A stretch of 64,000 nucleotides of DNA, taken from positions 198,594-262,593 of the forward strand of contig BEHV01000001.1 of the NCBI GenBank assembly GCA_002898315.1, read 5' to 3'. The first letter of the stretch is position 1; the number at the start of each line of letters is the position of its first letter. The notes beneath the pieces are model-generated. The model saw only the letters and a list, made by a program, of their open reading frames with translations, did not search any database and was not told the origin of the DNA. Positions 1 through 64,000 of this stretch are shown here, piece by piece. A program made the translations under genes and the position numbers. The DNA is from a bacterium HR19. Lineage in GTDB: Bacteria; Calescibacteriota; Calescibacteriia; Calescibacteriales; Calescibacteriaceae.

Positions 1-1002
1 TACTATGAAATAAGAAATAAGGGGTTCATAAATGGAGCGGTGACAGAGGCACAAAGAGAAATCGTCTCATGTCCCGGCGCTTTCTCGTGCAAACTCGCGG
101 TAACACATCCATATAACCTCGCGGAGTACATAGGAGAGGTGGTAGGAGATCTTGGGGGTTTAAGAGTACATATTTCAGGATGTCCGAACTCGTGCGGTCA
201 GCATCACATAGGAGATATAGGATTTTACGGAGGTAGCGCAAAGATAAACGGAAAACTCGCCCCACACTACATAGTTATGATAGGAGGATACTTGTTTGAA
301 CAAAAAGCAAGGTTCGGAGAAGTTATAGGAAAGATCCCTGCCAAAAATGCCCCACTGTTTGTGAAAGAAGTCGTTGAACTATGGAAAAAAGAAAGAAAAA
401 GCGGAGAGAAATTCTACGAGTTCTGCGATAGAATAGGTCTTGACAGATTCAGAGAAATATTAGCGAAATACTCAAAAGTGGACCCGAACGATGAAGATGT
501 TTTCAGAGAACCGGGATTGGCAGAAGAGTTCAAGATGGAAGCCGAAGCAAGAGGAGAATGTGCGGGAAGCTTGCTTGACCTTATGGCAATAAACCTCTTT
601 GACTCATTCCGAAACATATATGAAATTGAAAATGAAATCAAAATCAATATCAGAAGTGAATCTATAAAAGAGAAAATCCTTGACTCTATACTAAAATGCG
701 CAAAAATGTATGTATATCTTGAAGGAGAAGAACCACAGGAAGAAGAAAAAATATTATCCGTGTTCGCAGAAAGAATTCTTCCCAAAAAGTGGTTCTGTTC
801 AGATTGGTCAAACATAAGAGAAAAATACAACGAGATAAAATCAAAGAACTTTTCTGAACTGAATGAAGACGAAATAAAAAAATACATCATTTATGCCAAA
901 AACTTCATAAAAGATAGCGAAAAAGCTTTCGTCAGATTGAAACCTAACCTCAAAATTCAAGAGTGCCTCGCAAGAAAAGAAGAACATGTTCCGGGAGATT
1001 AG
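1..1002 (+). CDS. Ferredoxin-type nitrite/sulfite reductase, C-terminal part (left-truncated)
   Basis: The reading frame is open from base 1, so the true start lies upstream; the GTG at 40 is internal. The siroheme/[4Fe-4S] cysteines are visible as C-x5-C (codons at 70 and 88) and GCPNSCGQ (cysteines at 181 and 193). These are the ligands of the six-electron assimilatory nitrite or sulfite reductases, which are cytoplasmic and ferredoxin- or NAD(P)H-linked. From about base 545 (AEARGECAG) a tail of roughly 150 residues follows. It is highly charged and looks helical, and the minimal family does not have it; it may be a HEPN-like helical domain. The nearby glnA-amtB-glnK region favours nitrite as substrate, but the visible part cannot separate nitrite from sulfite. 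Confidence 0.88.
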   Translation, partial: YYEIRNKGFINGAVTEAQREIVSCPGAFSCKLAVTHPYNLAEYIGEVVGDLGGLRVHISGCPNSCGQHHIGDIGFYGGSAKINGKLAPHYIVMIGGYLFEQKARFGEVIGKIPAKNAPLFVKEVVELWKKERKSGEKFYEFCDRIGLDRFREILAKYSKVDPNDEDVFREPGLAEEFKMEAEARGECAGSLLDLMAINLFDSFRNIYEIENEIKINIRSESIKEKILDSILKCAKMYVYLEGEEPQEEEKILSVFAERILPKKWFCSDWSNIREKYNEIKSKNFSELNEDEIKKYIIYAKNFIKDSEKAFVRLKPNLKIQECLARKEEHVPGD

Positions 1003-1051
1003 GAGAGTAAAATACAGAAAGAGAAAAATTTCTACTCCATAATCAAAGAGC

Positions 1052-1057
1052 TAAACT
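1052..1057 (+). promoter_or_regulatory. -10 hexamer TAAACT of a probable leaderless transcript (pepP)
   Basis: TAAACT lies exactly 7 nt before the ATG at 1065 and there is no Shine-Dalgarno sequence, so transcription would start at or next to the start codon. The same arrangement recurs through the window. Confidence 0.5.
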
Positions 1058-1064
1058 TTACTTT

Positions 1065-2405
1065 ATGAGCAACTCAACAGCTTTCCCGAACGAAATACTG
1101 AAAAAGAGAATAAAAGAGTTCTTTGAAATGCTCCCAGAAAACTCAATAGCAATTTTATCTTCCCCAACACCTAAAATAAGAAGCAACGATGTTGAATTCA
1201 GATACAGACCCTCAAGCAAGATTCTTTACCTCACAGGTATCAAAGACCCATCACTAAAAGTTGTATTCACAAAAAAAGGAAAAGGAGAAACGTCAGAAAG
1301 AAAAATAACAGTTTTCAGAAAGAAGCTCACAGAAGAAGAAAAGGTATGGATAGGCGAAGAAACCCCTGACGATGAGATAAAAAAAATATGGGATGATGTT
1401 GAGATAAAAGATATAAAAAACTTTGGAGAAAGTGTTGGGAAAATTCTCGCATCTGCCAAAAATGTTTTCCTTCCTTTTGAAGATGAAAAAGAAGAAATAT
1501 TTGAAGTTTTCATTTCTCTCAAAAAAAGAGCGAGGAGCAAAATTATAATCCCTTCAAGATTTACAGATATAAGCTTCGTTCTCGGCAGAATGAGAGCGAA
1601 AAAAGATGAGTATGAAATAAAGATTATACGACAAGCGGTCTCAATAACAAAAAAAGCAGTGAAAGAAATTGAAAAAATGATAGCTCCCGGGGTGATGGAG
1701 TATGAAATAGATGCGGAACTTTTAAAATTTTACAGAAATTTCGGCGGTTGGGAAGCATTCCCGACAATAGTCGCATCAGGTAAAAACTCGGTAATCCTCC
1801 ACTACTCAAAAAATTCAGAACCTGTGGGATCGCCATGCATCGTTGACACAGGAGCGGAATTCAACTTCTACTCCGCAGATATAACAAGAACATTCATAAA
1901 AGATGGATTCGCCAAAAACCAGAAAGAAAAAGAAAAAATGAAATTGGCAGAAGAACTAAAAAAAGAGATAGAAAACATTCAAAAAAAGATCATAAGTGAG
2001 GTAAAAGAAGGAACAAATTTTGAAATCCTCAACAACTTAACACGAAAACTTATTTCCGAACTCCTTCTGAACATAGGAATTCTCAGAGGAAACATAGATG
2101 AGATAATGGAAGGAAAGAAATACAAACCTTTCTTCCCTCATTCAATAGGTCACCATCTTGGACTTGATGTCCATGACGAATGCTTGTATTATGACGAAGA
2201 TGGAAACCCCATACCTCTTGCAGAAAACGCAATAATAACCATAGAACCCGGAATTTACTTCCCTTGCAAAGACGAAGTTGAGATAAAAGATGAAAGAGAC
2301 GGAAGTGTAATTGAAGTTGTAAAGGTTCCTGAAATTTTTCAGGGAATAGGAATCAGAGTAGAGGATGATATACTTGTGAAAAAGGGTTCCGCAGAGATTC
2401 TCTGA
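1065..2405 (+). CDS. pepP: Xaa-Pro aminopeptidase (M24 family)
   Basis: This cytoplasmic metallopeptidase removes an N-terminal residue that precedes proline. The 446 residues match the usual length of about 440. The N-terminal half is the AMP_N domain (FRYRPSSKILYLTG). The C-terminal half is the pita-bread fold with its dinuclear metal ligands: Asp in VDTGAEFNFYSADITRTF, His in HSIGHHLGLDVHD, Glu in ITIEPGIYF and Glu in GIRVEDD. The start has no Shine-Dalgarno; a TAAACT hexamer sits 7 nt upstream. It lies between the reductase and an LLM-type oxidoreductase, with no obvious functional link to the nitrogen genes. Confidence 0.93.
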   Translation: MSNSTAFPNEILKKRIKEFFEMLPENSIAILSSPTPKIRSNDVEFRYRPSSKILYLTGIKDPSLKVVFTKKGKGETSERKITVFRKKLTEEEKVWIGEETPDDEIKKIWDDVEIKDIKNFGESVGKILASAKNVFLPFEDEKEEIFEVFISLKKRARSKIIIPSRFTDISFVLGRMRAKKDEYEIKIIRQAVSITKKAVKEIEKMIAPGVMEYEIDAELLKFYRNFGGWEAFPTIVASGKNSVILHYSKNSEPVGSPCIVDTGAEFNFYSADITRTFIKDGFAKNQKEKEKMKLAEELKKEIENIQKKIISEVKEGTNFEILNNLTRKLISELLLNIGILRGNIDEIMEGKKYKPFFPHSIGHHLGLDVHDECLYYDEDGNPIPLAENAIITIEPGIYFPCKDEVEIKDERDGSVIEVVKVPEIFQGIGIRVEDDILVKKGSAEIL

Positions 2406-2421
2406 AAGAAAAAATTTAAAA

Positions 2422-2441
2422 AAAGTATCAATCTATACTTT
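2422..2441 (+). terminator. AT-rich inverted repeat after pepP, possible weak terminator
   Basis: AAAGTAT (2422-2428) and ATACTTT (2435-2441) form a perfect 7-bp stem with a 6-nt loop, 17 nt after the pepP stop. A T-rich stretch follows shortly (2446-2450). The stem has a single G-C pair, so it would be weak at high temperature. It could instead be an operator for the downstream oxidoreductase. Confidence 0.3.
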
Positions 2442-2501
2442 ACACTTTTTACACAAAAGAGAAAAACAAAGATTATATTTCATATAAGGGAGGTGTAAAG
2501 C

Positions 2502-3593
2502 ATGAAAGACAAAAACAACAGAAAATTAAGATGCGGACTTCTGCACCTTTTTGAGTCAGCAAAAGGCAAAACAGAAAAGCAGTTCTACGAAGAAAACATA
2601 GAACTCATAAAATACGCAGATGAAATAGGATTACAAACCGCATGGATAGCAGAACATCACTTCTCTGAATACGGAGTTATGCCTTCAACTCAGGTCTTCG
2701 CTTCATACATCGCAGGAATAACAAAAAGAATAAGAATAGGAACAGGAGTCGTCGTCCTGCCGTTTCATCACCCAATAAGAGTAGCAGAAGAGTTCGCTTT
2801 CATAGATGTCTTATCTGATGGACGGCTTGACTTCGGTGTTGGAAGAGGATACCAACCCCACGAGTTTGAAGGATACGGAATACCCATATCGGAAAGCAGA
2901 AACCGATTTGAAGAATCATTGCAGATAATAAAGATGGCATGGACCGAAGAAGAGGTGAACTTTGAAGGCAAGCACTTTATCATAAAAGGGGCAAGACCAA
3001 GACCACGACCACTCCAAAAACCACATCCCCCGCTCTTCGGCGCCTCATTCAACGCAGAAACAATAAAATTCCAAGCTAAAAAGAAAATGAACCTCATATT
3101 CTCACCTTTACTCGCAACCCCAGACAAAATAGATGAATACATAAAAACTCTTCAAGATGAAGGTGAAAACCCAGAAAACTACAGAATAGGCGGACTTGCC
3201 TTCGTATATGTCGCAGATGATATGAAAAAAGCTTTCAGGGACTTTGAAGAACCCTGCATGTGGTACTTCAGAACTTTTTCTAAACTTATACCAGCTCAAA
3301 AATACCCAGAAGGAGAAGATTTCTACAAAAACCTGCATTTCCTGATGATGCAGATGATTGAGCAATATGATAGAGGAAAAATAACTTTTGAATTTATGGC
3401 AACAGAAGGATTATTTCAGCACGGATTTTTAGTTGGAACTCCTTCGTATGTCGCAGAAAAACTCAAAAAACTTATTCAGGATTACAAGCTCACAGACCTC
3501 CTCTGCTGGACAAGGCTCGGCGGACTTGAACACGAAAAAGTTATGAAATCTATGAAACTATTTGTAGAGAAGGTCTTACCAGATGTGATATGA
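2502..3593 (+). CDS. LLM-class flavin-dependent oxidoreductase (luciferase-like)
   Basis: This is a bacterial-luciferase-family TIM barrel, which uses reduced FMN or F420 to oxidise small substrates. The full 363-residue length shows family blocks: AWIAEHHFSEYG near residue 45, IRIGTGVVVLPFHHPIRVAEE near 80, DGRLDFGVGRGYQPHEFEGYG near 105 and RPRPLQKPHPPLFGAS near 170. The substrate cannot be read from sequence. A strong Shine-Dalgarno (AAGGGAGGTG, about 2487-2496) fixes the ATG at 2502. The sigma-54 activator starts 13 nt after its stop, so the two may be cotranscribed. Confidence 0.85.
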   Translation: MKDKNNRKLRCGLLHLFESAKGKTEKQFYEENIELIKYADEIGLQTAWIAEHHFSEYGVMPSTQVFASYIAGITKRIRIGTGVVVLPFHHPIRVAEEFAFIDVLSDGRLDFGVGRGYQPHEFEGYGIPISESRNRFEESLQIIKMAWTEEEVNFEGKHFIIKGARPRPRPLQKPHPPLFGASFNAETIKFQAKKKMNLIFSPLLATPDKIDEYIKTLQDEGENPENYRIGGLAFVYVADDMKKAFRDFEEPCMWYFRTFSKLIPAQKYPEGEDFYKNLHFLMMQMIEQYDRGKITFEFMATEGLFQHGFLVGTPSYVAEKLKKLIQDYKLTDLLCWTRLGGLEHEKVMKSMKLFVEKVLPDVI

Positions 3594-3606
3594 ATAAAAT
3601 AAATGA

Positions 3607-5097
3607 GTGCAAGAAACAGAAAAAAACTTACTTCAAACCCTTGAAAGAATAGCAAAATTGCTCTCATCTTACGGAAGTTTTGACAGCATACTGAAACAGG
3701 TTCTACATGTGATAGAAACAGAAGCAGGACTAAAAGACCCAGCAATAACTATACTCAACTTCTCCTCATCGCTCAGACCGAAAGATAAAAAAAGAGAAGA
3801 ATTAGAAAAGAAGTATAAACCACCTTTGAAAGATAAAGTCCCCTTCAACGGCTCTACCTTCTTAATATCTCCGATAAGAATAGAGGGAAGAGATATAGGT
3901 TTCATAAGCGCCATAGCAGAAGAAAAAGATGTAAGAGAAGAGGTTCTCTCATTTCTCTCATTTGTCGGAAGTTTGATCGGATTTTCATTTTTTGTCCTCG
4001 CAAAGGAAAAAACAGAGGTAAAAAATGTAGGGAACATAATTTTCAGGTCAAAACAAATGGACGAGGTGATAAAATTAGCTCTTGAAGTTGCAAAATCAGA
4101 TGCCACAGTTCTTATAAGAGGAGAAAGCGGAGTAGGGAAGGAGCTCCTCGCAGAACTCATACACAATAACTCCCCGAGAAAATCAAAAATGCTCGTCAAA
4201 ATAAACTGCGCAGCAATACCCGAAAATCTCCTTGAAAGTGAGCTTTTCGGATACAAAAAAGGCGCATTCACAGGAGCAATAACAGACAAAAAAGGAAAAA
4301 TAGAGATGGCAGATGGAGGAACAGTTTTTTTAGACGAAATAGGAGACCTCCCCCTTCCCCTTCAAGCAAAAATACTCCGACTTATCCAGAACAAAGAAAT
4401 AGAACCAATAGGAGGACAACCGAAAAAGGTAGATGTCAGAATAATTTCAGCTACGAACAGAAACCTTGAAGAACTTGTGAAAGAAGGAAAATTCAGAGAA
4501 GATCTATATTACAGATTAAATGTTATTCCCATCTATATCCCACCCCTGAGAGAGAGAAAAGAGGATATTTTGCCTCTCGTTGAGTTCTTCATAGAAAAAT
4601 TCAACAAAAAGTATAAGAAAAACATATCAATATCAAAGGGAGCGCTCACGATTCTTGAAAAATACCAGTGGTATGGAAATATCAGAGAACTTGAAAACCT
4701 TATAGAACGACTTGTCCTGACCTCATCTGACCTTGTCATAACTCCTGACGATATTCCAGATTACATAAAAGAAAAAATACACGAGGAGGAAAAAAGAAAG
4801 AAAGAAGAGCCAGAAGAAGTTTTGCCATCAAAACGAGAAAAGAAGGCAGAAGAAAATAAGAAAAAAACTGCTCTGCAAGAGATTTTTGAGAAACTGGAAA
4901 TTTCAGATTCTCGTGGTTTGCTCTCTTTGATAGAAGATATTGAAAAGAAAATAATTGAAAATGTCCTCGCTGAATCAAAGAATATATCAGATGCTGCAAG
5001 GAAGCTCGGAATATCAAGGAGACAACTTGAATGGAGGTTAAGGAAATACAAAATTGAGTTTCTTAATTATGGGAGGAAAAGCTCTTTTCAGAAATGA
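3607..5097 (+). CDS. Sigma-54-dependent activator with GAF sensor domain (NifA/NtrC-like)
   Basis: This bacterial enhancer-binding protein remodels sigma-54 RNA polymerase. The order is: GAF domain (about residues 10-130); AAA+ domain with Walker A GESGVGKE (about 172), the sigma-54-contacting GAFTGA loop (219) and arginine-rich PPLRERKEDI; a charged linker; and a Fis-type helix-turn-helix (SDAARKLGISRRQLEWRLRK, about 458-477). It has no receiver domain, so input is probably a ligand or partner at the GAF domain, as in NifA. The start is GTG at 3607; the ATG at 3603 is out of frame. The stop lies 80 bp before a sigma-54 promoter for glnA, which makes it the likely activator of the glnA-glnK run. 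Confidence 0.9.
   Translation: MQETEKNLLQTLERIAKLLSSYGSFDSILKQVLHVIETEAGLKDPAITILNFSSSLRPKDKKREELEKKYKPPLKDKVPFNGSTFLISPIRIEGRDIGFISAIAEEKDVREEVLSFLSFVGSLIGFSFFVLAKEKTEVKNVGNIIFRSKQMDEVIKLALEVAKSDATVLIRGESGVGKELLAELIHNNSPRKSKMLVKINCAAIPENLLESELFGYKKGAFTGAITDKKGKIEMADGGTVFLDEIGDLPLPLQAKILRLIQNKEIEPIGGQPKKVDVRIISATNRNLEELVKEGKFREDLYYRLNVIPIYIPPLRERKEDILPLVEFFIEKFNKKYKKNISISKGALTILEKYQWYGNIRELENLIERLVLTSSDLVITPDDIPDYIKEKIHEEEKRKKEEPEEVLPSKREKKAEENKKKTALQEIFEKLEISDSRGLLSLIEDIEKKIIENVLAESKNISDAARKLGISRRQLEWRLRKYKIEFLNYGRKSSFQK
4228..4278 (+). repeat. 51-nt block identical to 45132-45182 (GAFTGA-coding tract)
   Basis: This stretch of 17 codons, ending in the GAFTGA loop, is identical base for base to the matching tract of the second sigma-54 activator gene 41 kb away. 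The flanking codons differ at many synonymous positions. Confidence 0.9.
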
Positions 5098-5114
5098 TTT
5101 TAACAAAAATGATA

Positions 5115-5124
5115 ACAATATTGT
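5115..5124. promoter_or_regulatory. Palindrome ACAATATTGT upstream of the glnA promoter, possible operator
   Basis: This is a perfect 10-bp palindrome, 53 bp before the -24 element of the glnA promoter. An activator dimer site could sit here. A palindrome of this length also arises by chance in AT-rich DNA. Confidence 0.25.
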
Positions 5125-5177
5125 AAAAAACTGCTCATTTTTTAACAAGAATGTAAAGAATTTGAACTCAATACCCC

Positions 5178-5193
5178 TGGCACACCTTTTGCA
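5178..5193 (+). promoter_or_regulatory. Sigma-54 (-24/-12) promoter of glnA
   Basis: TGGCAC-N5-TTGCA matches the sigma-54 consensus at every core base: GG at 5179-5180, GC at 5191-5192, with 10 bases between. Transcription would begin near 5204. It lies between the sigma-54 activator gene and glnA, about 104 bp before the glnA start codon. Confidence 0.9.
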
Positions 5194-5203
5194 ATATTTA
5201 ATA

Positions 5204-5281
5204 AAAAAGCAGAAAAGAAACAAGAAAAAAGCAAAAAAGAAAAGAAAAAAGAAAATTCAAAGAGAAAAGGAGGTAAAAAAA
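5204..5281 (+). promoter_or_regulatory. Polypurine leader and Shine-Dalgarno of glnA
   Basis: The predicted 78-nt 5' leader is almost entirely A and G and ends in AAAAGGAGGT (5265-5274), 7 nt before the ATG at 5282. This ribosome site decides the start. The same frame is open back to an ATG at 5054, but that start lies upstream of the promoter. Confidence 0.7.
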
Positions 5282-6709
5282 ATGGCAAAGCAAAGACCAC
5301 GAGACGCAAAGGATCTCATGGAAATGATAAAGGCAGAAAAAGCAGTATTTGCCGATATAAAGTTTGTAGACCCACTCGGAAGATTACAACACCTCACAGT
5401 ACCAACTTCACAACTCACAGAAAAAGTGATAGAGGAAGAAGGAACAGGTTTTGACGGTTCCTCAATAAGAATGTGGCAATCAATACACGAGTCAGACATG
5501 CTCCTTTTTCCTGACCCTAAAACCGCAGTTGTTGACCCTTTCTTCAAAGAAAAAACAATATCTCTTATCGCGAATGTAAAAGACCCCATAACACACGAAC
5601 CATACTATAAAGACACAAGGCAGATCGCTCAGAACGCAGAAAAATACCTTAAAGAAACCGGAATTGCCGATTCCACTCTCTTCGGTCCAGAACTTGAATT
5701 TTTCATCTTTGACTCCGTATCAGCAGCAGAAGCTCCTAACTACTCTTTTTACAAAATTGATTCCGAAGAAGGAGCGTGGAGAAGTGGAGATGAAAATTCA
5801 AAAGGATATAAAATAAGATATAAGGAAGGTTATTTCCCAGCATCACCTTTTGACACCCTAACAGATATAAGAAACGAAATATCTCTCATTCTTGAGGAGA
5901 TGGGCATTGATGTAGAGGTCCATCACCACGAAGTCGCAACTGCTGGTCAAGGAGAGATAGATATAAGAGCAAGACCTTTGGTTGAAATGGCAGATAACGC
6001 CATAATGCTAAAATATGTTTTGAAAAACGTCGCAAAAAAATACGGTAAAACCGCAACCTTTATGCCAAAGCCCATTTTCGGAGATAACGGAAACGGAATG
6101 CACACACACCAGAGCTTGTGGAAAAACGGAAAACCGCTGTTCGCAGGAGAAAAATATGCGGGTCTTTCAGAACTCGCTATGTGGTATATAGGTGGAATAA
6201 TAAAACACGGAAGAGCCCTCTGTGCCATTACAAACCCAACAACAAACTCCTACAAAAGATTGGTCCCAGGATATGAAGCTCCTATAAACCTCGCATACTC
6301 GCAAAGAAATAGGTCCGCAGCGATAAGAATTCCTATGTACTCCCCCTCACCAAAGGCAAAAAGAATTGAGGTCAGATTCCCAGACCCATCTTGCAACCCA
6401 TACCTAGCATTCTCAGCAATGCTACTTGCGGGACTTGATGGAATAGAAAAGAAAATCAATCCCGGAGAACCATTTGACACCAACATATACAAACTCCCAC
6501 CAGAAGTTCTCGCAAAAGTTCCTAAAACACCTTCCTCTCTTGAAGAAGCTCTTGAAGAACTCAAAAAAGACCACGATTTCCTCCTCAAAGGTGGAGTATT
6601 CTCAAAAAAATTTATAGAAGAATATATTGAATGGAAGTATGAGAACGAAGTTAAAGAGCTTTATGCAAGACCTACTCCATGGGAAATAATATCATACTTT
6701 GATGCATAA
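5282..6709 (+). CDS. glnA: Glutamine synthetase type I
   Basis: Forms glutamine from glutamate, ammonium and ATP in the cytoplasm; it is the main ammonium-assimilating enzyme. The 475 residues fit the GSI family of dodecamers. Visible blocks are GFDGSSIRMW (N-terminal active-site side), FGPELEFFIFD, the metal-binding HHHEVATAGQGEID, NGNGMHTHQSLW, the ATP-site NPTTNSYKRLVPGYEAP and RNRSAAIRIP. A tyrosine in DTNIYKLPPEV sits where GSI-beta enzymes are adenylylated, but no adenylyltransferase gene is in the window. It is driven by the sigma-54 promoter at 5178. Three further genes plus glnK follow on the same strand. Confidence 0.96.
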   Translation: MAKQRPRDAKDLMEMIKAEKAVFADIKFVDPLGRLQHLTVPTSQLTEKVIEEEGTGFDGSSIRMWQSIHESDMLLFPDPKTAVVDPFFKEKTISLIANVKDPITHEPYYKDTRQIAQNAEKYLKETGIADSTLFGPELEFFIFDSVSAAEAPNYSFYKIDSEEGAWRSGDENSKGYKIRYKEGYFPASPFDTLTDIRNEISLILEEMGIDVEVHHHEVATAGQGEIDIRARPLVEMADNAIMLKYVLKNVAKKYGKTATFMPKPIFGDNGNGMHTHQSLWKNGKPLFAGEKYAGLSELAMWYIGGIIKHGRALCAITNPTTNSYKRLVPGYEAPINLAYSQRNRSAAIRIPMYSPSPKAKRIEVRFPDPSCNPYLAFSAMLLAGLDGIEKKINPGEPFDTNIYKLPPEVLAKVPKTPSSLEEALEELKKDHDFLLKGGVFSKKFIEEYIEWKYENEVKELYARPTPWEIISYFDA

Positions 6710-6779
6710 AAATGTAGAATAGAAAGTAATCAGATAAACTCAAAAAATTTAAAAAAACAGGAACGGAGGTGGTGTAGCT

Positions 6780-7601
6780 ATGAAAAAGATAAAACGGGAG
6801 TACTTTATTCTTTCAAATAAAAAAGGGTCAAAGGCAAAACTTTATCTTCTGCTATCAGTAGTCATAAATATAGCAATAGTGAAAGTAGTTGCTGCAACCC
6901 CATCAACAACATTCTGGGCTCCATCAACTCCCTACCTACAACCTTTCGGTGTCCTACATATTACCTATGACTCTTACTTTACCATAAGCAATATGCTACC
7001 TATGTATATAGGTCTCACTTCTGGAATATTACCAACGAAAGAAATAAATCTTGAGGTCGGTTTTGACTTTCTTATACCACAGAAAGACATTACATCATCT
7101 CTGATACTCAACACGAAAATAGGAACTCCCGAAGATACACTCTTCAAAGGTCAACCCGGGTGGTCGTTTGGAATATTCAACCTCGGCTTCAAAAAAGGAG
7201 TGAATGATTTTAACATACTCTACTTTATGCTGGGTAAGACCATGCTTGAAGATTGGGGAGCAATAAAATATCTCGGTACATTAGAGTTCGGAGCGTACTA
7301 CGGCTTAAATAAAGAACTCCTCAACAACGAACAATTTGGTATAATGGCTGGCTGGTTTTCATATCCGATTGACATCCCGATAATAGATAAGATAGTCCTC
7401 GCTTGGGATATAATGACCGGGAAAAATCACGGGTTCGGAGCAACGGGAGGCGGAATATACTTTTTCATCACACCATCAATAGACCTACTGACAGGTCCTG
7501 TTTACTTTTTGAGTAAAAAATCAGCACAATCAGCAGGGGCAATAAGCCAGCTAATCTGGACACTCCAACTTGATGTAGATATAGATCTGAAGAAAAAATA
7601 A
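6780..7601 (+). CDS. Predicted outer-membrane beta-barrel protein in the nitrogen gene run
   Basis: I do not recognise a named family. The N-terminus has a basic segment and then a hydrophobic stretch ending near VVAATP (about residues 21-40), a likely signal peptide. The rest alternates polar and hydrophobic residues and is rich in aromatic residues and glycine, as in small outer-membrane barrels. The length is 273 residues. A good Shine-Dalgarno (GGAGGTGG, about 6765) and a 70-bp gap after glnA, with no promoter seen, suggest cotranscription with glnA. It sits before the GAF-amtB genes, so a role in passage or sensing of nitrogen compounds is an inference from position only. Confidence 0.6.
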   Translation: MKKIKREYFILSNKKGSKAKLYLLLSVVINIAIVKVVAATPSTTFWAPSTPYLQPFGVLHITYDSYFTISNMLPMYIGLTSGILPTKEINLEVGFDFLIPQKDITSSLILNTKIGTPEDTLFKGQPGWSFGIFNLGFKKGVNDFNILYFMLGKTMLEDWGAIKYLGTLEFGAYYGLNKELLNNEQFGIMAGWFSYPIDIPIIDKIVLAWDIMTGKNHGFGATGGGIYFFITPSIDLLTGPVYFLSKKSAQSAGAISQLIWTLQLDVDIDLKKK

Positions 7602-7619
7602 AAAGGAGGTAGAAGAAAA

Positions 7620-8120
7620 ATGAACACGGTAATAAAAGAAAGCATAAACATAGAGTTAGAAAAACAAAAAGTTTATGGGAAACTTAAAGAAATAGCAGAT
7701 ATTTTACACGTAGATGTTGCAACAATATACATATACGATGAGAAGAGAAGAGAGCTTATTTTGTGGTGTAGCTACGGTCTTGAAAGAGATTCATGGGGAA
7801 CAAGAATTCCTATAAATCGTGGTTTAGTTGGCAAATGCGCAAGGGAGATGCGTCCGATTTCGGTGAAAGAACCATCAAAACATCCCGATTTTTACTATGT
7901 AGAAGGTTCCGGAGAGGAAAAGTATCAATCTTTTCTCGCAATACCGGTTACACAGGAAGGGAAACTTCTCGGCTTATTTGTTGTGCAGACAATAGAGATG
8001 AAGTTTTTTCTTTCAGAAGAAATAAGAATCATCTGGGCGGGCGCAGAAAGGTTTGTAAAAGAGATTTTAAAACTTCAAAAAATAGGAGGTGAACAAAGAT
8101 GGAAAAAAGCTTCATTTTAA
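7620..8120 (+). CDS. Stand-alone GAF-domain protein (PtsP/NifA-type)
   Basis: Almost the whole 166-residue protein is one GAF domain: ATIYIYDEKRRELILWCSYG, then IPINRGLVGKCAREMRPISV, then YQSFLAIPVTQEGKLLGLFVVQT. This pattern is typical of the nitrogen-PTS enzyme PtsP and of NifA, where the domain binds small ligands or partner proteins. No output domain is present. Shine-Dalgarno AAAGGAGGT (about 7602) is clear. Its 3' end overlaps amtB by 22 nt, which implies translational coupling. It probably acts as a cytosolic nitrogen or 2-oxoglutarate sensor or adaptor; no ligand can be read from the sequence. Confidence 0.75.
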   Translation: MNTVIKESINIELEKQKVYGKLKEIADILHVDVATIYIYDEKRRELILWCSYGLERDSWGTRIPINRGLVGKCAREMRPISVKEPSKHPDFYYVEGSGEEKYQSFLAIPVTQEGKLLGLFVVQTIEMKFFLSEEIRIIWAGAERFVKEILKLQKIGGEQRWKKASF

Positions 8121-9358
8121 ACTTGATTCTTATCTCCGAGCTAGACTCAGGAGATACCGCATGGCTTCTCACTTCATCTGCATTTGTTATGCTGATGACC
8201 TTACCGGCATTAGCTCTTTTTTACGGCGGTCTTGCAAGAGTAAAAGGGATACTCAATACCATGGGGATGTCGTTTTCAGCCTATGCTATAACAAGTGTTG
8301 TATGGGTAGTAATATCTTTCTCACTAGCCTTCGGTGATGATATTTATGGAATCATAGGGAATATGAAGTTCTTTCTGCTTTCCGGAGTAAAACCTGATGA
8401 AATAGCGAGTGGGACGAAAATTCCTGTGTTTTTATATTGTGTGTTTCAGCTGACATTCGCAGCAATAACAGTTGCACTGGTATCTGGTTCGCTGATAGAC
8501 AGAATAAAATTCAGTTCATGGTGTGTTTTTGTAATTATGTGGGGGATATTAGTTTACGCTCCCATTGCGCACTGGGTATGGGGTGGAGGTTTTTTAGCAA
8601 AACTCGGAGCACTTGACTTCGCAGGAGGGACAGTCGTACATGTTAATGCAGGTATGGCTGGACTTGCGGGAGCGCTTGCACTTGGAAGAAGAAAAAAACA
8701 AGAAATATTACCAAATAATGTTCCAGCTGTTATCACGGGAGCAGGATTATTATGGTTTGGATGGTTTGGATTTAACGCTGGAAGCGCAGTAGCTGCAAGC
8801 GGGCTCGCCTCATCTGCATTTTTATCTACTAATACAGCTACCGCAGTTGCTGCTATCTCATGGATGCTGACAGAATGGATTTTGAGGAAAAAGCCGACAC
8901 TTGTAGGTCTATCATCAGGAGCAGTTTCAGGACTCGTAGCTATAACTCCTGCCTCTGGTTATGTTGATGTATCAGGAGCAATACTTATAGGTGTTCTCGC
9001 AGGAGTGATACCATTTTTTGCAGTAGCTTATCTAAAACCCGCCCTTAAATATGACGACGCTTTGGATGTCTTCGGAATACACGGAGTATCAGGAGCTATT
9101 GGAGCTATCATGACAGGGGTTCTTGCTAACCCTCAGATAAACTCAGCAGGAACAGGTTTGATTTACGGGAACCCAAAACAGGTCGTGATACAAATTATAG
9201 CCACCGCAGTGTCAGCGGTATACTCGTTCATAATGAGCTTTATAATATTCAAAATAATAGATGTTCTTATCGGATTGAGAGTAAAGGAAGATGAAGAAGT
9301 AGAAGTAGATAAGGTTATTCATGGGGAATCGGCTTATCACCTGAGCGAAAGTGAATAA
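8099..9358 (+). CDS. amtB: Ammonium transporter
   Basis: This inner-membrane ammonium channel (Amt/MEP/Rh family) has 419 residues with about 11 hydrophobic helices. The family signature GGTVVHVNAGMAGLAGAL carries the first pore histidine and DVFGIHGVSGAIGA the second. FYGGLARVKG near residue 42 is also typical. Shine-Dalgarno ATAGGAGGTG lies inside the end of the GAF gene. The short charged C-terminal tail after the last helix is where PII proteins act. It precedes glnK by 72 bp, the usual amtB-glnK pairing in reversed order. Confidence 0.95.
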   Translation: MEKSFILNLILISELDSGDTAWLLTSSAFVMLMTLPALALFYGGLARVKGILNTMGMSFSAYAITSVVWVVISFSLAFGDDIYGIIGNMKFFLLSGVKPDEIASGTKIPVFLYCVFQLTFAAITVALVSGSLIDRIKFSSWCVFVIMWGILVYAPIAHWVWGGGFLAKLGALDFAGGTVVHVNAGMAGLAGALALGRRKKQEILPNNVPAVITGAGLLWFGWFGFNAGSAVAASGLASSAFLSTNTATAVAAISWMLTEWILRKKPTLVGLSSGAVSGLVAITPASGYVDVSGAILIGVLAGVIPFFAVAYLKPALKYDDALDVFGIHGVSGAIGAIMTGVLANPQINSAGTGLIYGNPKQVVIQIIATAVSAVYSFIMSFIIFKIIDVLIGLRVKEDEEVEVDKVIHGESAYHLSESE

Positions 9359-9415
9359 GTGAAAAAAGCAAAAGATTTTCGTCAAAATTTTAATTAATGG
9401 CTAAAATAAAATTAA

Positions 9416-9769
<354 letters not shown>

Positions 9770-9821
9770 AAATGACAATCAAAAATCTCTCTTTTTTCTT
9801 CATATTTATAAAGTAAAATCT

Positions 9822-9827
9822 TAAAAT
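9822..9827 (+). promoter_or_regulatory. -10 hexamer TAAAAT, leaderless type
   Basis: TAAAAT ends 7 nt before the GTG at 9835. TTCATA at 9799 could be a -35 with a 17-bp spacer. No ribosome site is present. Confidence 0.5.
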
Positions 9828-9834
9828 TAGTTTT

Positions 9835-10410
9835 GTGGGAAGCTTTGAACTTTTTGAGCTACTCAAAGAAAAGCTCGGAGAAGAAACCGCAAGAAAACTC
9901 ATTGACTACATTGAAAACATAAAAAGTCAGGTCGTCACAACAGATGTCCTCATAAAATTGCTTGACCTCACAAAATCTGAAATCATCTCAAAAACTGAAA
10001 AAGATAAAACCGAAATATTAGCTAAAATTGAAGAACTGAAAATAAACACAGATAAAAAAATTGAAGAGTTGAGAATAGAAACAGACAGAAAAATTGAAGA
10101 GTTGAGAATAAGTACAGATAGAAAAATTGAAGAGTCAAGAATAAGCATAGATAGAAAAATAGAAGAGTTGAGAATAGAAACAGACAAAAAAATTGAAGAG
10201 TTGAGAATAAGTACAGATAGAAAAATTGAAGAGCTGAGAATGAGCTTTGAGCTCAAAATAAAAGAACTTGATTCTAAAATTGAGCAGTACAGATTAGAAA
10301 CTCAAAGAGATATTGAAAAAACAAAGTCATCGCTTATAAAGTGGATGATTGGACTTATGATAGCTCAAACCACCCTCATCATCTCTGTCATAGCTTTCCT
10401 GTCAAAATAA
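9835..10410 (+). CDS. Tail-anchored coiled-coil protein with 11-residue repeats
   Basis: The 191-residue protein has three parts. An N-terminal segment of about 60 residues (LLKEKLGEETARKLIDYIEN) resembles bacterial DUF1640/CCDC90-like proteins. A long coiled coil of hendecads (KIEELRIETDR) follows. One C-terminal membrane helix ends the protein (WMIGLMIAQTTLIISVIAFL). It probably forms a rod held at the inner membrane, with the bulk in the cytoplasm; function is unknown. The start is GTG with a TAAAAT hexamer 7 nt upstream and no Shine-Dalgarno. It is separate from the nitrogen run. Confidence 0.75.
   Translation: MGSFELFELLKEKLGEETARKLIDYIENIKSQVVTTDVLIKLLDLTKSEIISKTEKDKTEILAKIEELKINTDKKIEELRIETDRKIEELRISTDRKIEESRISIDRKIEELRIETDKKIEELRISTDRKIEELRMSFELKIKELDSKIEQYRLETQRDIEKTKSSLIKWMIGLMIAQTTLIISVIAFLSK
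10024..10287 (+). repeat. Tandem 33-bp repeats (eight units, six well conserved)
   Basis: Successive 33-nt units begin at 10024, 10057, 10090, 10123, 10156, 10189, 10222 and 10255, each coding an 11-residue hendecad of the form KIEELRIxTDR. Units 1-6 are well conserved and 7-8 degenerate. Units 3 and 6 are nearly identical in DNA. Confidence 0.9.
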
Positions 10411-10434
10411 AAAAACAGAGAAGATTAAAATTAA

Positions 10435-10440
10435 TAAAAT
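10435..10440 (+). promoter_or_regulatory. -10 hexamer TAAAAT, leaderless type
   Basis: TAAAAT ends 6 nt before the ATG at 10447; there is no Shine-Dalgarno. Confidence 0.45.
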
Positions 10441-10446
10441 AGAGCT

Positions 10447-10842
10447 ATGAAAGTAGAAAAGTTGAGAGAAAATTTAATGGTTATTTTCAGTTTAGTGATT
10501 ATCTTTACATCTTGCGGATCACGAGAAGGACTTGAAGAGAGAATAATAAAAACAGAAAAAGAGATTAAAGAGATAGAAGATTTGAAAAATTACTATCCAG
10601 AAGAATGGGAGAAAATTATGAAACTTATGCAAGAAGCGAAAATAAACAACGCAAGAAGGTTCAAGTCAAAGGCGAAAAGCAAACTTGAAGAGATAAAAAA
10701 AGAAATAGAAATGGCAAAGCTAAAACTGAAAAAAGCAAAAGAGGAAGAAAAAGGAAAAATACAAGAAACCAAAGGGGAAGAAACAGGAAGGGAAGTAACC
10801 GCTCCAATTCCTTTAACACCTCCTATTCCACCAATACAGTAA
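10447..10842 (+). CDS. Small coiled-coil lipoprotein
   Basis: No family is recognised. The N-terminal hydrophobic stretch ends in a lipobox-like IIFTSC (Cys about residue 22), so it is probably a lipoprotein. Residues about 28-100 are charged and helical (many Lys and Glu, heptad-like). The end is proline-rich (APIPLTPPIPPI), perhaps for contact with the cell wall or a partner. It is 131 residues long. A leaderless-type start (TAAAAT 6 nt upstream) argues for its own promoter although the preceding gene is close. Confidence 0.65.
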   Translation: MKVEKLRENLMVIFSLVIIFTSCGSREGLEERIIKTEKEIKEIEDLKNYYPEEWEKIMKLMQEAKINNARRFKSKAKSKLEEIKKEIEMAKLKLKKAKEEEKGKIQETKGEETGREVTAPIPLTPPIPPIQ

Positions 10843-10865
10843 AATTTCTTCAAATTTTTGTCTTA

Positions 10866-12137
10866 TTATGGTAGATATATTTCACCTTTGACCTCGTCGT
10901 ATTCAAATATTTCAGCATATCTGCCCCAGTTTATAACTATGTCAAGTTGTCTTCTCGCCTCTTCCTTTGAAAAATGCTCTTTCAAAATATCATAGAAAAA
11001 CTCCGCTTTTACTCTTCTTTTTTCTTTCCTTATCTGGAGCAATGACAAAATTTCTCTTGCAAGATAAACATTTTCTAAAAGAGCTTTTGCAAAAATCTCC
11101 TTCTGCTTTACAGGGTCAGACCGTGAAAAATCTACACCCAGCGGAGTTATCATTATATCTCCTTCTTTTATTTCAATAAAACCCAAAATCTGACACGCTT
11201 CAAGTATAGGGTAGAGGTCATCTATATCTAACATAAAATTCTGCGATATCTCAAAAATATTTATCTGCTCCTTCCCATCTGATAAATCTAAAAGTATATC
11301 AAGAAGACCTATGATGCTTATTGGTCCAACATCTGGTAATCTGATGTACTTGACTTTCTTCACAAGGGGTACCTCTCTTATGTTCTCTGATATTATGGTA
11401 TGAATTTTATCCACAAGTTCTTGCATGGCTCTGACATTTCTTGGATAAGGAAGTTCCAACTTCAATTCACTCATAATCCTTGCCGGATTTTTAGCGAGGA
11501 CGATAATCCTTGTTCCAAGCTGTATGGCTTCCTCTATGCTATGAGTGACCATAACAAAGCACTTACATCTCAAATTCTGAGACATAAGCATATCAATAAA
11601 ATCACGTTTCAAAGCTTCCGATGTCAGAACATCTAAGTTAGAGAAAGGTTCATCCATAAAAAGAACTTCTGGGTCAGAAGCTAACGCTCTCGCTATGCCA
11701 ACTCTCTGTTTCATACCCCCAGAAAGCTCTTTCGGAAGAGCGTTCTCAAATCCATCAAGTCCCACCATATCTAAAACCTCAAGGGCTTTTTTAATTTTTT
11801 CATTCTCATCAACATTTTTATCTATCGCCAAAAGAACATTTTCAAGCACAGTAAGCCACGGGAAAAGAGCAAAATTCTGAAAGATAAAACCAATCTTTGG
11901 TTTGACTTCAAAAATATCTTTGCCTTTGAAAAGAACTCTGCCAGATGACGGTTTCTCTATTCCGCTCAAAATTCTAAGAAGCGTTGATTTCCCCGCCCCG
12001 GAAGGTCCAAGAATAATTACAAAGTCCCCCTCAAAAATTTTCAGGCTTAGCTCAGATATAACTTCAATTCTGCTGTTCTTAGAACCATGAGAAAAACTCT
12101 TTGACACCTTTTCTGCTTCTATGATCAAATCTGGCAT
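10866..12137 (-). CDS. NitT/TauT-type ABC transporter ATPase with C-terminal AAA-associated domain
   Basis: This is the ATPase subunit of the nitrate/sulfonate/taurine importer family (NrtD, SsuB, TauB). It shows Walker A GPSGAGKST, signature LSGGMKQRVGIARAL, Walker B EVLFMDEPFSNLD and an H-loop MVTHSIEEA in the first 230 residues. About 180 further residues form a predicted winged-helix-like domain known in this subfamily (ABC/AAA-associated), containing DVGPISIIGLLDILLDL and MLDIDDLYPILEA. No permease or binding protein lies nearby, so it must act with subunits coded elsewhere. Nitrate as substrate is only suggested by the nitrogen genes upstream. Confidence 0.82.
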   Translation of the reverse strand: MPDLIIEAEKVSKSFSHGSKNSRIEVISELSLKIFEGDFVIILGPSGAGKSTLLRILSGIEKPSSGRVLFKGKDIFEVKPKIGFIFQNFALFPWLTVLENVLLAIDKNVDENEKIKKALEVLDMVGLDGFENALPKELSGGMKQRVGIARALASDPEVLFMDEPFSNLDVLTSEALKRDFIDMLMSQNLRCKCFVMVTHSIEEAIQLGTRIIVLAKNPARIMSELKLELPYPRNVRAMQELVDKIHTIISENIREVPLVKKVKYIRLPDVGPISIIGLLDILLDLSDGKEQINIFEISQNFMLDIDDLYPILEACQILGFIEIKEGDIMITPLGVDFSRSDPVKQKEIFAKALLENVYLAREILSLLQIRKEKRRVKAEFFYDILKEHFSKEEARRQLDIVINWGRYAEIFEYDEVKGEIYLP

Positions 12138-12229
12138 AAGTCATAGACCTCTCTATCACCTTCCAAATACTCAAACTTTAAACATAGATTACCAAAATGT
12201 ACATGAAAAAATTATCAGGAAAGTTTAAT

Positions 12230-12850
12230 TTAGGGATTAAGATATGTTTTCTTCCAAACCCCGTCTTGAAGGTAATAGAGGATTCTTTTGTGCAATCTTT
12301 CTTGTGTGTAGATCAAGAACTCGTATTCAAATGGTATAACTCTGAAACCGAGCCAGTAAGGCGGGCGCGGAACATCTTTCCCTTCAAACTCCTTTTTTAA
12401 ACGTTCAAACCTTTCAAGGAGTTCTTCATAGGATTTGAGTGGCTGGCTCTGTTGAGATGCCCAAGCAGATATTTTAGCAGTACGCGGTCTTGTGTTGAAA
12501 TACTCATCTGCTTCCTTTTCTGAAACCCTGTCTGCCTTCCCTCTTACTTTGACCTGACCCCCGGTATTCTCCCACCAAAAAAGCAAACTCACAAAGCAGT
12601 TCTTCTCGATCTCTTGACTTTTCCGCGATAGCAAACTCGTGAAAAAGATAAATCCATCTTCCTTTCCGAACCTTTTCAGAAGAACAAACCTGCTATTTGG
12701 TTTCCCATCTAATCCAACAGTTGAAAGAACCATAGCATCAGGATTTTTCTCCTCCTTCTTTGCTATCTCATACCAGACCGAAAAAACCTCAAAAGGGTCC
12801 TGACATAGTTCAAAAATATCAAGATATTTTTCAATCTTCGCATCAGACAT
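12230..12850 (-). CDS. pdxH: Pyridoxamine 5'-phosphate oxidase
   Basis: This FMN enzyme oxidises pyridoxine or pyridoxamine 5'-phosphate to pyridoxal 5'-phosphate with oxygen. The 206 residues match the family. Visible FMN and PLP blocks are NSRFVLLKRFG, FFTSLLSRKSQEI, GQVKVRGKADRVS, YFNTRPRTAKISAWASQQS and the C-terminal QERLHKRILYY ending in LNP. The enzyme uses O2, so some oxygen exposure is implied. It lies 60 bp after the chemoreceptor gene on the same strand. Confidence 0.93.
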   Translation of the reverse strand: MSDAKIEKYLDIFELCQDPFEVFSVWYEIAKKEEKNPDAMVLSTVGLDGKPNSRFVLLKRFGKEDGFIFFTSLLSRKSQEIEKNCFVSLLFWWENTGGQVKVRGKADRVSEKEADEYFNTRPRTAKISAWASQQSQPLKSYEELLERFERLKKEFEGKDVPRPPYWLGFRVIPFEYEFLIYTQERLHKRILYYLQDGVWKKTYLNP

Positions 12851-12910
12851 AAATAAATGTTTTTATGTATCTAATGTAGTTTTAGTGTAGTTTTAGGAAA
12901 AGTTGAAAAA

Positions 12911-13786
12911 TTAATCAATCCTGATGGTTTTTAATTTTATAGATACACTTTCTAATGATTGGATGATATTCAGAAGTTCAGAAGAAATTCTTGCAATTTC
13001 AAAAGCCCTTTTCTCTATCTCCTTTGCAGAAATATTTTGCTCCTCAACAGCAGATGAAATAGAACTCAAATCCTCTGTAGCTTTCTCAGATGATTCCTTT
13101 ATAATTGAAAAATAGTTATCTATATTTCTCAGCTCCTGAAGGAGTTCGTTCGCAAAACTTGATATTAAGTTTATCTCTTCCCTCATTTTATTTACAAATT
13201 CAGTTAACCGTTGAAGTTTTGATTTGCTTTCTTTTGATATATGTGATGTTCTTCCTGCAAGTTTTCTCACTTCTTCTGCGACAACAGCAAAGCCCTTTCC
13301 GTGTTCCCCTGCTCTTGCCGCCTCAATTGTAGCGTTCAAAGCTAAAAGATTTATCTGTTCCGCTATATCTTCTATCTCAGAAAATGAACCAGATATGCCC
13401 TTATATATATCAAGTAGCTCATTTATGCTATCTGAAAGAAACCTTATCCTCTCTAAACTTCTTATGATAAAATCTATCTTTGATTTCAGAAGTTTATCGT
13501 AGTGGCTTATCTCATCTCTGAGCCGAGCCATCCTCTGATTTATCTCAGATGTTCTCCTTGATATCTCAGAAATAGTAGCAGAAAACTCCTCATAAGAAGT
13601 GCTAAAAGTTGAACTGTAAATATTAAAATTTCTTGCAATCTTGAAAATTATCTCCACAGATTCCCGAAATAGAGAAAGAAATAAGTTAAATTTATAAACA
13701 TAGGGAGCTACCTTTCTCAAATTCTGCGCCAGAACCCCTGAATCAGTGTTATCTGAATTTTTTTGCTTCTTTCTCAAAAACCACAT
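12911..13786 (-). CDS. Soluble chemoreceptor (MCP signalling domain, no membrane segment)
   Basis: The 291 residues are almost wholly the antiparallel coiled coil of a methyl-accepting chemotaxis protein. The conserved CheA/CheW-binding tip [20 protein letters not shown] plus [20 protein letters not shown] (about 143-182) is intact. There is no transmembrane helix or periplasmic domain, so it is a cytosolic receptor. The N-terminal 60 residues match no sensor domain I know. It starts 15 nt after the ODP-type diiron gene, behind a GAGGGG ribosome site, so the two are cotranscribed; the diiron protein is the likely sensor partner. Confidence 0.88.
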
Positions 13787-13801
13787 ATTCTAATCCCCTC
13801 A

Positions 13802-14584
13802 CTAATAACCGTAGATTTCATCTAAAATGTCATCTCCACATTTTAGATTTTCAAGCCATGAGAGAAACCTTTTGACATTCTCACCCCTGAATATCGCTCC
13901 GTGTTGTGGAGCTATTATATCAACTTCATATTTCCTAACCATTGAAACCCATTTTCTCAAAACTTTATTGCTTTTCATATACCTTTTGTGAAACCATTCC
14001 ATATACTTCACATGCTTTTCAAAATCTTCAACCTCAAAATAAGTATCGTTTTCTGGTATGACAGAAGCCCCTATATCTCCCGAAAAAAGAATCTTTGACC
14101 TTGAATCATATAAAGAAAAATTACCTTCTGAATGAAGAAAGTGGGCGGGAATTATATGAAGACGGGAAAAAGGAAGGTCTATTGTTTTGCCTGAATCTTG
14201 AATCGCTTCAACCCCTGATGTATCCGCCGCTCCAAAATGTGGTAGGAATCTGATCCAAAGACGCGAGATTAAAATCTTTGCGTTCGGACAGACATTCATA
14301 AAGATACCTATCCCGGAGCTAACATCAGGGTCCTGATGAGAATAAAAAATATATCTTATCTGTTCAAGAGAAATATATCTTGAAATGTTTGTAATTATAA
14401 AGGGAAAAACGTGAACTCCACCTGGATCAAGAAGAACAGCTTCTCTTCCAGAAATTATAAGGTACTGATTCGCTTGAACTTCTCCCGCTCCTTTATACGA
14501 CCAGCCCAACCAGATAAACTTGTGATTTTCATCTGAATACAGCAATTTGCCAGATTCTGCTTCTTGCTCTGAAATACCCTTCAT
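13802..14584 (-). CDS. ODP-type diiron metallo-beta-lactamase-fold protein (oxygen/iron sensor-like)
   Basis: This 260-residue metallo-beta-lactamase-fold protein resembles the diiron half of flavodiiron proteins, without the flavodoxin domain. Candidate iron ligands are H83, D85 and D87 (SHQDPDVSSG), H148 or H151 (AHFLHSEGN), D170 (LFSGDIGA) and H228 (APQHGAIF). Family knowledge: ODP proteins of Treponema bind a peroxo-diiron centre and signal O2 and Fe(II) to a cytosolic chemoreceptor. Here a soluble receptor gene follows 15 nt later, which supports that role over catalytic O2 or NO reduction. No Shine-Dalgarno is seen, and the leader contains a (TG)7 tract. Confidence 0.82.
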   Translation of the reverse strand: MKGISEQEAESGKLLYSDENHKFIWLGWSYKGAGEVQANQYLIISGREAVLLDPGGVHVFPFIITNISRYISLEQIRYIFYSHQDPDVSSGIGIFMNVCPNAKILISRLWIRFLPHFGAADTSGVEAIQDSGKTIDLPFSRLHIIPAHFLHSEGNFSLYDSRSKILFSGDIGASVIPENDTYFEVEDFEKHVKYMEWFHKRYMKSNKVLRKWVSMVRKYEVDIIAPQHGAIFRGENVKRFLSWLENLKCGDDILDEIYGY

Positions 14585-14592
14585 TTTGCTTT

Positions 14593-14606
14593 GTGTGTGT
14601 GTGTGT
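14593..14606. repeat. Dinucleotide repeat (GT)7 in the leader of the ODP gene
   Basis: Seven GT units (CA on the coding strand) lie 8-22 nt upstream of the ODP start codon. Changes in unit number could alter the leader length or promoter spacing. Confidence 0.85.
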
Positions 14607-14657
14607 ATTTGCTATTCATAACCAAATATATAATTTATAATTTTCCGAAAAAATTTT

Positions 14658-15734
14658 CTATGTTTTATTGATTTTATCTTTCAGGTTCTGAAATTCTTTT
14701 TCCAAATTTTTCAACCTCTCAAAAATTTCAGGAAGTTTAAGGTATAGGGAGTGGATTTTGAGAAATTTTGTTCTTTCCATAGCAGGTTCTCCCATAATAA
14801 CTTTTCCTCCTTGGACATCTGAGATTATAGCAGACCTTGCAGCAACAACCGAAAAATCACCGACTTTGACATGGTCTACAACTCCAACCTGTCCGCCAAA
14901 AACGCAACCTGATCCTATTTCAGAGCTTCCGGCTATCCCCGTAAGGGCAGCTATTCTCGTTCCACTTCCTATTTTGACATTGTGAGCCACCTGAACAAGA
15001 TTATCTATCTTCACATCATCTCCTATTTCTGTTGAACCCATTGTAGCTCTGTCAACGCAGGTATTGGCGCCTAATTCCGCTCTTTTACCTATCTTCACAT
15101 TTCCGACCTGTGGTATTTTGATTATCTCACCGAAGAAAGAGAAATATCCAAAACCATCAGCACCTATAACAGCTCCTGCGTGAATTATTGAGTCATCTCC
15201 TATCTCTGAAAACGGATACAGGACAGCGTTGGGAAATATCACAACTCCGTTTCCTATTTTAGAAAAATCGCCCACGAATACACCCGGAAATAGGACACAG
15301 TTTTCCCCTATCTCTACCTGCTTACCGACATAGCAGAAAGGGAATATTATTGTGTTTTTTCCAATCTTGGCAGAAGGAGATACAAAAGACAGGTTGAGAG
15401 ATGTTTTAGGAAAATACGATTTATACTCCCAAAGAGAGAGAACTTTAACCATAGCGATATAAGGATTTTCAACCTCTATGAAGTTTTTGACCTTTATCTT
15501 TCTTGAACTTATTTCTTCTTTTTTTCTTTCTACAAAACCTGATTCAACAACAAGACAACTCGCACGGGTCTCGTAAATAAACTTTTCATACTTTGGATTT
15601 ACAAGAAAAGATATATCTCCTTCCTTCGCTTTCTCTATACTTTGCGGAGAAAAAACAAGTTCATCTGGATTTCCAAAGATTTTACCGCCTATAAAATCTG
15701 ATATTTCCCTCAACGACTTTTCTAACTTCATCAT
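14658..15734 (-). CDS. lpxD: UDP-3-O-acylglucosamine N-acyltransferase
   Basis: Third enzyme of lipid A synthesis: it adds the N-linked 3-hydroxyacyl chain from acyl-ACP to UDP-3-O-acylglucosamine at the inner face of the membrane. The 358 residues show the N-terminal uridine-binding domain (ISFLVNPKYEKFIYET), a long left-handed beta helix of hexapeptides (IGADGFGYF, VDRATMGSTEIGDDVKI) with the catalytic-type VQVAHNVKIG histidine, and a C-terminal helix pair. Its presence shows lipopolysaccharide and an outer membrane. The start is one of two adjacent ATGs, with AAAAAT 8 nt upstream. Confidence 0.95.
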   Translation of the reverse strand: MMKLEKSLREISDFIGGKIFGNPDELVFSPQSIEKAKEGDISFLVNPKYEKFIYETRASCLVVESGFVERKKEEISSRKIKVKNFIEVENPYIAMVKVLSLWEYKSYFPKTSLNLSFVSPSAKIGKNTIIFPFCYVGKQVEIGENCVLFPGVFVGDFSKIGNGVVIFPNAVLYPFSEIGDDSIIHAGAVIGADGFGYFSFFGEIIKIPQVGNVKIGKRAELGANTCVDRATMGSTEIGDDVKIDNLVQVAHNVKIGSGTRIAALTGIAGSSEIGSGCVFGGQVGVVDHVKVGDFSVVAARSAIISDVQGGKVIMGEPAMERTKFLKIHSLYLKLPEIFERLKNLEKEFQNLKDKINKT

Positions 15735-15843
15735 AAAGAAAGATTTTTATCATTTTGTTTTGTATTACGGAAAATTGAGAACAAAGTCGGAAAATCAGTT
15801 TGCAAAGTGGTAAAAACAGAATCATATCACTAAAAACATTTTT

Positions 15844-16587
15844 ATGAAAATCTGCGCGTATTTTACCTGTGGATTTCCAGACCTTGAATCGTCTTTCAAA
15901 ATTATGAGAGAAATACTCAAAGTCGCAGATATGCTTGAGATAGGAATACCCTTTTCTGACCCGATAGCAGATGGAGAAACTATTCAGTTTGCATCAGCAA
16001 AGGCACTTGAGATGGGCTTTAAGGTTTCTCAAGCGTTCCAAGTAGCCGAAAAGCTAAAATCAGAATTTCCTCAGAAAAAAATCCTTTTTATGACATACTA
16101 CAACATAATAGTGAGAAAAGGTCTTGAAGAATTCATAAGAAAAAGCAAAGATGTGGGAATATGGGGGATAATTGTCCCTGACATCATCCCTGAAGAATCT
16201 TTTGATTTTTGTGAAATCATGAAAAAGAACGAACTGAAAACGGTTTTTTTCGTCTCACCTTTAACACCAGAAAAAAGAATAAAAAAAATATCAAGTATGA
16301 CAACAGGATTTATCTACTATATATCTACGACAGGAGTAACAGGAGAAAGGGAGAAATTACCTGAGGGAATAAAAAGTAAGCTTAAAGATGTGAAAAATAA
16401 AGCTCAAAAAGAAATTTTTGTTGGTTTTGGGATTTCAAAGAGGGAACATGTAAAAGAACTTGAAGAAGTTGCAGATGGGGTGATTGTGGGAAGCGCGCTT
16501 ATAAGAAAAGTTATAGAATCAAGAAGCTTTGAGGAAGCTGAAAAGAAAATCACATCGTTTTTGAAAGAGCTGAAAGGCGAAAAATAA
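15844..16587 (+). CDS. trpA: Tryptophan synthase alpha subunit
   Basis: Cleaves indole-3-glycerol phosphate to indole, which the beta subunit uses. It is a 247-residue TIM barrel. Active-site acids appear in LEIGIPFSDPIADG (Glu, and Asp in PIADG); the phosphate loop appears in YYISTTGVTG and GFGISKREHV. No trpB or other trp gene is adjacent, so the pathway genes are scattered. It is divergent from lpxD; a TAAAAA hexamer lies 7 nt before the ATG and no Shine-Dalgarno is present. Confidence 0.93.
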   Translation: MKICAYFTCGFPDLESSFKIMREILKVADMLEIGIPFSDPIADGETIQFASAKALEMGFKVSQAFQVAEKLKSEFPQKKILFMTYYNIIVRKGLEEFIRKSKDVGIWGIIVPDIIPEESFDFCEIMKKNELKTVFFVSPLTPEKRIKKISSMTTGFIYYISTTGVTGEREKLPEGIKSKLKDVKNKAQKEIFVGFGISKREHVKELEEVADGVIVGSALIRKVIESRSFEEAEKKITSFLKELKGEK

Positions 16588-16592
16588 ATCTA

Positions 16593-16856
16593 TCAGAAAA
16601 CTTTCATAACTCTCAAAAGTATCAGAATGACTGTCCCTGTGTTTATTATGTTTATACCAAGGAGAAGAATTAAAATCTTTTCAATAAACTCAATTCTTTT
16701 GTTCATATCTTCAAACCTTCTATTAATATTTTCAAATCTTCTGTTGTTATCTTCAAATCTCCTATTTACATCTTCAAACCTTGCGTTTATGAATTCAATA
16801 AGCATTTTTATCTCATCTTTGGTTGCGACTTTATCTTTCAGGTCTCCGATTTCCAT
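16593..16856 (-). CDS. Short tail-anchored coiled-coil protein with 7-residue repeats
   Basis: The 87-residue protein has a charged start and then five heptads (RFEDVNR, RFEDNNR, RFENINR, RFEDMNK, RIEFIEK). It ends in a hydrophobic C-terminal helix (ILILLLGINIINTGTVILIL). No family is certain; phage XhlA-like and DUF-type small coiled coils look alike. The plan (rod plus C-terminal anchor) matches the larger protein at 9835 although the repeat length differs. A TAATTT hexamer lies 6 nt upstream of the ATG. It is convergent with trpA, with 5 bp between stops. Confidence 0.65.
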   Translation of the reverse strand: MEIGDLKDKVATKDEIKMLIEFINARFEDVNRRFEDNNRRFENINRRFEDMNKRIEFIEKILILLLGINIINTGTVILILLRVMKVF

Positions 16857-16939
16857 ACGAATAAATTAAATTTAGTAAAATTTTTGTTCAAAAAAGAATT
16901 TAATTACAAAGCAAAGTTCTGGAACAATTCTTGAAAAAA

Positions 16940-18769
16940 TCACACAACAAGCTTTGTGACAACTCCATGAAGTTTCACAGGAGGAAAATTATAAAATGTC
17001 TCAAAAGATGGAGCTAATTTCTTGATGATTGAGTAGAACTTCACCAAAGGATTTTTCGTTATTATATCCTCTATTCCATAGAATATGACCACAGGTTTTA
17101 TATCATATTCCTGAAATATCTTTGCAACATCAACAAACTCCATATATCCGTGTTCTATGATGAAAATTTTGAGTCCGTTTCCTACATCTGTGAGATAAAC
17201 TTCAACACCATATGGTTTTCCTGACTCTCTTACAGACATCAGAATGTTTTCTTCGTAGATTATACCTTGACCTATTATGTTCATAACATAAGGAGGGATT
17301 CTGTTCGTATCTCTCACAAGAAATATCGCAGTTCCCTTTATCTTATTTTTTATGAGTTCGGAATAAATCTTCTGGTAAAGTTCAAGAAAAGCATAGTAAT
17401 CCATCGGAGAAAGTGCTTTTGCGATTTTTTCTCCCCCAAGCTTGAAAACCATCATAACAGCAAAAGGTACAGAAGCAACAGCAACCGATACATATCCACC
17501 ATGAGGAATTTTCGTTGATGTAGCAACAAGATATAAAAGAGATGAAAAAACACAGAGCAGAGAAAGGAGAAAAAACAAAATTTCTTTCTCGCGCCAAAAA
17601 ATAAGAGATAAACTGATAGCAGTAAAAGCTATAACCACATTTACAGAAAATCCATACGCATGCCCAAGATTTTCAGAAGTCCTAAAAATAAACATTACAA
17701 GAAGAATAACCGAAAATAAAATCCAGTTCATCTGCGGAATATATATCTGTCCGTACAAATGAGGAGATTTATGCTCAACACGAACACGAGGGAAAATATG
17801 AATAACTATACTCTGATATATTATTGAAAAGAAAGCAGTTATGACCGACTGTGAAGCTATGACAGTAGCAAGAGATGACAAAAAAACAAAGGGAACATAA
17901 AGAGTATCTGATATTTCTTTTGCTAAGCCGAAAAATACGAGTTCTGTTTTAGAATGAGAGAGAACAAAAGCTCCTTGCCCCAGGTAATTCAAAATCAGCG
18001 AAGGGAAAACAAAGAAAAACCAAGATTTTCTTATAGGGCTTACTCCTAAATGACCTATATCTGCGTAGAGAGCTTCTGCTCCTGTCACAGAAAGAATAGT
18101 TCCAGATAAAGCTAAAATGCCCTCAAATTTGTTATCAAGAAGGAACTTTATCGCAAAATAAGGATTCAAAGCTAAAAGCACCTTCGGTTCTTTCAAGATG
18201 AATATGATACCAAAAATGCCCAGAGCCAAAAACCAAACAAACATCACAGGAGAGAACAAAAAAGATATTTTCCCTGCTCCTCCGCGCTGAATAAGAAAAA
18301 GTAAAAAGCAGATCACAACAGACAACAAAACAACAGTTCCCTGATCTATTTCATAAGCTAATTTCAGACCCTCATTAGCTGAAATAATACTTATCGCAGG
18401 AGTTATAACAGAATCACCGATGAAAAATGAGATGACAAGAATAAGAATAAAAATAAAGTATCTGTCAAAAAACTTTTTCCCTCTGAAACGAGAGACGAGA
18501 AACCTATAAAGTATAATAACCCCTCCTTCACCCCTTATGCTGAACTTCATCGCTAAATAAGCATATTGAATAGATGAAATTATAACAAGAGTCCAGAATA
18601 TCAGCGAAATAACACCTAAAACATTCTGAAAAGTTGGCTTGACCATGCTAAAAACTATTGAGAGAGTATAAATTGGACTCGTACCTATATCTCCAAAAAC
18701 AACGCCTATTGGTTTCAAATTAGAAAAAAGAGGAGTTAAGAAACCTGATTTATTTCCTTGCTCATTCAT
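16940..18769 (-). CDS. kup: KUP-family potassium uptake protein
   Basis: This is an inner-membrane K+/H+ symporter. The 609 residues start with the KUP signature GVVFGDIGTSPIYT, and about 12 hydrophobic helices follow to residue ~450 (including FFIGDSVITPAISIISANEG and VTGAEALYADIGHLG). A cytosolic C-terminal domain of about 150 residues completes it. All landmark motifs are intact. It lies 39 bp after bioD on the same strand, with no functional link. Confidence 0.95.
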   Translation of the reverse strand: MNEQGNKSGFLTPLFSNLKPIGVVFGDIGTSPIYTLSIVFSMVKPTFQNVLGVISLIFWTLVIISSIQYAYLAMKFSIRGEGGVIILYRFLVSRFRGKKFFDRYFIFILILVISFFIGDSVITPAISIISANEGLKLAYEIDQGTVVLLSVVICFLLFLIQRGGAGKISFLFSPVMFVWFLALGIFGIIFILKEPKVLLALNPYFAIKFLLDNKFEGILALSGTILSVTGAEALYADIGHLGVSPIRKSWFFFVFPSLILNYLGQGAFVLSHSKTELVFFGLAKEISDTLYVPFVFLSSLATVIASQSVITAFFSIIYQSIVIHIFPRVRVEHKSPHLYGQIYIPQMNWILFSVILLVMFIFRTSENLGHAYGFSVNVVIAFTAISLSLIFWREKEILFFLLSLLCVFSSLLYLVATSTKIPHGGYVSVAVASVPFAVMMVFKLGGEKIAKALSPMDYYAFLELYQKIYSELIKNKIKGTAIFLVRDTNRIPPYVMNIIGQGIIYEENILMSVRESGKPYGVEVYLTDVGNGLKIFIIEHGYMEFVDVAKIFQEYDIKPVVIFYGIEDIITKNPLVKFYSIIKKLAPSFETFYNFPPVKLHGVVTKLVV

Positions 18770-18808
18770 AAATTAAACCATTCTCTTTTTCTTTATCTTT
18801 TATTGCAG

Positions 18809-19474
18809 TTAAGAAAAAAGGATGTTTTTTATTTTTTTCCAGTTTATTCTGCTTAAACGCTGAGCAAGATCAAAATTTTGGGATGGAGAAAAAGGTATCG
18901 AACCCAAAAATTTTTCACCGAGAATCTTTTTGAGAACCTGCTCGTTCGTTTTTTCAGCAATGGTCTTTGGTTTCCTCTGATAGTTCAGAACAACCCCGAC
19001 AACATTTATTTTTCTCTTTTCAGCAACCTCAACCGTCATAAGAGTATGATTTATCACTCCAAGGTAAGATGATGCGACAATGATCAAGGGTATTTTGAAC
19101 TCTGCTATTAGGTCTGCCCAAGTGTAAAGTGGATTATCTGTAAGTGGGACGAGCAAACCACCGGCACCCTCTATTACAACCCCATACTTACCACCTATAT
19201 CCTCTAATTTTCTCTTTATCTTAGATATTTGAATTTTTTTCTTTGAGAGTTTCGCAGAAAGATGAGGTGATGCGGGAGCGTAAAAGTGATATACAGGTGG
19301 CTCTGAAAAGTCAGCTATCTTTGAGCATAAAGAATAATCCTGCGGTTTTCTCCCACCTGTTTCAACCGGCTTGAAGTAAAAAGTTCCCATCCCTTTGAAT
19401 TTTCTGAGAAGGACTGCGCAGAAAAAAGTTTTGCCAACCTCAGTCCCGACCCCGCTTACAAAAATCCTTCCCAC
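18809..19474 (-). CDS. bioD: Dethiobiotin synthetase
   Basis: Closes the ureido ring of biotin's precursor from 7,8-diaminopelargonate, CO2 and ATP. The 221 residues show the P-loop SGVGTEVGKTF at the N-terminus, FKPVETGG (substrate lysine) and VIEGAGGLLVPL (Mg2+/carbamate site). The start is GTG at 19474 with TAATTT 7 nt upstream, another leaderless-type start. It follows coaBC by 20 bp. No other bio gene is present in the window. Confidence 0.92.
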   Translation of the reverse strand: MGRIFVSGVGTEVGKTFFCAVLLRKFKGMGTFYFKPVETGGRKPQDYSLCSKIADFSEPPVYHFYAPASPHLSAKLSKKKIQISKIKRKLEDIGGKYGVVIEGAGGLLVPLTDNPLYTWADLIAEFKIPLIIVASSYLGVINHTLMTVEVAEKRKINVVGVVLNYQRKPKTIAEKTNEQVLKKILGEKFLGSIPFSPSQNFDLAQRLSRINWKKIKNILFS

Positions 19475-19494
19475 TCCACCAAAATTAATTTTCC

Positions 19495-20700
19495 TCAGAC
19501 CCTGTTTGAGATTTTTCTGAAAGATAGATCAACGAGTTTTCTCGCAACTTCTCTTTTGTGAACCAATCCAAGTTTATTTTCTTTCAACTCTCCGCTTTCA
19601 AAGTAGAAAATTGTGAAATCACCTCTTTCGCTTCCGAAAGAATCGGTTGAGTTAGCAACAATAAAATCAAGTTTTTTCTCCCGAAGTTTTCTTACAGAGT
19701 TCTCTTTTATGTTTTCTACTTCAAGCGAGAACCCGATCTTTATAGGACAATCAACATAAGATATTATATCTTTTGTTTTTGTAAGTTCAACTATAAGTTT
19801 TCCTCCTTCTATACTTTCTTTTTTTATTTTTCCTTTCACTTTGCGTGCGGGTGTGAAATCAGAAACAGCAGAAGTTCCAACGAAAACATCGGCAGGCAAA
19901 GAGCGCATTACCTCATTATACATATCGTCTGCTGAAATAACTCTTGAAACAGAACAGAAATCCAAAGAATCAAAAATATCTCCCCCGGTTATCAGCTTTA
20001 CTTCAGCTCCCGCCAAACTGAACTCCCTCGCAACTAAATAACCCATAAAACCAGATGAAGAGTTTGAAATAAATCTTATATCGTCTATAAACTCTTTCGT
20101 AGGACCTGCGGTCACGATGACTTTTCTGCCAGCAAAATTCTTCTGATTCAGAGCATATTCGCACCAGAAAAAAATCCTTGAAAAGCTCGGATATCTTCCC
20201 TCACCTTTCTCTCCACATGCCAGATCTCCTTCCTCCGGCTCAACAACAATATAACCTCTTTCCCTGAGCTTTTTTATGTTCTCCTGTGTAGCTGGATTTT
20301 TAAGCATAGCCCAGTTCATAGACGGAACGATAACACATGGAGAAGTTGATGCAATAAACATGGTGGTGATCATGGTGTCGCATATTCCATTTGCAAACTT
20401 TCCTATGAGGTTTGCAGTCGCAGGCGCAACAACAAATAAATCAACCGAATGCGGAACTGTAATATGCTCCATACCTTCAATGTCAATAAAAACTTTTTCT
20501 CCCGTTAGAGCTTCTAAAAGTTCTTTTCCTATAAATCTTGAAGCTGTGTGTGTCATCACCACCCTAACACTCGCCCCTGCCCTCTGAAAAATACGAAGAA
20601 GTTCAATAGATTTATAAGCTGCTACTCCCCCACCTATACCAAGAAGAACTTTTTTCCCTCTGAGGTTAGATGTCTCTACAATTTCATCAAACCACCACAT
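19495..20700 (-). CDS. coaBC: Bifunctional phosphopantothenoylcysteine decarboxylase/synthetase
   Basis: Two consecutive steps of coenzyme A synthesis. The N-terminal CoaC half (flavin-dependent decarboxylase, about residues 15-180) shows GIGGGVAAYKSIELLR, VPHSVDLFVVAPATANLIGK, PSMNWAM and GDLACGEKGEGR, the last with the catalytic-type cysteine. The C-terminal CoaB half (about 195-400) shows VTAGPTKEFIDDIRFISNSS. I place the start at ATG 20700, where TAAGAT lies 7 nt upstream, rather than the TTG one codon earlier. The 401 residues are normal. Confidence 0.95.
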   Translation of the reverse strand: MWWFDEIVETSNLRGKKVLLGIGGGVAAYKSIELLRIFQRAGASVRVVMTHTASRFIGKELLEALTGEKVFIDIEGMEHITVPHSVDLFVVAPATANLIGKFANGICDTMITTMFIASTSPCVIVPSMNWAMLKNPATQENIKKLRERGYIVVEPEEGDLACGEKGEGRYPSFSRIFFWCEYALNQKNFAGRKVIVTAGPTKEFIDDIRFISNSSSGFMGYLVAREFSLAGAEVKLITGGDIFDSLDFCSVSRVISADDMYNEVMRSLPADVFVGTSAVSDFTPARKVKGKIKKESIEGGKLIVELTKTKDIISYVDCPIKIGFSLEVENIKENSVRKLREKKLDFIVANSTDSFGSERGDFTIFYFESGELKENKLGLVHKREVARKLVDLSFRKISNRV

Positions 20701-20707
20701 CAAATAT

Positions 20708-20713
20708 ATCTTA
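20708..20713 (-). promoter_or_regulatory. -10 hexamer TAAGAT for coaBC, leaderless type
   Basis: On the minus strand TAAGAT ends 7 nt before the ATG at 20700, with no Shine-Dalgarno. It lies in the 30 bp after the upstream phoD stop. Confidence 0.5.
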
Positions 20714-20730
20714 AAAACTCCTTGGCAAAG

Positions 20731-22401
20731 TTACCCTATCTCTTCAATAGTGTTTGTATCTTTCCTGACTCTGAACTTTTTGAGAAGTATTTTTTCTGTT
20801 TTTTCAACTTCTGGCTCCTCTATTGAAGATACACGCCAGAACTCAACAACTATTTCATCAGGAGTAACATCACATATCGCATAACCATGATAATGAGAGT
20901 TGAAAAATTTGAGATTTCTATTAAATTCCAGCAATTTATTTTCTATGCTCTCAAGGGTTTTTTCGTCCAATCTTAGCAACGAACCGAGATTAGCAGATGT
21001 TATTGAAGTTGCGGTAAATTCAACTCCGACTTTTTCTTTTGGGTTAAAAAAGTCATCATAAAGCTCACCCGCAACAAAAGTGTGAAGGTCGCCCGTTACA
21101 GCAACATAATTTTTTATCTGTTTCTCTTTTATGAAGTTAAATATTTTTTTCCTCTCACCATCATATCCATCCCACTGGTCAAGATTCAGATATGAAATCT
21201 GACCCGTACTGGAGGTTCCGAAAATCATCTGACTTATACAGACCTCATTTCCGTGAATCTTCCAGATAACCCCGTCTTTATGTGAGCTTTCAAGTTCTTT
21301 TAAAAACCAATCAAGCTGCTCCGGACCAAGCACAGTGGTTTCTTCCATCTTTCCACAAAAAGCAGCAAGGTATCTTTGTCCAACTGTTCCTTCTCCACAT
21401 GGGTGAGGAGACCTGTAAAGTCGCTCATCGGTCATTATCAATCTCATAAGAGTTCCAAATTCAAACTTTCTGAAAATTTTTATCTGTTTGAGTGGGTCTT
21501 GCTCGGTTGGGTTAAAATAAACATCAGCCGGCATGTATTCATACCACGCACGAGATGCGTCTAACCTTCTTTTTATCTGCTCATCAGAACCAAAAAAATC
21601 CTTACCGCTATCAGGGGAGAGAGATTTTGCCGAATCGTTTGCAAACTCGTGGTCATCCCAAATTATGTAGAACGGAAAACTCTCGTGGACCGCTTGTAGA
21701 TACCTATCAGACCTATAAACTTTGTAAAGCGCTCTGTAATCGCTCAGTTCATAAGCGGTTTTTCTCCCAGACGGAAGCTCAAACTGCCTCAGCTGAGCAT
21801 ATTGAAACGTTGGAGCTGAAATGGTCTCGTATATGTAATCGCCAAGATGGACGACGAAATCTATATTTTCTTTTGATAGATGATAGAAAGCCGAGTAAAA
21901 TCCGTTAGAGTAATCCTGGCATGAAATAAAGGCAAAGCGAATTCTATCTGGATTTTTCTCAATTGTTTTGAAAGTTCCAACAGGAGAAGACAAGTTATCT
22001 TTCAAAAATCTGTAATAGTATCTTTTTCCCGGAGGTAAGTTTTCTATCTTTTTTTTCAATGTAAAGTCATCGTCAGCTTTTGGAGTAAGGACATCTTGAA
22101 AGATGATATTGCTGAAAACTTTGCTTTCGGAAACTTGAACAACAATCGGTGAAGTATCGCCAGCAGTTCTCGTCCAGAGAACAACAGAGCTTTGAGTAAT
22201 ATCACCCGAGGCGACAGATTGGGGGAAAAGCTCGTAGGAGATTTTCATCCCACCATTCGAAGATGTACCGCAACCCAATCCTGAAAGGAAAGAAGATACC
22301 GGAAAGAACCTCAGAAGCCAAACCGCGCCTGTTGTTTTAGCAAGAAAAAGAATAAACTCCCTCTTTTCTCTATCTATTTCAGATTTTTTGTTCTGGTTCA
22401 T
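20731..22401 (-). CDS. phoD: PhoD-like alkaline phosphatase/phosphodiesterase, exported
   Basis: This is a secreted metallo-phosphoesterase that releases phosphate from esters, usually with Ca2+ and Fe3+. The N-terminus has KREFILFLAKTTG and then a hydrophobic run to LSGLGCG: a Tat-like signal with KR in place of RR, and a possible lipid-anchor Cys. An N-terminal beta-sandwich domain precedes the catalytic blocks FAFISCQDY, FVVHLGDYIYE, IIWDDHEFANDS and VAVTGDLHTF. The start is ATG 22401, 556 residues. A frame extension to a TTG at 22419 is unlikely because AAAAAT sits 7 nt before 22401. It is divergent from metF. Confidence 0.9.
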   Translation of the reverse strand: MNQNKKSEIDREKREFILFLAKTTGAVWLLRFFPVSSFLSGLGCGTSSNGGMKISYELFPQSVASGDITQSSVVLWTRTAGDTSPIVVQVSESKVFSNIIFQDVLTPKADDDFTLKKKIENLPPGKRYYYRFLKDNLSSPVGTFKTIEKNPDRIRFAFISCQDYSNGFYSAFYHLSKENIDFVVHLGDYIYETISAPTFQYAQLRQFELPSGRKTAYELSDYRALYKVYRSDRYLQAVHESFPFYIIWDDHEFANDSAKSLSPDSGKDFFGSDEQIKRRLDASRAWYEYMPADVYFNPTEQDPLKQIKIFRKFEFGTLMRLIMTDERLYRSPHPCGEGTVGQRYLAAFCGKMEETTVLGPEQLDWFLKELESSHKDGVIWKIHGNEVCISQMIFGTSSTGQISYLNLDQWDGYDGERKKIFNFIKEKQIKNYVAVTGDLHTFVAGELYDDFFNPKEKVGVEFTATSITSANLGSLLRLDEKTLESIENKLLEFNRNLKFFNSHYHGYAICDVTPDEIVVEFWRVSSIEEPEVEKTEKILLKKFRVRKDTNTIEEIG

Positions 22402-22489
22402 AGAAAAAATTTTTAGCAAAAATCACAGAAGAAAAATTTAAACAAAAGTTGTAAAAATTTCTCGTGAGACACAAAAATATAGAGAGTTT

Positions 22490-23365
22490 ATGGTCAGCTT
22501 TCGTGAGAAGATAGAAAAAGGAGATAGGTTTCTGATAACCTGTGAAATATCTCCGCCCCGAGGTCCAAACACAGAATCATTTGAGGAAAGGTTAAAAGAA
22601 GTCAGAGGTAAAGTTGATGCAGTAAATCTCACAGATAATCCTATGCTTTCTGTAAGAATGACACCTGTCGTTGCATCACTTTTTGCTATAAAAAATGGCG
22701 TAGAACCCATAATGCAGATAACGTGCAGAGATAGGAACATACTCGGAATAACATCTGACCTCATAGGCGCGTGGGCAATAGGAGTGAGAAATGTTCTCGC
22801 TCTGTGGGGAGATATGCCAAAAGATGGAAAACCAAAAGGGGTGTTTGAGGTAGATACCACAGAACTCATAAAACTTATAACAGGTTTAGGAAAAGGTTTA
22901 GATTTCAGAGGTAATGAGATAAACGGTAAGTGTGATTTTTTCGTAGGCGCAGCTTTGAATCCATTTGACGAAGCAGAAAAACTAAAAGAAAATGCTGAAA
23001 AGAAAATTTCAGCAGGAGCCAGATTTTTCCAGACACAACCAATATTTGACATAAAAAGCATAACTCAATTTGCAGATTTCGTTTATGAAAACAAAATCAA
23101 AGTTCTTCTGGGAGTGATAATAACTCCTTCTGAAAAAACACTTGAAAACATAAAAAAGTTCGCAAAGGGAATGGTTATACCAGAAGAACTTGAGGAAAAC
23201 CTGAAAAAATACGAAAGCAAAGAAGATAAAGAAAAGGTCGCTGTTGAATTCTGCTCAAAACTTATAGAGAAAATAAAACAAATCAAAGTTTTCAGAGGTG
23301 TTCATATTTACAGCCCAGCAAAAGAATCACTTATAGGAAAACTTCTTGAAATCCTACCGAAATAA
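22490..23365 (+). CDS. metF: Methylenetetrahydrofolate reductase
   Basis: Reduces 5,10-methylene- to 5-methyl-tetrahydrofolate with FAD, feeding methionine synthesis or the Wood-Ljungdahl pathway. The 291-residue TIM barrel shows ITCEISPPRGPN (catalytic Glu), AVNLTDNPMLSVRM, PIMQITCRDRN, NVLALWGDMPK and ARFFQTQPIFD. The protein is of the short type common in anaerobes and archaea. It has no adjacent metH or Zn-partner gene. It is convergent with the sulfatase-fold gene. Confidence 0.93.
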   Translation: MVSFREKIEKGDRFLITCEISPPRGPNTESFEERLKEVRGKVDAVNLTDNPMLSVRMTPVVASLFAIKNGVEPIMQITCRDRNILGITSDLIGAWAIGVRNVLALWGDMPKDGKPKGVFEVDTTELIKLITGLGKGLDFRGNEINGKCDFFVGAALNPFDEAEKLKENAEKKISAGARFFQTQPIFDIKSITQFADFVYENKIKVLLGVIITPSEKTLENIKKFAKGMVIPEELEENLKKYESKEDKEKVAVEFCSKLIEKIKQIKVFRGVHIYSPAKESLIGKLLEILPK

Positions 23366-23380
23366 TAGATGAGAGAAAGT

Positions 23381-24751
23381 TTAATTTGAAATCACTCTCT
23401 CTGGAAGCCCTATTTTCACCGCTTTGACTCTTGACTCAGAAATCTTTTCAAAAAGTTTCCGAATCATATATGAAAGTTTTTCGCTCTCTTTTTCTCGGAG
23501 ATTATTTTTCTCATCTGGCAATCTGTATAGCTCAAATACATCGTAAGGGAAATCTCCCGAGAAGTTAGAATAGATGATTTTGTAATTATCTTCTATAAGA
23601 GCAAATACTCTTTTCCATTTTTCATTTTCTTTGCACTGCCAACCGCAAGGAGATGACTCTGCAAAAACCACTCTTTTACCGACATCTTTCACCTTTACTC
23701 TGTTTTTCTTTCTGTCAAAAGAAACCAGGGAAACACCATCTGTATCAAAATCGCTTTTTTTGACCCCAAGTATCTCAAGCAGTGTTGGCATTATATCCAC
23801 CTGCGATGCTAAAACATCAACATCTAATCTTTCTATTCCGGGAACTCTTATTATAAGCGGGATTTTTAAGATTTCTTCGTATAATGAAGAGTTCCGGGAA
23901 GTTGATGCGTGTCCAACCCAACCATGCTCAAAAAGTTCCTCGCCATGATCAGCTGTTATAACAACAACAGTTTTATCATATATTCCAAGCTCTTTCAGAA
24001 GATTTATTATTTTCCCAACTTCGTCATCTTGTCTCCTCAAATCAGCGTCATATAAAAGCTTCACATATTCTATCTCATCTTCACTGAGCTCAATCTTTTC
24101 AGATTCTTTGTAAACTGTTTTCTTTTCCAAGATAGGTTTTAATTTCTCATAATTTACATTTTTGAGATTTATTTTTGATTCCGAAAGAAAAAGGTTGATA
24201 TACTCCTCGGGAGGGTCATAAGGTAGGTGAGGACCTCTGAGATGGAACCAGACAAAAAAAGTTTCATCTTTATGCTTTTTGAGAAAATCAAATATATTAT
24301 TCCCAGAGAATTCAAATCCTAAATTTCCGATTGTATCGCCGGTCCAGTGTTCTGCGTATGTTCTCCAGCCATTTTCTCTCAATGCCTCAACAGGAGTTTT
24401 TATATTCTGGTTGAGGACAAGTCCTCTGACGAGAACCCCGTGCGTAGTAGGAAATAGAGAAGAGAATATTGAAACAAGTGAAGGAGAAGTCCATCCGGAA
24501 ACCGCATAGAATTTCCTGAAAACGATTCCTTCTTCTGCAAGTTCATCTATATTGGGAGTCGTCTTTCTCTTATTTCCGTAGCATGAAAGGTTTTCCGCCC
24601 TCAGACTATCTATTGTCAGGAAAAGAACTTTGAATTTCTCATCTGGTAAAGCTTTTCCGAAAGGTAGAGCAATAAAAGCCACAAAAAACATAAACTTAAA
24701 AAGTAAAAAAGAAAAATTCCAGAACATTCTTGGAATAATTCCTTTACTCAT
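23381..24751 (-). CDS. Sulfatase-fold hydrolase/phosphotransferase with Thr at the nucleophile position
   Basis: This is an alkaline-phosphatase-superfamily enzyme with an N-terminal signal or membrane segment (FSFLLFKFMFFVAFIALPFG). Metal and active-site blocks are VLFLTIDSLRAENLSCYG, SGWTSPSLVSIFSSLFP and VITADHGEELFEHGWVGH. True sulfatases need Cys or Ser in C/S-x-P-x-R; here the motif reads T-S-P-S-L, with Thr and no Arg. This is like phosphoethanolamine or phosphoglycerol transferases, so a headgroup transferase or non-sulfatase hydrolase is possible. I place the start at ATG 24751 (456 residues), where TAAAAT is 8 nt upstream, rather than a TTG at 24790. Confidence 0.78.
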   Translation of the reverse strand: MSKGIIPRMFWNFSFLLFKFMFFVAFIALPFGKALPDEKFKVLFLTIDSLRAENLSCYGNKRKTTPNIDELAEEGIVFRKFYAVSGWTSPSLVSIFSSLFPTTHGVLVRGLVLNQNIKTPVEALRENGWRTYAEHWTGDTIGNLGFEFSGNNIFDFLKKHKDETFFVWFHLRGPHLPYDPPEEYINLFLSESKINLKNVNYEKLKPILEKKTVYKESEKIELSEDEIEYVKLLYDADLRRQDDEVGKIINLLKELGIYDKTVVVITADHGEELFEHGWVGHASTSRNSSLYEEILKIPLIIRVPGIERLDVDVLASQVDIMPTLLEILGVKKSDFDTDGVSLVSFDRKKNRVKVKDVGKRVVFAESSPCGWQCKENEKWKRVFALIEDNYKIIYSNFSGDFPYDVFELYRLPDEKNNLREKESEKLSYMIRKLFEKISESRVKAVKIGLPERVISN

Positions 24752-24850
24752 AGGGAAAAATTTTATTTTTAAATTCAGATCAGATTTCAACTTCTAATGA
24801 ATTGCTTGAATCTTATTTTTTTAATCTTCTCTGCTCTGAAATAAGCAGAG

Positions 24851-25261
24851 TTATCTTGATGTTTTCTTCTCTATTATTTCTTTTATGGGGTCGTAATCTT
24901 TCTTTTCCTCGTCAGGAGCGTTTTTTGTTTTTTGATACTCTTTGAAATCTGCGACGGGCTTTTGTCTTACCTTCACTTCACCTCCGTTTTCAACAAAACC
25001 CTCCTTTCTTTCAACAGAATCTGCACTTCTTGAACTCTCCAACTGCTCATCATAATATCGGGGAGTAATGTAATTTTGAATTTTCGTTTCCTTCTTCATC
25101 TCTTTTTCCTTAGTTTTTTCTTTTTCGTTTTGAATACCGCTCAGGACTTCATCTTTCACCTTTATGCATATTTTCCATTTCCCAAAGCTCACATCTAAAA
25201 ATCTTGAAATTATGAGGGAAAAAATTCCAAAGAAAACAAGATAGACAAAAAATCTTATCAT
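24851..25261 (-). CDS. Hypothetical protein, N-terminal membrane helix with charged tail
   Basis: I do not recognise it. The first ~20 residues (FFVYLVFFGIFSLIISRFLD) are a membrane helix or uncleaved signal. The remaining ~110 residues are rich in Lys and Glu, low in hydrophobic residues and likely disordered. It is 136 residues long. The start is well marked by TAAAAT (25274-25269 on the minus strand) 7 nt before the ATG. It lies between the sulfatase-fold gene and a DsrE-like gene on the same strand. Confidence 0.6.
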   Translation of the reverse strand: MIRFFVYLVFFGIFSLIISRFLDVSFGKWKICIKVKDEVLSGIQNEKEKTKEKEMKKETKIQNYITPRYYDEQLESSRSADSVERKEGFVENGGEVKVRQKPVADFKEYQKTKNAPDEEKKDYDPIKEIIEKKTSR

Positions 25262-25268
25262 AAATTTG

Positions 25269-25274
25269 ATTTTA
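25269..25274 (-). promoter_or_regulatory. -10 hexamer TAAAAT, leaderless type
   Basis: TAAAAT on the minus strand ends exactly 7 nt before the ATG at 25261; no ribosome site is present. Confidence 0.5.
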
Positions 25275-25322
25275 AAAATTTGAATATTCTGCCGATTTGC
25301 GCAAAATCAAAAAAGTAGAAGA

Positions 25323-25598
25323 TTATATAGCCAAAATGAAAGAGTCATATTGAAGAAAATCATCTTCTATATCTTCAAAGTTTTTTATCTCAAATTCTCC
25401 TCCCATATATTTGAGTGCAGATAGAAACTCCTCGACTTCGCCCTTCATCTTATCATCTGAAAAATCAAGAGAGACATCAGGAGACAAAACGAGCTTTACT
25501 TTATTTCCTCTCAGAGTTATTCCGAGAGCCATCCTGATTGTTTCAAAAACACGTTTCGGGTCAGAACTATCGGAAATGAAAACAAGGCACCTTCTCAT
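25323..25598 (-). CDS. Small DsrE-like protein
   Basis: The 91-residue protein starts RRCLVFISDSSDPKRVFETI and then ALGITLRGNKVKLVLSPDVS, the beta-alpha-beta pattern of DsrE/TusD-like sulfur-transfer or small-molecule-binding proteins. No conserved active-site cysteine is evident, so a redox-sulfur role is not shown. I start at ATG 25598, with TAAAAT 5 nt upstream; the frame is open to 25658, but that would add an unrelated hydrophobic leader. The assignment is by fold pattern only. Confidence 0.55.
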   Translation of the reverse strand: MRRCLVFISDSSDPKRVFETIRMALGITLRGNKVKLVLSPDVSLDFSDDKMKGEVEEFLSALKYMGGEFEIKNFEDIEDDFLQYDSFILAI

Positions 25599-25737
25599 AA
25601 AGCATTTTAAATTAAGCAGAAAATAAAACTTTTCGTAAAAATCGCCACATTTTCTCACATCTCAAACTCTCAATACAAAAACGGTTTCAGATTTTCAATC
25701 AAGACCGAGAGAACAACTTAAAATTAATTTTCTTGAT

Positions 25738-25766
25738 TTGCAGAAATATCTTTTCAACGCTATCGT
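25738..25766 (+). promoter_or_regulatory. Candidate sigma-70 promoter TTGCAG-17-TATCGT, leaderless
   Basis: The -35 TTGCAG (25738-25743) and -10 TATCGT (25761-25766) are 17 bp apart, and the -10 ends 6 nt before the ATG at 25773. Confidence 0.5.
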
Positions 25767-25772
25767 AAAGAT

Positions 25773-26858
25773 ATGAAAAAAAGGTTTATAATTCTGAGTG
25801 ATCTTCATCTTGGAGAAGGAAGGATTGTCAACGGTCAGATAAACTACAAAGAAGATTTTGTATATGATGAAGATTTCTATGAATTTTTAAGGTGGTGGGT
25901 AAAAGATTCTCAATCTTCGGGATATGATTTTACACTTGTGCTGAACGGAGATATATTTGACATAATAAAATCTATACACAAAAAAGGTAAAGTTTACAAA
26001 AAAGATGTTTTTCAGTTCCTTGATACTTCTATAAACAATCACAGAATATTTTTCAACGCTTTGAAGGATTTTGAATCAGAAGGTGGGAAAATCATATACA
26101 TAGTAGGGAATCATGACCATCCTGTCGCCTCTCCTGAAATTCAGACATTCATATTAGAAAAAGCAGGATTGAAAACAAAGTTTATCAAAAGAGAATTTTT
26201 TGAAGATGGTCTGTGGATAGAGCATGGAAATAAATACGAGGTTATAAACAGAACAGACCTTGTCAATATCTGGCTGAAAGATGAAAGTGGGGAAGAAATC
26301 CTTAACATGCCGTGGGGGACAAGATTTGTGGTGGAAGTTGTAGCTTCATTTGCTTTTGAAAAACCATATCTTGATAGATGGAGACCTCTTGGAAAAGCGA
26401 TGAAGTGGGGACTGATATTTGACACAAAGATAACTCTTCTCGCTATAATAAGAATGATAAAATTCGTGATAAAAAATAGAAAAATCTACGACCCAATAAG
26501 AAGAAGATATATTTTCATACCTTTAAGCAGTATCACCGATGCTATGGGACACAAAATTGTAGATAGGTCTGCAAAAATTCTGCTCAAAAGACCAGATATA
26601 AAAGCAGTTGTAATGGGACACACTCACAAGGCACTCCTTGAAAGATATATAGATAAAGTATATGCAAATTCCGGAACTTGGGTCCCATTCGTATCGTTTG
26701 ACGCACCATACATAGGAATCGTAGATAAAAGAAGTTTTGTCATAGCAGATATACCAGAAAGCAAAAATAATATCTTCATAGGAGCTTTTATATGGCATGG
26801 AAGAGAAAGAATGTTTGAAGAGATAAAAGAAATCAGATACTCTGCTCAAAATCTATGA
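25773..26858 (+). CDS. Calcineurin-like metallophosphoesterase
   Basis: The full set of dimetal motifs is present: ILSDLHLGEG at the N-terminus, LVLNGDIFD near residue 60, YIVGNHDHPV near 115, IEHGNKYE near 150 and VMGHTHKALLERY near 285. The 361 residues are longer than LpxH (about 240) and have an extra segment of about 100 residues between the fourth and fifth motifs, with a basic helical stretch. It may act on lipid-linked or nucleotide diphosphates; an LpxH/LpxI-like job in lipid A synthesis is possible but unproved. The RNase gene follows after 34 bp. Confidence 0.82.
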   Translation: MKKRFIILSDLHLGEGRIVNGQINYKEDFVYDEDFYEFLRWWVKDSQSSGYDFTLVLNGDIFDIIKSIHKKGKVYKKDVFQFLDTSINNHRIFFNALKDFESEGGKIIYIVGNHDHPVASPEIQTFILEKAGLKTKFIKREFFEDGLWIEHGNKYEVINRTDLVNIWLKDESGEEILNMPWGTRFVVEVVASFAFEKPYLDRWRPLGKAMKWGLIFDTKITLLAIIRMIKFVIKNRKIYDPIRRRYIFIPLSSITDAMGHKIVDRSAKILLKRPDIKAVVMGHTHKALLERYIDKVYANSGTWVPFVSFDAPYIGIVDKRSFVIADIPESKNNIFIGAFIWHGRERMFEEIKEIRYSAQNL

Positions 26859-26892
26859 GAAAATAAAATTTATGTTCTGAACAATTCAGAAG

Positions 26893-28890
26893 ATGAGAGG
26901 ACCAGAAAAATTTAACGAGTGGAACTTCTTTGTTCTGTACTTTGATAAAGGAAAACTTCTCCCCGGGATAGTAAAAAACGAAAGTTATGGCAAAATACTT
27001 ATCATAACAGAGGAAGGAAAAGAAAAGTTCATAAGCGAATCGCAGATACTTATCAAATCAAAAACCAGAGAAGAAAACCTCTTTGAGAAAATCAAAAAAC
27101 TGAAAGAAGAGATAGACCTCAAACTCATCTGGGAAATAGCACTATCTTCTCCTGATGTCAGAGAAATAGACACAAAAGAGATGGCAAATATAATATTTCA
27201 AAAAGCAGATGCAGAGTCAGTATCAGCAATACTCCTAAAACTATATTCAGAAGAAAATATTTACTTCAAAAAGAAAGGAGAAAAATGGGAAGTCAGAGAA
27301 GAGAAAGATGTAGAAAAAATCATGTCTCAGAGAAAAATAGAAGAAGAAGAAAAAAGAAAAACAGAAGAAGCGAAATCTTGGTTAAGCAAACTACAACCTG
27401 AAATAGAAAAGGTATTACAAACTTCACTCATCTCTTTTTTCAATTCAGATTTTCCAAAATACGAAGAGAAAATTCCTGATGTAGTAAAAGAAAAGCTGAA
27501 CGAGATAAAAAACGGTTTCATAAATAACGAAATCAAAAGAACAGAAATACTTCCGTATAGCAGAGAAGAAGATATTTTCAAGATTCTGTGTTTTTTCGGA
27601 ATCATAGACCCGTATGATAATTTTTTTATTGAGAGGTTCAAGATAAATTACAGACCCCTTGAATTTGAGATTCACCCACTTGAAGAGTTCAAAAAGCAAA
27701 AGGAAAAAGGAGAAAGAGAGAAAATAAAAAATCCATCATATTCAATAGACCTTGAAGGGACAGAAATAAGAGATGACGCTTTCTCAAAAATCACAGAAAA
27801 TGAAATAATGGTGCATATAGCAGATGCAACACTTCTTGACAACGAAAAATTTATAAAAGAAGTGATAAAGAGAGGAAAAACAATTTTTTTCCCAGAAGGA
27901 AAGGTTGATATGCTACCCCAAAAGGTGGTAAAAGAGCTTTCTCTGGATTCAAAAAAATTAAAACCCGCATTAACCATCAAAATAAAATTTTCAGCACTTG
28001 GAGATAAATTTGAAGTTAAAAATGTTGAGATTTTCAAATCAGAAGTAGAAATAGAAGAGAATTTTGAATTTTCAAACTGTGATGAGCGAGTATCAGAAAT
28101 CATTGAGTTTGGGAAAAAACTATATGAGATAAGGACAGAAAAACTCGGCGGTTTAGACCTTATATCAGATGACTTCGCGATATTTTTAAAAGATAAAAAC
28201 ATAGAAGTGCAAAGATGGAGAGTAAACGATTCAAGAATAGCGGTAGCTGAAATATCTATGCTATGCTCACATGCAATAGCTCTCTTTTGCAAAGAAAACA
28301 ATATTCCTGTTTTCTATCGCAGGTCAATACTCCCAGATGAGATAAAATCAAAAATCAAAAATTTCAGAGAACAATCAAAAAACATGAACTTTCCAAGACC
28401 TTACGTGCTATGGAAGAACATAAGGGCAGGAAGAGTGATAGAAACAACAACAACCCCGAGCGGAGCGGAATCAATAGGATACCCACTTTACGCTTGGGGA
28501 ACATCTCCTCTGCGAAGAAGCTGGGATTTCATAAACATAATCCAGATAGGAAGATTTCTTGATAAAAAAGAACTTATGAGAAAAGAACATCTTGATGTAA
28601 TAAAAGATGAAATAGAAACCACAATAGGGAAAATAGAAACAGCAGAAGATATGAGATATAGATTTCTACTCTGCGTTTACATAATCAAAAAATTAAAAGG
28701 GAAAGTCATTGAAGGGCTCGTAGTGGAAAGAAAAGATACAGGAAAGGAAAAACAATATGTTTTTTGGATAGATGAGATAGCATCTTTTGTAAAGGGAAAT
28801 TCAGAAAAGGATTTTGACGAACTTCAGACCGTAAAACTTATGCTTTCTGCTAATCCTTTGAAACTAAGTATATCAGCAAAACCAATTTAA
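26893..28890 (+). CDS. RNase II/RNase R-family exoribonuclease (RNB domain), altered metal site
   Basis: 3'-5' exoribonuclease family, 665 residues. An N-terminal beta-rich segment (LLPGIVKNESYGKILIITEE) and a helical linker precede the RNB domain, which starts at SIDLEGTEIRDDAFSK (about 286-301). It ends with the RNA-binding YAWGTSPLRRSWDFINIIQI. The type resembles cyanobacterial and plastid RNB proteins. In the catalytic motif the usual acidic residue six positions after the first Asp is Ile; the final DD pair is kept. No clear C-terminal S1 domain is evident. Activity may be reduced or use a shifted ligand. Confidence 0.82.
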   Translation: MRGPEKFNEWNFFVLYFDKGKLLPGIVKNESYGKILIITEEGKEKFISESQILIKSKTREENLFEKIKKLKEEIDLKLIWEIALSSPDVREIDTKEMANIIFQKADAESVSAILLKLYSEENIYFKKKGEKWEVREEKDVEKIMSQRKIEEEEKRKTEEAKSWLSKLQPEIEKVLQTSLISFFNSDFPKYEEKIPDVVKEKLNEIKNGFINNEIKRTEILPYSREEDIFKILCFFGIIDPYDNFFIERFKINYRPLEFEIHPLEEFKKQKEKGEREKIKNPSYSIDLEGTEIRDDAFSKITENEIMVHIADATLLDNEKFIKEVIKRGKTIFFPEGKVDMLPQKVVKELSLDSKKLKPALTIKIKFSALGDKFEVKNVEIFKSEVEIEENFEFSNCDERVSEIIEFGKKLYEIRTEKLGGLDLISDDFAIFLKDKNIEVQRWRVNDSRIAVAEISMLCSHAIALFCKENNIPVFYRRSILPDEIKSKIKNFREQSKNMNFPRPYVLWKNIRAGRVIETTTTPSGAESIGYPLYAWGTSPLRRSWDFINIIQIGRFLDKKELMRKEHLDVIKDEIETTIGKIETAEDMRYRFLLCVYIIKKLKGKVIEGLVVERKDTGKEKQYVFWIDEIASFVKGNSEKDFDELQTVKLMLSANPLKLSISAKPI

Positions 28891-28914
28891 AGGTTAGAAA
28901 TGAAAAGCGAGAGG

Positions 28915-29820
28915 TTATCTCTTTTCTCTTGCTCTTGGGTCAAAGAAAGCATAAGCTATTTCTGAAAGAATATTCATTGAAACCAAAATAGTTGTGAAAA
29001 CAAGCGTTAAAGCCATAACAACAGGATAATCTCTATCTACAACAGACAAAACAAAGTATCTTCCCATTCCTGGTATTGCGAAGACCGTTTCAACTATAAA
29101 ACTGCCGGTTATTAAAAAAGCAAAAAGCATCCCACCAACGCTGAAAACAGAAGATAAGGAAGCGGAAACAACATGTAGAAGGAATCTGAATCTCCCTATT
29201 CCTTTTGCCTTTGCAAATTTCACGAAGTCCTCTTGGAGCGTCATAAGAGTAGAAGTGCGTGTAAGTTTAGCTATGTAAAGCGCAGGTCCGAAAGATAAAG
29301 TCGCCACTGGTAGAATATAGTGCTTCCAACCTTCCCACAGAGCCGGCGGTAATATCTTCAACCAAACAGAAAAAACCAGAATCAAAAAAGAAGCAAAAAC
29401 AAACGAAGGGATTGATATCCCGAAAGAAAAAAGTGATTCAAAAGTTCTGCCGAAACGAAAAGCAGAAAAAACTCCGATAGCAATCCCAAAAAATATAGAA
29501 ACCAGAAAGGAGATCGCACCTAACTTAAAAGAAACCGGAAATGTGTCTTTTATTATATCGTTTGCAGTCCTGTGAACGAATTTGTATGACGGTCCCAAAT
29601 CTCCTCTCAGAACTCCACTCAAATAAATCATAAATTGCTCATAAAGAGGTTTATCTAAATGAAATTTTCTCTCTATATTTCTTTTTATCTCCTCGGGGAG
29701 CTTTTTTTCTTTATCAAACGGACCACCCGGAACTATTCTCAAAAGAAAAAATGTTGCAGTTATCACAAGAAGTATTACCGTAGCTCCCGAAAAAAAGCGT
29801 CTGAGTACGAATCCAAACAT
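28915..29820 (-). CDS. Dipeptide/oligopeptide ABC transporter permease (DppB/OppB type)
   Basis: This inner-membrane permease has 301 residues. It starts FVLRRFFSGATVILLVITAT and contains RIVPGGPFD (family block), GDLGPSYKF and the EAA loop RTSTLMTLQEDFVKFAKAKG, then GSFIVETVFAIPGMGRYFV. About six helices are visible. The partner permease, ATPases and binding protein are not in the window, so it depends on genes elsewhere or is an orphan. It is divergent from lnt; TAAAAT lies 5 nt before the ATG. Confidence 0.88.
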   Translation of the reverse strand: MFGFVLRRFFSGATVILLVITATFFLLRIVPGGPFDKEKKLPEEIKRNIERKFHLDKPLYEQFMIYLSGVLRGDLGPSYKFVHRTANDIIKDTFPVSFKLGAISFLVSIFFGIAIGVFSAFRFGRTFESLFSFGISIPSFVFASFLILVFSVWLKILPPALWEGWKHYILPVATLSFGPALYIAKLTRTSTLMTLQEDFVKFAKAKGIGRFRFLLHVVSASLSSVFSVGGMLFAFLITGSFIVETVFAIPGMGRYFVLSVVDRDYPVVMALTLVFTTILVSMNILSEIAYAFFDPRAREKR

Positions 29821-29877
29821 AATAAATTTTAACCAATTAAATTTTTATAATTTAATTTATTTGAAAATGAACTGGAG

Positions 29878-31524
29878 ATGAAAAGAGAAAAAAAAAGAAT
29901 CTTTGAAAAGCCATCAATCAGGATTGAAATAGAGAAAGAACATCAAGGAATAAGAGAAGGGAGTAAAGTTGTAAATTTTTTCTTCTTCGTTTTAGCCATC
30001 TCCATCTCATCTTTATCATACATCCTCTCCCAACCAAAATTTAACATGTATTATCTTTCGTTTATATTTTACCTGCCCTTGCATATTCTTTGGAGAGGAT
30101 ATGGTCAAATAAAACAGTTTCTTTTTGCGGGTTTTATAGCTTACTTTGTGGTTATTCACTGGATAACCCATGCTATAACTCATTATGGTGGTTTCAGTTA
30201 TGTTTTCTCTCTGCTCCCGCTCTCACTTCTCTCGCTCGCGCTTTCAGCTTTTTTTCTTCTCTTCGGATACATAAGGAGTCAGATCAACATAAAGCTCAAA
30301 ATTCCGTTCTCTCTGGCTGACCCTATAATATGGGTATCCACAGAATACATAAAGACATTTTTATTCACCGGCTTTCCGTGGGCGCTTGTGGGATACTCCC
30401 TCTGGCAAAAAACTTCTCTCATTCAGACCGCTGATATAGGTGGAGTTTATATCGTTTCATTCTTCATAATACTGATACAGGGATTTCTATGCGATACCTA
30501 TGACAGAATAATCAATAGAATAAATTCCACAACACTCTTTATCTCATTCATAATAACATTTTTACTCTCTTCTCTTTACCTGACTTATTCCTTCATAAGA
30601 AAAACAGAAATTGAAATAAATGTAGCAAGCGTGAAAGATGAGATACCTGTTGTAGTAGTTCAGCCAAACATACCACAAGATATAAAATGGACTCCCGAAC
30701 TAAAATCAAATTATCTCCGAAAAAATATAGAACTCACAATATCTGCAATAGATTATCCTCATAAATCTTTGTTTGCAGTATGGCCGGAAACCGCTTTGAC
30801 ATTCATCTTGGATTTAGAAACAGAACTTAAAAATGAACTTCTTGATTTTGCCTCAAAAGGTTTTTACATAATAGCAGGAGGAATAGGATATTCAAGAGAA
30901 ATAAAAGACGAGAAAGTAAAAGAGATATTTTATAACAGAGCGTACTTTATCACTCCACAAAAAGAAATCTATCACTATGATAAAACTCACCTCGTAATAT
31001 TCGGAGAGTATATACCATTAAGGTCAGTTATAGAAAAAATACCTTTTGTAAGAAAGATGATAGAAGATGTGGAGAAAGTAGCAGGAGATTTCACTCCGGG
31101 AAAAGAAGTAAAGCCACTCGGGAAAGAAATAAAAGTTGGAGTCCCGATATGTTTTGAATCAATTTTTCCGCAAATTACAAGGAAGATGGTGAAAGATGGA
31201 GCAGATTTCATAGCTGTGATAACAAACGATGGGTGGTTTGGATACTCCTCAGGTCCGTTTCAGCATTTTTCTGTCTCGGTATTCAGAGCCGTAGAGACAA
31301 GGAGGTTTTTGGTGAGAAGTGCGAACACGGGAATATCTGGTGTCTTCTCGCCAACTGGCAAAATCATATATCAGACAAAACTCCTTGAAGAAAAATCTTT
31401 CCTCACAAAAATAAAACCTCTTCAAATTCAGTCGTTTTATGTCAGGTACGGAGATTTATTCTCAATATCATGCGTTTGCATACTTACTATGCTCTTTATT
31501 CTCTCTCTGATAATCAAAAAGTAA
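29878..31524 (+). CDS. lnt: Apolipoprotein N-acyltransferase
   Basis: Adds the third acyl chain to the N-terminal Cys of lipoproteins at the inner membrane. Of 548 residues the first ~245 hold about six to seven hydrophobic helices (FLFTGFPWALVGYSLWQK is typical). The nitrilase domain has the triad Glu in WPETALTF, Lys in YDKTHLVIFGEYIPL and Cys in GVPICFESIFP. A last membrane helix ends the protein. The N-terminal ~35 residues are an unusually basic cytosolic extension. It fits with the several lipoproteins coded here, including the convergent pal. Confidence 0.94.
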   Translation: MKREKKRIFEKPSIRIEIEKEHQGIREGSKVVNFFFFVLAISISSLSYILSQPKFNMYYLSFIFYLPLHILWRGYGQIKQFLFAGFIAYFVVIHWITHAITHYGGFSYVFSLLPLSLLSLALSAFFLLFGYIRSQINIKLKIPFSLADPIIWVSTEYIKTFLFTGFPWALVGYSLWQKTSLIQTADIGGVYIVSFFIILIQGFLCDTYDRIINRINSTTLFISFIITFLLSSLYLTYSFIRKTEIEINVASVKDEIPVVVVQPNIPQDIKWTPELKSNYLRKNIELTISAIDYPHKSLFAVWPETALTFILDLETELKNELLDFASKGFYIIAGGIGYSREIKDEKVKEIFYNRAYFITPQKEIYHYDKTHLVIFGEYIPLRSVIEKIPFVRKMIEDVEKVAGDFTPGKEVKPLGKEIKVGVPICFESIFPQITRKMVKDGADFIAVITNDGWFGYSSGPFQHFSVSVFRAVETRRFLVRSANTGISGVFSPTGKIIYQTKLLEEKSFLTKIKPLQIQSFYVRYGDLFSISCVCILTMLFILSLIIKK

Positions 31525-31539
31525 TGGGAAGAATAAAAA

Positions 31540-32379
31540 TCACTTCACTGTTATGACGAAGACACCTCTTCTGTTCTTACTCCATTTTGATTCATCGTTG
31601 CACTGAGGAGGAGGGCATGGGGCTTCGGGGAATTCTTCTCCAAACGAAACAGTTTGAATTCTATCTTCGGGAATACCCATAAGTTCAACATATCTTTTTA
31701 TTGCTTGAGCTCTTTTCCATCCAAGTTCCAAGTTATATTCATTGCTTCCTCTTTCATCACAATGACCTTCTATAAGAACAGATACATTGGGGTTTTCCTC
31801 AAGGATTTTTTTCAGAACGCTGACATTATACTCAATATCTGCTTTCGCCTTATCTGTGAGCGAGTAAGAATCAAAATCAAAGTATATTTTCCTGAGCTGT
31901 TTGAGTATATAACCTCTTCCTAATGTTGAAGTTCCTTCTATATCATCTGGATTTATTCCTTTGAGGACGGGCAATTCTGGTTTACCATAGGTAAGCTCTT
32001 CTTCTTGAATTTCAACTTTTTCTTTTGGAGCTTGGGCTTCTTCTTTCTTGCGTCTTTCTAATTCTTCTTGCCATCTTTTTATTGCAAGTTCAGCAAACTC
32101 TTTTGAAACAATTGCTTTCGTTTTAGCTTCATCATATTTTTTCTCTTTCACCAGAGATTGAGCATCGTTGTAGTATTTTTCTGCCGTCTTGTATTCTTCA
32201 AGTTTATCTGCGCCGATGCTTTTTGCTCTTTCAAGCGCTTGCTTTGCCGCATCAAGTTCTGCTTGTGGAATCTTTTTCGCACAATTAGATAAAGAAAACG
32301 AGAAAATGAACAGAAAAACAAAAAACAAAAACCATGATCTTTTTGCAAACGCTACATCTGAAAGAGAAATATCTTTCAT
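31540..32379 (-). CDS. pal: Peptidoglycan-associated lipoprotein with helical insert
   Basis: This outer-membrane lipoprotein of the Tol-Pal system links the outer membrane to the cell wall. The signal ends in FSFSLSNC (lipobox Cys about 33). Residues ~35-120 are a charged helical repeat segment (DUF4398-like), and the C-terminus is the OmpA-type peptidoglycan domain with IEGHCDERGSNEYNLELG and NRRGVFV. An extra CPPPQC loop near the end could form a disulfide. I start at ATG 32379 (279 residues), not the TTG at 32391. tolB lies 87 bp upstream on the same strand. Confidence 0.9.
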   Translation of the reverse strand: MKDISLSDVAFAKRSWFLFFVFLFIFSFSLSNCAKKIPQAELDAAKQALERAKSIGADKLEEYKTAEKYYNDAQSLVKEKKYDEAKTKAIVSKEFAELAIKRWQEELERRKKEEAQAPKEKVEIQEEELTYGKPELPVLKGINPDDIEGTSTLGRGYILKQLRKIYFDFDSYSLTDKAKADIEYNVSVLKKILEENPNVSVLIEGHCDERGSNEYNLELGWKRAQAIKRYVELMGIPEDRIQTVSFGEEFPEAPCPPPQCNDESKWSKNRRGVFVITVK

Positions 32380-32466
32380 TATAACTATCAATTATAAAAA
32401 ATCTACACATCTGATGCAAAACAACAAAAAATTTCAGAAGGAAAACGAGGGACAAAACACTGAAAA

Positions 32467-33630
32467 TTATTTCAAAACACCCATTGTCTCATCTTTCTGA
32501 GTATCAAAAATTTTGTTTTTGAAATTCCCATACTGATCAGTAATATACAGGTCATAATCTCCATCTACATTTGAGGAGAAAATTATGAAGTTGCCGTCAG
32601 GTGTCCATGTAGGATTTTCAGCAGAGCCGAAGTTTGTGATAACAGACCTTTCATCAGAACGATCAAAGTCATAGATGTATATGTTGAACCTATTGCCTTC
32701 AAGCTTTGAGAAAACGATTTTTTTACCATCAGGAGATATATCAGGAGATGTGTTATAGTTTCCAGAAAGTGGCAGAACCGATTCTCTCCCATTTTTTAAA
32801 TCCTTTATGAATATCTGTGGCAAACCAAGACGACCAGAGACAAAAATCAAACTCTTCCCGTCAGGGGTGATCTTTCCCATAACATCGGAATTTCCAGATG
32901 TGATTTTTTTGAAGCTCTTTTCTTTCAGGTTAAGAACATATATGTTAGCTCCCCTTCCGTCATTCCAAGGTATTATGAGATTATCGTTGTCAGAAAAATA
33001 AGGACTGAGAAACATTCCGAACTTTATAGATGTTGTATAGAGTTTTTTCGTAGATGAATCAGCTATGTATAATGAGTATTCTTTGCCATTAAAATGCACT
33101 AATGCAATTTTTGATGCATCAGGTGATACAGAGAAAAAAGGAATAAATGACTTTGCTTGAATAAATTTTTCTGCCTTTCCATATAGAAAATCCATAGAGT
33201 ATATTTCTTTTTTCCCTTCTTTGTTTGAAAGGAAAAAGAGCTTGCGTCCAAATATATCTACTTTCAGACCTGTTATTTTTGATATTATCTGGTTAGAAAG
33301 AGCGGAAGCAATAGCGGTTTGACTTTCTGATTTTGCTCTCAACACAAAAATAGGGTCTTTACCTTTTCCGAAGAAACCTTTGAGAACAATAGAATCATCT
33401 TCTCTGCTCAAAGAAAGTAGAACATCTGGCGAACTTTCAACAAGCTCAACATAACCTATAACCTTCAAGTTTCTCTTTATGAGATCTGAAATAGAAGAAG
33501 TATCTTTTGAGCTTTCAAGTGAGACCTTGACTGGCTTATACTTTGGAGAAGTAACATCTATTATAAGTTTCTCTTCTTGTTCAAGAGAGATTATTCCAAG
33601 CAAAAGAAAAAAAATTTTCAACATACTCAT
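32467..33630 (-). CDS. tolB: Periplasmic beta-propeller protein TolB
   Basis: Tol-Pal component that binds Pal during outer-membrane constriction. The 387 residues comprise a short hydrophobic signal (IFFLLLGIISL), an N-terminal alpha/beta domain (DLIKRNLKVIGYVELVES) and repeated propeller blades (SPDGKKIVFSKLEG, TPDGNFIIFSSNVDG, TPDGKSLIFVSGRLG). The tolB-pal order is the usual one, but no tolQ, tolR or tolA is nearby. The start is marked by TAAACT 6 nt upstream. Confidence 0.92.
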   Translation of the reverse strand: MSMLKIFFLLLGIISLEQEEKLIIDVTSPKYKPVKVSLESSKDTSSISDLIKRNLKVIGYVELVESSPDVLLSLSREDDSIVLKGFFGKGKDPIFVLRAKSESQTAIASALSNQIISKITGLKVDIFGRKLFFLSNKEGKKEIYSMDFLYGKAEKFIQAKSFIPFFSVSPDASKIALVHFNGKEYSLYIADSSTKKLYTTSIKFGMFLSPYFSDNDNLIIPWNDGRGANIYVLNLKEKSFKKITSGNSDVMGKITPDGKSLIFVSGRLGLPQIFIKDLKNGRESVLPLSGNYNTSPDISPDGKKIVFSKLEGNRFNIYIYDFDRSDERSVITNFGSAENPTWTPDGNFIIFSSNVDGDYDLYITDQYGNFKNKIFDTQKDETMGVLK

Positions 33631-33636
33631 AAATTT

Positions 33637-33642
33637 AGTTTA
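33637..33642 (-). promoter_or_regulatory. -10 hexamer TAAACT for tolB, leaderless type
   Basis: On the minus strand TAAACT ends 6 nt before the tolB ATG at 33630; no Shine-Dalgarno. Confidence 0.45.
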
Positions 33643-33764
33643 AAAAAGATTTTTTTATTTTCCTGAAAAATGTCAGACGACTTCACAGTTAAAAAGATAT
33701 TGATAAGGGCAAAAATTATACCATCAAAAGTAATATCCTTCCAAGAATTTTAAAATTTAAAATC

Positions 33765-34655
33765 ATGAAGGGAGTGATATTAGCAGGTGGTTCAGGAACA
33801 AGATTATACCCGATAACATATAGTATAAACAAGCATTTTTTGCCGATATACAATAAACCCATGATATACTATCCGCTTTCTGTTCTTATGCTTATGAAAA
33901 TAAATGAAGTGATATTCGTTGCAAACAGAGAAGATATTCCTCTTTTCAAAAAGTTTTTTGGAGATGGCTCAAATCTTGGTATGAAGATAAGTTATACTGT
34001 TCAGGAAGAACCTCTTGGACTTGCTCACGCTCTTTTATGTGCAGAGGAATTCGCAAAAGGAGACAGCATATGCCTTATTCTCGGAGACAATATATTTTTC
34101 GGACACGGGCTTCCCGAAGTTCTCACTTCTGCAAAAGAAGAAGTTGAAAAAAACGGTGGTGCTTTTGTCTTCGGATACTATGTAAATGACCCTGAAAGAT
34201 ATGGAGTAATAGAATTTGACTCTTCCGGAAGAGTGATATCAATAGAAGAAAAACCCAAAAATCCAAAATCAAATTTTGTGGTGGTCGGGCTATACATATA
34301 CGATAGCACAGTATTTGAAAAGGCAAAAAGAGTTGAACCATCTTGGAGGGGAGAGATGGAGATAACATCTGTCAATAACCAATACCTTGCGGAAGGTAAG
34401 CTCAAAGTGAAGCTTTTGGGTAGAGGATTTGCGTGGTTTGATGCCGGAACATACGATAGCTTCCTTGAAGCAGGTGAATTCGTCGCAACAATAGAGAAAA
34501 AAACAGGTCTGATGATAGGATGTATTGAAGAGATATCTTTCAAAAATAAGTGGATTGATAGGAAAAAGCTTGAAGAGATAGCAAAAAAGCTTGAAAAAAC
34601 CGACTACGGAAAATACTTGTGGAAAATTTTAGATGAAAGCGAATCTGAAATTTAA
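33765..34655 (+). CDS. rmlA: Glucose-1-phosphate thymidylyltransferase
   Basis: First step of dTDP-rhamnose and related dTDP-sugar synthesis. The 296 residues show [18 protein letters not shown] (nucleotide loop), [20 protein letters not shown] (catalytic Lys), [24 protein letters not shown] (Mg2+ Asp), [17 protein letters not shown] and WFDAGTYDS. The other rml genes are absent here. The usual SKQLLP reads NKHFLP, a mild change. TAAAAT lies 8 nt before the ATG. The MsbA-like exporter follows by 12 bp, so surface glycolipid synthesis and export may be coupled. Confidence 0.93.
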
Positions 34656-34667
34656 AATCAATTTGAG

Positions 34668-36347
34668 ATGAAAAGTTTGAGAGAATTCACCGATGATATT
34701 TTCAAAACAATAAATATTTTCAAGAATCAGATACACTATATATTGCTTTCTATACCTTTTTCAATAGTCGTATCATCTTCAAGGGCTTCTCTTGCTCTGC
34801 TTGCTCAAAGAACAATAGACAAAGGCATTATAGAGAAAAACCAGAAATTAGTTTTCCAAACAGCGGTCGTTATAGTTCTCATATTTATTGCGGTTGGAAT
34901 ATCAAGAGTGATTTCCACATTTTTAATTCAAAGCGCAGTTCAGAAAGCGATAAAAAATCTGAGAGAAAAAATAATAAATAGAATTCATCAGACACCTCTG
35001 AACAAGCAGAAACACTCAGCAGATGTAATCTCACGCATATCATCAGACATTGAGGTTTTATCTGCGCTTCCGAAAGTGATTCTCACAATACTCAAAGAAC
35101 CTCTGAATCTGCTTTTTCTTTCTGCGACCTTGATATACCTCAACTGGAAGCTCGCTCTGTTTTCTCTTCTGTCTTTTTCGGTTGTGATTTTTCCCACAAG
35201 GTATATAAGCAAGAAGGTAAAAAAAGCTTCGGCAAAAACAAGGGAATCTGCCGACAAAATCTCACGGCACATAATGGAAGCAATACAAGGAGCAAAAGTC
35301 GTAAGAATATACTCAATAGAATCTTTCGTTGAAGGAGTTAAAAGATACCTTGAAATTTTCAGAAAACAGGAGATAAAGAGCGAAGTTCTTCCGGAAACAT
35401 CATCTTCAATATCTGAACTTGCAGGAGCAATCATTGTAGCTTTTGTTCTCATATTCTCATCTTATGACATGATTTCAGGAAAAATAACTTCTGGAACATT
35501 TCTGGCTTTCTTCGGAGCAGTGATAGGTCTATGGGAACCGATAAAAAAACTGACAACAACATTTCCTGAGCTTTTCAGAATCCTACCATCTATATACCGA
35601 ATCGGAGAACTTGAAAAGCTTCCAACAATGAAAAGTGGAGAAATAAAGAAAACAACTTTTGAAAAATATATTGAATTCAGAAAAGTATCTCTGTATTTTG
35701 ATGAGAAATTAGTATTAGATGGGATTGACCTCAGAATAGAAAAAGGAGACAGAGTTTGTATATTGGGAAGTTCAGGAGCAGGGAAAACATCTCTTGTTTC
35801 TTTGATTCCAAGATTTTTTGACCCCACGGAAGGCGAAATAATAATAGATGGAATAAACATAAAAGATATAGATTTGACTTCTTTGAGGTCTCTGATAAGT
35901 TTCGTTGAACAGGAGCCATTTATTTTTGACGATACGATTTATAACAATGTTGCATTTGCAAAACCGAATTCAACAAGAGAAGAGGTTTTAAGAGCTATTG
36001 AACTAGCGGAACTTGACCTCTCATCATTTCCCAGCGGTCCAAATCATATATGCGGGGAGAACGGAAAAAATCTCTCGGTAGGACAGAAGCACAGAATTTC
36101 TATCGCAAGAGCCATACTCAAAAATTCTCCCATAATCATAATGGATGAACCCACCTCTTCTCTTGACCCAAAATTAGAGCAGGAACTTCTGCGAGCTTTT
36201 GAAAACCTCATGCAAGGCAAAACCGTCGTTATAATTTCGCACAAAATCAGCACAGCAAAATGGGCAAAAAGATTTCTACTTTTAGAAAATGGCAAAATCT
36301 ACGAGCTTGAACGAGAAAGTATGACAACCTTTTTCCTCTCAAATTGA
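34668..36347 (+). CDS. MsbA-like lipid/polysaccharide ABC exporter
   Basis: This is a half-transporter with a fused membrane domain (five to six helices, residues ~20-310) and ATPase (~330-559), which works as a homodimer in the inner membrane. Walker A is GSSGAGKTSL, Walker B IIIMDEPTSSLD and the H-loop VVIISHK. The signature reads LSVGQKHRIS in place of LSGGQ, a Gly-to-Val change that is uncommon. The best guess is lipid A-core flipping (MsbA), given lpxD and rmlA; other substrates are possible. Its end overlaps truD tail-to-tail by 49 bp. Confidence 0.83.
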   Translation: MKSLREFTDDIFKTINIFKNQIHYILLSIPFSIVVSSSRASLALLAQRTIDKGIIEKNQKLVFQTAVVIVLIFIAVGISRVISTFLIQSAVQKAIKNLREKIINRIHQTPLNKQKHSADVISRISSDIEVLSALPKVILTILKEPLNLLFLSATLIYLNWKLALFSLLSFSVVIFPTRYISKKVKKASAKTRESADKISRHIMEAIQGAKVVRIYSIESFVEGVKRYLEIFRKQEIKSEVLPETSSSISELAGAIIVAFVLIFSSYDMISGKITSGTFLAFFGAVIGLWEPIKKLTTTFPELFRILPSIYRIGELEKLPTMKSGEIKKTTFEKYIEFRKVSLYFDEKLVLDGIDLRIEKGDRVCILGSSGAGKTSLVSLIPRFFDPTEGEIIIDGINIKDIDLTSLRSLISFVEQEPFIFDDTIYNNVAFAKPNSTREEVLRAIELAELDLSSFPSGPNHICGENGKNLSVGQKHRISIARAILKNSPIIIMDEPTSSLDPKLEQELLRAFENLMQGKTVVIISHKISTAKWAKRFLLLENGKIYELERESMTTFFLSN

Positions 36348-37648
36348 TCTTGCTTCCTCTCAACCTTGATCTCCTTTCCATCTTTGGTGTATATCACAGG
36401 TATAGGTTTTTTCTCGGTATCTGAAACAGGAAGCAAAGGAGTAACGCTTTTGATAATCATCGTAGCAAAAACCCCTTTTTTGAGATAAAAAGACAATTCA
36501 ATCTTTTTTCTCCTCTCGTGAAATTCATCATCGGAGGACTTCCACTCAAGTTTTTCAGGTATCTCCCACATACTTCTCACAGAATTCACAAAATCAATTG
36601 AGTTTATTGAAGACCTGAAATCAGAAAGCGAGACACCCTCATCTTTTAAAACATCATAGTATATCTCTTCTATCTCTGGTGGAATTTCAGCATCTGGATG
36701 CGGAAGTGGAATTTTTAAATCCCTTATAACAGAAACCTCGGAGTAAGACGGTTTATAAGGAAAAGCAAAAAATCCAGCTACATAGGGAAAGAGATAATAT
36801 CTTGAAAATCTTTTCTTTATAAATTCTGCAAGGACTCTGTTGAATATATAATTCTGATAGACCTCAAGGTAGAGCCGTCCCAACCTCGGGTCAATCATCG
36901 CAAAGGCACCCTTGAAATCGTTCGGTCTTCTCAAAAGATACCTCAAAATTTTTATATCATTTTTATCTTGTGCTTCCAGAAGACATTCAGCCCAATTTCC
37001 CCATTTTTCTCTCATAACTTTCTTGAACTTTTTGACTCTGCTTCTATCGTGCTCTGACACAGCTTGAAAATGTATTTTCAAGGCACCTTCAAAATCACCT
37101 TTTAACACCCTCTTGCCGATGAAATCTAAAAATTCTTCGTTCTTCTCATCTGCAAAGTGCCTTGCGGAACCAAACCTTTGTTCATCAAAGTAATTCGGAA
37201 AGCCCAAACTCGCAACCTGCTTTATTCCCCCCTCGTATTCTCTGAGCTCACCTTCATCAATATCTCTGAGAACTATTCTGAAAAAGTTTCTCATTATGTG
37301 TTTTGAACTCAGTTGTTCTCTACTTTCACCAAAAAAATCAGCTTCAAAATTCTCTGTCCTCACCCTCTCAACTATTTTATTTTTGAAACCCTTTTCACTT
37401 ACAGCTATGAACTGAACTGATTCCGAATACTTATCTTTCAGACCACAAGAAGAAAACATATCTCGTGGAATTTTCAGTATCTTTGACATCTCGTATATTA
37501 CAGTCAGAGTATCAACATTTTTCTTTTTAACCTTATAGACAGCGAACATATTTGGTTTCCTTTCAAGAGAGGTCTTTTTTGTGTCTACTACACCATCTTT
37601 TAGTATCTCCTCAACGAAAAAATCCTCAGCTCTGAACTTGACTTTCAT
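36299..37648 (-). CDS. truD: tRNA pseudouridine(13) synthase TruD
   Basis: Makes pseudouridine at tRNA-Glu position 13. The 449 residues show the TruD hallmark SCGLKDKYSESVQF (catalytic Asp72), an N-terminal RAEDFFVEEIL and NYFDEQRFGSARHF. The family occurs in archaea, eukaryotes and a subset of bacteria. TAAAAT lies 8 nt before the ATG. The last 49 bp overlap the 3' end of the exporter gene on the other strand, so both proteins have constrained C-termini. Confidence 0.9.
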   Translation of the reverse strand: MKVKFRAEDFFVEEILKDGVVDTKKTSLERKPNMFAVYKVKKKNVDTLTVIYEMSKILKIPRDMFSSCGLKDKYSESVQFIAVSEKGFKNKIVERVRTENFEADFFGESREQLSSKHIMRNFFRIVLRDIDEGELREYEGGIKQVASLGFPNYFDEQRFGSARHFADEKNEEFLDFIGKRVLKGDFEGALKIHFQAVSEHDRSRVKKFKKVMREKWGNWAECLLEAQDKNDIKILRYLLRRPNDFKGAFAMIDPRLGRLYLEVYQNYIFNRVLAEFIKKRFSRYYLFPYVAGFFAFPYKPSYSEVSVIRDLKIPLPHPDAEIPPEIEEIYYDVLKDEGVSLSDFRSSINSIDFVNSVRSMWEIPEKLEWKSSDDEFHERRKKIELSFYLKKGVFATMIIKSVTPLLPVSDTEKKPIPVIYTKDGKEIKVERKQDQFERKKVVILSRSSS

Positions 37649-37659
37649 ATCTTTTAATT

Positions 37660-38535
37660 TTAATTCAATATCTCGGTTTTTGAAATTTTAAGTTTCTGTG
37701 GTATAATGCTTCGTCTGAAGAAAAACAAAATGAAATCATAAATCAGAACGAAAATATATAATGCAAGAAGAGAAAGAAGAAGTAATTTTATTTTTGCAAG
37801 GAAGTTAAACGGTTCAAAGAACGGTATCCCTCTCTGAAAATTGAGAAAAGAAAAATATCCTACAACAAGAAAGATCGGGGAGATAAACAGAGGTATGAGG
37901 TATTTTATTTTTCCGTTGAAAAAAATGAGGGAACGCAAGAAAATGGAGATAATCCCAGCAAAAGTTATAACATCTCTTCCGATCATAAAAAGAAATGCGA
38001 GGAAAAATAAAATTGATAGCTCCTCCTCTTTTGTATTGCCGAAAAAAATCAATACTAAAAACGGAAAAAACATGAGAATTTTTAGTTCATCTGAAAACCA
38101 CGGAAAATTTATCTCATTCATACCTATCAAGAAAGCAAAAGAGACAGGTAAAAAGTACTTTTCAATATAAGGGGAAGTAAAATAAAGAAAGGAAATAAAA
38201 AGAAGGCAGAGAGTAAGAACAACCCTGAATCTCTTCAAGTAAGGAAGAATAAAGTAGAGAAAATCTTCTTTCTGAAAAAGCAGAATCAAAAAAGCGAAGA
38301 AAATCAGAGCAAAAAATGGAAATTTGAATCTCTCTTTTCTTTCGGTCAGAGAAAAGAGAAGATTTATGAAAGAAAGATACATACCAGATGAGTTCAGGAA
38401 GCCGAGTACAAGTTTTTCATAATCTTGTGTGGAGATATTGTAAAGATTTTTCCCCCATACCGAGAGCAGAAACGAAGAGAAAAAGGCAACAAAAGATAAA
38501 ACAGGTTTTGCAAGGGTAAAAAACTCCCGAATCAT
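37660..38535 (-). CDS. Polytopic membrane protein of unknown function
   Basis: I do not recognise a family. The 291 residues are almost all hydrophobic, with about eight to nine membrane helices separated by short basic loops. The first (PVLSFVAFFSSFLLSVW) follows a short N-terminus and the last precedes a basic tail (RRSIIPQKLKISK). It lies 11 bp upstream of truD and 6 bp after the ROK kinase gene in a tight minus-strand run, so it is probably translated as part of an operon. Its low complexity limits inference. Confidence 0.6.
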   Translation of the reverse strand: MIREFFTLAKPVLSFVAFFSSFLLSVWGKNLYNISTQDYEKLVLGFLNSSGMYLSFINLLFSLTERKERFKFPFFALIFFAFLILLFQKEDFLYFILPYLKRFRVVLTLCLLFISFLYFTSPYIEKYFLPVSFAFLIGMNEINFPWFSDELKILMFFPFLVLIFFGNTKEEELSILFFLAFLFMIGRDVITFAGIISIFLRSLIFFNGKIKYLIPLFISPIFLVVGYFSFLNFQRGIPFFEPFNFLAKIKLLLLSLLALYIFVLIYDFILFFFRRSIIPQKLKISKTEILN

Positions 38536-38541
38536 GATAAT

Positions 38542-39432
38542 CTACCTAACAATATAATTTTTTTGAGAAGTTTTTCTGTATATAATTTGAGCCATTTTTA
38601 GACCTCCGAAAGCTCCGGAAAACTCTCCGAGTTCAGCTGGTAAAAGCTCCATACTATCAAAAATCGGTTTTATAACAATCTTTCTCGCTTCATCTTTTAT
38701 CATATCTATAACCCCCTCAAAATGACTAATTATTCCGCCGGAGATAATAACCGCGTCTGGATTGAAAATATGAGCTAAATTCTGAATAACTCTTGCGACA
38801 TAAAAGGAAAATTTTTTTAACGCTTCAAGAGCATTCGCATTCCCTTTATTTGCAAATTCTATAATCTTGTCTGATGTTGTTTTCTCCGAAGTTATTTCAA
38901 AGAAAAATCTCTCTATGGCTCTTGATGATACAAATTCCTCAGAGCAACCAACTCTACCACAAACGCACACCCTTTTAGTATCATCTGAAATCTGAATATG
39001 TCCAACCTCCATAGCTATTCCAAGAGTTCCGAAAAGTGGCTTCCCATCTATTACAGCTCCGCCACCGAGTCCAGTTCCTAATGTCAAGCATAAAACGATT
39101 CCTTTCTTTTTCCATTTTCTACCTGCGCCGAAGAAAACCTCACCAACACACGCCAAGGTCGCATCGTTGGCAACGAAATATGGTTTCCCTCTTACCTCTA
39201 TTTTTTTTTCGTTAAGGGACTTTATATTTGGCGATTCGTAAATAAAACCATCAAAATTCACAAATCCGGCAACCGCTATGCCAACAGAGTCGTAATCTTG
39301 TGAAAATCTATCGATCAGTTCAACTATCTTCTCATAATCATAAGGGTTTTTCTCTTTGAACTTTTTACCCTCGCTATCTACAAACTTTATGTAAGAGCCA
39401 CCTATATCTATGCCCAAAAACTTCTTTGCCAT
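38542..39432 (-). CDS. ROK-family sugar kinase (glucokinase-like)
   Basis: Phosphorylates a sugar, most likely glucose or a hexosamine, with ATP. The 296 residues show the N-terminal phosphate loop FLGIDIGGSYIKFV, VGIAVAGFVNFDG, NDATLACVGEVFFGAG (catalytic Asp), LTLGTGLGGGAVIDG, GHIQISDD and the zinc motif CVCGRVGCSEEFVS. No DNA-binding N-terminus, so it is a kinase and not a ROK repressor. The galE neighbour 47 bp upstream is consistent with sugar-nucleotide metabolism. Confidence 0.9.
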   Translation of the reverse strand: MAKKFLGIDIGGSYIKFVDSEGKKFKEKNPYDYEKIVELIDRFSQDYDSVGIAVAGFVNFDGFIYESPNIKSLNEKKIEVRGKPYFVANDATLACVGEVFFGAGRKWKKKGIVLCLTLGTGLGGGAVIDGKPLFGTLGIAMEVGHIQISDDTKRVCVCGRVGCSEEFVSSRAIERFFFEITSEKTTSDKIIEFANKGNANALEALKKFSFYVARVIQNLAHIFNPDAVIISGGIISHFEGVIDMIKDEARKIVIKPIFDSMELLPAELGEFSGAFGGLKMAQIIYRKTSQKNYIVR

Positions 39433-39479
39433 AGCAGATAAAATTTTATTTTACAGAAAAATCTCGCCGAAGAATATAT

Positions 39480-40475
39480 TCAGTATCTTCTTTTGAGCTC
39501 CCAGTTCCATGCTGTCTTTATTATAAATTCAAGGTCGTCATATTTTTCTGAGAAATTAAGGACACTTTTTATTTTCTTGTTGTCTGCGATGAGGACTGCT
39601 GGGTCTCCCGGTCTCCTCGGAGCAAACCTCTTTGGCAGCTCCCTTCCGATAACTTTTTCAGCAGTTCTAACAACCTCAAGGACAGAAAAACCTCTACAAT
39701 AGCCGACATTGAAAACATCATTTTTTCCACCATCAAGGAGATAATTCATCGCAAGAATATGAGCAGAGGCAAGGTCAAAAACATGTATATAATCTCTTAT
39801 GCAGGTTCCATCCTTTGTCGGGTAATCTGTTCCGTATATTCCGAGGAACTCAAACTCTCTTTTTGCGACTTTCAAAAGGCGGGAGATAAGATGAATGGGG
39901 TTTTTGTAAGATTGTCCGAGCTCACCTTCCGGGTCAGCTCCTGCAACATTAAAGTATCTCAAAGAAACATAAGAAAAATTCTTTTGAGCAGAAGAAAAAT
40001 CCCTTAACATTTTTTCACAGGAGAGCTTTGATTGTCCGTAAGGGTTGATAGGTTCTGTTTTTGATTCCTCAGAAATGGGAACACTTTCTGGCTCCCCATA
40101 AACCGCAGCGGTTGAAGAAAAAACAAAACGAACTTTTTTACTTTTGAGATAAGGTTCAAGCTCACAAAGTAGTGATATGAGCCCACCGACATTATTTTCC
40201 CAGTACATCAAAGGTTTTTCAACACTTTCCGGGACAGATATAAAAGCGGCAAAATGCATTATAACATCGGGAGAGAACTCTTCATAGATTTTCCTCAAAA
40301 TATTCCTGTCTCTTATATCTCCTACAACAAGTTTTCCGTAAAGAGCCGCCTCTTTATGTCCATAAGAAAGATTATCTAAAACAAGTATCTCTGCTTTTTC
40401 TTTAAACTCACGGTAAAGAAGTTTCACAACATGGCTTCCTATATATCCTGCTCCGCCGGTGACAAGTATTTTCAT
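39480..40475 (-). CDS. galE: UDP-glucose 4-epimerase
   Basis: Interconverts UDP-glucose and UDP-galactose with bound NAD. The 331 residues comprise a Rossmann fold with ILVTGGAGYIGSHVVKLL, the VLDNLSYGH strand, FSSTAAVYGEP (catalytic Ser/Thr), NPYGQSKLSCEK (Tyr-x3-Lys), LRYFNVAGA and DYPTKDGTCIRDYIHVFDLA. The last is the GalE signature and favours this over other sugar epimerases. It follows the NrnA-like gene by 15 bp. With rmlA and the ROK kinase it probably supplies surface glycans. Confidence 0.93.
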   Translation of the reverse strand: MKILVTGGAGYIGSHVVKLLYREFKEKAEILVLDNLSYGHKEAALYGKLVVGDIRDRNILRKIYEEFSPDVIMHFAAFISVPESVEKPLMYWENNVGGLISLLCELEPYLKSKKVRFVFSSTAAVYGEPESVPISEESKTEPINPYGQSKLSCEKMLRDFSSAQKNFSYVSLRYFNVAGADPEGELGQSYKNPIHLISRLLKVAKREFEFLGIYGTDYPTKDGTCIRDYIHVFDLASAHILAMNYLLDGGKNDVFNVGYCRGFSVLEVVRTAEKVIGRELPKRFAPRRPGDPAVLIADNKKIKSVLNFSEKYDDLEFIIKTAWNWELKRRY

Positions 40476-40490
40476 GATACTCGGGTAATT

Positions 40491-41507
40491 TCACCTCTTG
40501 TAGTTATTTTGTTCGTGTAAAAATCTCTCTTGCTCTAAAATCTCATCTTTTATTTTTTTTATGAAGTTGAGAATTTCATCTTTTCTGATTTTTATGTTAA
40601 AGCCGGCAGCGTTTTTATGTCCTCCTCCACCGTATTTTCTCGCTATCTTGCCTACATCTATGTGCGGGTCAGACCTCAAACTGACCTTGAAAAATTCATT
40701 ATCTTTTTCCCTTATGAATATAGATGCTTTGACACCATCTATTGACCTTATGAGGTCTATGAACTCATCTGAATCTTCGTCTTTGGCTCCAAACTTTTCA
40801 TAATCTGATTTGAAGAGGAAAGAAAAAGATACACCATCTTCAACAATTACTCTTGATAAAAACTCTGAAAGGAGTTTATACTTCCTCAGCGTTGCAAATC
40901 TTAAAGTTTTCATAACAGCCAGAAGGTCTGCTTTCTTCTCAATAAGTTCGGAAGCGATTCTCAAAGTTCTTGCATCTACGGTGGGAAGCAAAAATCCCAT
41001 CGTATCTTTTGCTATCGCTGCGTAAATGTTGGTAGCAATATCAGGTGTTATTTCAATATTCATATCTTTAAGTATTTCGTATATAAGGACTCCACACGCG
41101 GGAGCGGTATGGTCTATAAAATTAAAAGTGCCAAATCTCTCTGATTTATCGTGGTGGTCAATATTGACTATTGTTGTTCTAACAGCAAATTTTCTCCCTT
41201 CGTCGCCTATTCTATCCAAAGTAGCGCAATCAACAACACAGAATATATCTGGAAGAAAATCTGGGAGAGAGGTTTTCAGTTTTGAGTATCCCGGAAGATA
41301 TTTTGCTGATTCAAGCCCGTCTTTGTTGTATATATATACTTTTTTGCCTATTGATTCAAGCGCAAGTCCAAGAGCTAGCGAAGAGCCGATGGCATCTGGC
41401 TCGGGTCCTTCATGAGACGCTATAACTATACTCTCGGCAGATAAAAGAGCAGAGACAACCTCCTTTTTCCCTTCCATAAAATCAGCATCATTTTCTACTG
41501 CAAACAT
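40491..41507 (-). CDS. DHH-family phosphoesterase (NrnA-like nanoRNase/pAp phosphatase)
   Basis: Degrades very short RNA and 3'-phosphoadenosine 5'-phosphate. The 338 residues show motif I VIASHEGPEPDAIGSSLALG (Asp of the usual PD replaced by Glu), the Asp block FCVVDCATLDRIG, the DHH motif NIDHHDKSERFG, and the C-terminal DHHA1 motif GGGGHKNAAGF. A second GG-rich RNA grip loop typical of NrnA is therefore present. RecJ is excluded by length. It starts the run into galE. Confidence 0.87.
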   Translation of the reverse strand: MFAVENDADFMEGKKEVVSALLSAESIVIASHEGPEPDAIGSSLALGLALESIGKKVYIYNKDGLESAKYLPGYSKLKTSLPDFLPDIFCVVDCATLDRIGDEGRKFAVRTTIVNIDHHDKSERFGTFNFIDHTAPACGVLIYEILKDMNIEITPDIATNIYAAIAKDTMGFLLPTVDARTLRIASELIEKKADLLAVMKTLRFATLRKYKLLSEFLSRVIVEDGVSFSFLFKSDYEKFGAKDEDSDEFIDLIRSIDGVKASIFIREKDNEFFKVSLRSDPHIDVGKIARKYGGGGHKNAAGFNIKIRKDEILNFIKKIKDEILEQERFLHEQNNYKR

Positions 41508-41666
41508 CTTAAATCTATTAAACTAAAATCAACTTACAAAAAGGAATATACTTTAAGAACTATCAAAACAAAATATTAAAAAATTGAAAACTTTGAACTC
41601 TGGAAGGAAAAGAAGTCCATTTTATCTGAGATATATCTGAAAACTTAAAAATATCGTTATTACTTA

Positions 41667-42650
41667 TTACTTTGAGAATGAATTAAAAATCCAGCATAAA
41701 GCAAGACCTGTTGATAAAGCTATCCAGGGGATAACAAACCAGAAAAACACAATTTGCAAAAGATATGATTTTGAAAAAGTTTTCTTGAATCCATCTCTTG
41801 CGCATGCAATACCTATCATTCCACCTACTATTGTCTCATTTATTGAGACAGGGATACCAAGAATTGATGCGGAAAGAATTATTGTTCCTTCCATAAGCTG
41901 TAGAAATGAAGCACGAAGCAATCCAAGTTCAACTATCTTTTTTCCGACTGCCTTGAGGATACGCGGAGAAAGCATAAGCGCTCCGATACCGAAGAAAGAA
42001 GCCCCAAGAGTTAAAACCTTGCTTTCAAAATCAGGCGTCCTGACCACCACAACTCCCACAGAGTTAGCAAGGTTATTTGAACCAGCAGAAAATGCAAAGT
42101 AGGTTCCAGTAGCAACCACTCCTATCTTCAAAAATTTTCTTATTATCTCTGCATCAAACCTTGAGGCAAAATTCACAACCCTAAAATACAGGAACTTTTC
42201 AAACAGAAATCCGCAGAGAAACGCAGCAGTAGGAGTAAAAAGCCACCACCTCAATATATGAAAGAATTTCTGAGTGTTCAAAGTGCCGGTGTATAATCCA
42301 ATTGATACTACGCTTAGTGTTGCCATGTGTGTTGTAGCAATGGGTACTCTGAAAAGAACAGCGAGAAGAAGATAAAATGTTGCATTTATGTAATATACGA
42401 GTGTGTATTTATCTTGTGCGAGAATTTGAGGTGGAGTAAGTTTTTTCCCAATTGTTGTGGCAACTTCTTTCCCGAGTAGCAAAGCTCCCAAGAATATAGC
42501 TAAACCCGAAATAATTGTGAGCTTACGGGGAGTGAGGATTCCTGCGGAGTGAGAAGGAGCCATAGTAGTAGAACCGTTCTCTCCACCAATCAAAGATGCT
42601 AAGGCAAGAGCAAAAGTTACGAAAGCAAAGTTTATGTCTATCCAAATCAT
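41667..42650 (-). CDS. PiT-family phosphate (or related anion) transporter
   Basis: This inner-membrane transporter of the PHO4/PiT family has 327 residues with about nine hydrophobic helices. The duplicated family motif is clear in the second half (FSAGSNNLANSVGVVV) but strongly altered in the first (LIGGENGSTTMAPSHSAGI). Other blocks are VPIATTHMATLSVVSIGL and GIPVSINETIVGGMIGIAC, the paired PiT helices. Substrate specificity may be unusual because the first GANDxAN motif is lost. The nearest genes give no hint. Confidence 0.8.
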   Translation of the reverse strand: MIWIDINFAFVTFALALASLIGGENGSTTMAPSHSAGILTPRKLTIISGLAIFLGALLLGKEVATTIGKKLTPPQILAQDKYTLVYYINATFYLLLAVLFRVPIATTHMATLSVVSIGLYTGTLNTQKFFHILRWWLFTPTAAFLCGFLFEKFLYFRVVNFASRFDAEIIRKFLKIGVVATGTYFAFSAGSNNLANSVGVVVVRTPDFESKVLTLGASFFGIGALMLSPRILKAVGKKIVELGLLRASFLQLMEGTIILSASILGIPVSINETIVGGMIGIACARDGFKKTFSKSYLLQIVFFWFVIPWIALSTGLALCWIFNSFSK

Positions 42651-42975
42651 CTTTAATCACTCCCATACAGGAAGAGTTCAAAATATAGCATTCTCTCCTT
42701 ACAAATTATATAGCAAAAACTATTCCATCGTATATGAAAAGTCTAATTTTTTTCTGCTTCAATATAGAAAAAAGTTGATAATATTACTGACTTAGGTGTG
42801 GTATTGTAAGTAAAGAAATGCCAGATGAAACAAAATTAATTAACTTACTTGTTGATACCATTTGATTGAACCCAAATGTTTCAATTTGTTAAAAATAATT
42901 GCAAATTTGTTAATAGTGAAAAGGAAACAATAGGATTTGCTTATTTGAGATATTTGAATAAAGAAAAAATAAAAA
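42651..42975. other. 325-bp intergenic region, nothing firmly identified
   Basis: AT-rich DNA between the divergent PiT-type gene and purH. It must hold both promoters. I see an imperfect hairpin (ATTGAA near 42866 and TTCAAT near 42881) and a 15-codon open frame starting at ATG 42819. Neither is convincing. No tRNA, riboswitch or IS end is recognised. Confidence 0.4.
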
Positions 42976-44493
42976 ATGCTTGAGATAAAAAGAGCGCTCA
43001 TATCAGTATATGACAAAAACGGAATAGTTGAATTGGCAAAGGTTCTATCAGATTTGGGTATTTCAATATTTGCGACAGGAGGAACAGCTGAAAAGCTCAA
43101 AAAAGCCGGAATAAAAGCAGGATGGATTGCTGAACTCACCGGCTTCCCCGAAATACTCGGTGGGAAAGTAAAAACTCTCCACCCTGATATATTTGCAAGA
43201 ATACTCGCAACAGAAGAAGAAGCAAAAGAAATCAGAATAGAGAGATTTCAGCTGATTGTAGTAAATCTTTACCCACCCGAGTTAGAACCAGATATAGGTG
43301 GTGTATCTTTGATAAGAGCAGGAATAAAGGCAGGAGATAGAACTCTTGTTTTAGTAGATAATCAGGATTATAATCTCGTAGGACTTATTTTGAAAAACCA
43401 AAGGGGGATTCCTGATGATATATTAAAGGAGCTTAACAAAAAAGCGGCGATATACGTTCTGAAATATCAGATAGAAAATTATAGGAAATACTTCGGATGG
43501 GACATATTTCCTTATGTCTTTGAAAAATTCTTAGATTTGAGATATGGAACAAATCCCGGCAGAAAGGGGAATCTTTATTCAATAGACGGTATAAGACCTG
43601 ATTTTGAGATAATAAAAGGAGAGGTTTCTCTGAACAACTTATACGATTGTGATTCTGCTGTAAGATGTGCGTTTTCTCTGAGCAGGCATTTTAAAGATAA
43701 GGTGTGTGCGTGCGTGGTAAAGCATGGAAGTCCATCAGGAGTAGCTCTTGGAGAAGAACCCCGAGAAGCGATAGAGAAAGCATGGGAGAGCGACTCAAAA
43801 TCAGCATACGGCGGAGTTCTAGCGGTCTCCTCAATACTTCCCGAGTATGCGGTGGAGGTTCTAAAAGATAAATTTCTTGAAGTGATATGCGCACCCGCAT
43901 TTGAAGACGAAGCCGTAAAAAAATTGATGATGAAAAAAGCACGAATAATAAGAGCAGGAGAAGAATTCACAGAAAGAATAATAGAAATAAAAAACGCTAT
44001 GGGAGGAGCTCTCGTAGAAGAATACTCTGACAAAAGCGAAGATATAAAGAAAGAGGATTTCAAACCTGCGTATGAGTTTGATTTTTCAGAACACGATCTC
44101 AAAGAAATGATTTTTTCATACGAGGTAGCAAGATTTACAAAATCAAACGCAGTTGTAATTTCTTCTAATTTCCAAACACTTGGGATAGGAGGTGGTTTCA
44201 CATCACGAGTTGATGCGGCGGAATTCGCAATAAAAAAAACCAAAGATTTCCTCAAATCCCAAGAGAAGAAAAATAAAAAGAAAGTTTTTGAAAAATTCTA
44301 TGTTTCATCAGATGGTTTCTTTCCTTTTCCTGATTCTGTTGAGATTATAGCAAATGAACTCAAAACCATCGGAGCGAGGGAAATTTTCATAGCTCATCCA
44401 GGTGGCTCTATAAGAGATAAAGAAGTTATAGAGACGGCAAGAAAATTAGGAGTTAAGATGTTTATAACAAGCAGAAGGTGCTTCCGCCATTAG
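42976..44493 (+). CDS. purH: Bifunctional AICAR formyltransferase/IMP cyclohydrolase
   Basis: Last two steps of IMP synthesis. The N-terminal cyclohydrolase (MGS-like) shows ALISVYDKNGIVELA, IFATGGTAEKL, GGKVKTLHPDIFA and NLYPPELEPDIGGVSLIRAG. The formyltransferase part shows VVKHGSPSGVALGEEP, with SPSG where most bacteria have NPCG; animal enzymes have a similar SPAG. It continues with SDSKSAYGGVLAVS, TKSNAVVISSNFQTLGIGGG, SSDGFFPFPDS and AHPGGSIRDKEVIE, and ends in CFRH. The 505 residues are slightly short but complete. No Shine-Dalgarno is seen. Confidence 0.95.
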   Translation: MLEIKRALISVYDKNGIVELAKVLSDLGISIFATGGTAEKLKKAGIKAGWIAELTGFPEILGGKVKTLHPDIFARILATEEEAKEIRIERFQLIVVNLYPPELEPDIGGVSLIRAGIKAGDRTLVLVDNQDYNLVGLILKNQRGIPDDILKELNKKAAIYVLKYQIENYRKYFGWDIFPYVFEKFLDLRYGTNPGRKGNLYSIDGIRPDFEIIKGEVSLNNLYDCDSAVRCAFSLSRHFKDKVCACVVKHGSPSGVALGEEPREAIEKAWESDSKSAYGGVLAVSSILPEYAVEVLKDKFLEVICAPAFEDEAVKKLMMKKARIIRAGEEFTERIIEIKNAMGGALVEEYSDKSEDIKKEDFKPAYEFDFSEHDLKEMIFSYEVARFTKSNAVVISSNFQTLGIGGGFTSRVDAAEFAIKKTKDFLKSQEKKNKKKVFEKFYVSSDGFFPFPDSVEIIANELKTIGAREIFIAHPGGSIRDKEVIETARKLGVKMFITSRRCFRH

Positions 44494-44606
44494 GCTTGAT
44501 GAAAATCTAATTCATTTCAAAGTGATCACACATATAAAATCAACACCCGAAAAACTTTCTGTCCTTAATGTTTCAAAGCTCAAAGAAAATTAAATTGTAA
44601 TAAATT

Positions 44607-45911
44607 ATGGCTATAAATGCCCTGCAAATAGATTGCAGATTCTTAGATGCTCTATCAGATGCCATACTCATATACGATAAGGATTTGACTATACTCTACG
44701 CATCCGGACCAGCTGCGGAAATTCTCGGAATTGAAAGAGAAACTCTTATGCTCAAAAACTGCAAAGATATTTTCGGAGAGGACTTCTCAGATGAAATTCA
44801 ACCTCATTCAATACTTGAAATAAAAACAGATGGAAGCAAAAGAAAAGTAAAAGTCACGAAAATAGTAACGCCAGATAACTTCAACATACTCATAATATCG
44901 CCCGGTCCAGTGATAGAAAATCAAGATATTCTTGAAGGTATTGTGGGAGTGAGCAAAAAGATGAAAGAGGTTTTTGAACTTATAAAAATAGCTGCTAGGT
45001 CAGACGCTCCTACGCTTATAACAGGAGAGACAGGAACTGGCAAAGAACTCGTCGCAGAAGCAATTCACAAATTATCCTCCCGGAAAGAAAATCTGCTTGT
45101 GAAGATAAATTGCTCCGCCCTCCCTGAAAACCTCCTTGAAAGTGAGCTTTTCGGATACAAAAAAGGCGCATTCACAGGAGCAGATAAAGATAAACCCGGA
45201 AAATTTGAGATAGCTAATAGTGGAACTTTATTCCTTGATGAAATCGGAGACCTACCGCTATCACTCCAACCCAAAATACTGCGCGCAGTTGAAAGAGGTG
45301 AAATAGAAAAATTAGGAGAAACAAAACCAACAAAAGTGAATGTGAGAATAATATCAGCTACAAACAAAGATATAGAAAAAGAAGTGTCAGAAGGTAAATT
45401 CAGACCAGACCTATATTTCAGAATATCTGTGTTCAGAATCCATATTCCGCCACTGCGCGAGAGAAAAGAAGATATAATTCCTATCGCAGAGCTTGTGCTT
45501 GAAAAAATAAGCAAAAAATATGGACTTGGCAGGAAATTTCTTACAAGAAGAGCAATTGAAGAGCTTATGGAGTGGGATTATCCCGGAAATGTAAGAGAAC
45601 TTGAAAACATCATTGAAAGAGCTTACTTTATGTCAAAAACAAAAAACATGAACGAAGACGTAATACGCGAACACAAAAAACTCTCAAAAGCAATAACAAA
45701 TAACAACCTAAATAATGAAACAAATGGAAAAGAAGAAAAAAACATAGAAAGTATATCAGATAAATTAAAATCAAAATCTGAAATTGAGAAAGAAAAGATT
45801 TTAGAATCGCTCATAAAACATGGCTCAATATCAAAAGCAGCAAAAGAACTTAATATGAGCAGAGTCACAATATGGCGAAAGATGAAAAAATACGGAATAG
45901 AATGGAAATAA
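44607..45911 (+). CDS. Sigma-54-dependent activator with PAS sensor domain
   Basis: A second enhancer-binding protein, 434 residues. The N-terminal PAS domain (DALSDAILIYDKDLTILYAS, about 13-110) is followed by the AAA+ domain with GETGTGKE (about 140) and GAFTGA (187), PPLRERKEDI and MEWDYPGNVRELENII. It ends with a Fis-type helix-turn-helix (SISKAAKELNMSRVTIWRKM). It has no receiver domain, so it senses through PAS, perhaps redox or a small ligand. No sigma-54 promoter was found nearby, so its targets lie elsewhere or are not evident. It shares a 51-nt identical tract with the activator at 3607. Confidence 0.9.
   Translation: MAINALQIDCRFLDALSDAILIYDKDLTILYASGPAAEILGIERETLMLKNCKDIFGEDFSDEIQPHSILEIKTDGSKRKVKVTKIVTPDNFNILIISPGPVIENQDILEGIVGVSKKMKEVFELIKIAARSDAPTLITGETGTGKELVAEAIHKLSSRKENLLVKINCSALPENLLESELFGYKKGAFTGADKDKPGKFEIANSGTLFLDEIGDLPLSLQPKILRAVERGEIEKLGETKPTKVNVRIISATNKDIEKEVSEGKFRPDLYFRISVFRIHIPPLRERKEDIIPIAELVLEKISKKYGLGRKFLTRRAIEELMEWDYPGNVRELENIIERAYFMSKTKNMNEDVIREHKKLSKAITNNNLNNETNGKEEKNIESISDKLKSKSEIEKEKILESLIKHGSISKAAKELNMSRVTIWRKMKKYGIEWK
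45132..45182 (+). repeat. 51-nt block identical to 4228-4278
   Basis: Partner copy of the GAFTGA-coding tract; all 17 codons agree at every base with the copy at 4228-4278, while codons on both sides differ. Confidence 0.9.
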
Positions 45912-45982
45912 AAACAAGCTACATCAAACTACCTTAAAAAACTTAAACCTTCCCAAATTTTCAAATAAAAAATCTTCAAGAT

Positions 45983-45988
45983 TAAAAT
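45983..45988 (+). promoter_or_regulatory. -10 hexamer TAAAAT, leaderless type
   Basis: TAAAAT ends 7 nt before the ATG at 45996; TTCAAA at 45959 could be the -35 with an 18-bp spacer. Confidence 0.5.
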
Positions 45989-45995
45989 TTCCTAT

Positions 45996-47654
45996 ATGAA
46001 AAAACTCACTATAATGCTTTTCTCTCTTGCTCTTTTCACATATTGCGGACAAAAAACTGAAAAGAAAGTTGAATTGAATTTCTCAGGAGGAATATGTGTA
46101 AGTTTATCAAGTATAAGTATCTCAACAGTAGAATCAGAAGGAGGACGGAAATTTATAATAAGTTGTGGGACAACAGCTGGTCAGATATCTCAAAATGCAG
46201 TTATAGCCTTCTTTTCCGACGGAGAAATCTCAATAATCCCAATAGAAAATAATTCTCTCAATATAAATAAAAAAGTTGTTCTAATATCATCAAAAATCTT
46301 TCTCTCAAAAGAAGGAGTTGTATTATCAACTTACTCATCACAGGGAAACGACCTTTTTATTTTCAAAAACCAGAATTTCCAGAAAGCAGATATATCTATT
46401 TCAACATTCATAAAAAACGATTCAAACATCATGAAGCTTTTTTCCGAAATCTTTTCATCACAAATTGGAGTTCCAGAATCATCACTTCAATCAAAAGATG
46501 TGGTCATAATCTCAACTTATCTTGATACTAACAACCTTTCCTATTTTATATTTCCTATATTTGAAGAAACACTTTTTTTGTTCCAGAAAAATTTCAAGGT
46601 AAGAGATATAAAACTTGTTTTTCCTTCTGGATTATCTGGCGACTCAATAATTTCAGTATCATCTCAACCTGAAATAACTTTATTTCAACCCATACTTTTT
46701 CCCGTCGCTTCGGAGTACAACCTTTCAGAAATTTCTTACCTATCTCAGGATAGATACTATTACGAAAAAAATCTGACAGAAAGTCCAATAAGCATACCTA
46801 TTTTTCTATCGCAAGCATCAGAAAAAACATTTCTTTTCTCTGTATCAAAAGAGAGCGGATACTTTTTCAAGGGGGAGATAAACCCATCTAATCAAAACAC
46901 AGTTGAAATGGTGCCACTTCCACCAAAAGAAGGAGATCTGAACACAACCATAAACTTTGATCTTCAAGAAGAAAACACAAAAGACATTTTTGATGTTGAA
47001 ATCTTTTCTGAACTTTCTGGTTCCCTTTTCAACCTCATTCAAAAGTCAAAAGTAGACTATCTAAATCCTCACATAAAACTATACGCACCGAAAGATATTT
47101 TATACTCATCGCAATACATAGTAAAGATTCAAACAGAAAGGAAAGAAGAAGATGATAAATTCGTAAAGAGAGAAAGGTTGATAAAGTACGAGGTCAGCGA
47201 ATCACCATTTGTAAGGTATTCTCTCAAAAACTTCAAATACGAAAACTTCGTATTCGGGATCAAAGAGATAGGAGAAGACAAGATTTCACTTTTCTGGCGG
47301 GTTCCTGAAAAATTAGATGTAGCTGAGCTTGGTTTATCTCAGCTTGAAGTTTCAAGTTTATCTTTTGCAAACTGCATAACTGAGCAAGGTAATCAAACAT
47401 TCATAAAGAAAGAATGCTTTACTCCACAGATACACATATTGGCAGAAGGAGAAAACGGAACTCAGATTGTATGGAGAGTTTTCAACCTTTACCAGAGGAG
47501 CGAAGCACAAATTCCCAACCTTTTATCTCCTCAGAGGTTCTACGAAATAACAGGAAGCGCACCTAAAATAAAAATAAAATCTATAAAACTACACTTTGCT
47601 TTATACACAGGCACAAAACTTTTCATATATGAAAGGTCTCTTGAACCAAAATGA
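45996..47654 (+). CDS. Large predicted lipoprotein of unknown function
   Basis: I do not recognise it. A short signal (LTIMLFSLALFTYC) ends in a lipobox-like Cys at about residue 18. The -1 residue is Tyr, which is unusual, so simple secretion is possible. The mature 530 residues are rich in Ser, Ile and Phe and look beta-rich; ISISTVESEGGRKFIISCGT suggests repeated strands. Two further Cys pairs occur. It sits between the PAS-type activator and a methyltransferase gene with no functional clue. Confidence 0.6.
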   Translation: MKKLTIMLFSLALFTYCGQKTEKKVELNFSGGICVSLSSISISTVESEGGRKFIISCGTTAGQISQNAVIAFFSDGEISIIPIENNSLNINKKVVLISSKIFLSKEGVVLSTYSSQGNDLFIFKNQNFQKADISISTFIKNDSNIMKLFSEIFSSQIGVPESSLQSKDVVIISTYLDTNNLSYFIFPIFEETLFLFQKNFKVRDIKLVFPSGLSGDSIISVSSQPEITLFQPILFPVASEYNLSEISYLSQDRYYYEKNLTESPISIPIFLSQASEKTFLFSVSKESGYFFKGEINPSNQNTVEMVPLPPKEGDLNTTINFDLQEENTKDIFDVEIFSELSGSLFNLIQKSKVDYLNPHIKLYAPKDILYSSQYIVKIQTERKEEDDKFVKRERLIKYEVSESPFVRYSLKNFKYENFVFGIKEIGEDKISLFWRVPEKLDVAELGLSQLEVSSLSFANCITEQGNQTFIKKECFTPQIHILAEGENGTQIVWRVFNLYQRSEAQIPNLLSPQRFYEITGSAPKIKIKSIKLHFALYTGTKLFIYERSLEPK

Positions 47655-47659
47655 GAAAT

Positions 47660-48319
47660 TCACGGTTTTTTAAGCAAAGCATAGGTGAAAGGAAGATAAG
47701 GTGAATCTCTGAAACTTCCGCGAAAACCTATACCAGAGATGAGATTATTTATTTCATCAGCAGATATACCTATCTTCGGCATAAAAAATTTGAGAACGGG
47801 GAAAAACAGAATTTTATATTCAAAACTTACCAAAGGAATAAAATCGTAAAGCATTTTTGGGTCAAAATTTTTGCTTACATCTACTATCCACACAATACCA
47901 CCTTTTTTCAGAACACGAAAAATCTCTTTCAGACCTTCCTTTTGATTTTCCCAGTGTTTTATAGAAAAGTTAGAAGTCACGACATCAAAGTATTCTGATG
48001 GGAAATCAATTCTTGCTGAATCGCCTTTCAAAAAATGTATGTTTTTGAGACCAGATTTTTTCAGGTTTCTCATCGCCTCAGAAATCATATTGTCAGCTGG
48101 GTCTATACCGTAGATCTCAAGGTTATTATATATTCTCCCGATGATTATAGGGAAGTGTCCGGGACCTGTTCCCACATCAAGAACTCTTTCAGCTTCTTTC
48201 AAGTAGTCATAAAGTAAAATTTCAAGAAACTTGAAAAAAAGGATGTTTATTTTTACTCCGAACCTGTTGTAGAAGAAAGCAGGCAATCCCACAAGCGGTC
48301 CCTTAAAGCTAAAAAACAT
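47660..48319 (-). CDS. Class I SAM-dependent methyltransferase
   Basis: The 219-residue protein has the SAM-binding motif I VLDVGTGPGHFPIIIG near residue 41. Motif II is IYGIDPADNMISEA, motif III is FDVVTSNFSIKHWE, and motif IV is EIFRVLKKGGIVWIVD. The layout fits UbiE/COQ5-type small-molecule methyltransferases, but the substrate is not readable. It is convergent with the lipoprotein gene (5 bp apart) and divergent from priA with only 12 bp between start codons; TAAAAT lies 7 nt upstream of its ATG. Confidence 0.82.
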   Translation of the reverse strand: MFFSFKGPLVGLPAFFYNRFGVKINILFFKFLEILLYDYLKEAERVLDVGTGPGHFPIIIGRIYNNLEIYGIDPADNMISEAMRNLKKSGLKNIHFLKGDSARIDFPSEYFDVVTSNFSIKHWENQKEGLKEIFRVLKKGGIVWIVDVSKNFDPKMLYDFIPLVSFEYKILFFPVLKFFMPKIGISADEINNLISGIGFRGSFRDSPYLPFTYALLKKP

Positions 48320-48334
48320 AAGATAGATTTTATG
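48317..48334. promoter_or_regulatory. Interlocked divergent leaderless promoters (methyltransferase / priA)
   Basis: Only 12 bp separate the two start codons. On the plus strand TAAGAT (48319-48324) ends 7 nt before the priA ATG. On the minus strand TAAAAT (48332-48327) ends 7 nt before the methyltransferase ATG (48319-48317). Each hexamer shares one base with the opposite gene's start codon, so the -35 regions would lie inside the opposite coding sequences. Confidence 0.6.
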
Positions 48335-50656
48335 ACTTCGCAGAAATTTCCTCTAAAATCTAAAATTTTATTTTATATAGTGTTCGGTCAGGAAAAATTT
48401 GAAGAGAAAACGAATCAAACAAGTAAAGAGAAGAAAATATTTCTGGTTGCACTTCCGAAAAGAGAACTATGCACAATAGAATCAGAAAACAAAAATCTTA
48501 TAGGATACAGAGTGATAGTAGAGCTTGAAAAGAAAAAAGATATAGGTATAGTGATAAAGGAAATCAGTTCTGGCGAAAAGTTCAAGAAAGCCAAAAACTT
48601 TGAGATAGTAGATGAAATCCCACTGATACCCCATAATTTGATAAAACTCTGTCTTGAAGTATCTGGAAGATATTTCGCACATATAAGCGATGTCATACCT
48701 CTTGCATGTCCAAGAAAATACTTTTCACTTCAAGTAAAACTCAAAAAGAGCAAAAGCGAAAAAAACAAAAAAGAAAAAAATGAAAATTTAGAAGAGATAG
48801 AAAAGAACAGCGAGAGAAAAATAGGAAAAAGCGCTGAAAGGTTAATAGAAATTCTGAAAAACAAAAAGAAAATAACATTACACCAGGCAAAAGAAATAAC
48901 CAAAATAGAAAAAATAATAGAGCTTGAAAAAAGCGGAATAATAGAGATAAAACCCGAAAAGAGAATAAGGGAAAAAGAAGAGATAATAAAAGAGATAAAA
49001 AAACAAACAAATGAAGAAGAGATTCCGGAAATTATATTATCTGATGAGCAGAATGTAGCACTCCAAAAAATTGCAGAAAAAAACGGAGTTTTTCTCATAC
49101 ACGGAGCAACAGGAAGCGGAAAAACAGAAGTATATATCAGAGCAATAAAAGAAACCCTTAAAAATAAAACCGAAGGAGAAGGAGCAATTTATTTACTCCC
49201 AGAAATATCAATAACAACCTTTCTCATATCTAGAATAAAAAAACACTTCCCAAACGCTCTCGTTCTACACTCAGGATTGAAAGAGAAAGAAAGAGAGATA
49301 AACTGGTGGTCGGCAAGATATGGATACTGTGATATTATAGTTGGAGCAAGGTCTGCGATATTTGCCCCGTTTGAAAAAGTAAAAATCATCGTAGTTGATG
49401 AAGAACACGACCACTCGTATAAACAATCTCCCGAAGGAACGAATTCTTGCGTTTTTTATGATGCAAGAGAAGTAGCAGAAATCAGAGCTAAAATAGAAGG
49501 AGCAAAGCTTATATTCGGTTCAGCAACACCATCAGTAGAAAGATATTTCAGAGCAAAGAACGAAGAGATAGAACTTATAGAGATGAAAAACAGAGTCCCC
49601 GGAATGTCTTTTCCTAAAAACAAAATCATAGACCTCAATAAAAACAATTTTGACGAGTTCATATCGTTCCCACTTTCATACGAACTCAAAAATGAAATAG
49701 AAAAGAGAATTGAAAGAAGAGAAAATGTGATACTTCTTTTCACAAGAAGGGGATGGGCTATATATGTTATGTGTATTGAGTGTGGAAAAAAATTCCAGTG
49801 TCGGCAATGCTCAAGGTATCTTGTATATCATAAAAAGGAAGGATTGGTCTGCCACTGGTGTGGTAAAACCTATCCTATACCTTCAACTTGTCCAAACTGT
49901 AATTCAGAAAACCTTGAACTTATAGGATTCGGCACAGAGAGAATTGAAGAAGAACTCAAAAACCTGTTCAAAGTCCCGGTTTTCAGAATGGATTCGGATA
50001 ACATAAAAAACGAAAGAAAAGCGAAGGAGATACTTGAAAAGTTTCAGAAAACAAATCCTGCAATACTTGTCGGAACTCAGATGGTCACAAAAGGATTTGA
50101 TTTTCCTTCGGTATCTCTCGTGGGAGTTATATTGTGCGATACAGAGTTTATGCTTCCTGATTTCAGGGCAGACGAAAGAACATTTCAGATGATAATGCAA
50201 GTTTCGGGAAGAGCAGGAAGAAGAATATCTACGGGAAATGAAATATCAGAACACCTGAGCGTAATTCAAACTTTTTCACCAGAACACCCAATACTTCAAT
50301 TTGCTGTTCAAAACGACTACAAAAAATTCTTTGAAGAAGAAATAGAGAAAAGGAAAGAATTTTTACTTCCCCCGTTTTCAAGATTGGTATGCATCAGATT
50401 TTCCGGGAAAGATGAGAATAAATGCTGGGAAGTTGCGGAAAAATTCACAGAGAAAATAAGAGAAAACGACATAAGATGTGATGGTCCTTCAAAGTCCCTG
50501 AGGTATCTTGTATCTGGCAAGTTCAACGTGAAAACAATAGCATATATATTTTCAGAACAAGAGATGAAGAAATTGAAGGAGATTTTCAGAATAAGTCAGT
50601 TTTTTTACTATGGGGTGAAAATATCGGTTGATGTAGAGCCGGAAAGCACAATTTAA
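48332..50656 (+). CDS. priA: Primosomal protein N' (replication restart helicase PriA)
   Basis: Reloads the replisome at collapsed forks. The 774 residues comprise an N-terminal DNA-binding domain (to about 130), a winged-helix region with a long lysine-rich linker, and the helicase: Walker A HGATGSGKTEVYIRA, DEEHDHSYKQ, SATPSVERYF, GTQMVTKGFDFPSV and MQVSGRAGRR. The zinc domain has eight cysteines, from CIECGKKFQCRQC to CHWCGKTYPIPSTCPNC. All motifs are intact. The start has no Shine-Dalgarno and a TAAGAT 7 nt upstream. Confidence 0.95.
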   Translation: MTSQKFPLKSKILFYIVFGQEKFEEKTNQTSKEKKIFLVALPKRELCTIESENKNLIGYRVIVELEKKKDIGIVIKEISSGEKFKKAKNFEIVDEIPLIPHNLIKLCLEVSGRYFAHISDVIPLACPRKYFSLQVKLKKSKSEKNKKEKNENLEEIEKNSERKIGKSAERLIEILKNKKKITLHQAKEITKIEKIIELEKSGIIEIKPEKRIREKEEIIKEIKKQTNEEEIPEIILSDEQNVALQKIAEKNGVFLIHGATGSGKTEVYIRAIKETLKNKTEGEGAIYLLPEISITTFLISRIKKHFPNALVLHSGLKEKEREINWWSARYGYCDIIVGARSAIFAPFEKVKIIVVDEEHDHSYKQSPEGTNSCVFYDAREVAEIRAKIEGAKLIFGSATPSVERYFRAKNEEIELIEMKNRVPGMSFPKNKIIDLNKNNFDEFISFPLSYELKNEIEKRIERRENVILLFTRRGWAIYVMCIECGKKFQCRQCSRYLVYHKKEGLVCHWCGKTYPIPSTCPNCNSENLELIGFGTERIEEELKNLFKVPVFRMDSDNIKNERKAKEILEKFQKTNPAILVGTQMVTKGFDFPSVSLVGVILCDTEFMLPDFRADERTFQMIMQVSGRAGRRISTGNEISEHLSVIQTFSPEHPILQFAVQNDYKKFFEEEIEKRKEFLLPPFSRLVCIRFSGKDENKCWEVAEKFTEKIRENDIRCDGPSKSLRYLVSGKFNVKTIAYIFSEQEMKKLKEIFRISQFFYYGVKISVDVEPESTI

Positions 50657-50681
50657 AATTGAGATGAAAAGGTATTGAAAT

Positions 50682-51329
50682 TCAAATTCTTATTCCTTCT
50701 TGTTTTATGACATCTTGTATCCACTTTTTCAAAACATCATATTTTTGAGCACCTACCAATCTATGTTTTCCAGAAGCAACAAGAGTTGGGACTCCTGTTA
50801 TTGCGTAATCTTCGGCTTTTTGAAGGTCCTGAATTAAAAGTTCAAGAGTTGATCTATCTGTAAAGGCATCTATCCATTTTTTCAGGTCAAGCCCTACATC
50901 TTTTGCACAAAGAAGAAGGACCTCAAAATCGGCTATATTCAGACACTCTGTAAGATGAGCTTTCTGGATTCTATCAAAAATATCCCAGTGTGCATCTTGA
51001 CCTCCGATAACCTCAGCAGCTTTACAAGCTATAAGACCAGGGAGAGAATAAGGGTAGTCAAACTCTCTTTTTTCCATAAGGTCAGCGTTTATTCTGTGTT
51101 CGTCATCGTTCTGGTTTGCAGCACGCCAGTGAGATAGAATCTCTTTCTTACCATTTTCTTTTGAGCCAAATATCTGCTCTATTGATTCAGGAGTAGGAGC
51201 AAGAGCAAACGCCCTATGAACAACCTTTATAGGAAACTCACTTGCCAACCTCCTCACTCTTGGAGAAATAGCATAACACCAAGCACAAAGAACATCATGA
51301 AAAAACTCCACCTCTATATAGTTTTGCAT
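50682..51329 (-). CDS. DsbA/FrnE-family thiol oxidoreductase, cytoplasmic type
   Basis: A 215-residue thioredoxin-fold protein of the DsbA-like FrnE/HCCA-isomerase group. The active-site CAWC sits in FFHDVLCAWCYAISP near residue 16, a helical insert spans the middle (LPGLIACKAAEVIGG), and the cis-Pro loop is ITGVPTLV. It has no signal peptide, so it probably works in the cytoplasm on disulfides or small electrophiles. It ends 25 bp from the priA stop (convergent). Confidence 0.85.
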   Translation of the reverse strand: MQNYIEVEFFHDVLCAWCYAISPRVRRLASEFPIKVVHRAFALAPTPESIEQIFGSKENGKKEILSHWRAANQNDDEHRINADLMEKREFDYPYSLPGLIACKAAEVIGGQDAHWDIFDRIQKAHLTECLNIADFEVLLLCAKDVGLDLKKWIDAFTDRSTLELLIQDLQKAEDYAITGVPTLVASGKHRLVGAQKYDVLKKWIQDVIKQEGIRI

Positions 51330-51395
51330 AGCAATATAAGTTTAAAAATTTCTTTCACATATTTGCTTTTTTTGAGAGAGCTTTGAAAAGAAACA

Positions 51396-53411
51396 TCAGA
51401 AATCAATATCGTAAGCAAATTGATATAGAGCTAAAATTGAGCTGGCAACTGTCCATCCCGTAGCAGATGTTATATTGAACTCCCCTTTCCCACCATAACC
51501 ATAATCCCACCATGTCTGCTGAATCACCTCTGGAACCACACCGTAAGGAACTCCTTTTATGCTCCCCTCGGAAGAAGGAATTAAAAAAGATACAGCGTTT
51601 ATCATCATGGAAACCATTTCTTGCAATCTTTTTTTCTCCGGTTCTTGTAGGTATTTTGAGAAGTTCAGGACCATTTTCGGGAAGAAAAAGAGATATACAT
51701 CTACATGGATGTTTTCAACGCTGACGCTTGAAAGTCCAAGAGTATTTAGATTGATTTTGGAAAATGTTTGAGATGGCTCAAACGGAACAGACCAGAGATA
51801 AAACCACCACAAAGATGAGTATAAAGAGCGTTTTGCACATGAAAAATACTTCTCATACCCCAGCTCTCTCAAAAGCATAAAGCATGATATAAAAGCCCAT
51901 ATTGATGCTTCTTTATCTTCACTGTTTGCGTCTATTGTTGAGCCGAAATATGAAAAATTCTCTACAAGACGAGATATAAAATCTCCAGCTCTCATAGCAG
52001 ATTTTAAAAATCTCTCTTCCCCTGTTATCTCATAAGCTTTGAGAAAAACCGGGACAGCAAATAATGTCCCAGCAGGAGAAGAATCATATACCCTACCGGA
52101 GAAACTATATGCTCTTGCAAAAGAACCATCTTCTTGTTGTAGTTCAAGCATGGCTCTCGCACCAGATAAAAATTCATCTTTGAATAAATCTGTGTAGCTT
52201 TCGTCGTATTTATGAGCAAGATAAAAGGCAAGAAGCGACTCAAACTCTCTGCGAGTATAAAAAACATCTTTCAAAAATACAGGTGGAAGATTGCAAGGAG
52301 ATTGAGAAGAAGGGTCAAAGCAATCTATGAAGAACTTATTTATTTTACCATTTTTAGACCATGAAATCAAAACCTTCCTACCTTTTTCAATCAATATATC
52401 ATCACCGAATTTTTTTCCAAGAAGTATAGCGTTCGCTCCGTTCATAAGTGCCATTCCTGTAAAGCTTGATTCAATAAAAGGTACAAAAACATCTCCTGTC
52501 TCAAGAACAATAAAGGAGTAAAAACCAGCTATCTTATCTCCTTCATAGTAGTATCTCTGGAAAAAATGCTTCAGATTCCCAAGAAGGTTTATAAGTTTTG
52601 ATTTATTCTCAATCACAGGAGATAAAGGGGGAGAAAAAACAGAGTTCTCTTTATATATGTCATAGACCAGTTCCCAAAGGTAACAAATCGCATCAGAGAA
52701 ATTGTATCCGCTAATTTCTATAACATAAAAAGTAATCTTTTTTTCGCCTTTGTAGAACGCTTTTTTATGGTTGAGCTGAACAAAATTGGTCAAAAATTTT
52801 CTCCTGTAAAAAATAGGATATTCTTCAAACGGAAAAACAATAAGTATCTGCTTTTTATCATAATCAAAACCGAGAGAAGATACATCTGTATCAACTATTA
52901 TATTTTCGTCAGAAGAATCAATGTGTTCAGCTCTGGTGAAATCATATTTTGCAGGAATTTTCAAGATAGCCACACCTTCTTTTCTATTCTCATCAAAAGC
53001 AAAGACAAGAGGAACTGGCATTCTATCTTCTCTGAAAAGCCACATCTTTGACCTCAAAATAGAATAAACTTTATCTTGAGAGAAGTTGTTTCCTTTTATC
53101 CAGATGCCGGGGACAAAAAATGTTATATGCTCGGAATAACCGGTGTTGAAAGCAATTGAGATAGAGGTAGGGAAATCTGACTTCAAATCACCCGAAACTT
53201 TCCATATCTTCAAATTTTCACTTTCTTTTTGTTTAGAAACTTCAAGGGAAAAATTTGCTGATTTTTTTTCTGATGGGTAAGGTTTCTCAGAAACTTCAAA
53301 TCTTTTGAGAAAATCAACACTTTCTTTTACTTCTCTGAATATATCGCATCCCTGAAAAACGAACACAAACAAAAGTGTGAAAAATATTTTAGGTTCATGA
53401 CGGAGAAGCAT
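51396..53411 (-). CDS. Lipoprotein with helical-toroid (six-hairpin glycosidase-like) domain
   Basis: The family is not certain. The signal ends in FVFVFQGC (lipobox Cys about 22), so it is an envelope lipoprotein of 671 residues. The first ~260 residues look beta-rich. From about residue 300 the pattern of paired helices (LESLLAFYLAHKYDESY, ARAMLELQQEDGSFARAYSF, VPVFLKAYEITGEERFL, AGDFISRLVENF) is that of (alpha/alpha) toroids, as in polysaccharide lyases, glucuronyl epimerases and six-hairpin hydrolases. It is third in a run with a barrel protein and a GH5-like protein. TAATTT lies 6 nt upstream of the ATG. Confidence 0.65.
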   Translation of the reverse strand: MLLRHEPKIFFTLLFVFVFQGCDIFREVKESVDFLKRFEVSEKPYPSEKKSANFSLEVSKQKESENLKIWKVSGDLKSDFPTSISIAFNTGYSEHITFFVPGIWIKGNNFSQDKVYSILRSKMWLFREDRMPVPLVFAFDENRKEGVAILKIPAKYDFTRAEHIDSSDENIIVDTDVSSLGFDYDKKQILIVFPFEEYPIFYRRKFLTNFVQLNHKKAFYKGEKKITFYVIEISGYNFSDAICYLWELVYDIYKENSVFSPPLSPVIENKSKLINLLGNLKHFFQRYYYEGDKIAGFYSFIVLETGDVFVPFIESSFTGMALMNGANAILLGKKFGDDILIEKGRKVLISWSKNGKINKFFIDCFDPSSQSPCNLPPVFLKDVFYTRREFESLLAFYLAHKYDESYTDLFKDEFLSGARAMLELQQEDGSFARAYSFSGRVYDSSPAGTLFAVPVFLKAYEITGEERFLKSAMRAGDFISRLVENFSYFGSTIDANSEDKEASIWAFISCFMLLRELGYEKYFSCAKRSLYSSLWWFYLWSVPFEPSQTFSKINLNTLGLSSVSVENIHVDVYLFFFPKMVLNFSKYLQEPEKKRLQEMVSMMINAVSFLIPSSEGSIKGVPYGVVPEVIQQTWWDYGYGGKGEFNITSATGWTVASSILALYQFAYDIDF

Positions 53412-53424
53412 AAGAAAAAATTAA

Positions 53425-54813
53425 TCAGAAGAAAAATTTGAGAGAAAATTCAGCGGAGTATACGAGAAGACGAAGGGCGCCTGCTGGATTGATTCTACTC
53501 GTAAAACTCACCGAAGCTCTTCCCGGAACAAAAAATATATTCCCGAAATCAAATCTCATGTCTTGCCCGAGCATATAACTGAAAATCAAATCTCCCTCTA
53601 AACCTATAAAGTTTGATTTCAGAGAGTTCTCACCAGATAGAGTCAGTCCCACACCTAAAACCGGGGTGATTTTGAAATTCTCTCCAAAAGGTAATTCAAA
53701 CCACACATCAGGAACGAAAAATCCAGCTCTCATCAATCTGAACTGAGAGAAAACTTCAGCCATATTAAGGTCAAGATTATCTGACTTGAAGATGATTTCG
53801 TCTTCTGTGAGAAGCAGAGTTCTGCTCATTGATTTTCCTGAGTACAGGAAACCGAAATTAACTCCGTCTCTGTATGAGGGGTTATCTGGGCTGAGGAGCA
53901 TCAGGTCTGCTCCGAATTTGCTTTTACCTTTTTTTGCTAATGATAGCTGAAAAGCACCGGCAAGATGAAGTTCGTTTTCAAGACCGAAAGAGCTTTTTGT
54001 CAGAACTCCACCCTGCCCCGCCACTCCCCCTACAAAATAAAAATTATCTGAATCAAAAAGATAGCCAACTACAAGAGTTGAAACGAAAGAAGGTTTTCTC
54101 ACAACCGAATTATCAAAAAGGTTGTATATTCCTCCGAAGAAACCTTTGCCAGCAAAAGGAATTGTATCTCTTCTTGAAAATCCTCCTTCCGCATAAGCTA
54201 GGGAGAAGATGTAAGTATCGTTTATAAAGTTATTTGCAAAAAGCTCAATGCCTTCGTATGTCTGATCTGGAATCTGACCAAAGAACAACTGTAAATTCTC
54301 TTTTTCAAACCTAACTCCTCCAATCCAGTGTCTCACGAAAATTGCTATAGGGTCAGAGAAATATTGGTATCCGGCTTTCACATTAAATCCAGATAAAATG
54401 AGGTCGGAGTACAGCTGTCTGGCGAAAATGAAAATCTGTCTTCCAGCTTGGGCATCCGGTCTGCCGATATTGAAGTTCCTGCTCCATATATTAAATCCCA
54501 AAAGGAATTCAAGTGCAAAGAGTTTATTCTCTCCTGAGATGAAGGAGAATTTTGGTTCTGCGTATGTTCCGAGAACGCCAGCGGTCTGTCCCCACGGCTC
54601 ATAAAATGACGGAGTTCTCTCAAAATCTCTATCTGTTTTGAAAATCAGGAAGTTCTGAAAATAACCCGAAAAATCAAATTTCTTCTCATCAGTCAAACCA
54701 TCAGAAGAATAGAAAGTCAGAACAAAAGAGAGAAGTAAAATCTCTATCCAAAACGGTTTACTTCTTGTTTTCTCGTTCAATTTTGCTATGTGTTTTTTTT
54801 CTCCGTCCATCAT
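53425..54813 (-). CDS. Predicted outer-membrane porin-like beta-barrel
   Basis: No named family is recognised. After a cytosolic start (KHIAKLNEKTRSK) comes a hydrophobic signal (WIEILLLSFVLTFY). The mature protein is a chain of amphipathic strands with many aromatic residues and glycine, and it ends in SAEFSLKFFF, the aromatic C-terminal signature of barrel proteins. I choose ATG 54813 (462 residues), because GGGGGTGATT just upstream is a good ribosome site; a GTG at 54825 is the alternative. It sits between the GH5-like lipoprotein and the helical-toroid lipoprotein, which suggests it moves their glycan substrate or product. Confidence 0.72.
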   Translation of the reverse strand: MMDGEKKHIAKLNEKTRSKPFWIEILLLSFVLTFYSSDGLTDEKKFDFSGYFQNFLIFKTDRDFERTPSFYEPWGQTAGVLGTYAEPKFSFISGENKLFALEFLLGFNIWSRNFNIGRPDAQAGRQIFIFARQLYSDLILSGFNVKAGYQYFSDPIAIFVRHWIGGVRFEKENLQLFFGQIPDQTYEGIELFANNFINDTYIFSLAYAEGGFSRRDTIPFAGKGFFGGIYNLFDNSVVRKPSFVSTLVVGYLFDSDNFYFVGGVAGQGGVLTKSSFGLENELHLAGAFQLSLAKKGKSKFGADLMLLSPDNPSYRDGVNFGFLYSGKSMSRTLLLTEDEIIFKSDNLDLNMAEVFSQFRLMRAGFFVPDVWFELPFGENFKITPVLGVGLTLSGENSLKSNFIGLEGDLIFSYMLGQDMRFDFGNIFFVPGRASVSFTSRINPAGALRLLVYSAEFSLKFFF

Positions 54814-54848
54814 AATCACCCCCACTTAACTAAAAAGTTAAAAAATCT

Positions 54849-57539
54849 TTATTTTTTCTTTCTTGATATTATAACATCTTCCTTTACAAAGTAGTCCCAA
54901 TCATCAAACGGTTCTCCTTTTCCACCAGATATTATCGGACCCCTTATAATTATTTTGTGTGTAAATCCCGGCTGGTCTGCGGTATTATACCAGTATAATC
55001 TGAAATTCTTGTGATCATACATAATATAACCATCAGATACCCAAACGAAAAATCCATCAGGATAGTATATGTAGTATGGTATGAAAATCTCTGTTGGCTC
55101 ATCGGTTTCTTTGCTCTCGTATTCAAGAAGGAACTCTCCGACAGGATTCAAAATTCCCTTATCTGGGTCAAAGTAGTGATATTTTGTGAAAAACCTCATA
55201 GATTTCGGTTTGCCTGCTAAAAATCTCGGGTATGGACGTGAATAAATCTCGTATCCTCTTGGCACAAGATATGTTTTTTCATCTATCTTGGCTATGTACG
55301 GGTCTCCCTCGCAGGTTGGGGATTTTATACCTTTGCAGTTTTCAGCAGGAACTGGCTCAACAATAGAGAAGTTCTCTGCATTCCATCCTTCTCCTCTCCA
55401 ATCATTATTCTCCCACGACCAGCACCAGAGAATCCTTGATTGAAAGAGTTCATCTAACGCCTCGTAGTAATCGTTAAGAATGAATTTAGGTATTATAAAG
55501 TTCTCATTCCTTGCGTTCATAACCGCACCTTGCCAGATGTTATCAACTTCAACCTCACTCTCCCCTGCTCTGATTCTATATTTTCCGCCAGAGAAATACA
55601 CATCTGTTGTTGAGAGAGAAAAGTAAGTCCCGAATTCACCAAGCACAGCGGGAATACTTCCCATATACTTTCTCGCCGAAGAAATCATGCCATATATTGA
55701 ATTTTTATATTCGCTTGCTTTTCTTCTTTTCTCGGAAACCTTGAAAACCCTATAAGGAGAGTTAAAGCCGGGGAACGGATATATATCTGCATACCAATGA
55801 GGAGCATAAACAACCTGAACCAAATCAGGTCTAAAATATGGGAGGTCAAAGTAAGTTTCGCTCTGACTGCCTCCTGTAACGAAGTTCAAAAGCGCTTCAA
55901 TAGAAGATATTGTAGGTTCAACAAAAATTATAGCGTCTTTATCTTCTTCTTGAATTGCTTTGCCCATCCTTTCGTGGAAAGGCAGTAGATAATTTCTGTT
56001 GAAAGCATAGTTCAATCCGAGTATAGCTAAAAGGTTCGCCTTGTCAAATCCCCAAATTCTTTTTATATCTTCTCTGTTTTTTTCTTCAACGGGTGGTAAA
56101 ATTCCAACGCCTGTAAGAATATCAACAAGGTCTTCTGAAAACTGCTTATCAGCGAAAATTGTGTTGAGTATATTCACAACTCCTTCTTTTGAACCCAATT
56201 GCAAGTATGCCGCTGCAAGGGTTAAGATAAGGAAAAACCCCGATGGTTCATTCATAAGGTCGTATCCTAAAACATTCGGATAATCTTTAACTCTTTTTGC
56301 TATCTCTCTCCACATTCTCTCGTATGCAGATTGAAGATATTCTTGAATGTTTTTATTACCCACCTTGAGTCCCGGATAAGCATCTTTTCCTGCAAAAAAC
56401 GCAGCCCACGCTCTCTGAACATCTAATGAGGTTATAACATCTACACCCCAGTTTGTGAAAGGAAGCATATCTGTTGTATTTTTTATTATCTCTTCGTCAG
56501 AAAGACCAGTTATAGGAACAGGGAAGTTCTTGAGACCTTCTCCCAAAAAGTTCAGAATAAAATCACGAACAGTATAATTTCCTTTATCATCTTTTCCACC
56601 CAGTAGTTCTCCTATATTTTTGTCAAACTTTTTTGCAACTCTGACTATTTTTTCCCAGTTCTGATTATCTCTTATGAAGTTGTAGAGGAAGAAAACTATT
56701 CTTGGATAACCCCAGAGAGGGGAATCAAGGTTTCTTTCAGGGAATATAGCTTGAACAGCCCATTTAGGGAACATATTACCTCTAACAGCATTATTGTAAG
56801 GTGAATCTATATCTTTTCCCATGCACTTATTTTTTCCGGGATTTGGCACAAGAGCCCCGATAAGTTCCGCTATTGGCAACACCCCTCCAAGTCCTCCCAT
56901 TCCACCTGAACCTACGCTCAGAAAACCTCTTATTTGTTTTACGATTGGAGATTCAGTATCGTTGAAACGAGAGATAAAAAATCTTGAAAAAACCGCATCT
57001 GTGTGAGAGTCAAGAAGAACATAAATATCGTATTCCCATGCTTTCTCAACAATTTTGGCTATGTAGTCAAGGTATTGTGTATCTATTTTATCTGGACTTT
57101 CTGGCATCACTCCCTCAAATGAGATGATAAGCCTTATTGAGTTGAACCCGAGGTTTTTTATTTGTCTGAAGTAATCATCTGCTTTGTCAAGAGGGAACGG
57201 CTTGCCGACATAGGTTGGAACTCCATTAACCTTGAAAGTGCAAGGGTCCTCATTCACAGGGAATTTATTGCTACCTGATACATTTACTCCGTGTAAAAAA
57301 ACATACCTTCCCTTTTGGTCTTTTATATACGGAAGCCAATCAACGCAAAATTCTTTGTAATTTTCTGGCGGAGGGCAGTAAGGTCTCCCATCTTGTCCAA
57401 CACAGCATACAGAAACCCTTGATAATCTCTGATTTTTATATTCTCTTTTACCGCAACTGTGAAGGGAAAAAAGCGAAGTAGCCAGAGCTATAATTATGAT
57501 TTTTCTATAATTTTTTCCCATAATTTTTTCAGTTATCAT
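54849..57539 (-). CDS. Glycoside hydrolase family 5-like lipoprotein (endoglycoceramidase/cellulase-like)
   Basis: An 896-residue envelope lipoprotein. The signal ends in LFSLHSCGK (Cys about 29), followed by a Cys- and Pro-rich segment. A GH5-type TIM barrel begins at FLHGVNVSGS and contains GFNSIRLIISFEG, VLLDSHTDAVF, the acid/base Glu in GYDLMNEPSG (about residue 430) and the nucleophile-type Glu in AVLGEFGTYF (about 633). Between these are large inserts. The last ~150 residues form a beta-rich C-terminal domain. It may cut a glycolipid or exopolysaccharide of the cell itself or of others. ATG 57521 is an alternative start. Confidence 0.82.
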   Translation of the reverse strand: MITEKIMGKNYRKIIIIALATSLFSLHSCGKREYKNQRLSRVSVCCVGQDGRPYCPPPENYKEFCVDWLPYIKDQKGRYVFLHGVNVSGSNKFPVNEDPCTFKVNGVPTYVGKPFPLDKADDYFRQIKNLGFNSIRLIISFEGVMPESPDKIDTQYLDYIAKIVEKAWEYDIYVLLDSHTDAVFSRFFISRFNDTESPIVKQIRGFLSVGSGGMGGLGGVLPIAELIGALVPNPGKNKCMGKDIDSPYNNAVRGNMFPKWAVQAIFPERNLDSPLWGYPRIVFFLYNFIRDNQNWEKIVRVAKKFDKNIGELLGGKDDKGNYTVRDFILNFLGEGLKNFPVPITGLSDEEIIKNTTDMLPFTNWGVDVITSLDVQRAWAAFFAGKDAYPGLKVGNKNIQEYLQSAYERMWREIAKRVKDYPNVLGYDLMNEPSGFFLILTLAAAYLQLGSKEGVVNILNTIFADKQFSEDLVDILTGVGILPPVEEKNREDIKRIWGFDKANLLAILGLNYAFNRNYLLPFHERMGKAIQEEDKDAIIFVEPTISSIEALLNFVTGGSQSETYFDLPYFRPDLVQVVYAPHWYADIYPFPGFNSPYRVFKVSEKRRKASEYKNSIYGMISSARKYMGSIPAVLGEFGTYFSLSTTDVYFSGGKYRIRAGESEVEVDNIWQGAVMNARNENFIIPKFILNDYYEALDELFQSRILWCWSWENNDWRGEGWNAENFSIVEPVPAENCKGIKSPTCEGDPYIAKIDEKTYLVPRGYEIYSRPYPRFLAGKPKSMRFFTKYHYFDPDKGILNPVGEFLLEYESKETDEPTEIFIPYYIYYPDGFFVWVSDGYIMYDHKNFRLYWYNTADQPGFTHKIIIRGPIISGGKGEPFDDWDYFVKEDVIISRKKK

Positions 57540-57615
57540 TTTTTACGAATTTTAGCAATTTTTTTGTAAGTTATCATCTTTTTTCGGTAAGCTCGGAAAA
57601 AGCAAAAAAAGGATT

Positions 57616-57621
57616 TATGAT
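57616..57621 (+). promoter_or_regulatory. -10 hexamer TATGAT for lipA, leaderless type
   Basis: TATGAT ends 7 nt before the lipA ATG at 57629; no Shine-Dalgarno is present. Confidence 0.5.
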
Positions 57622-57628
57622 TATTTGA

Positions 57629-58513
57629 ATGCAAAACAATAAAAATTTTTCAGATTTGATCAATATGAAGCCGAAAGTAAATTTATCTGCAACACACGAG
57701 ATAAAAAAAATTTTGAGAAATTACAAACTATTTACTGTATGTGAGGAATCATTATGTCCGAACATTTCGGAGTGCTTCGGCGAAAGAAAAACAGCAACAT
57801 TTTTACTTCTCGGAAAATACTGCACGAGATATTGCTCATTCTGCGCCATAGGAAAAATGAAAAAACCTCCCCCACCTGACCCAGATGAGATAACAAATCT
57901 CAAAAAGGCAGTTCAAGAGATGAAATTAAAATATGTCGTCTTAACATCTGTAAACAGAGACGATTTAGAAGATGGTGGAGCGGAACACCTTGCAAAATGC
58001 ATATCAGAAGTCAAAAAACTCGGAGCGATAGTTGAAATACTTTCTCCCGACCTCAAATACAAAACTGAAAATTTAGACATAGTACTTTCAGCAAAACCAG
58101 ATGTTTTTGCACACGATATAGAAACCGTACCATCACTATACCCGAAAGTCAGACCAAAAGGGAACTTTGAAAAATCTCTCTTCCTCCTCAGATATGCAAA
58201 AGAAAAAGGTTTCATAACAAAAACATCAATAATAGTAGGTCTTGGAGAGAAAAAAAGCGAGCTATTTGAGACAATAGAGAAGGTGAGAAAGTATGCTATG
58301 TGTGATATTTTGGTTGTGGGTCAATACTTTCAGCCATCTCTCTCAAAGAATCAAAAAGCATATCAATTAGACGAAAGCATATGGGAAGAGCTGGAAGTTT
58401 TCTGCCGAAATATGGAATTCAAAAGTTTCATAGTTGGACCAAGAGCAAGGAGCTCTTATCTTGCAGACGTCGGATTTGAAAACATAAAAGGCAAGGCAGA
58501 ACTTCCCGCATAA
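57629..58513 (+). CDS. lipA: Lipoyl synthase
   Basis: Radical-SAM enzyme that inserts two sulfurs into octanoyl groups on lipoyl proteins. The 294 residues carry both clusters: the auxiliary CEESLCPNISECF (C-x4-C-x5-C) and the radical-SAM CTRYCSFC (C-x3-C-x2-C). GKMKKPPPPDPDEI and DLEDGGAEHLAKCI are family blocks, and the C-terminal ARSSYLADVGF carries the conserved Arg-Ser-Ser that binds the auxiliary cluster. No lipB or lplA is in the window. It is convergent with valS, 6 bp apart. Confidence 0.96.
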   Translation: MQNNKNFSDLINMKPKVNLSATHEIKKILRNYKLFTVCEESLCPNISECFGERKTATFLLLGKYCTRYCSFCAIGKMKKPPPPDPDEITNLKKAVQEMKLKYVVLTSVNRDDLEDGGAEHLAKCISEVKKLGAIVEILSPDLKYKTENLDIVLSAKPDVFAHDIETVPSLYPKVRPKGNFEKSLFLLRYAKEKGFITKTSIIVGLGEKKSELFETIEKVRKYAMCDILVVGQYFQPSLSKNQKAYQLDESIWEELEVFCRNMEFKSFIVGPRARSSYLADVGFENIKGKAELPA

Positions 58514-58519
58514 ATTCAC

Positions 58520-61219
58520 TTAAACTGAACCACTCTCATCTGAAAACCTCGAGAGTATTTCTAATCTTGTTTTGAGAACATTTATCTTCAAAGATAACTC
58601 CTCAAACTCTTTTTTGTGTTCTTCTATAACCTCTTCATCTGCTCGTGAGAGGAAATCTTGATTTGAAAGTCGTTTTTTCACTCTTTCAAAATCCTTCTCA
58701 AGTTTTGAAATTTCTTTTTTTATTTTTTCTATGCTTTCTGCGAGTTTCGCACCCTTTGAAGATATAGCAACCGCAACGCCTTTTTCTGACGAAGGTATAA
58801 ATGACTCAGGAAACTTATCACCGCTCAGGACTGAAACCTTAGAACGAGAGAGTTTTTCTATCCACTCTATATTATCTTTTACGGCATGCTCGAGGTGAGT
58901 TTCTCCGAAGGTCAAAACGACTGCCGGAACCTCATCTGAAACTTTAAAGCCAAGCTCATCTTTCAAAGCCCTTATCTCTTTGACTATTGTGATTAGCTTT
59001 TGTCCAATCTCAAGCGACTCCTCTTCTTCAAATTCAAAATCAGGAAAACCAGCAAAAGATATTATTTCAGGTTCGTCTTCCCAGCCATATTTCTTCCTCA
59101 TCAAGCTCCATATATGAGCGGTAAGAGCGGGAATAAAAGGATGAAGCAACCTCAAAGAGCTTTCAAGGACAAAAACCAAAGTGTTCTTTGCACAACTTGA
59201 AAGTTTCTCATTCCTCATTTCAATCTTTGATATCTCTATGTACCAGTCGCAGAAATCATTCCAGAAAAATTCATATATTTCAGAAAGAGCCTGATTTATC
59301 TTGTACTCTTCAAGAAATCTCTTCACATTCCTTATACATCTTGAAAGTTTAGATATTATCCATCTTTGTGGTAGAGATTTTGGAGAGAAATTCCTTTTCG
59401 CCTGCTCGACATTTTGTATAACGAACTTTGAAGCATTCCAGACCTTATTCATAAAGTGATAATATGACTCCACTGATTTTTCAGATAATCTCATATCTTT
59501 TATCTGAGATGAAAGCATAGCAAGAGTGAAACGAAGAGAATCTGCTCCATACTTTTCTATAAGTTCAAGAGGGTCAAGAACATTACCCTTCGTCTTTGAC
59601 ATCTTTTGCCCTTTTTCATCTCTTATAAGCCCATGGACAAAAACCTTTCTGAAAGGAACCTGCTTTGTAAAGTAAAGTCCCATAACTATCATTCTGGCAA
59701 CCCAGAAGAAAATTATATCAAAGCCGGTGACAAGAACATCAGTAGGATAGAAAACTTTAAGCTTTTTTGTTTTTTCGGGCCACCCAAGAACAGCAAAAGG
59801 CCAGAGAGCAGAAGAAAACCAAGTATCAAGAACATCTTCGGATTCTTTGATATTTTCTGAACCACAACGCGGACATGTTCTCTGCTCCTTCTCTCCGTCA
59901 TTATTCAGAAATTTCTCCCCGCACGAGTTGCAAAAAGATATAGGTATTTTGTGTCCCCACCATATCTGACGAGATATACACCAATCTTTTACATTTTCCA
60001 TCCATGAGATGTAAAGGTTTTTCCATCTCTCTGCAAGGAATTGAACTCTGCTATTTTTTTTATCACCGCCGTTTTCATACATAGAGTTGGACTCGCTTGA
60101 ATCACTTCCTTTCACCGCTTCAATAGCCGGAGGAGCGAGTTTTTTCATATCAACGAACCACTGCCTTGATATAATTGGCTCAACAACAGTTCTACACCTA
60201 TAACATCTTCCTAAACGAATTGTATAATCTTCAACTTTGAGGAGAAGTCCATAGGATTGGAGGTCTGAAACTATTTTTTTTCTTGCTTCTTCTCTTTTCA
60301 ACCCAGCATAATCACCGAATGTTATGACAGCATCTTCGTTCATTATTTTTATTCCGTCAAGGTTATGTCTTCTTGCTATTTCAAAGTCCGCAAAATCATG
60401 AAATGGAGTGACCTTCACAGCTCCTGTTCCAAATGTCATATCAACGACTTCATCTCTTATCACTGGAACTTTCCTCCATACCAAAGGGACAAAAACATAT
60501 TGAACATCTTTATATCTTTCGTCTTCTGGATGGACAGCAACAGCGGTATCTCCAAGAAGAGTTTCAGGTCTCGTTGTAGCAACACATATTCCGTCTTTTC
60601 CCTCTTTTTCAAAAGGATAGATTATATAGTAGAGTTTTCCTTTTTCTTCTGAGAACTCAACTTCAAGGTCGCTCAGAGCGGTCTTGCAAGAAGGACACCA
60701 GTTTATTATGTAATCACCTTCGTATATCAAACCGTTCTTGAAAAGTTCGGCGAAAGCTTTTATAACCGCCCTCCTATAATCTTCGTCTAATGTGAACCTA
60801 TTTGCAGTCCAGTCAACAGATAGGCATAACCTTTGCATCTGTTCCTTTATTTTCTTCTGGCTCTGCTCTCTCCACTCATCAACAAATTTCAAGAACTCTT
60901 CTTTTGACATGTTTTCTCTTTTGAGACCTCTTTTTTCAAGCTCACGGGAGACGACATGTTGAGTCGCAATTCCAGCATGGTCTGTTCCGGGAACCCACAG
61001 AACCTCATAACCGCTCATTCTCTTATATCTTACTATTATGTCTTGAATAGTCATATTGAGAGCGTGACCTATATGCAATGAGCCGGTTATATTTGGCGGG
61101 GGGATAACCACACAGAACTTTTTTTTGGGCGAATCTGGATTAGCAATAAATGCCTCAGCAAAGACACGGCTCCAATACTTTTCTATTTCCCTGTGCTTAT
61201 AACTTCCCTCAATCTCCAT
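58520..61219 (-). CDS. valS: Valyl-tRNA synthetase
   Basis: Class I aminoacyl-tRNA synthetase with editing domain, 899 residues. The HIGH motif is in PPPNITGSLHIGHAL, the editing domain has CVATTRPETLLGDTAVAVHP, and the zinc-like pairs are FCNSCGEKF and CPRCGS. The KMSKS loop is GQKMSKTKGNVLDP. The C-terminal anticodon domain is followed by the coiled-coil arm typical of ValS (IKKEISKLEKDFERVKKRLS). The start has TATTTT 7 nt upstream and no Shine-Dalgarno. Confidence 0.97.
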   Translation of the reverse strand: MEIEGSYKHREIEKYWSRVFAEAFIANPDSPKKKFCVVIPPPNITGSLHIGHALNMTIQDIIVRYKRMSGYEVLWVPGTDHAGIATQHVVSRELEKRGLKRENMSKEEFLKFVDEWREQSQKKIKEQMQRLCLSVDWTANRFTLDEDYRRAVIKAFAELFKNGLIYEGDYIINWCPSCKTALSDLEVEFSEEKGKLYYIIYPFEKEGKDGICVATTRPETLLGDTAVAVHPEDERYKDVQYVFVPLVWRKVPVIRDEVVDMTFGTGAVKVTPFHDFADFEIARRHNLDGIKIMNEDAVITFGDYAGLKREEARKKIVSDLQSYGLLLKVEDYTIRLGRCYRCRTVVEPIISRQWFVDMKKLAPPAIEAVKGSDSSESNSMYENGGDKKNSRVQFLAERWKNLYISWMENVKDWCISRQIWWGHKIPISFCNSCGEKFLNNDGEKEQRTCPRCGSENIKESEDVLDTWFSSALWPFAVLGWPEKTKKLKVFYPTDVLVTGFDIIFFWVARMIVMGLYFTKQVPFRKVFVHGLIRDEKGQKMSKTKGNVLDPLELIEKYGADSLRFTLAMLSSQIKDMRLSEKSVESYYHFMNKVWNASKFVIQNVEQAKRNFSPKSLPQRWIISKLSRCIRNVKRFLEEYKINQALSEIYEFFWNDFCDWYIEISKIEMRNEKLSSCAKNTLVFVLESSLRLLHPFIPALTAHIWSLMRKKYGWEDEPEIISFAGFPDFEFEEEESLEIGQKLITIVKEIRALKDELGFKVSDEVPAVVLTFGETHLEHAVKDNIEWIEKLSRSKVSVLSGDKFPESFIPSSEKGVAVAISSKGAKLAESIEKIKKEISKLEKDFERVKKRLSNQDFLSRADEEVIEEHKKEFEELSLKINVLKTRLEILSRFSDESGSV

Positions 61220-61226
61220 ATACCCT

Positions 61227-61232
61227 AAAATA
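61227..61232 (-). promoter_or_regulatory. -10 hexamer TATTTT for valS, leaderless type
   Basis: On the minus strand TATTTT ends 7 nt before the valS ATG at 61219. Confidence 0.45.
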
Positions 61233-61335
61233 AATTACTTTCTGCAAAGCGGTATTCGGTTTATACAAATTTATTTCAAGAGCAAAAAACCAAAAAATCA
61301 CAAAAGAAGAAACAAATAAAATAAAAATAATTGTG

Positions 61336-63072
61336 ATGGAAACAATTGAGACATACGAAGTAGATGTTTTGATAGTAGGAGCGGGAGGGGCAGGGCTAAG
61401 GGCAGGAATAGAATCAGCAAAAGAAGGAGTAAAAGTTGGAATTGTCTGCAAATCACTTCTTGGCAAAGCACACACAGTAATGGCAGAAGGTGGTATAGCA
61501 GCAGCACTTGGAAATACAGACCCACAAGACAACTGGAAAGAGCATTTCAGAGATACAATGTACGGTGGAAAATTTTTGAATGATTGGAGATTTGCGCTCA
61601 AACACGCTCAACTTGCTCCCGAATGTGTCAAAGAACTTGAAGAATGGGGAGCGCTATTTGACAGAACACCGGATGGGAAAATTCTTCAAAGAGCTTTCGG
61701 AGGACATTCATGGAGAAGATTGGCACATGTAGGAGATAGAACAGGACTTGAAATGATAAGAACTCTTCAAGACAAACTCCTTTCGTTTGATAATGTTGAT
61801 GTGTTCCAAGAGTGCTCTATAATACATCTTTTCAAAGATGGAGAAAAAATCGCAGGAGCTTTAGGGTATTGGAGAGAGACGGGGAGATTTGTTCTCTTTA
61901 AGGCAAAAGCGGTAGTCCTCGCAACAGGAGGACTTGGAAAAATATACAAGATAACATCAAACTCGTGGGAGTATACTGGTTCGGGATATGCTCTTGCTCT
62001 GCTCGCAGGCGCAGAACTCAGAGATATGGAATTCATTCAATTCCATCCAACAGGAATGGTCTGGCCCCCGGGAATTCAAGGAATACTTGTCACAGAAGCG
62101 GTAAGAGGAGAAGGAGGAAGACTATACAACGCAAAAGGCAAAAGGTTTATGCAAAGATACGACCCCGAACGCCTTGAACTTTCAACCCGAGACCTCGTAG
62201 CAAGAGCTATATATACAGAAATAAAAGAAGGAAGAGGAACAGAACACGGTGGAGTATATCTTGATGTTTCCCATCTACCCCCCGAAGTGGTGAAAAAAAA
62301 GCTTCCCGGAATGTATAAGCAGTTCCTTGAATTTGCAGGAGTAGATATAACAAGACAACCTATGGAAGTTGCTCCAACAATGCACTACACGATGGGTGGA
62401 GTAAGAGTAGAACCTGATACTCAGATGAGTAAAGTTCCGGGGCTTTTTGCAGTTGGAGAGGTTGCATCAGGACTTCACGGAGCGAACCGGCTCGGAGGGA
62501 ACTCTCTTTCTGATCTTCTCGTTTTCGGGAAGCTCGGAGGAAAATCGGCAGCGGAGTACGCAAAATCTATCAAAACTTCGCCAGTAATTGACAAAGGTGA
62601 AGTAGAAAAAGTTATAAAAGAAGCGCTCAAGCCGTTTGAAGAAAAAGACGGTGTCTCGCCATACGAAATACACGAGGAACTAAAAGAAACGATGCAGAAC
62701 TTTGTAGGTATATTCAGAGAGGAAAAAGAACTCAAAAAGGCAATTGAAAAAATAAACGAGCTCAAAGAGAAAGCAAAAAGAGTCAAAGTCACGGGTAATA
62801 TAATGTTTAATCCCGCATGGCATCTTGCACTTGACCTAAAATTTATGCTCCTTTGTGCAGAAGCAATAACTCTTTGCGCAATTGAAAGGAAAAACAGCAT
62901 AGGAGCTCACGCACGCCTTGATTACCCCAATCCACCAGAAGAAAAATACAACCATTTCGTATGGCTTGAAGATGGAGAAATGAAAATAAGAAGAGAACCA
63001 ACCCCAGAACCCCCCGATGAACTCAAAGCACTCTTGAAAGAACCACCATCAAGAAAATGGGAGAAAAAATAA
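61336..63072 (+). CDS. sdhA: Succinate dehydrogenase/fumarate reductase flavoprotein subunit
   Basis: Catalytic FAD subunit that interconverts succinate and fumarate on the cytosolic face of the inner membrane. Visible are the N-terminal dinucleotide fold VDVLIVGAGGAGLRAGIES, the FAD-linking His in GKAHTVMAEGGIAAAL, RMQ-type substrate loops (FGGHSWRR, VRGEGGRLYN), MHYTMGGVRV and GANRLGGNSLSD (catalytic Arg region). ATG 61336 (578 residues) follows an in-frame GTG by one codon. No iron-sulfur or membrane subunit is adjacent, so direction and quinone partner are unknown. AAAAAT lies 7 nt upstream. Confidence 0.93.
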   Translation: METIETYEVDVLIVGAGGAGLRAGIESAKEGVKVGIVCKSLLGKAHTVMAEGGIAAALGNTDPQDNWKEHFRDTMYGGKFLNDWRFALKHAQLAPECVKELEEWGALFDRTPDGKILQRAFGGHSWRRLAHVGDRTGLEMIRTLQDKLLSFDNVDVFQECSIIHLFKDGEKIAGALGYWRETGRFVLFKAKAVVLATGGLGKIYKITSNSWEYTGSGYALALLAGAELRDMEFIQFHPTGMVWPPGIQGILVTEAVRGEGGRLYNAKGKRFMQRYDPERLELSTRDLVARAIYTEIKEGRGTEHGGVYLDVSHLPPEVVKKKLPGMYKQFLEFAGVDITRQPMEVAPTMHYTMGGVRVEPDTQMSKVPGLFAVGEVASGLHGANRLGGNSLSDLLVFGKLGGKSAAEYAKSIKTSPVIDKGEVEKVIKEALKPFEEKDGVSPYEIHEELKETMQNFVGIFREEKELKKAIEKINELKEKAKRVKVTGNIMFNPAWHLALDLKFMLLCAEAITLCAIERKNSIGAHARLDYPNPPEEKYNHFVWLEDGEMKIRREPTPEPPDELKALLKEPPSRKWEKK

Positions 63073-63085
63073 AAATCAAAATCTG

Positions 63086-63970
63086 ATGAGTTCTCCCCAG
63101 AAAAAATTTCTCAAAAAAATAATAGAACTATATATAATTCCCAAACGAAGAATCATTCCCAGAAAAAGCATGGGACAGAACAAACTCGCAAAACCAGAAT
63201 TCCTTGAAAAAATATCCTCCTTCGCTACGGAAAAAGATGTTGTAATAGAAGTCGGAGGTGGAGAAGGAAATCTAACCGAACTCCTTGAAGAAAACTCGCT
63301 ACTTACCATATCATTTGAACCAGATGAAAGATTATTTGAAAACCTCATCAAAAGAGTTGATTTCGGAATCTTCATAAAAAAGGACTTTTTTGAATTTGAA
63401 TTTGAACAACTCAAAAATCCCCAAGAGATAAAAAAAAATAATCCAGATGAAGTCATCATAAAAGGTGATGAAGCGAAGATAGAGCAAATACTGAAAAACC
63501 AAAAAACTTTCAAAATAATATCAAACATACCTTTTTATATTTCTTCACCACTTATACACAGAATAGTTTTAGACATCTTTTACATAAAAAGTGTCCATAT
63601 ACTTGTTCAAAAAGAGTTTGCAGAAAAAATATCTGCAAAAGAAGGAGAATCTATATACTCGGCAATCTCATGCATAACGAGATTTTTTTACGAACCAAAA
63701 ATAGAGTTCATCATACCTAACTTTTTCTTTATACCGAGACCAGAAGTTCATTCAGCTTTCATATCGCTCTATCCCAAAGAAGAATCTAAAAATCTTTTTG
63801 ATCTCGGAGATGCGAGAAAATCAAAAGAGATGATAGCAGAATTCATAGATTTCACATACTCTCTTTTCAAAAGGAGAAAAAAAGCTCAGGATGGAAAAAG
63901 AGTTTATGAGTTATCACCAGATGAAGTTTTTGACCTCTTCAAAAAAAGAAAAAATCAAAAACCACAATAA
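63086..63970 (+). CDS. ksgA: 16S rRNA dimethyladenosine transferase
   Basis: Dimethylates two adenines near the 3' end of 16S rRNA during 30S assembly. The 294 residues comprise a basic N-terminus, SMGQNKLAKPEFL (the GQNFL block, here NKL), VVIEVGGGEGNLTELL (SAM motif I), ISFEPDERL, the catalytic NIPFYISSP (usual NIPYYI or NLPYNI) and FIPRPEVHSAFI. Between the motif III region and NIPF there is an insert of about 25-30 charged residues (NNPDEVIIKGDEAKIEQIL). It lies 13 bp after sdhA, probably cotranscribed. Confidence 0.93.
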   Translation: MSSPQKKFLKKIIELYIIPKRRIIPRKSMGQNKLAKPEFLEKISSFATEKDVVIEVGGGEGNLTELLEENSLLTISFEPDERLFENLIKRVDFGIFIKKDFFEFEFEQLKNPQEIKKNNPDEVIIKGDEAKIEQILKNQKTFKIISNIPFYISSPLIHRIVLDIFYIKSVHILVQKEFAEKISAKEGESIYSAISCITRFFYEPKIEFIIPNFFFIPRPEVHSAFISLYPKEESKNLFDLGDARKSKEMIAEFIDFTYSLFKRRKKAQDGKRVYELSPDEVFDLFKKRKNQKPQ

Positions 63971-64000
63971 ATTGGTGAAGAATAAATTTGCTGGAATTTG

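Follow-up and report, generated by a model that had tools for sequence, protein, structure and literature searches.

In Treponema denticola, the oxygen-binding di-iron protein ODP is a chemotaxis oxygen sensor that is genetically coupled to TDE2496, a methyl-accepting chemotaxis protein (MCP) that has no membrane and sensing modules and can modulate CheA (PMC7666581). Cryo-ET of T. denticola revealed no obvious array position for ODP (PMC7666581); thus, a direct ODP–MCP complex is unproven even in this organism. The pairing of ODP with MCP, ODP structures and the function in O2/Fe(II) taxis were published by Muok et al. (2019, PNAS), as cited in PMC7666581, PMC7319448 and PMC7785958. According to the summary of Muok et al. 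(2019) in PMC7319448, ODP genes share operons with MCP genes, for which two gene orders are described, or with other signal-transduction genes, and ODPs are also found fused to signal-transduction domains. A related group is formed by the flavodiiron proteins (ROO, FprA, flavorubredoxin), which have in common with ODP the metallo-beta-lactamase fold and a carboxylate-rich di-metal site.

Here we describe an ODP–MCP gene pair in the window (the whole 64,000-nt stretch of DNA analyzed). Among the arrangements listed in PMC7319448, it is an example of the first, an ODP–MCP operon, and the pair is already known. The host is represented by a hot-spring Calescibacteriota MAG (1.88 Mb on 22 contigs, 82% complete), and the nearest named genomes with an ODP gene are Candidatus Calescibacterium assemblies. 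To our knowledge, Calescibacteriota have not previously been reported to carry the pair. This hot-spring phylum thereby joins the phyla with the ODP–MCP pair of oxygen/iron taxis, and no new mechanism is raised.

Arrangement of the gene pair

On the minus strand, the gene for ODP (14584–13802) is followed by that for a soluble MCP (13786–12911). The MCP had been placed 15 nt downstream in the initial annotation, and the intergenic gap (13787–13801, minus strand) is exactly of this length. The two co-directional genes are likely co-transcribed, and their arrangement and domain matches are far above chance expectation. Also on this strand are lpxD (14658–15734), 73 nt upstream of ODP, and a pyridoxamine-phosphate-oxidase-like gene (12230–12850), 60 nt downstream of the MCP. 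Given these close neighbors, the transcript may exceed two genes. The gene order with both neighbors is kept in one other genome (G002, locus L015) and broken in another (G004, locus L013). Scans of the region for promoters and terminators returned matches no more frequent than in shuffled sequence.

Relative to T. denticola, the locus is from another phylum and its two genes are exactly adjacent, separated by the 15-nt gap.

ODP and its metal site

The 260-aa product of 13802–14584 (minus strand) matches the ODP family PF19583 at 257.9 bits (cut-off 27.2) and PF00753 at 69.4 bits. It consists of one metallo-beta-lactamase-fold domain, with no second domain. Neither a flavodoxin nor a rubredoxin domain was found by Pfam profile search, in agreement with its initial description as a single-domain metallo-beta-lactamase protein without a flavodoxin domain. 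The best solved relatives by sequence are the two ODPs in the PDB, 6qrq (E 4.5e-96) and 6qnm (E 1.6e-86), and the scores against the two solved chemotaxis-sensor ODPs are 324 and 293 bits. Flavodiiron proteins rank after the ODPs among PDB sequence matches, at E 2e-5 or worse.

The protein is 55% identical to the ODP of Thermotoga maritima (6qrq, 6qwo; 249 columns) and about 50% identical to that of T. denticola (TDE2498). Its AlphaFold model (pLDDT 93) superimposes on T. maritima ODP with TM 0.92 (rmsd 1.5, at the same 55% identity), or 0.92–0.94 for 6qwo. For T. denticola ODP the TM is about 0.84, and the structures matched include 6r9n, a peroxy di-iron entry.

The flavodiiron-type ligand pattern previously read from the sequence (H83, D85, D87, H148/151, D170 and H228) lies at these residues, and H83, D85, D87, H148, H151, D170 and H228 are invariant in an alignment of 27 ODPs from many phyla. 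Likewise invariant in this alignment are V88 and Q227, on which the initial annotation was silent. H83, D85, D87, H148, D170, H228, Q227 and V88 are all identical in 6qrq and 6qnm. Motif 2 (H83-Q-D85-P-D87-V88; 14321–14338, minus strand) contains predicted di-iron ligands, and motif 5 is P226-Q227-H228-G229 (13898–13909, minus strand). In flavodiiron relatives recovered by the same family search, motif 2 is HxExDH and motif 5 is mostly PSHG; V88 occupies the position of the flavodiiron third His of motif 2. A superfamily review (PMC7785958) describes Gln as a substitute ligand in T. maritima ODP, and Q227 is the counterpart of this substitution. The ligand set, motif-5 Gln included, is common to the T. 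maritima and window proteins, with no substantial difference at the sequence level. Comparison with T. denticola ODP, which is likewise single-domain, gave the same motifs (HQDPDV / HxxH / GD / PQHG).

A tree of 70 rows was constructed from ODPs and related proteins, including the window ODP, both PDB ODP sequences and 17 flavodiiron proteins. All 46 of the 46 single-domain ODPs, the window protein among them, fall on one side of a branch with SH-aLRT 99, and the 17 flavodiiron proteins fall outside it. The initial annotation had named placement among catalytic flavodiiron proteins as an outcome that would speak against its proposal; the protein instead groups with ODPs, and forms a cluster with two others from its family (SH-aLRT 95).

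Soluble MCP

The 291-aa product of 12911–13786 (minus strand) is a predicted soluble MCP signaling hairpin, with a PF00015 (MCPsignal) match of 103.6 bits. A Pfam profile search of this protein gave no match to a sensor domain. Its peak 19-residue hydropathy is 1.14, compared with about 2–3 for membrane MCPs at the surveyed loci, which indicates a protein without a membrane helix. The AlphaFold model is all-helical and forms a single long hairpin (residues 14–288), as expected from the earlier description of an MCP coiled coil lacking a membrane helix and a known sensor domain. The closest structures are the cytoplasmic domain of a T. maritima receptor, a HAMP-Tsr fusion and a soluble T. maritima receptor (PDB matches include 2ch7, 3zx6 and 3g67, the last being the soluble receptor). 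The latter (3g67/3g6b) is likewise a four-helix-bundle MCP without a sensor domain, although it is shorter (213 versus 291 aa) and about 24% identical. TDE2496 is similar to the window MCP in having no membrane or sensor module (PMC7666581).

Two matches to the methylation consensus were identified, at residues 62 and 245, and methylation-based adaptation is possible because CheR is encoded in the genome. Strong conservation is limited to the CheA/CheW-binding tip. A second conserved patch that might serve as an ODP dock was sought by conservation along the MCP, and just a weak rise was seen at residues 21–50. This is insufficient, and we propose no docking site.

Distribution of the gene pair

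Scanning a single genome from each species recovered 338 relatives, of which the best 80 loci were examined. At 79 of these 80 loci, the gene directly 3' of ODP lies on the same strand and encodes a soluble MCP with no membrane segment; this fraction is biased upwards because the loci were picked by likeness to MCP-linked ODPs. At almost all of the best 80 loci, the gap between the two genes falls between −52 and +53 nt (121 and 238 nt in two), and the linked MCPs are about 265–325 aa long (265–323 aa where complete). Within the same 80 of 338 loci the unit spans at least eight named phyla. Among the phyla that have the pair, neither the gene order nor the ligand set varies much.

This survey bears on the initial suggestion that the lineage has the same two-part receptor as T. 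denticola, reduced to a two-gene operon. The kind of receptor is upheld by family, fold, tree, adjacency and the presence of cheA, cheW and fliG. The word "reduced" is not appropriate: given the soluble MCP directly 3' of ODP at nearly all of the surveyed loci, the two-gene unit is the normal form, and such operons are already described in PMC7319448.

A less biased search of 60 genomes also found the MCP, at six of six close single-domain matches (G000, G001, G002, G004, G014 and G054). More distant ODPs in this search are mostly segments of larger proteins, and several of these have other output domains. In G003, a genome of the same family, there was no ODP match above 28.5 bits, and thus the pair is either absent from or unassembled in this genome.

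The distance matrices of ODPs and MCPs are correlated (r 0.83; permuted maximum 0.09), which is compatible with co-evolution and shared descent alike. ODP-linked MCPs cluster more than expected by chance in an MCP tree that is limited by long branches and is compatible with a single origin or with several.

Other arrangements were also seen. The exception among the 80 loci is a Nitrospirae MAG (L105:37-7170), where ODP without a soluble MCP is located inside a cheW-mcp-mcp-odp-cheR-cheD-cheB cluster, beside two membrane MCPs. Elsewhere, the ODP domain is fused to a GGDEF diguanylate cyclase (L147:1569-3212, in G014), or joined to a response-regulator receiver (L019:1078-2853) or a class III nucleotide cyclase (L021:1417-3039).

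Chemotaxis genes and predicted function

The initial annotation held that absence of cheA/cheW would count against a receptor. The host genome has two cheA-like genes: one for a canonical CheA (Hpt, H-kinase_dim, HATPase and CheW domains) and one for a second CheA-like protein (HATPase and CheW domains in the part tested). Three more ORFs have CheW domains. CheR, CheD and FliG were also found, as were four further MCP-type proteins above the family cut-off. Calescamantes have been reported to have flagellar genes and cheY/cheD (PMC4791363).

With the pair embedded in a genome that has che and flagellar genes, and with family membership, ligands and linkage conserved as described, the two genes very probably encode a two-part cytosolic chemoreceptor that biases swimming by O2/Fe(II). 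By analogy with the characterized systems, ODP would bind two irons, and the reduced iron would react with O2 to form a di-iron peroxo species. The altered ODP would then act on the adjoining sensor-less MCP which, seated in a CheA/CheW array, would change CheA activity and so bias flagellar swimming. Iron and O2 binding, contact of ODP with the MCP and the response direction in the host are carried over from work on T. denticola and T. maritima.

The presence of two CheA-like proteins, compared with one homologue in T. denticola (PMC7666581), raises the idea that the pair feeds a cytosolic array that is distinct from the membrane array and has a kinase of its own. We consider this unlikely, though conceivable; if true, the system would be unlike that of T. 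denticola, whose receptors all share a single CheA. Also improbable is a two-part receptor that, in this hot-spring lineage, responds mainly to iron or redox state (or NO) rather than O2. The cue in vivo is not readable from sequence, and the title of Muok et al. (2019) presents ODP as sensing Fe(II) as well as O2, but the ligand set is the same as in O2-binding ODPs. A flavodiiron-type O2- or NO-reducing enzyme whose flavodoxin domain was lost and which lies beside an MCP by chance is very improbable: the fold is common to both groups, the ligand sets overlap, flavorubredoxin models match the sequence weakly and the model aligns to flavodiiron structures with TM about 0.72 (17–18% identity), but flavodiiron proteins have the flavodoxin domain and form a separate branch, the ODP product has neither flavodoxin nor rubredoxin domain, V88 and Q227 replace flavodiiron residues family-wide, and the MCP neighbor is kept across phyla. 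A search for a flavodiiron enzyme elsewhere in the 82%-complete bin gave one other weak match only (20.6 bits).

Outside the proposed chemoreceptor pair, the window also encodes a short protein (9835–10410) that has imperfect repeats like KIEELRI(E/S)TDRK and is hydrophobic in a segment at its C-terminus.
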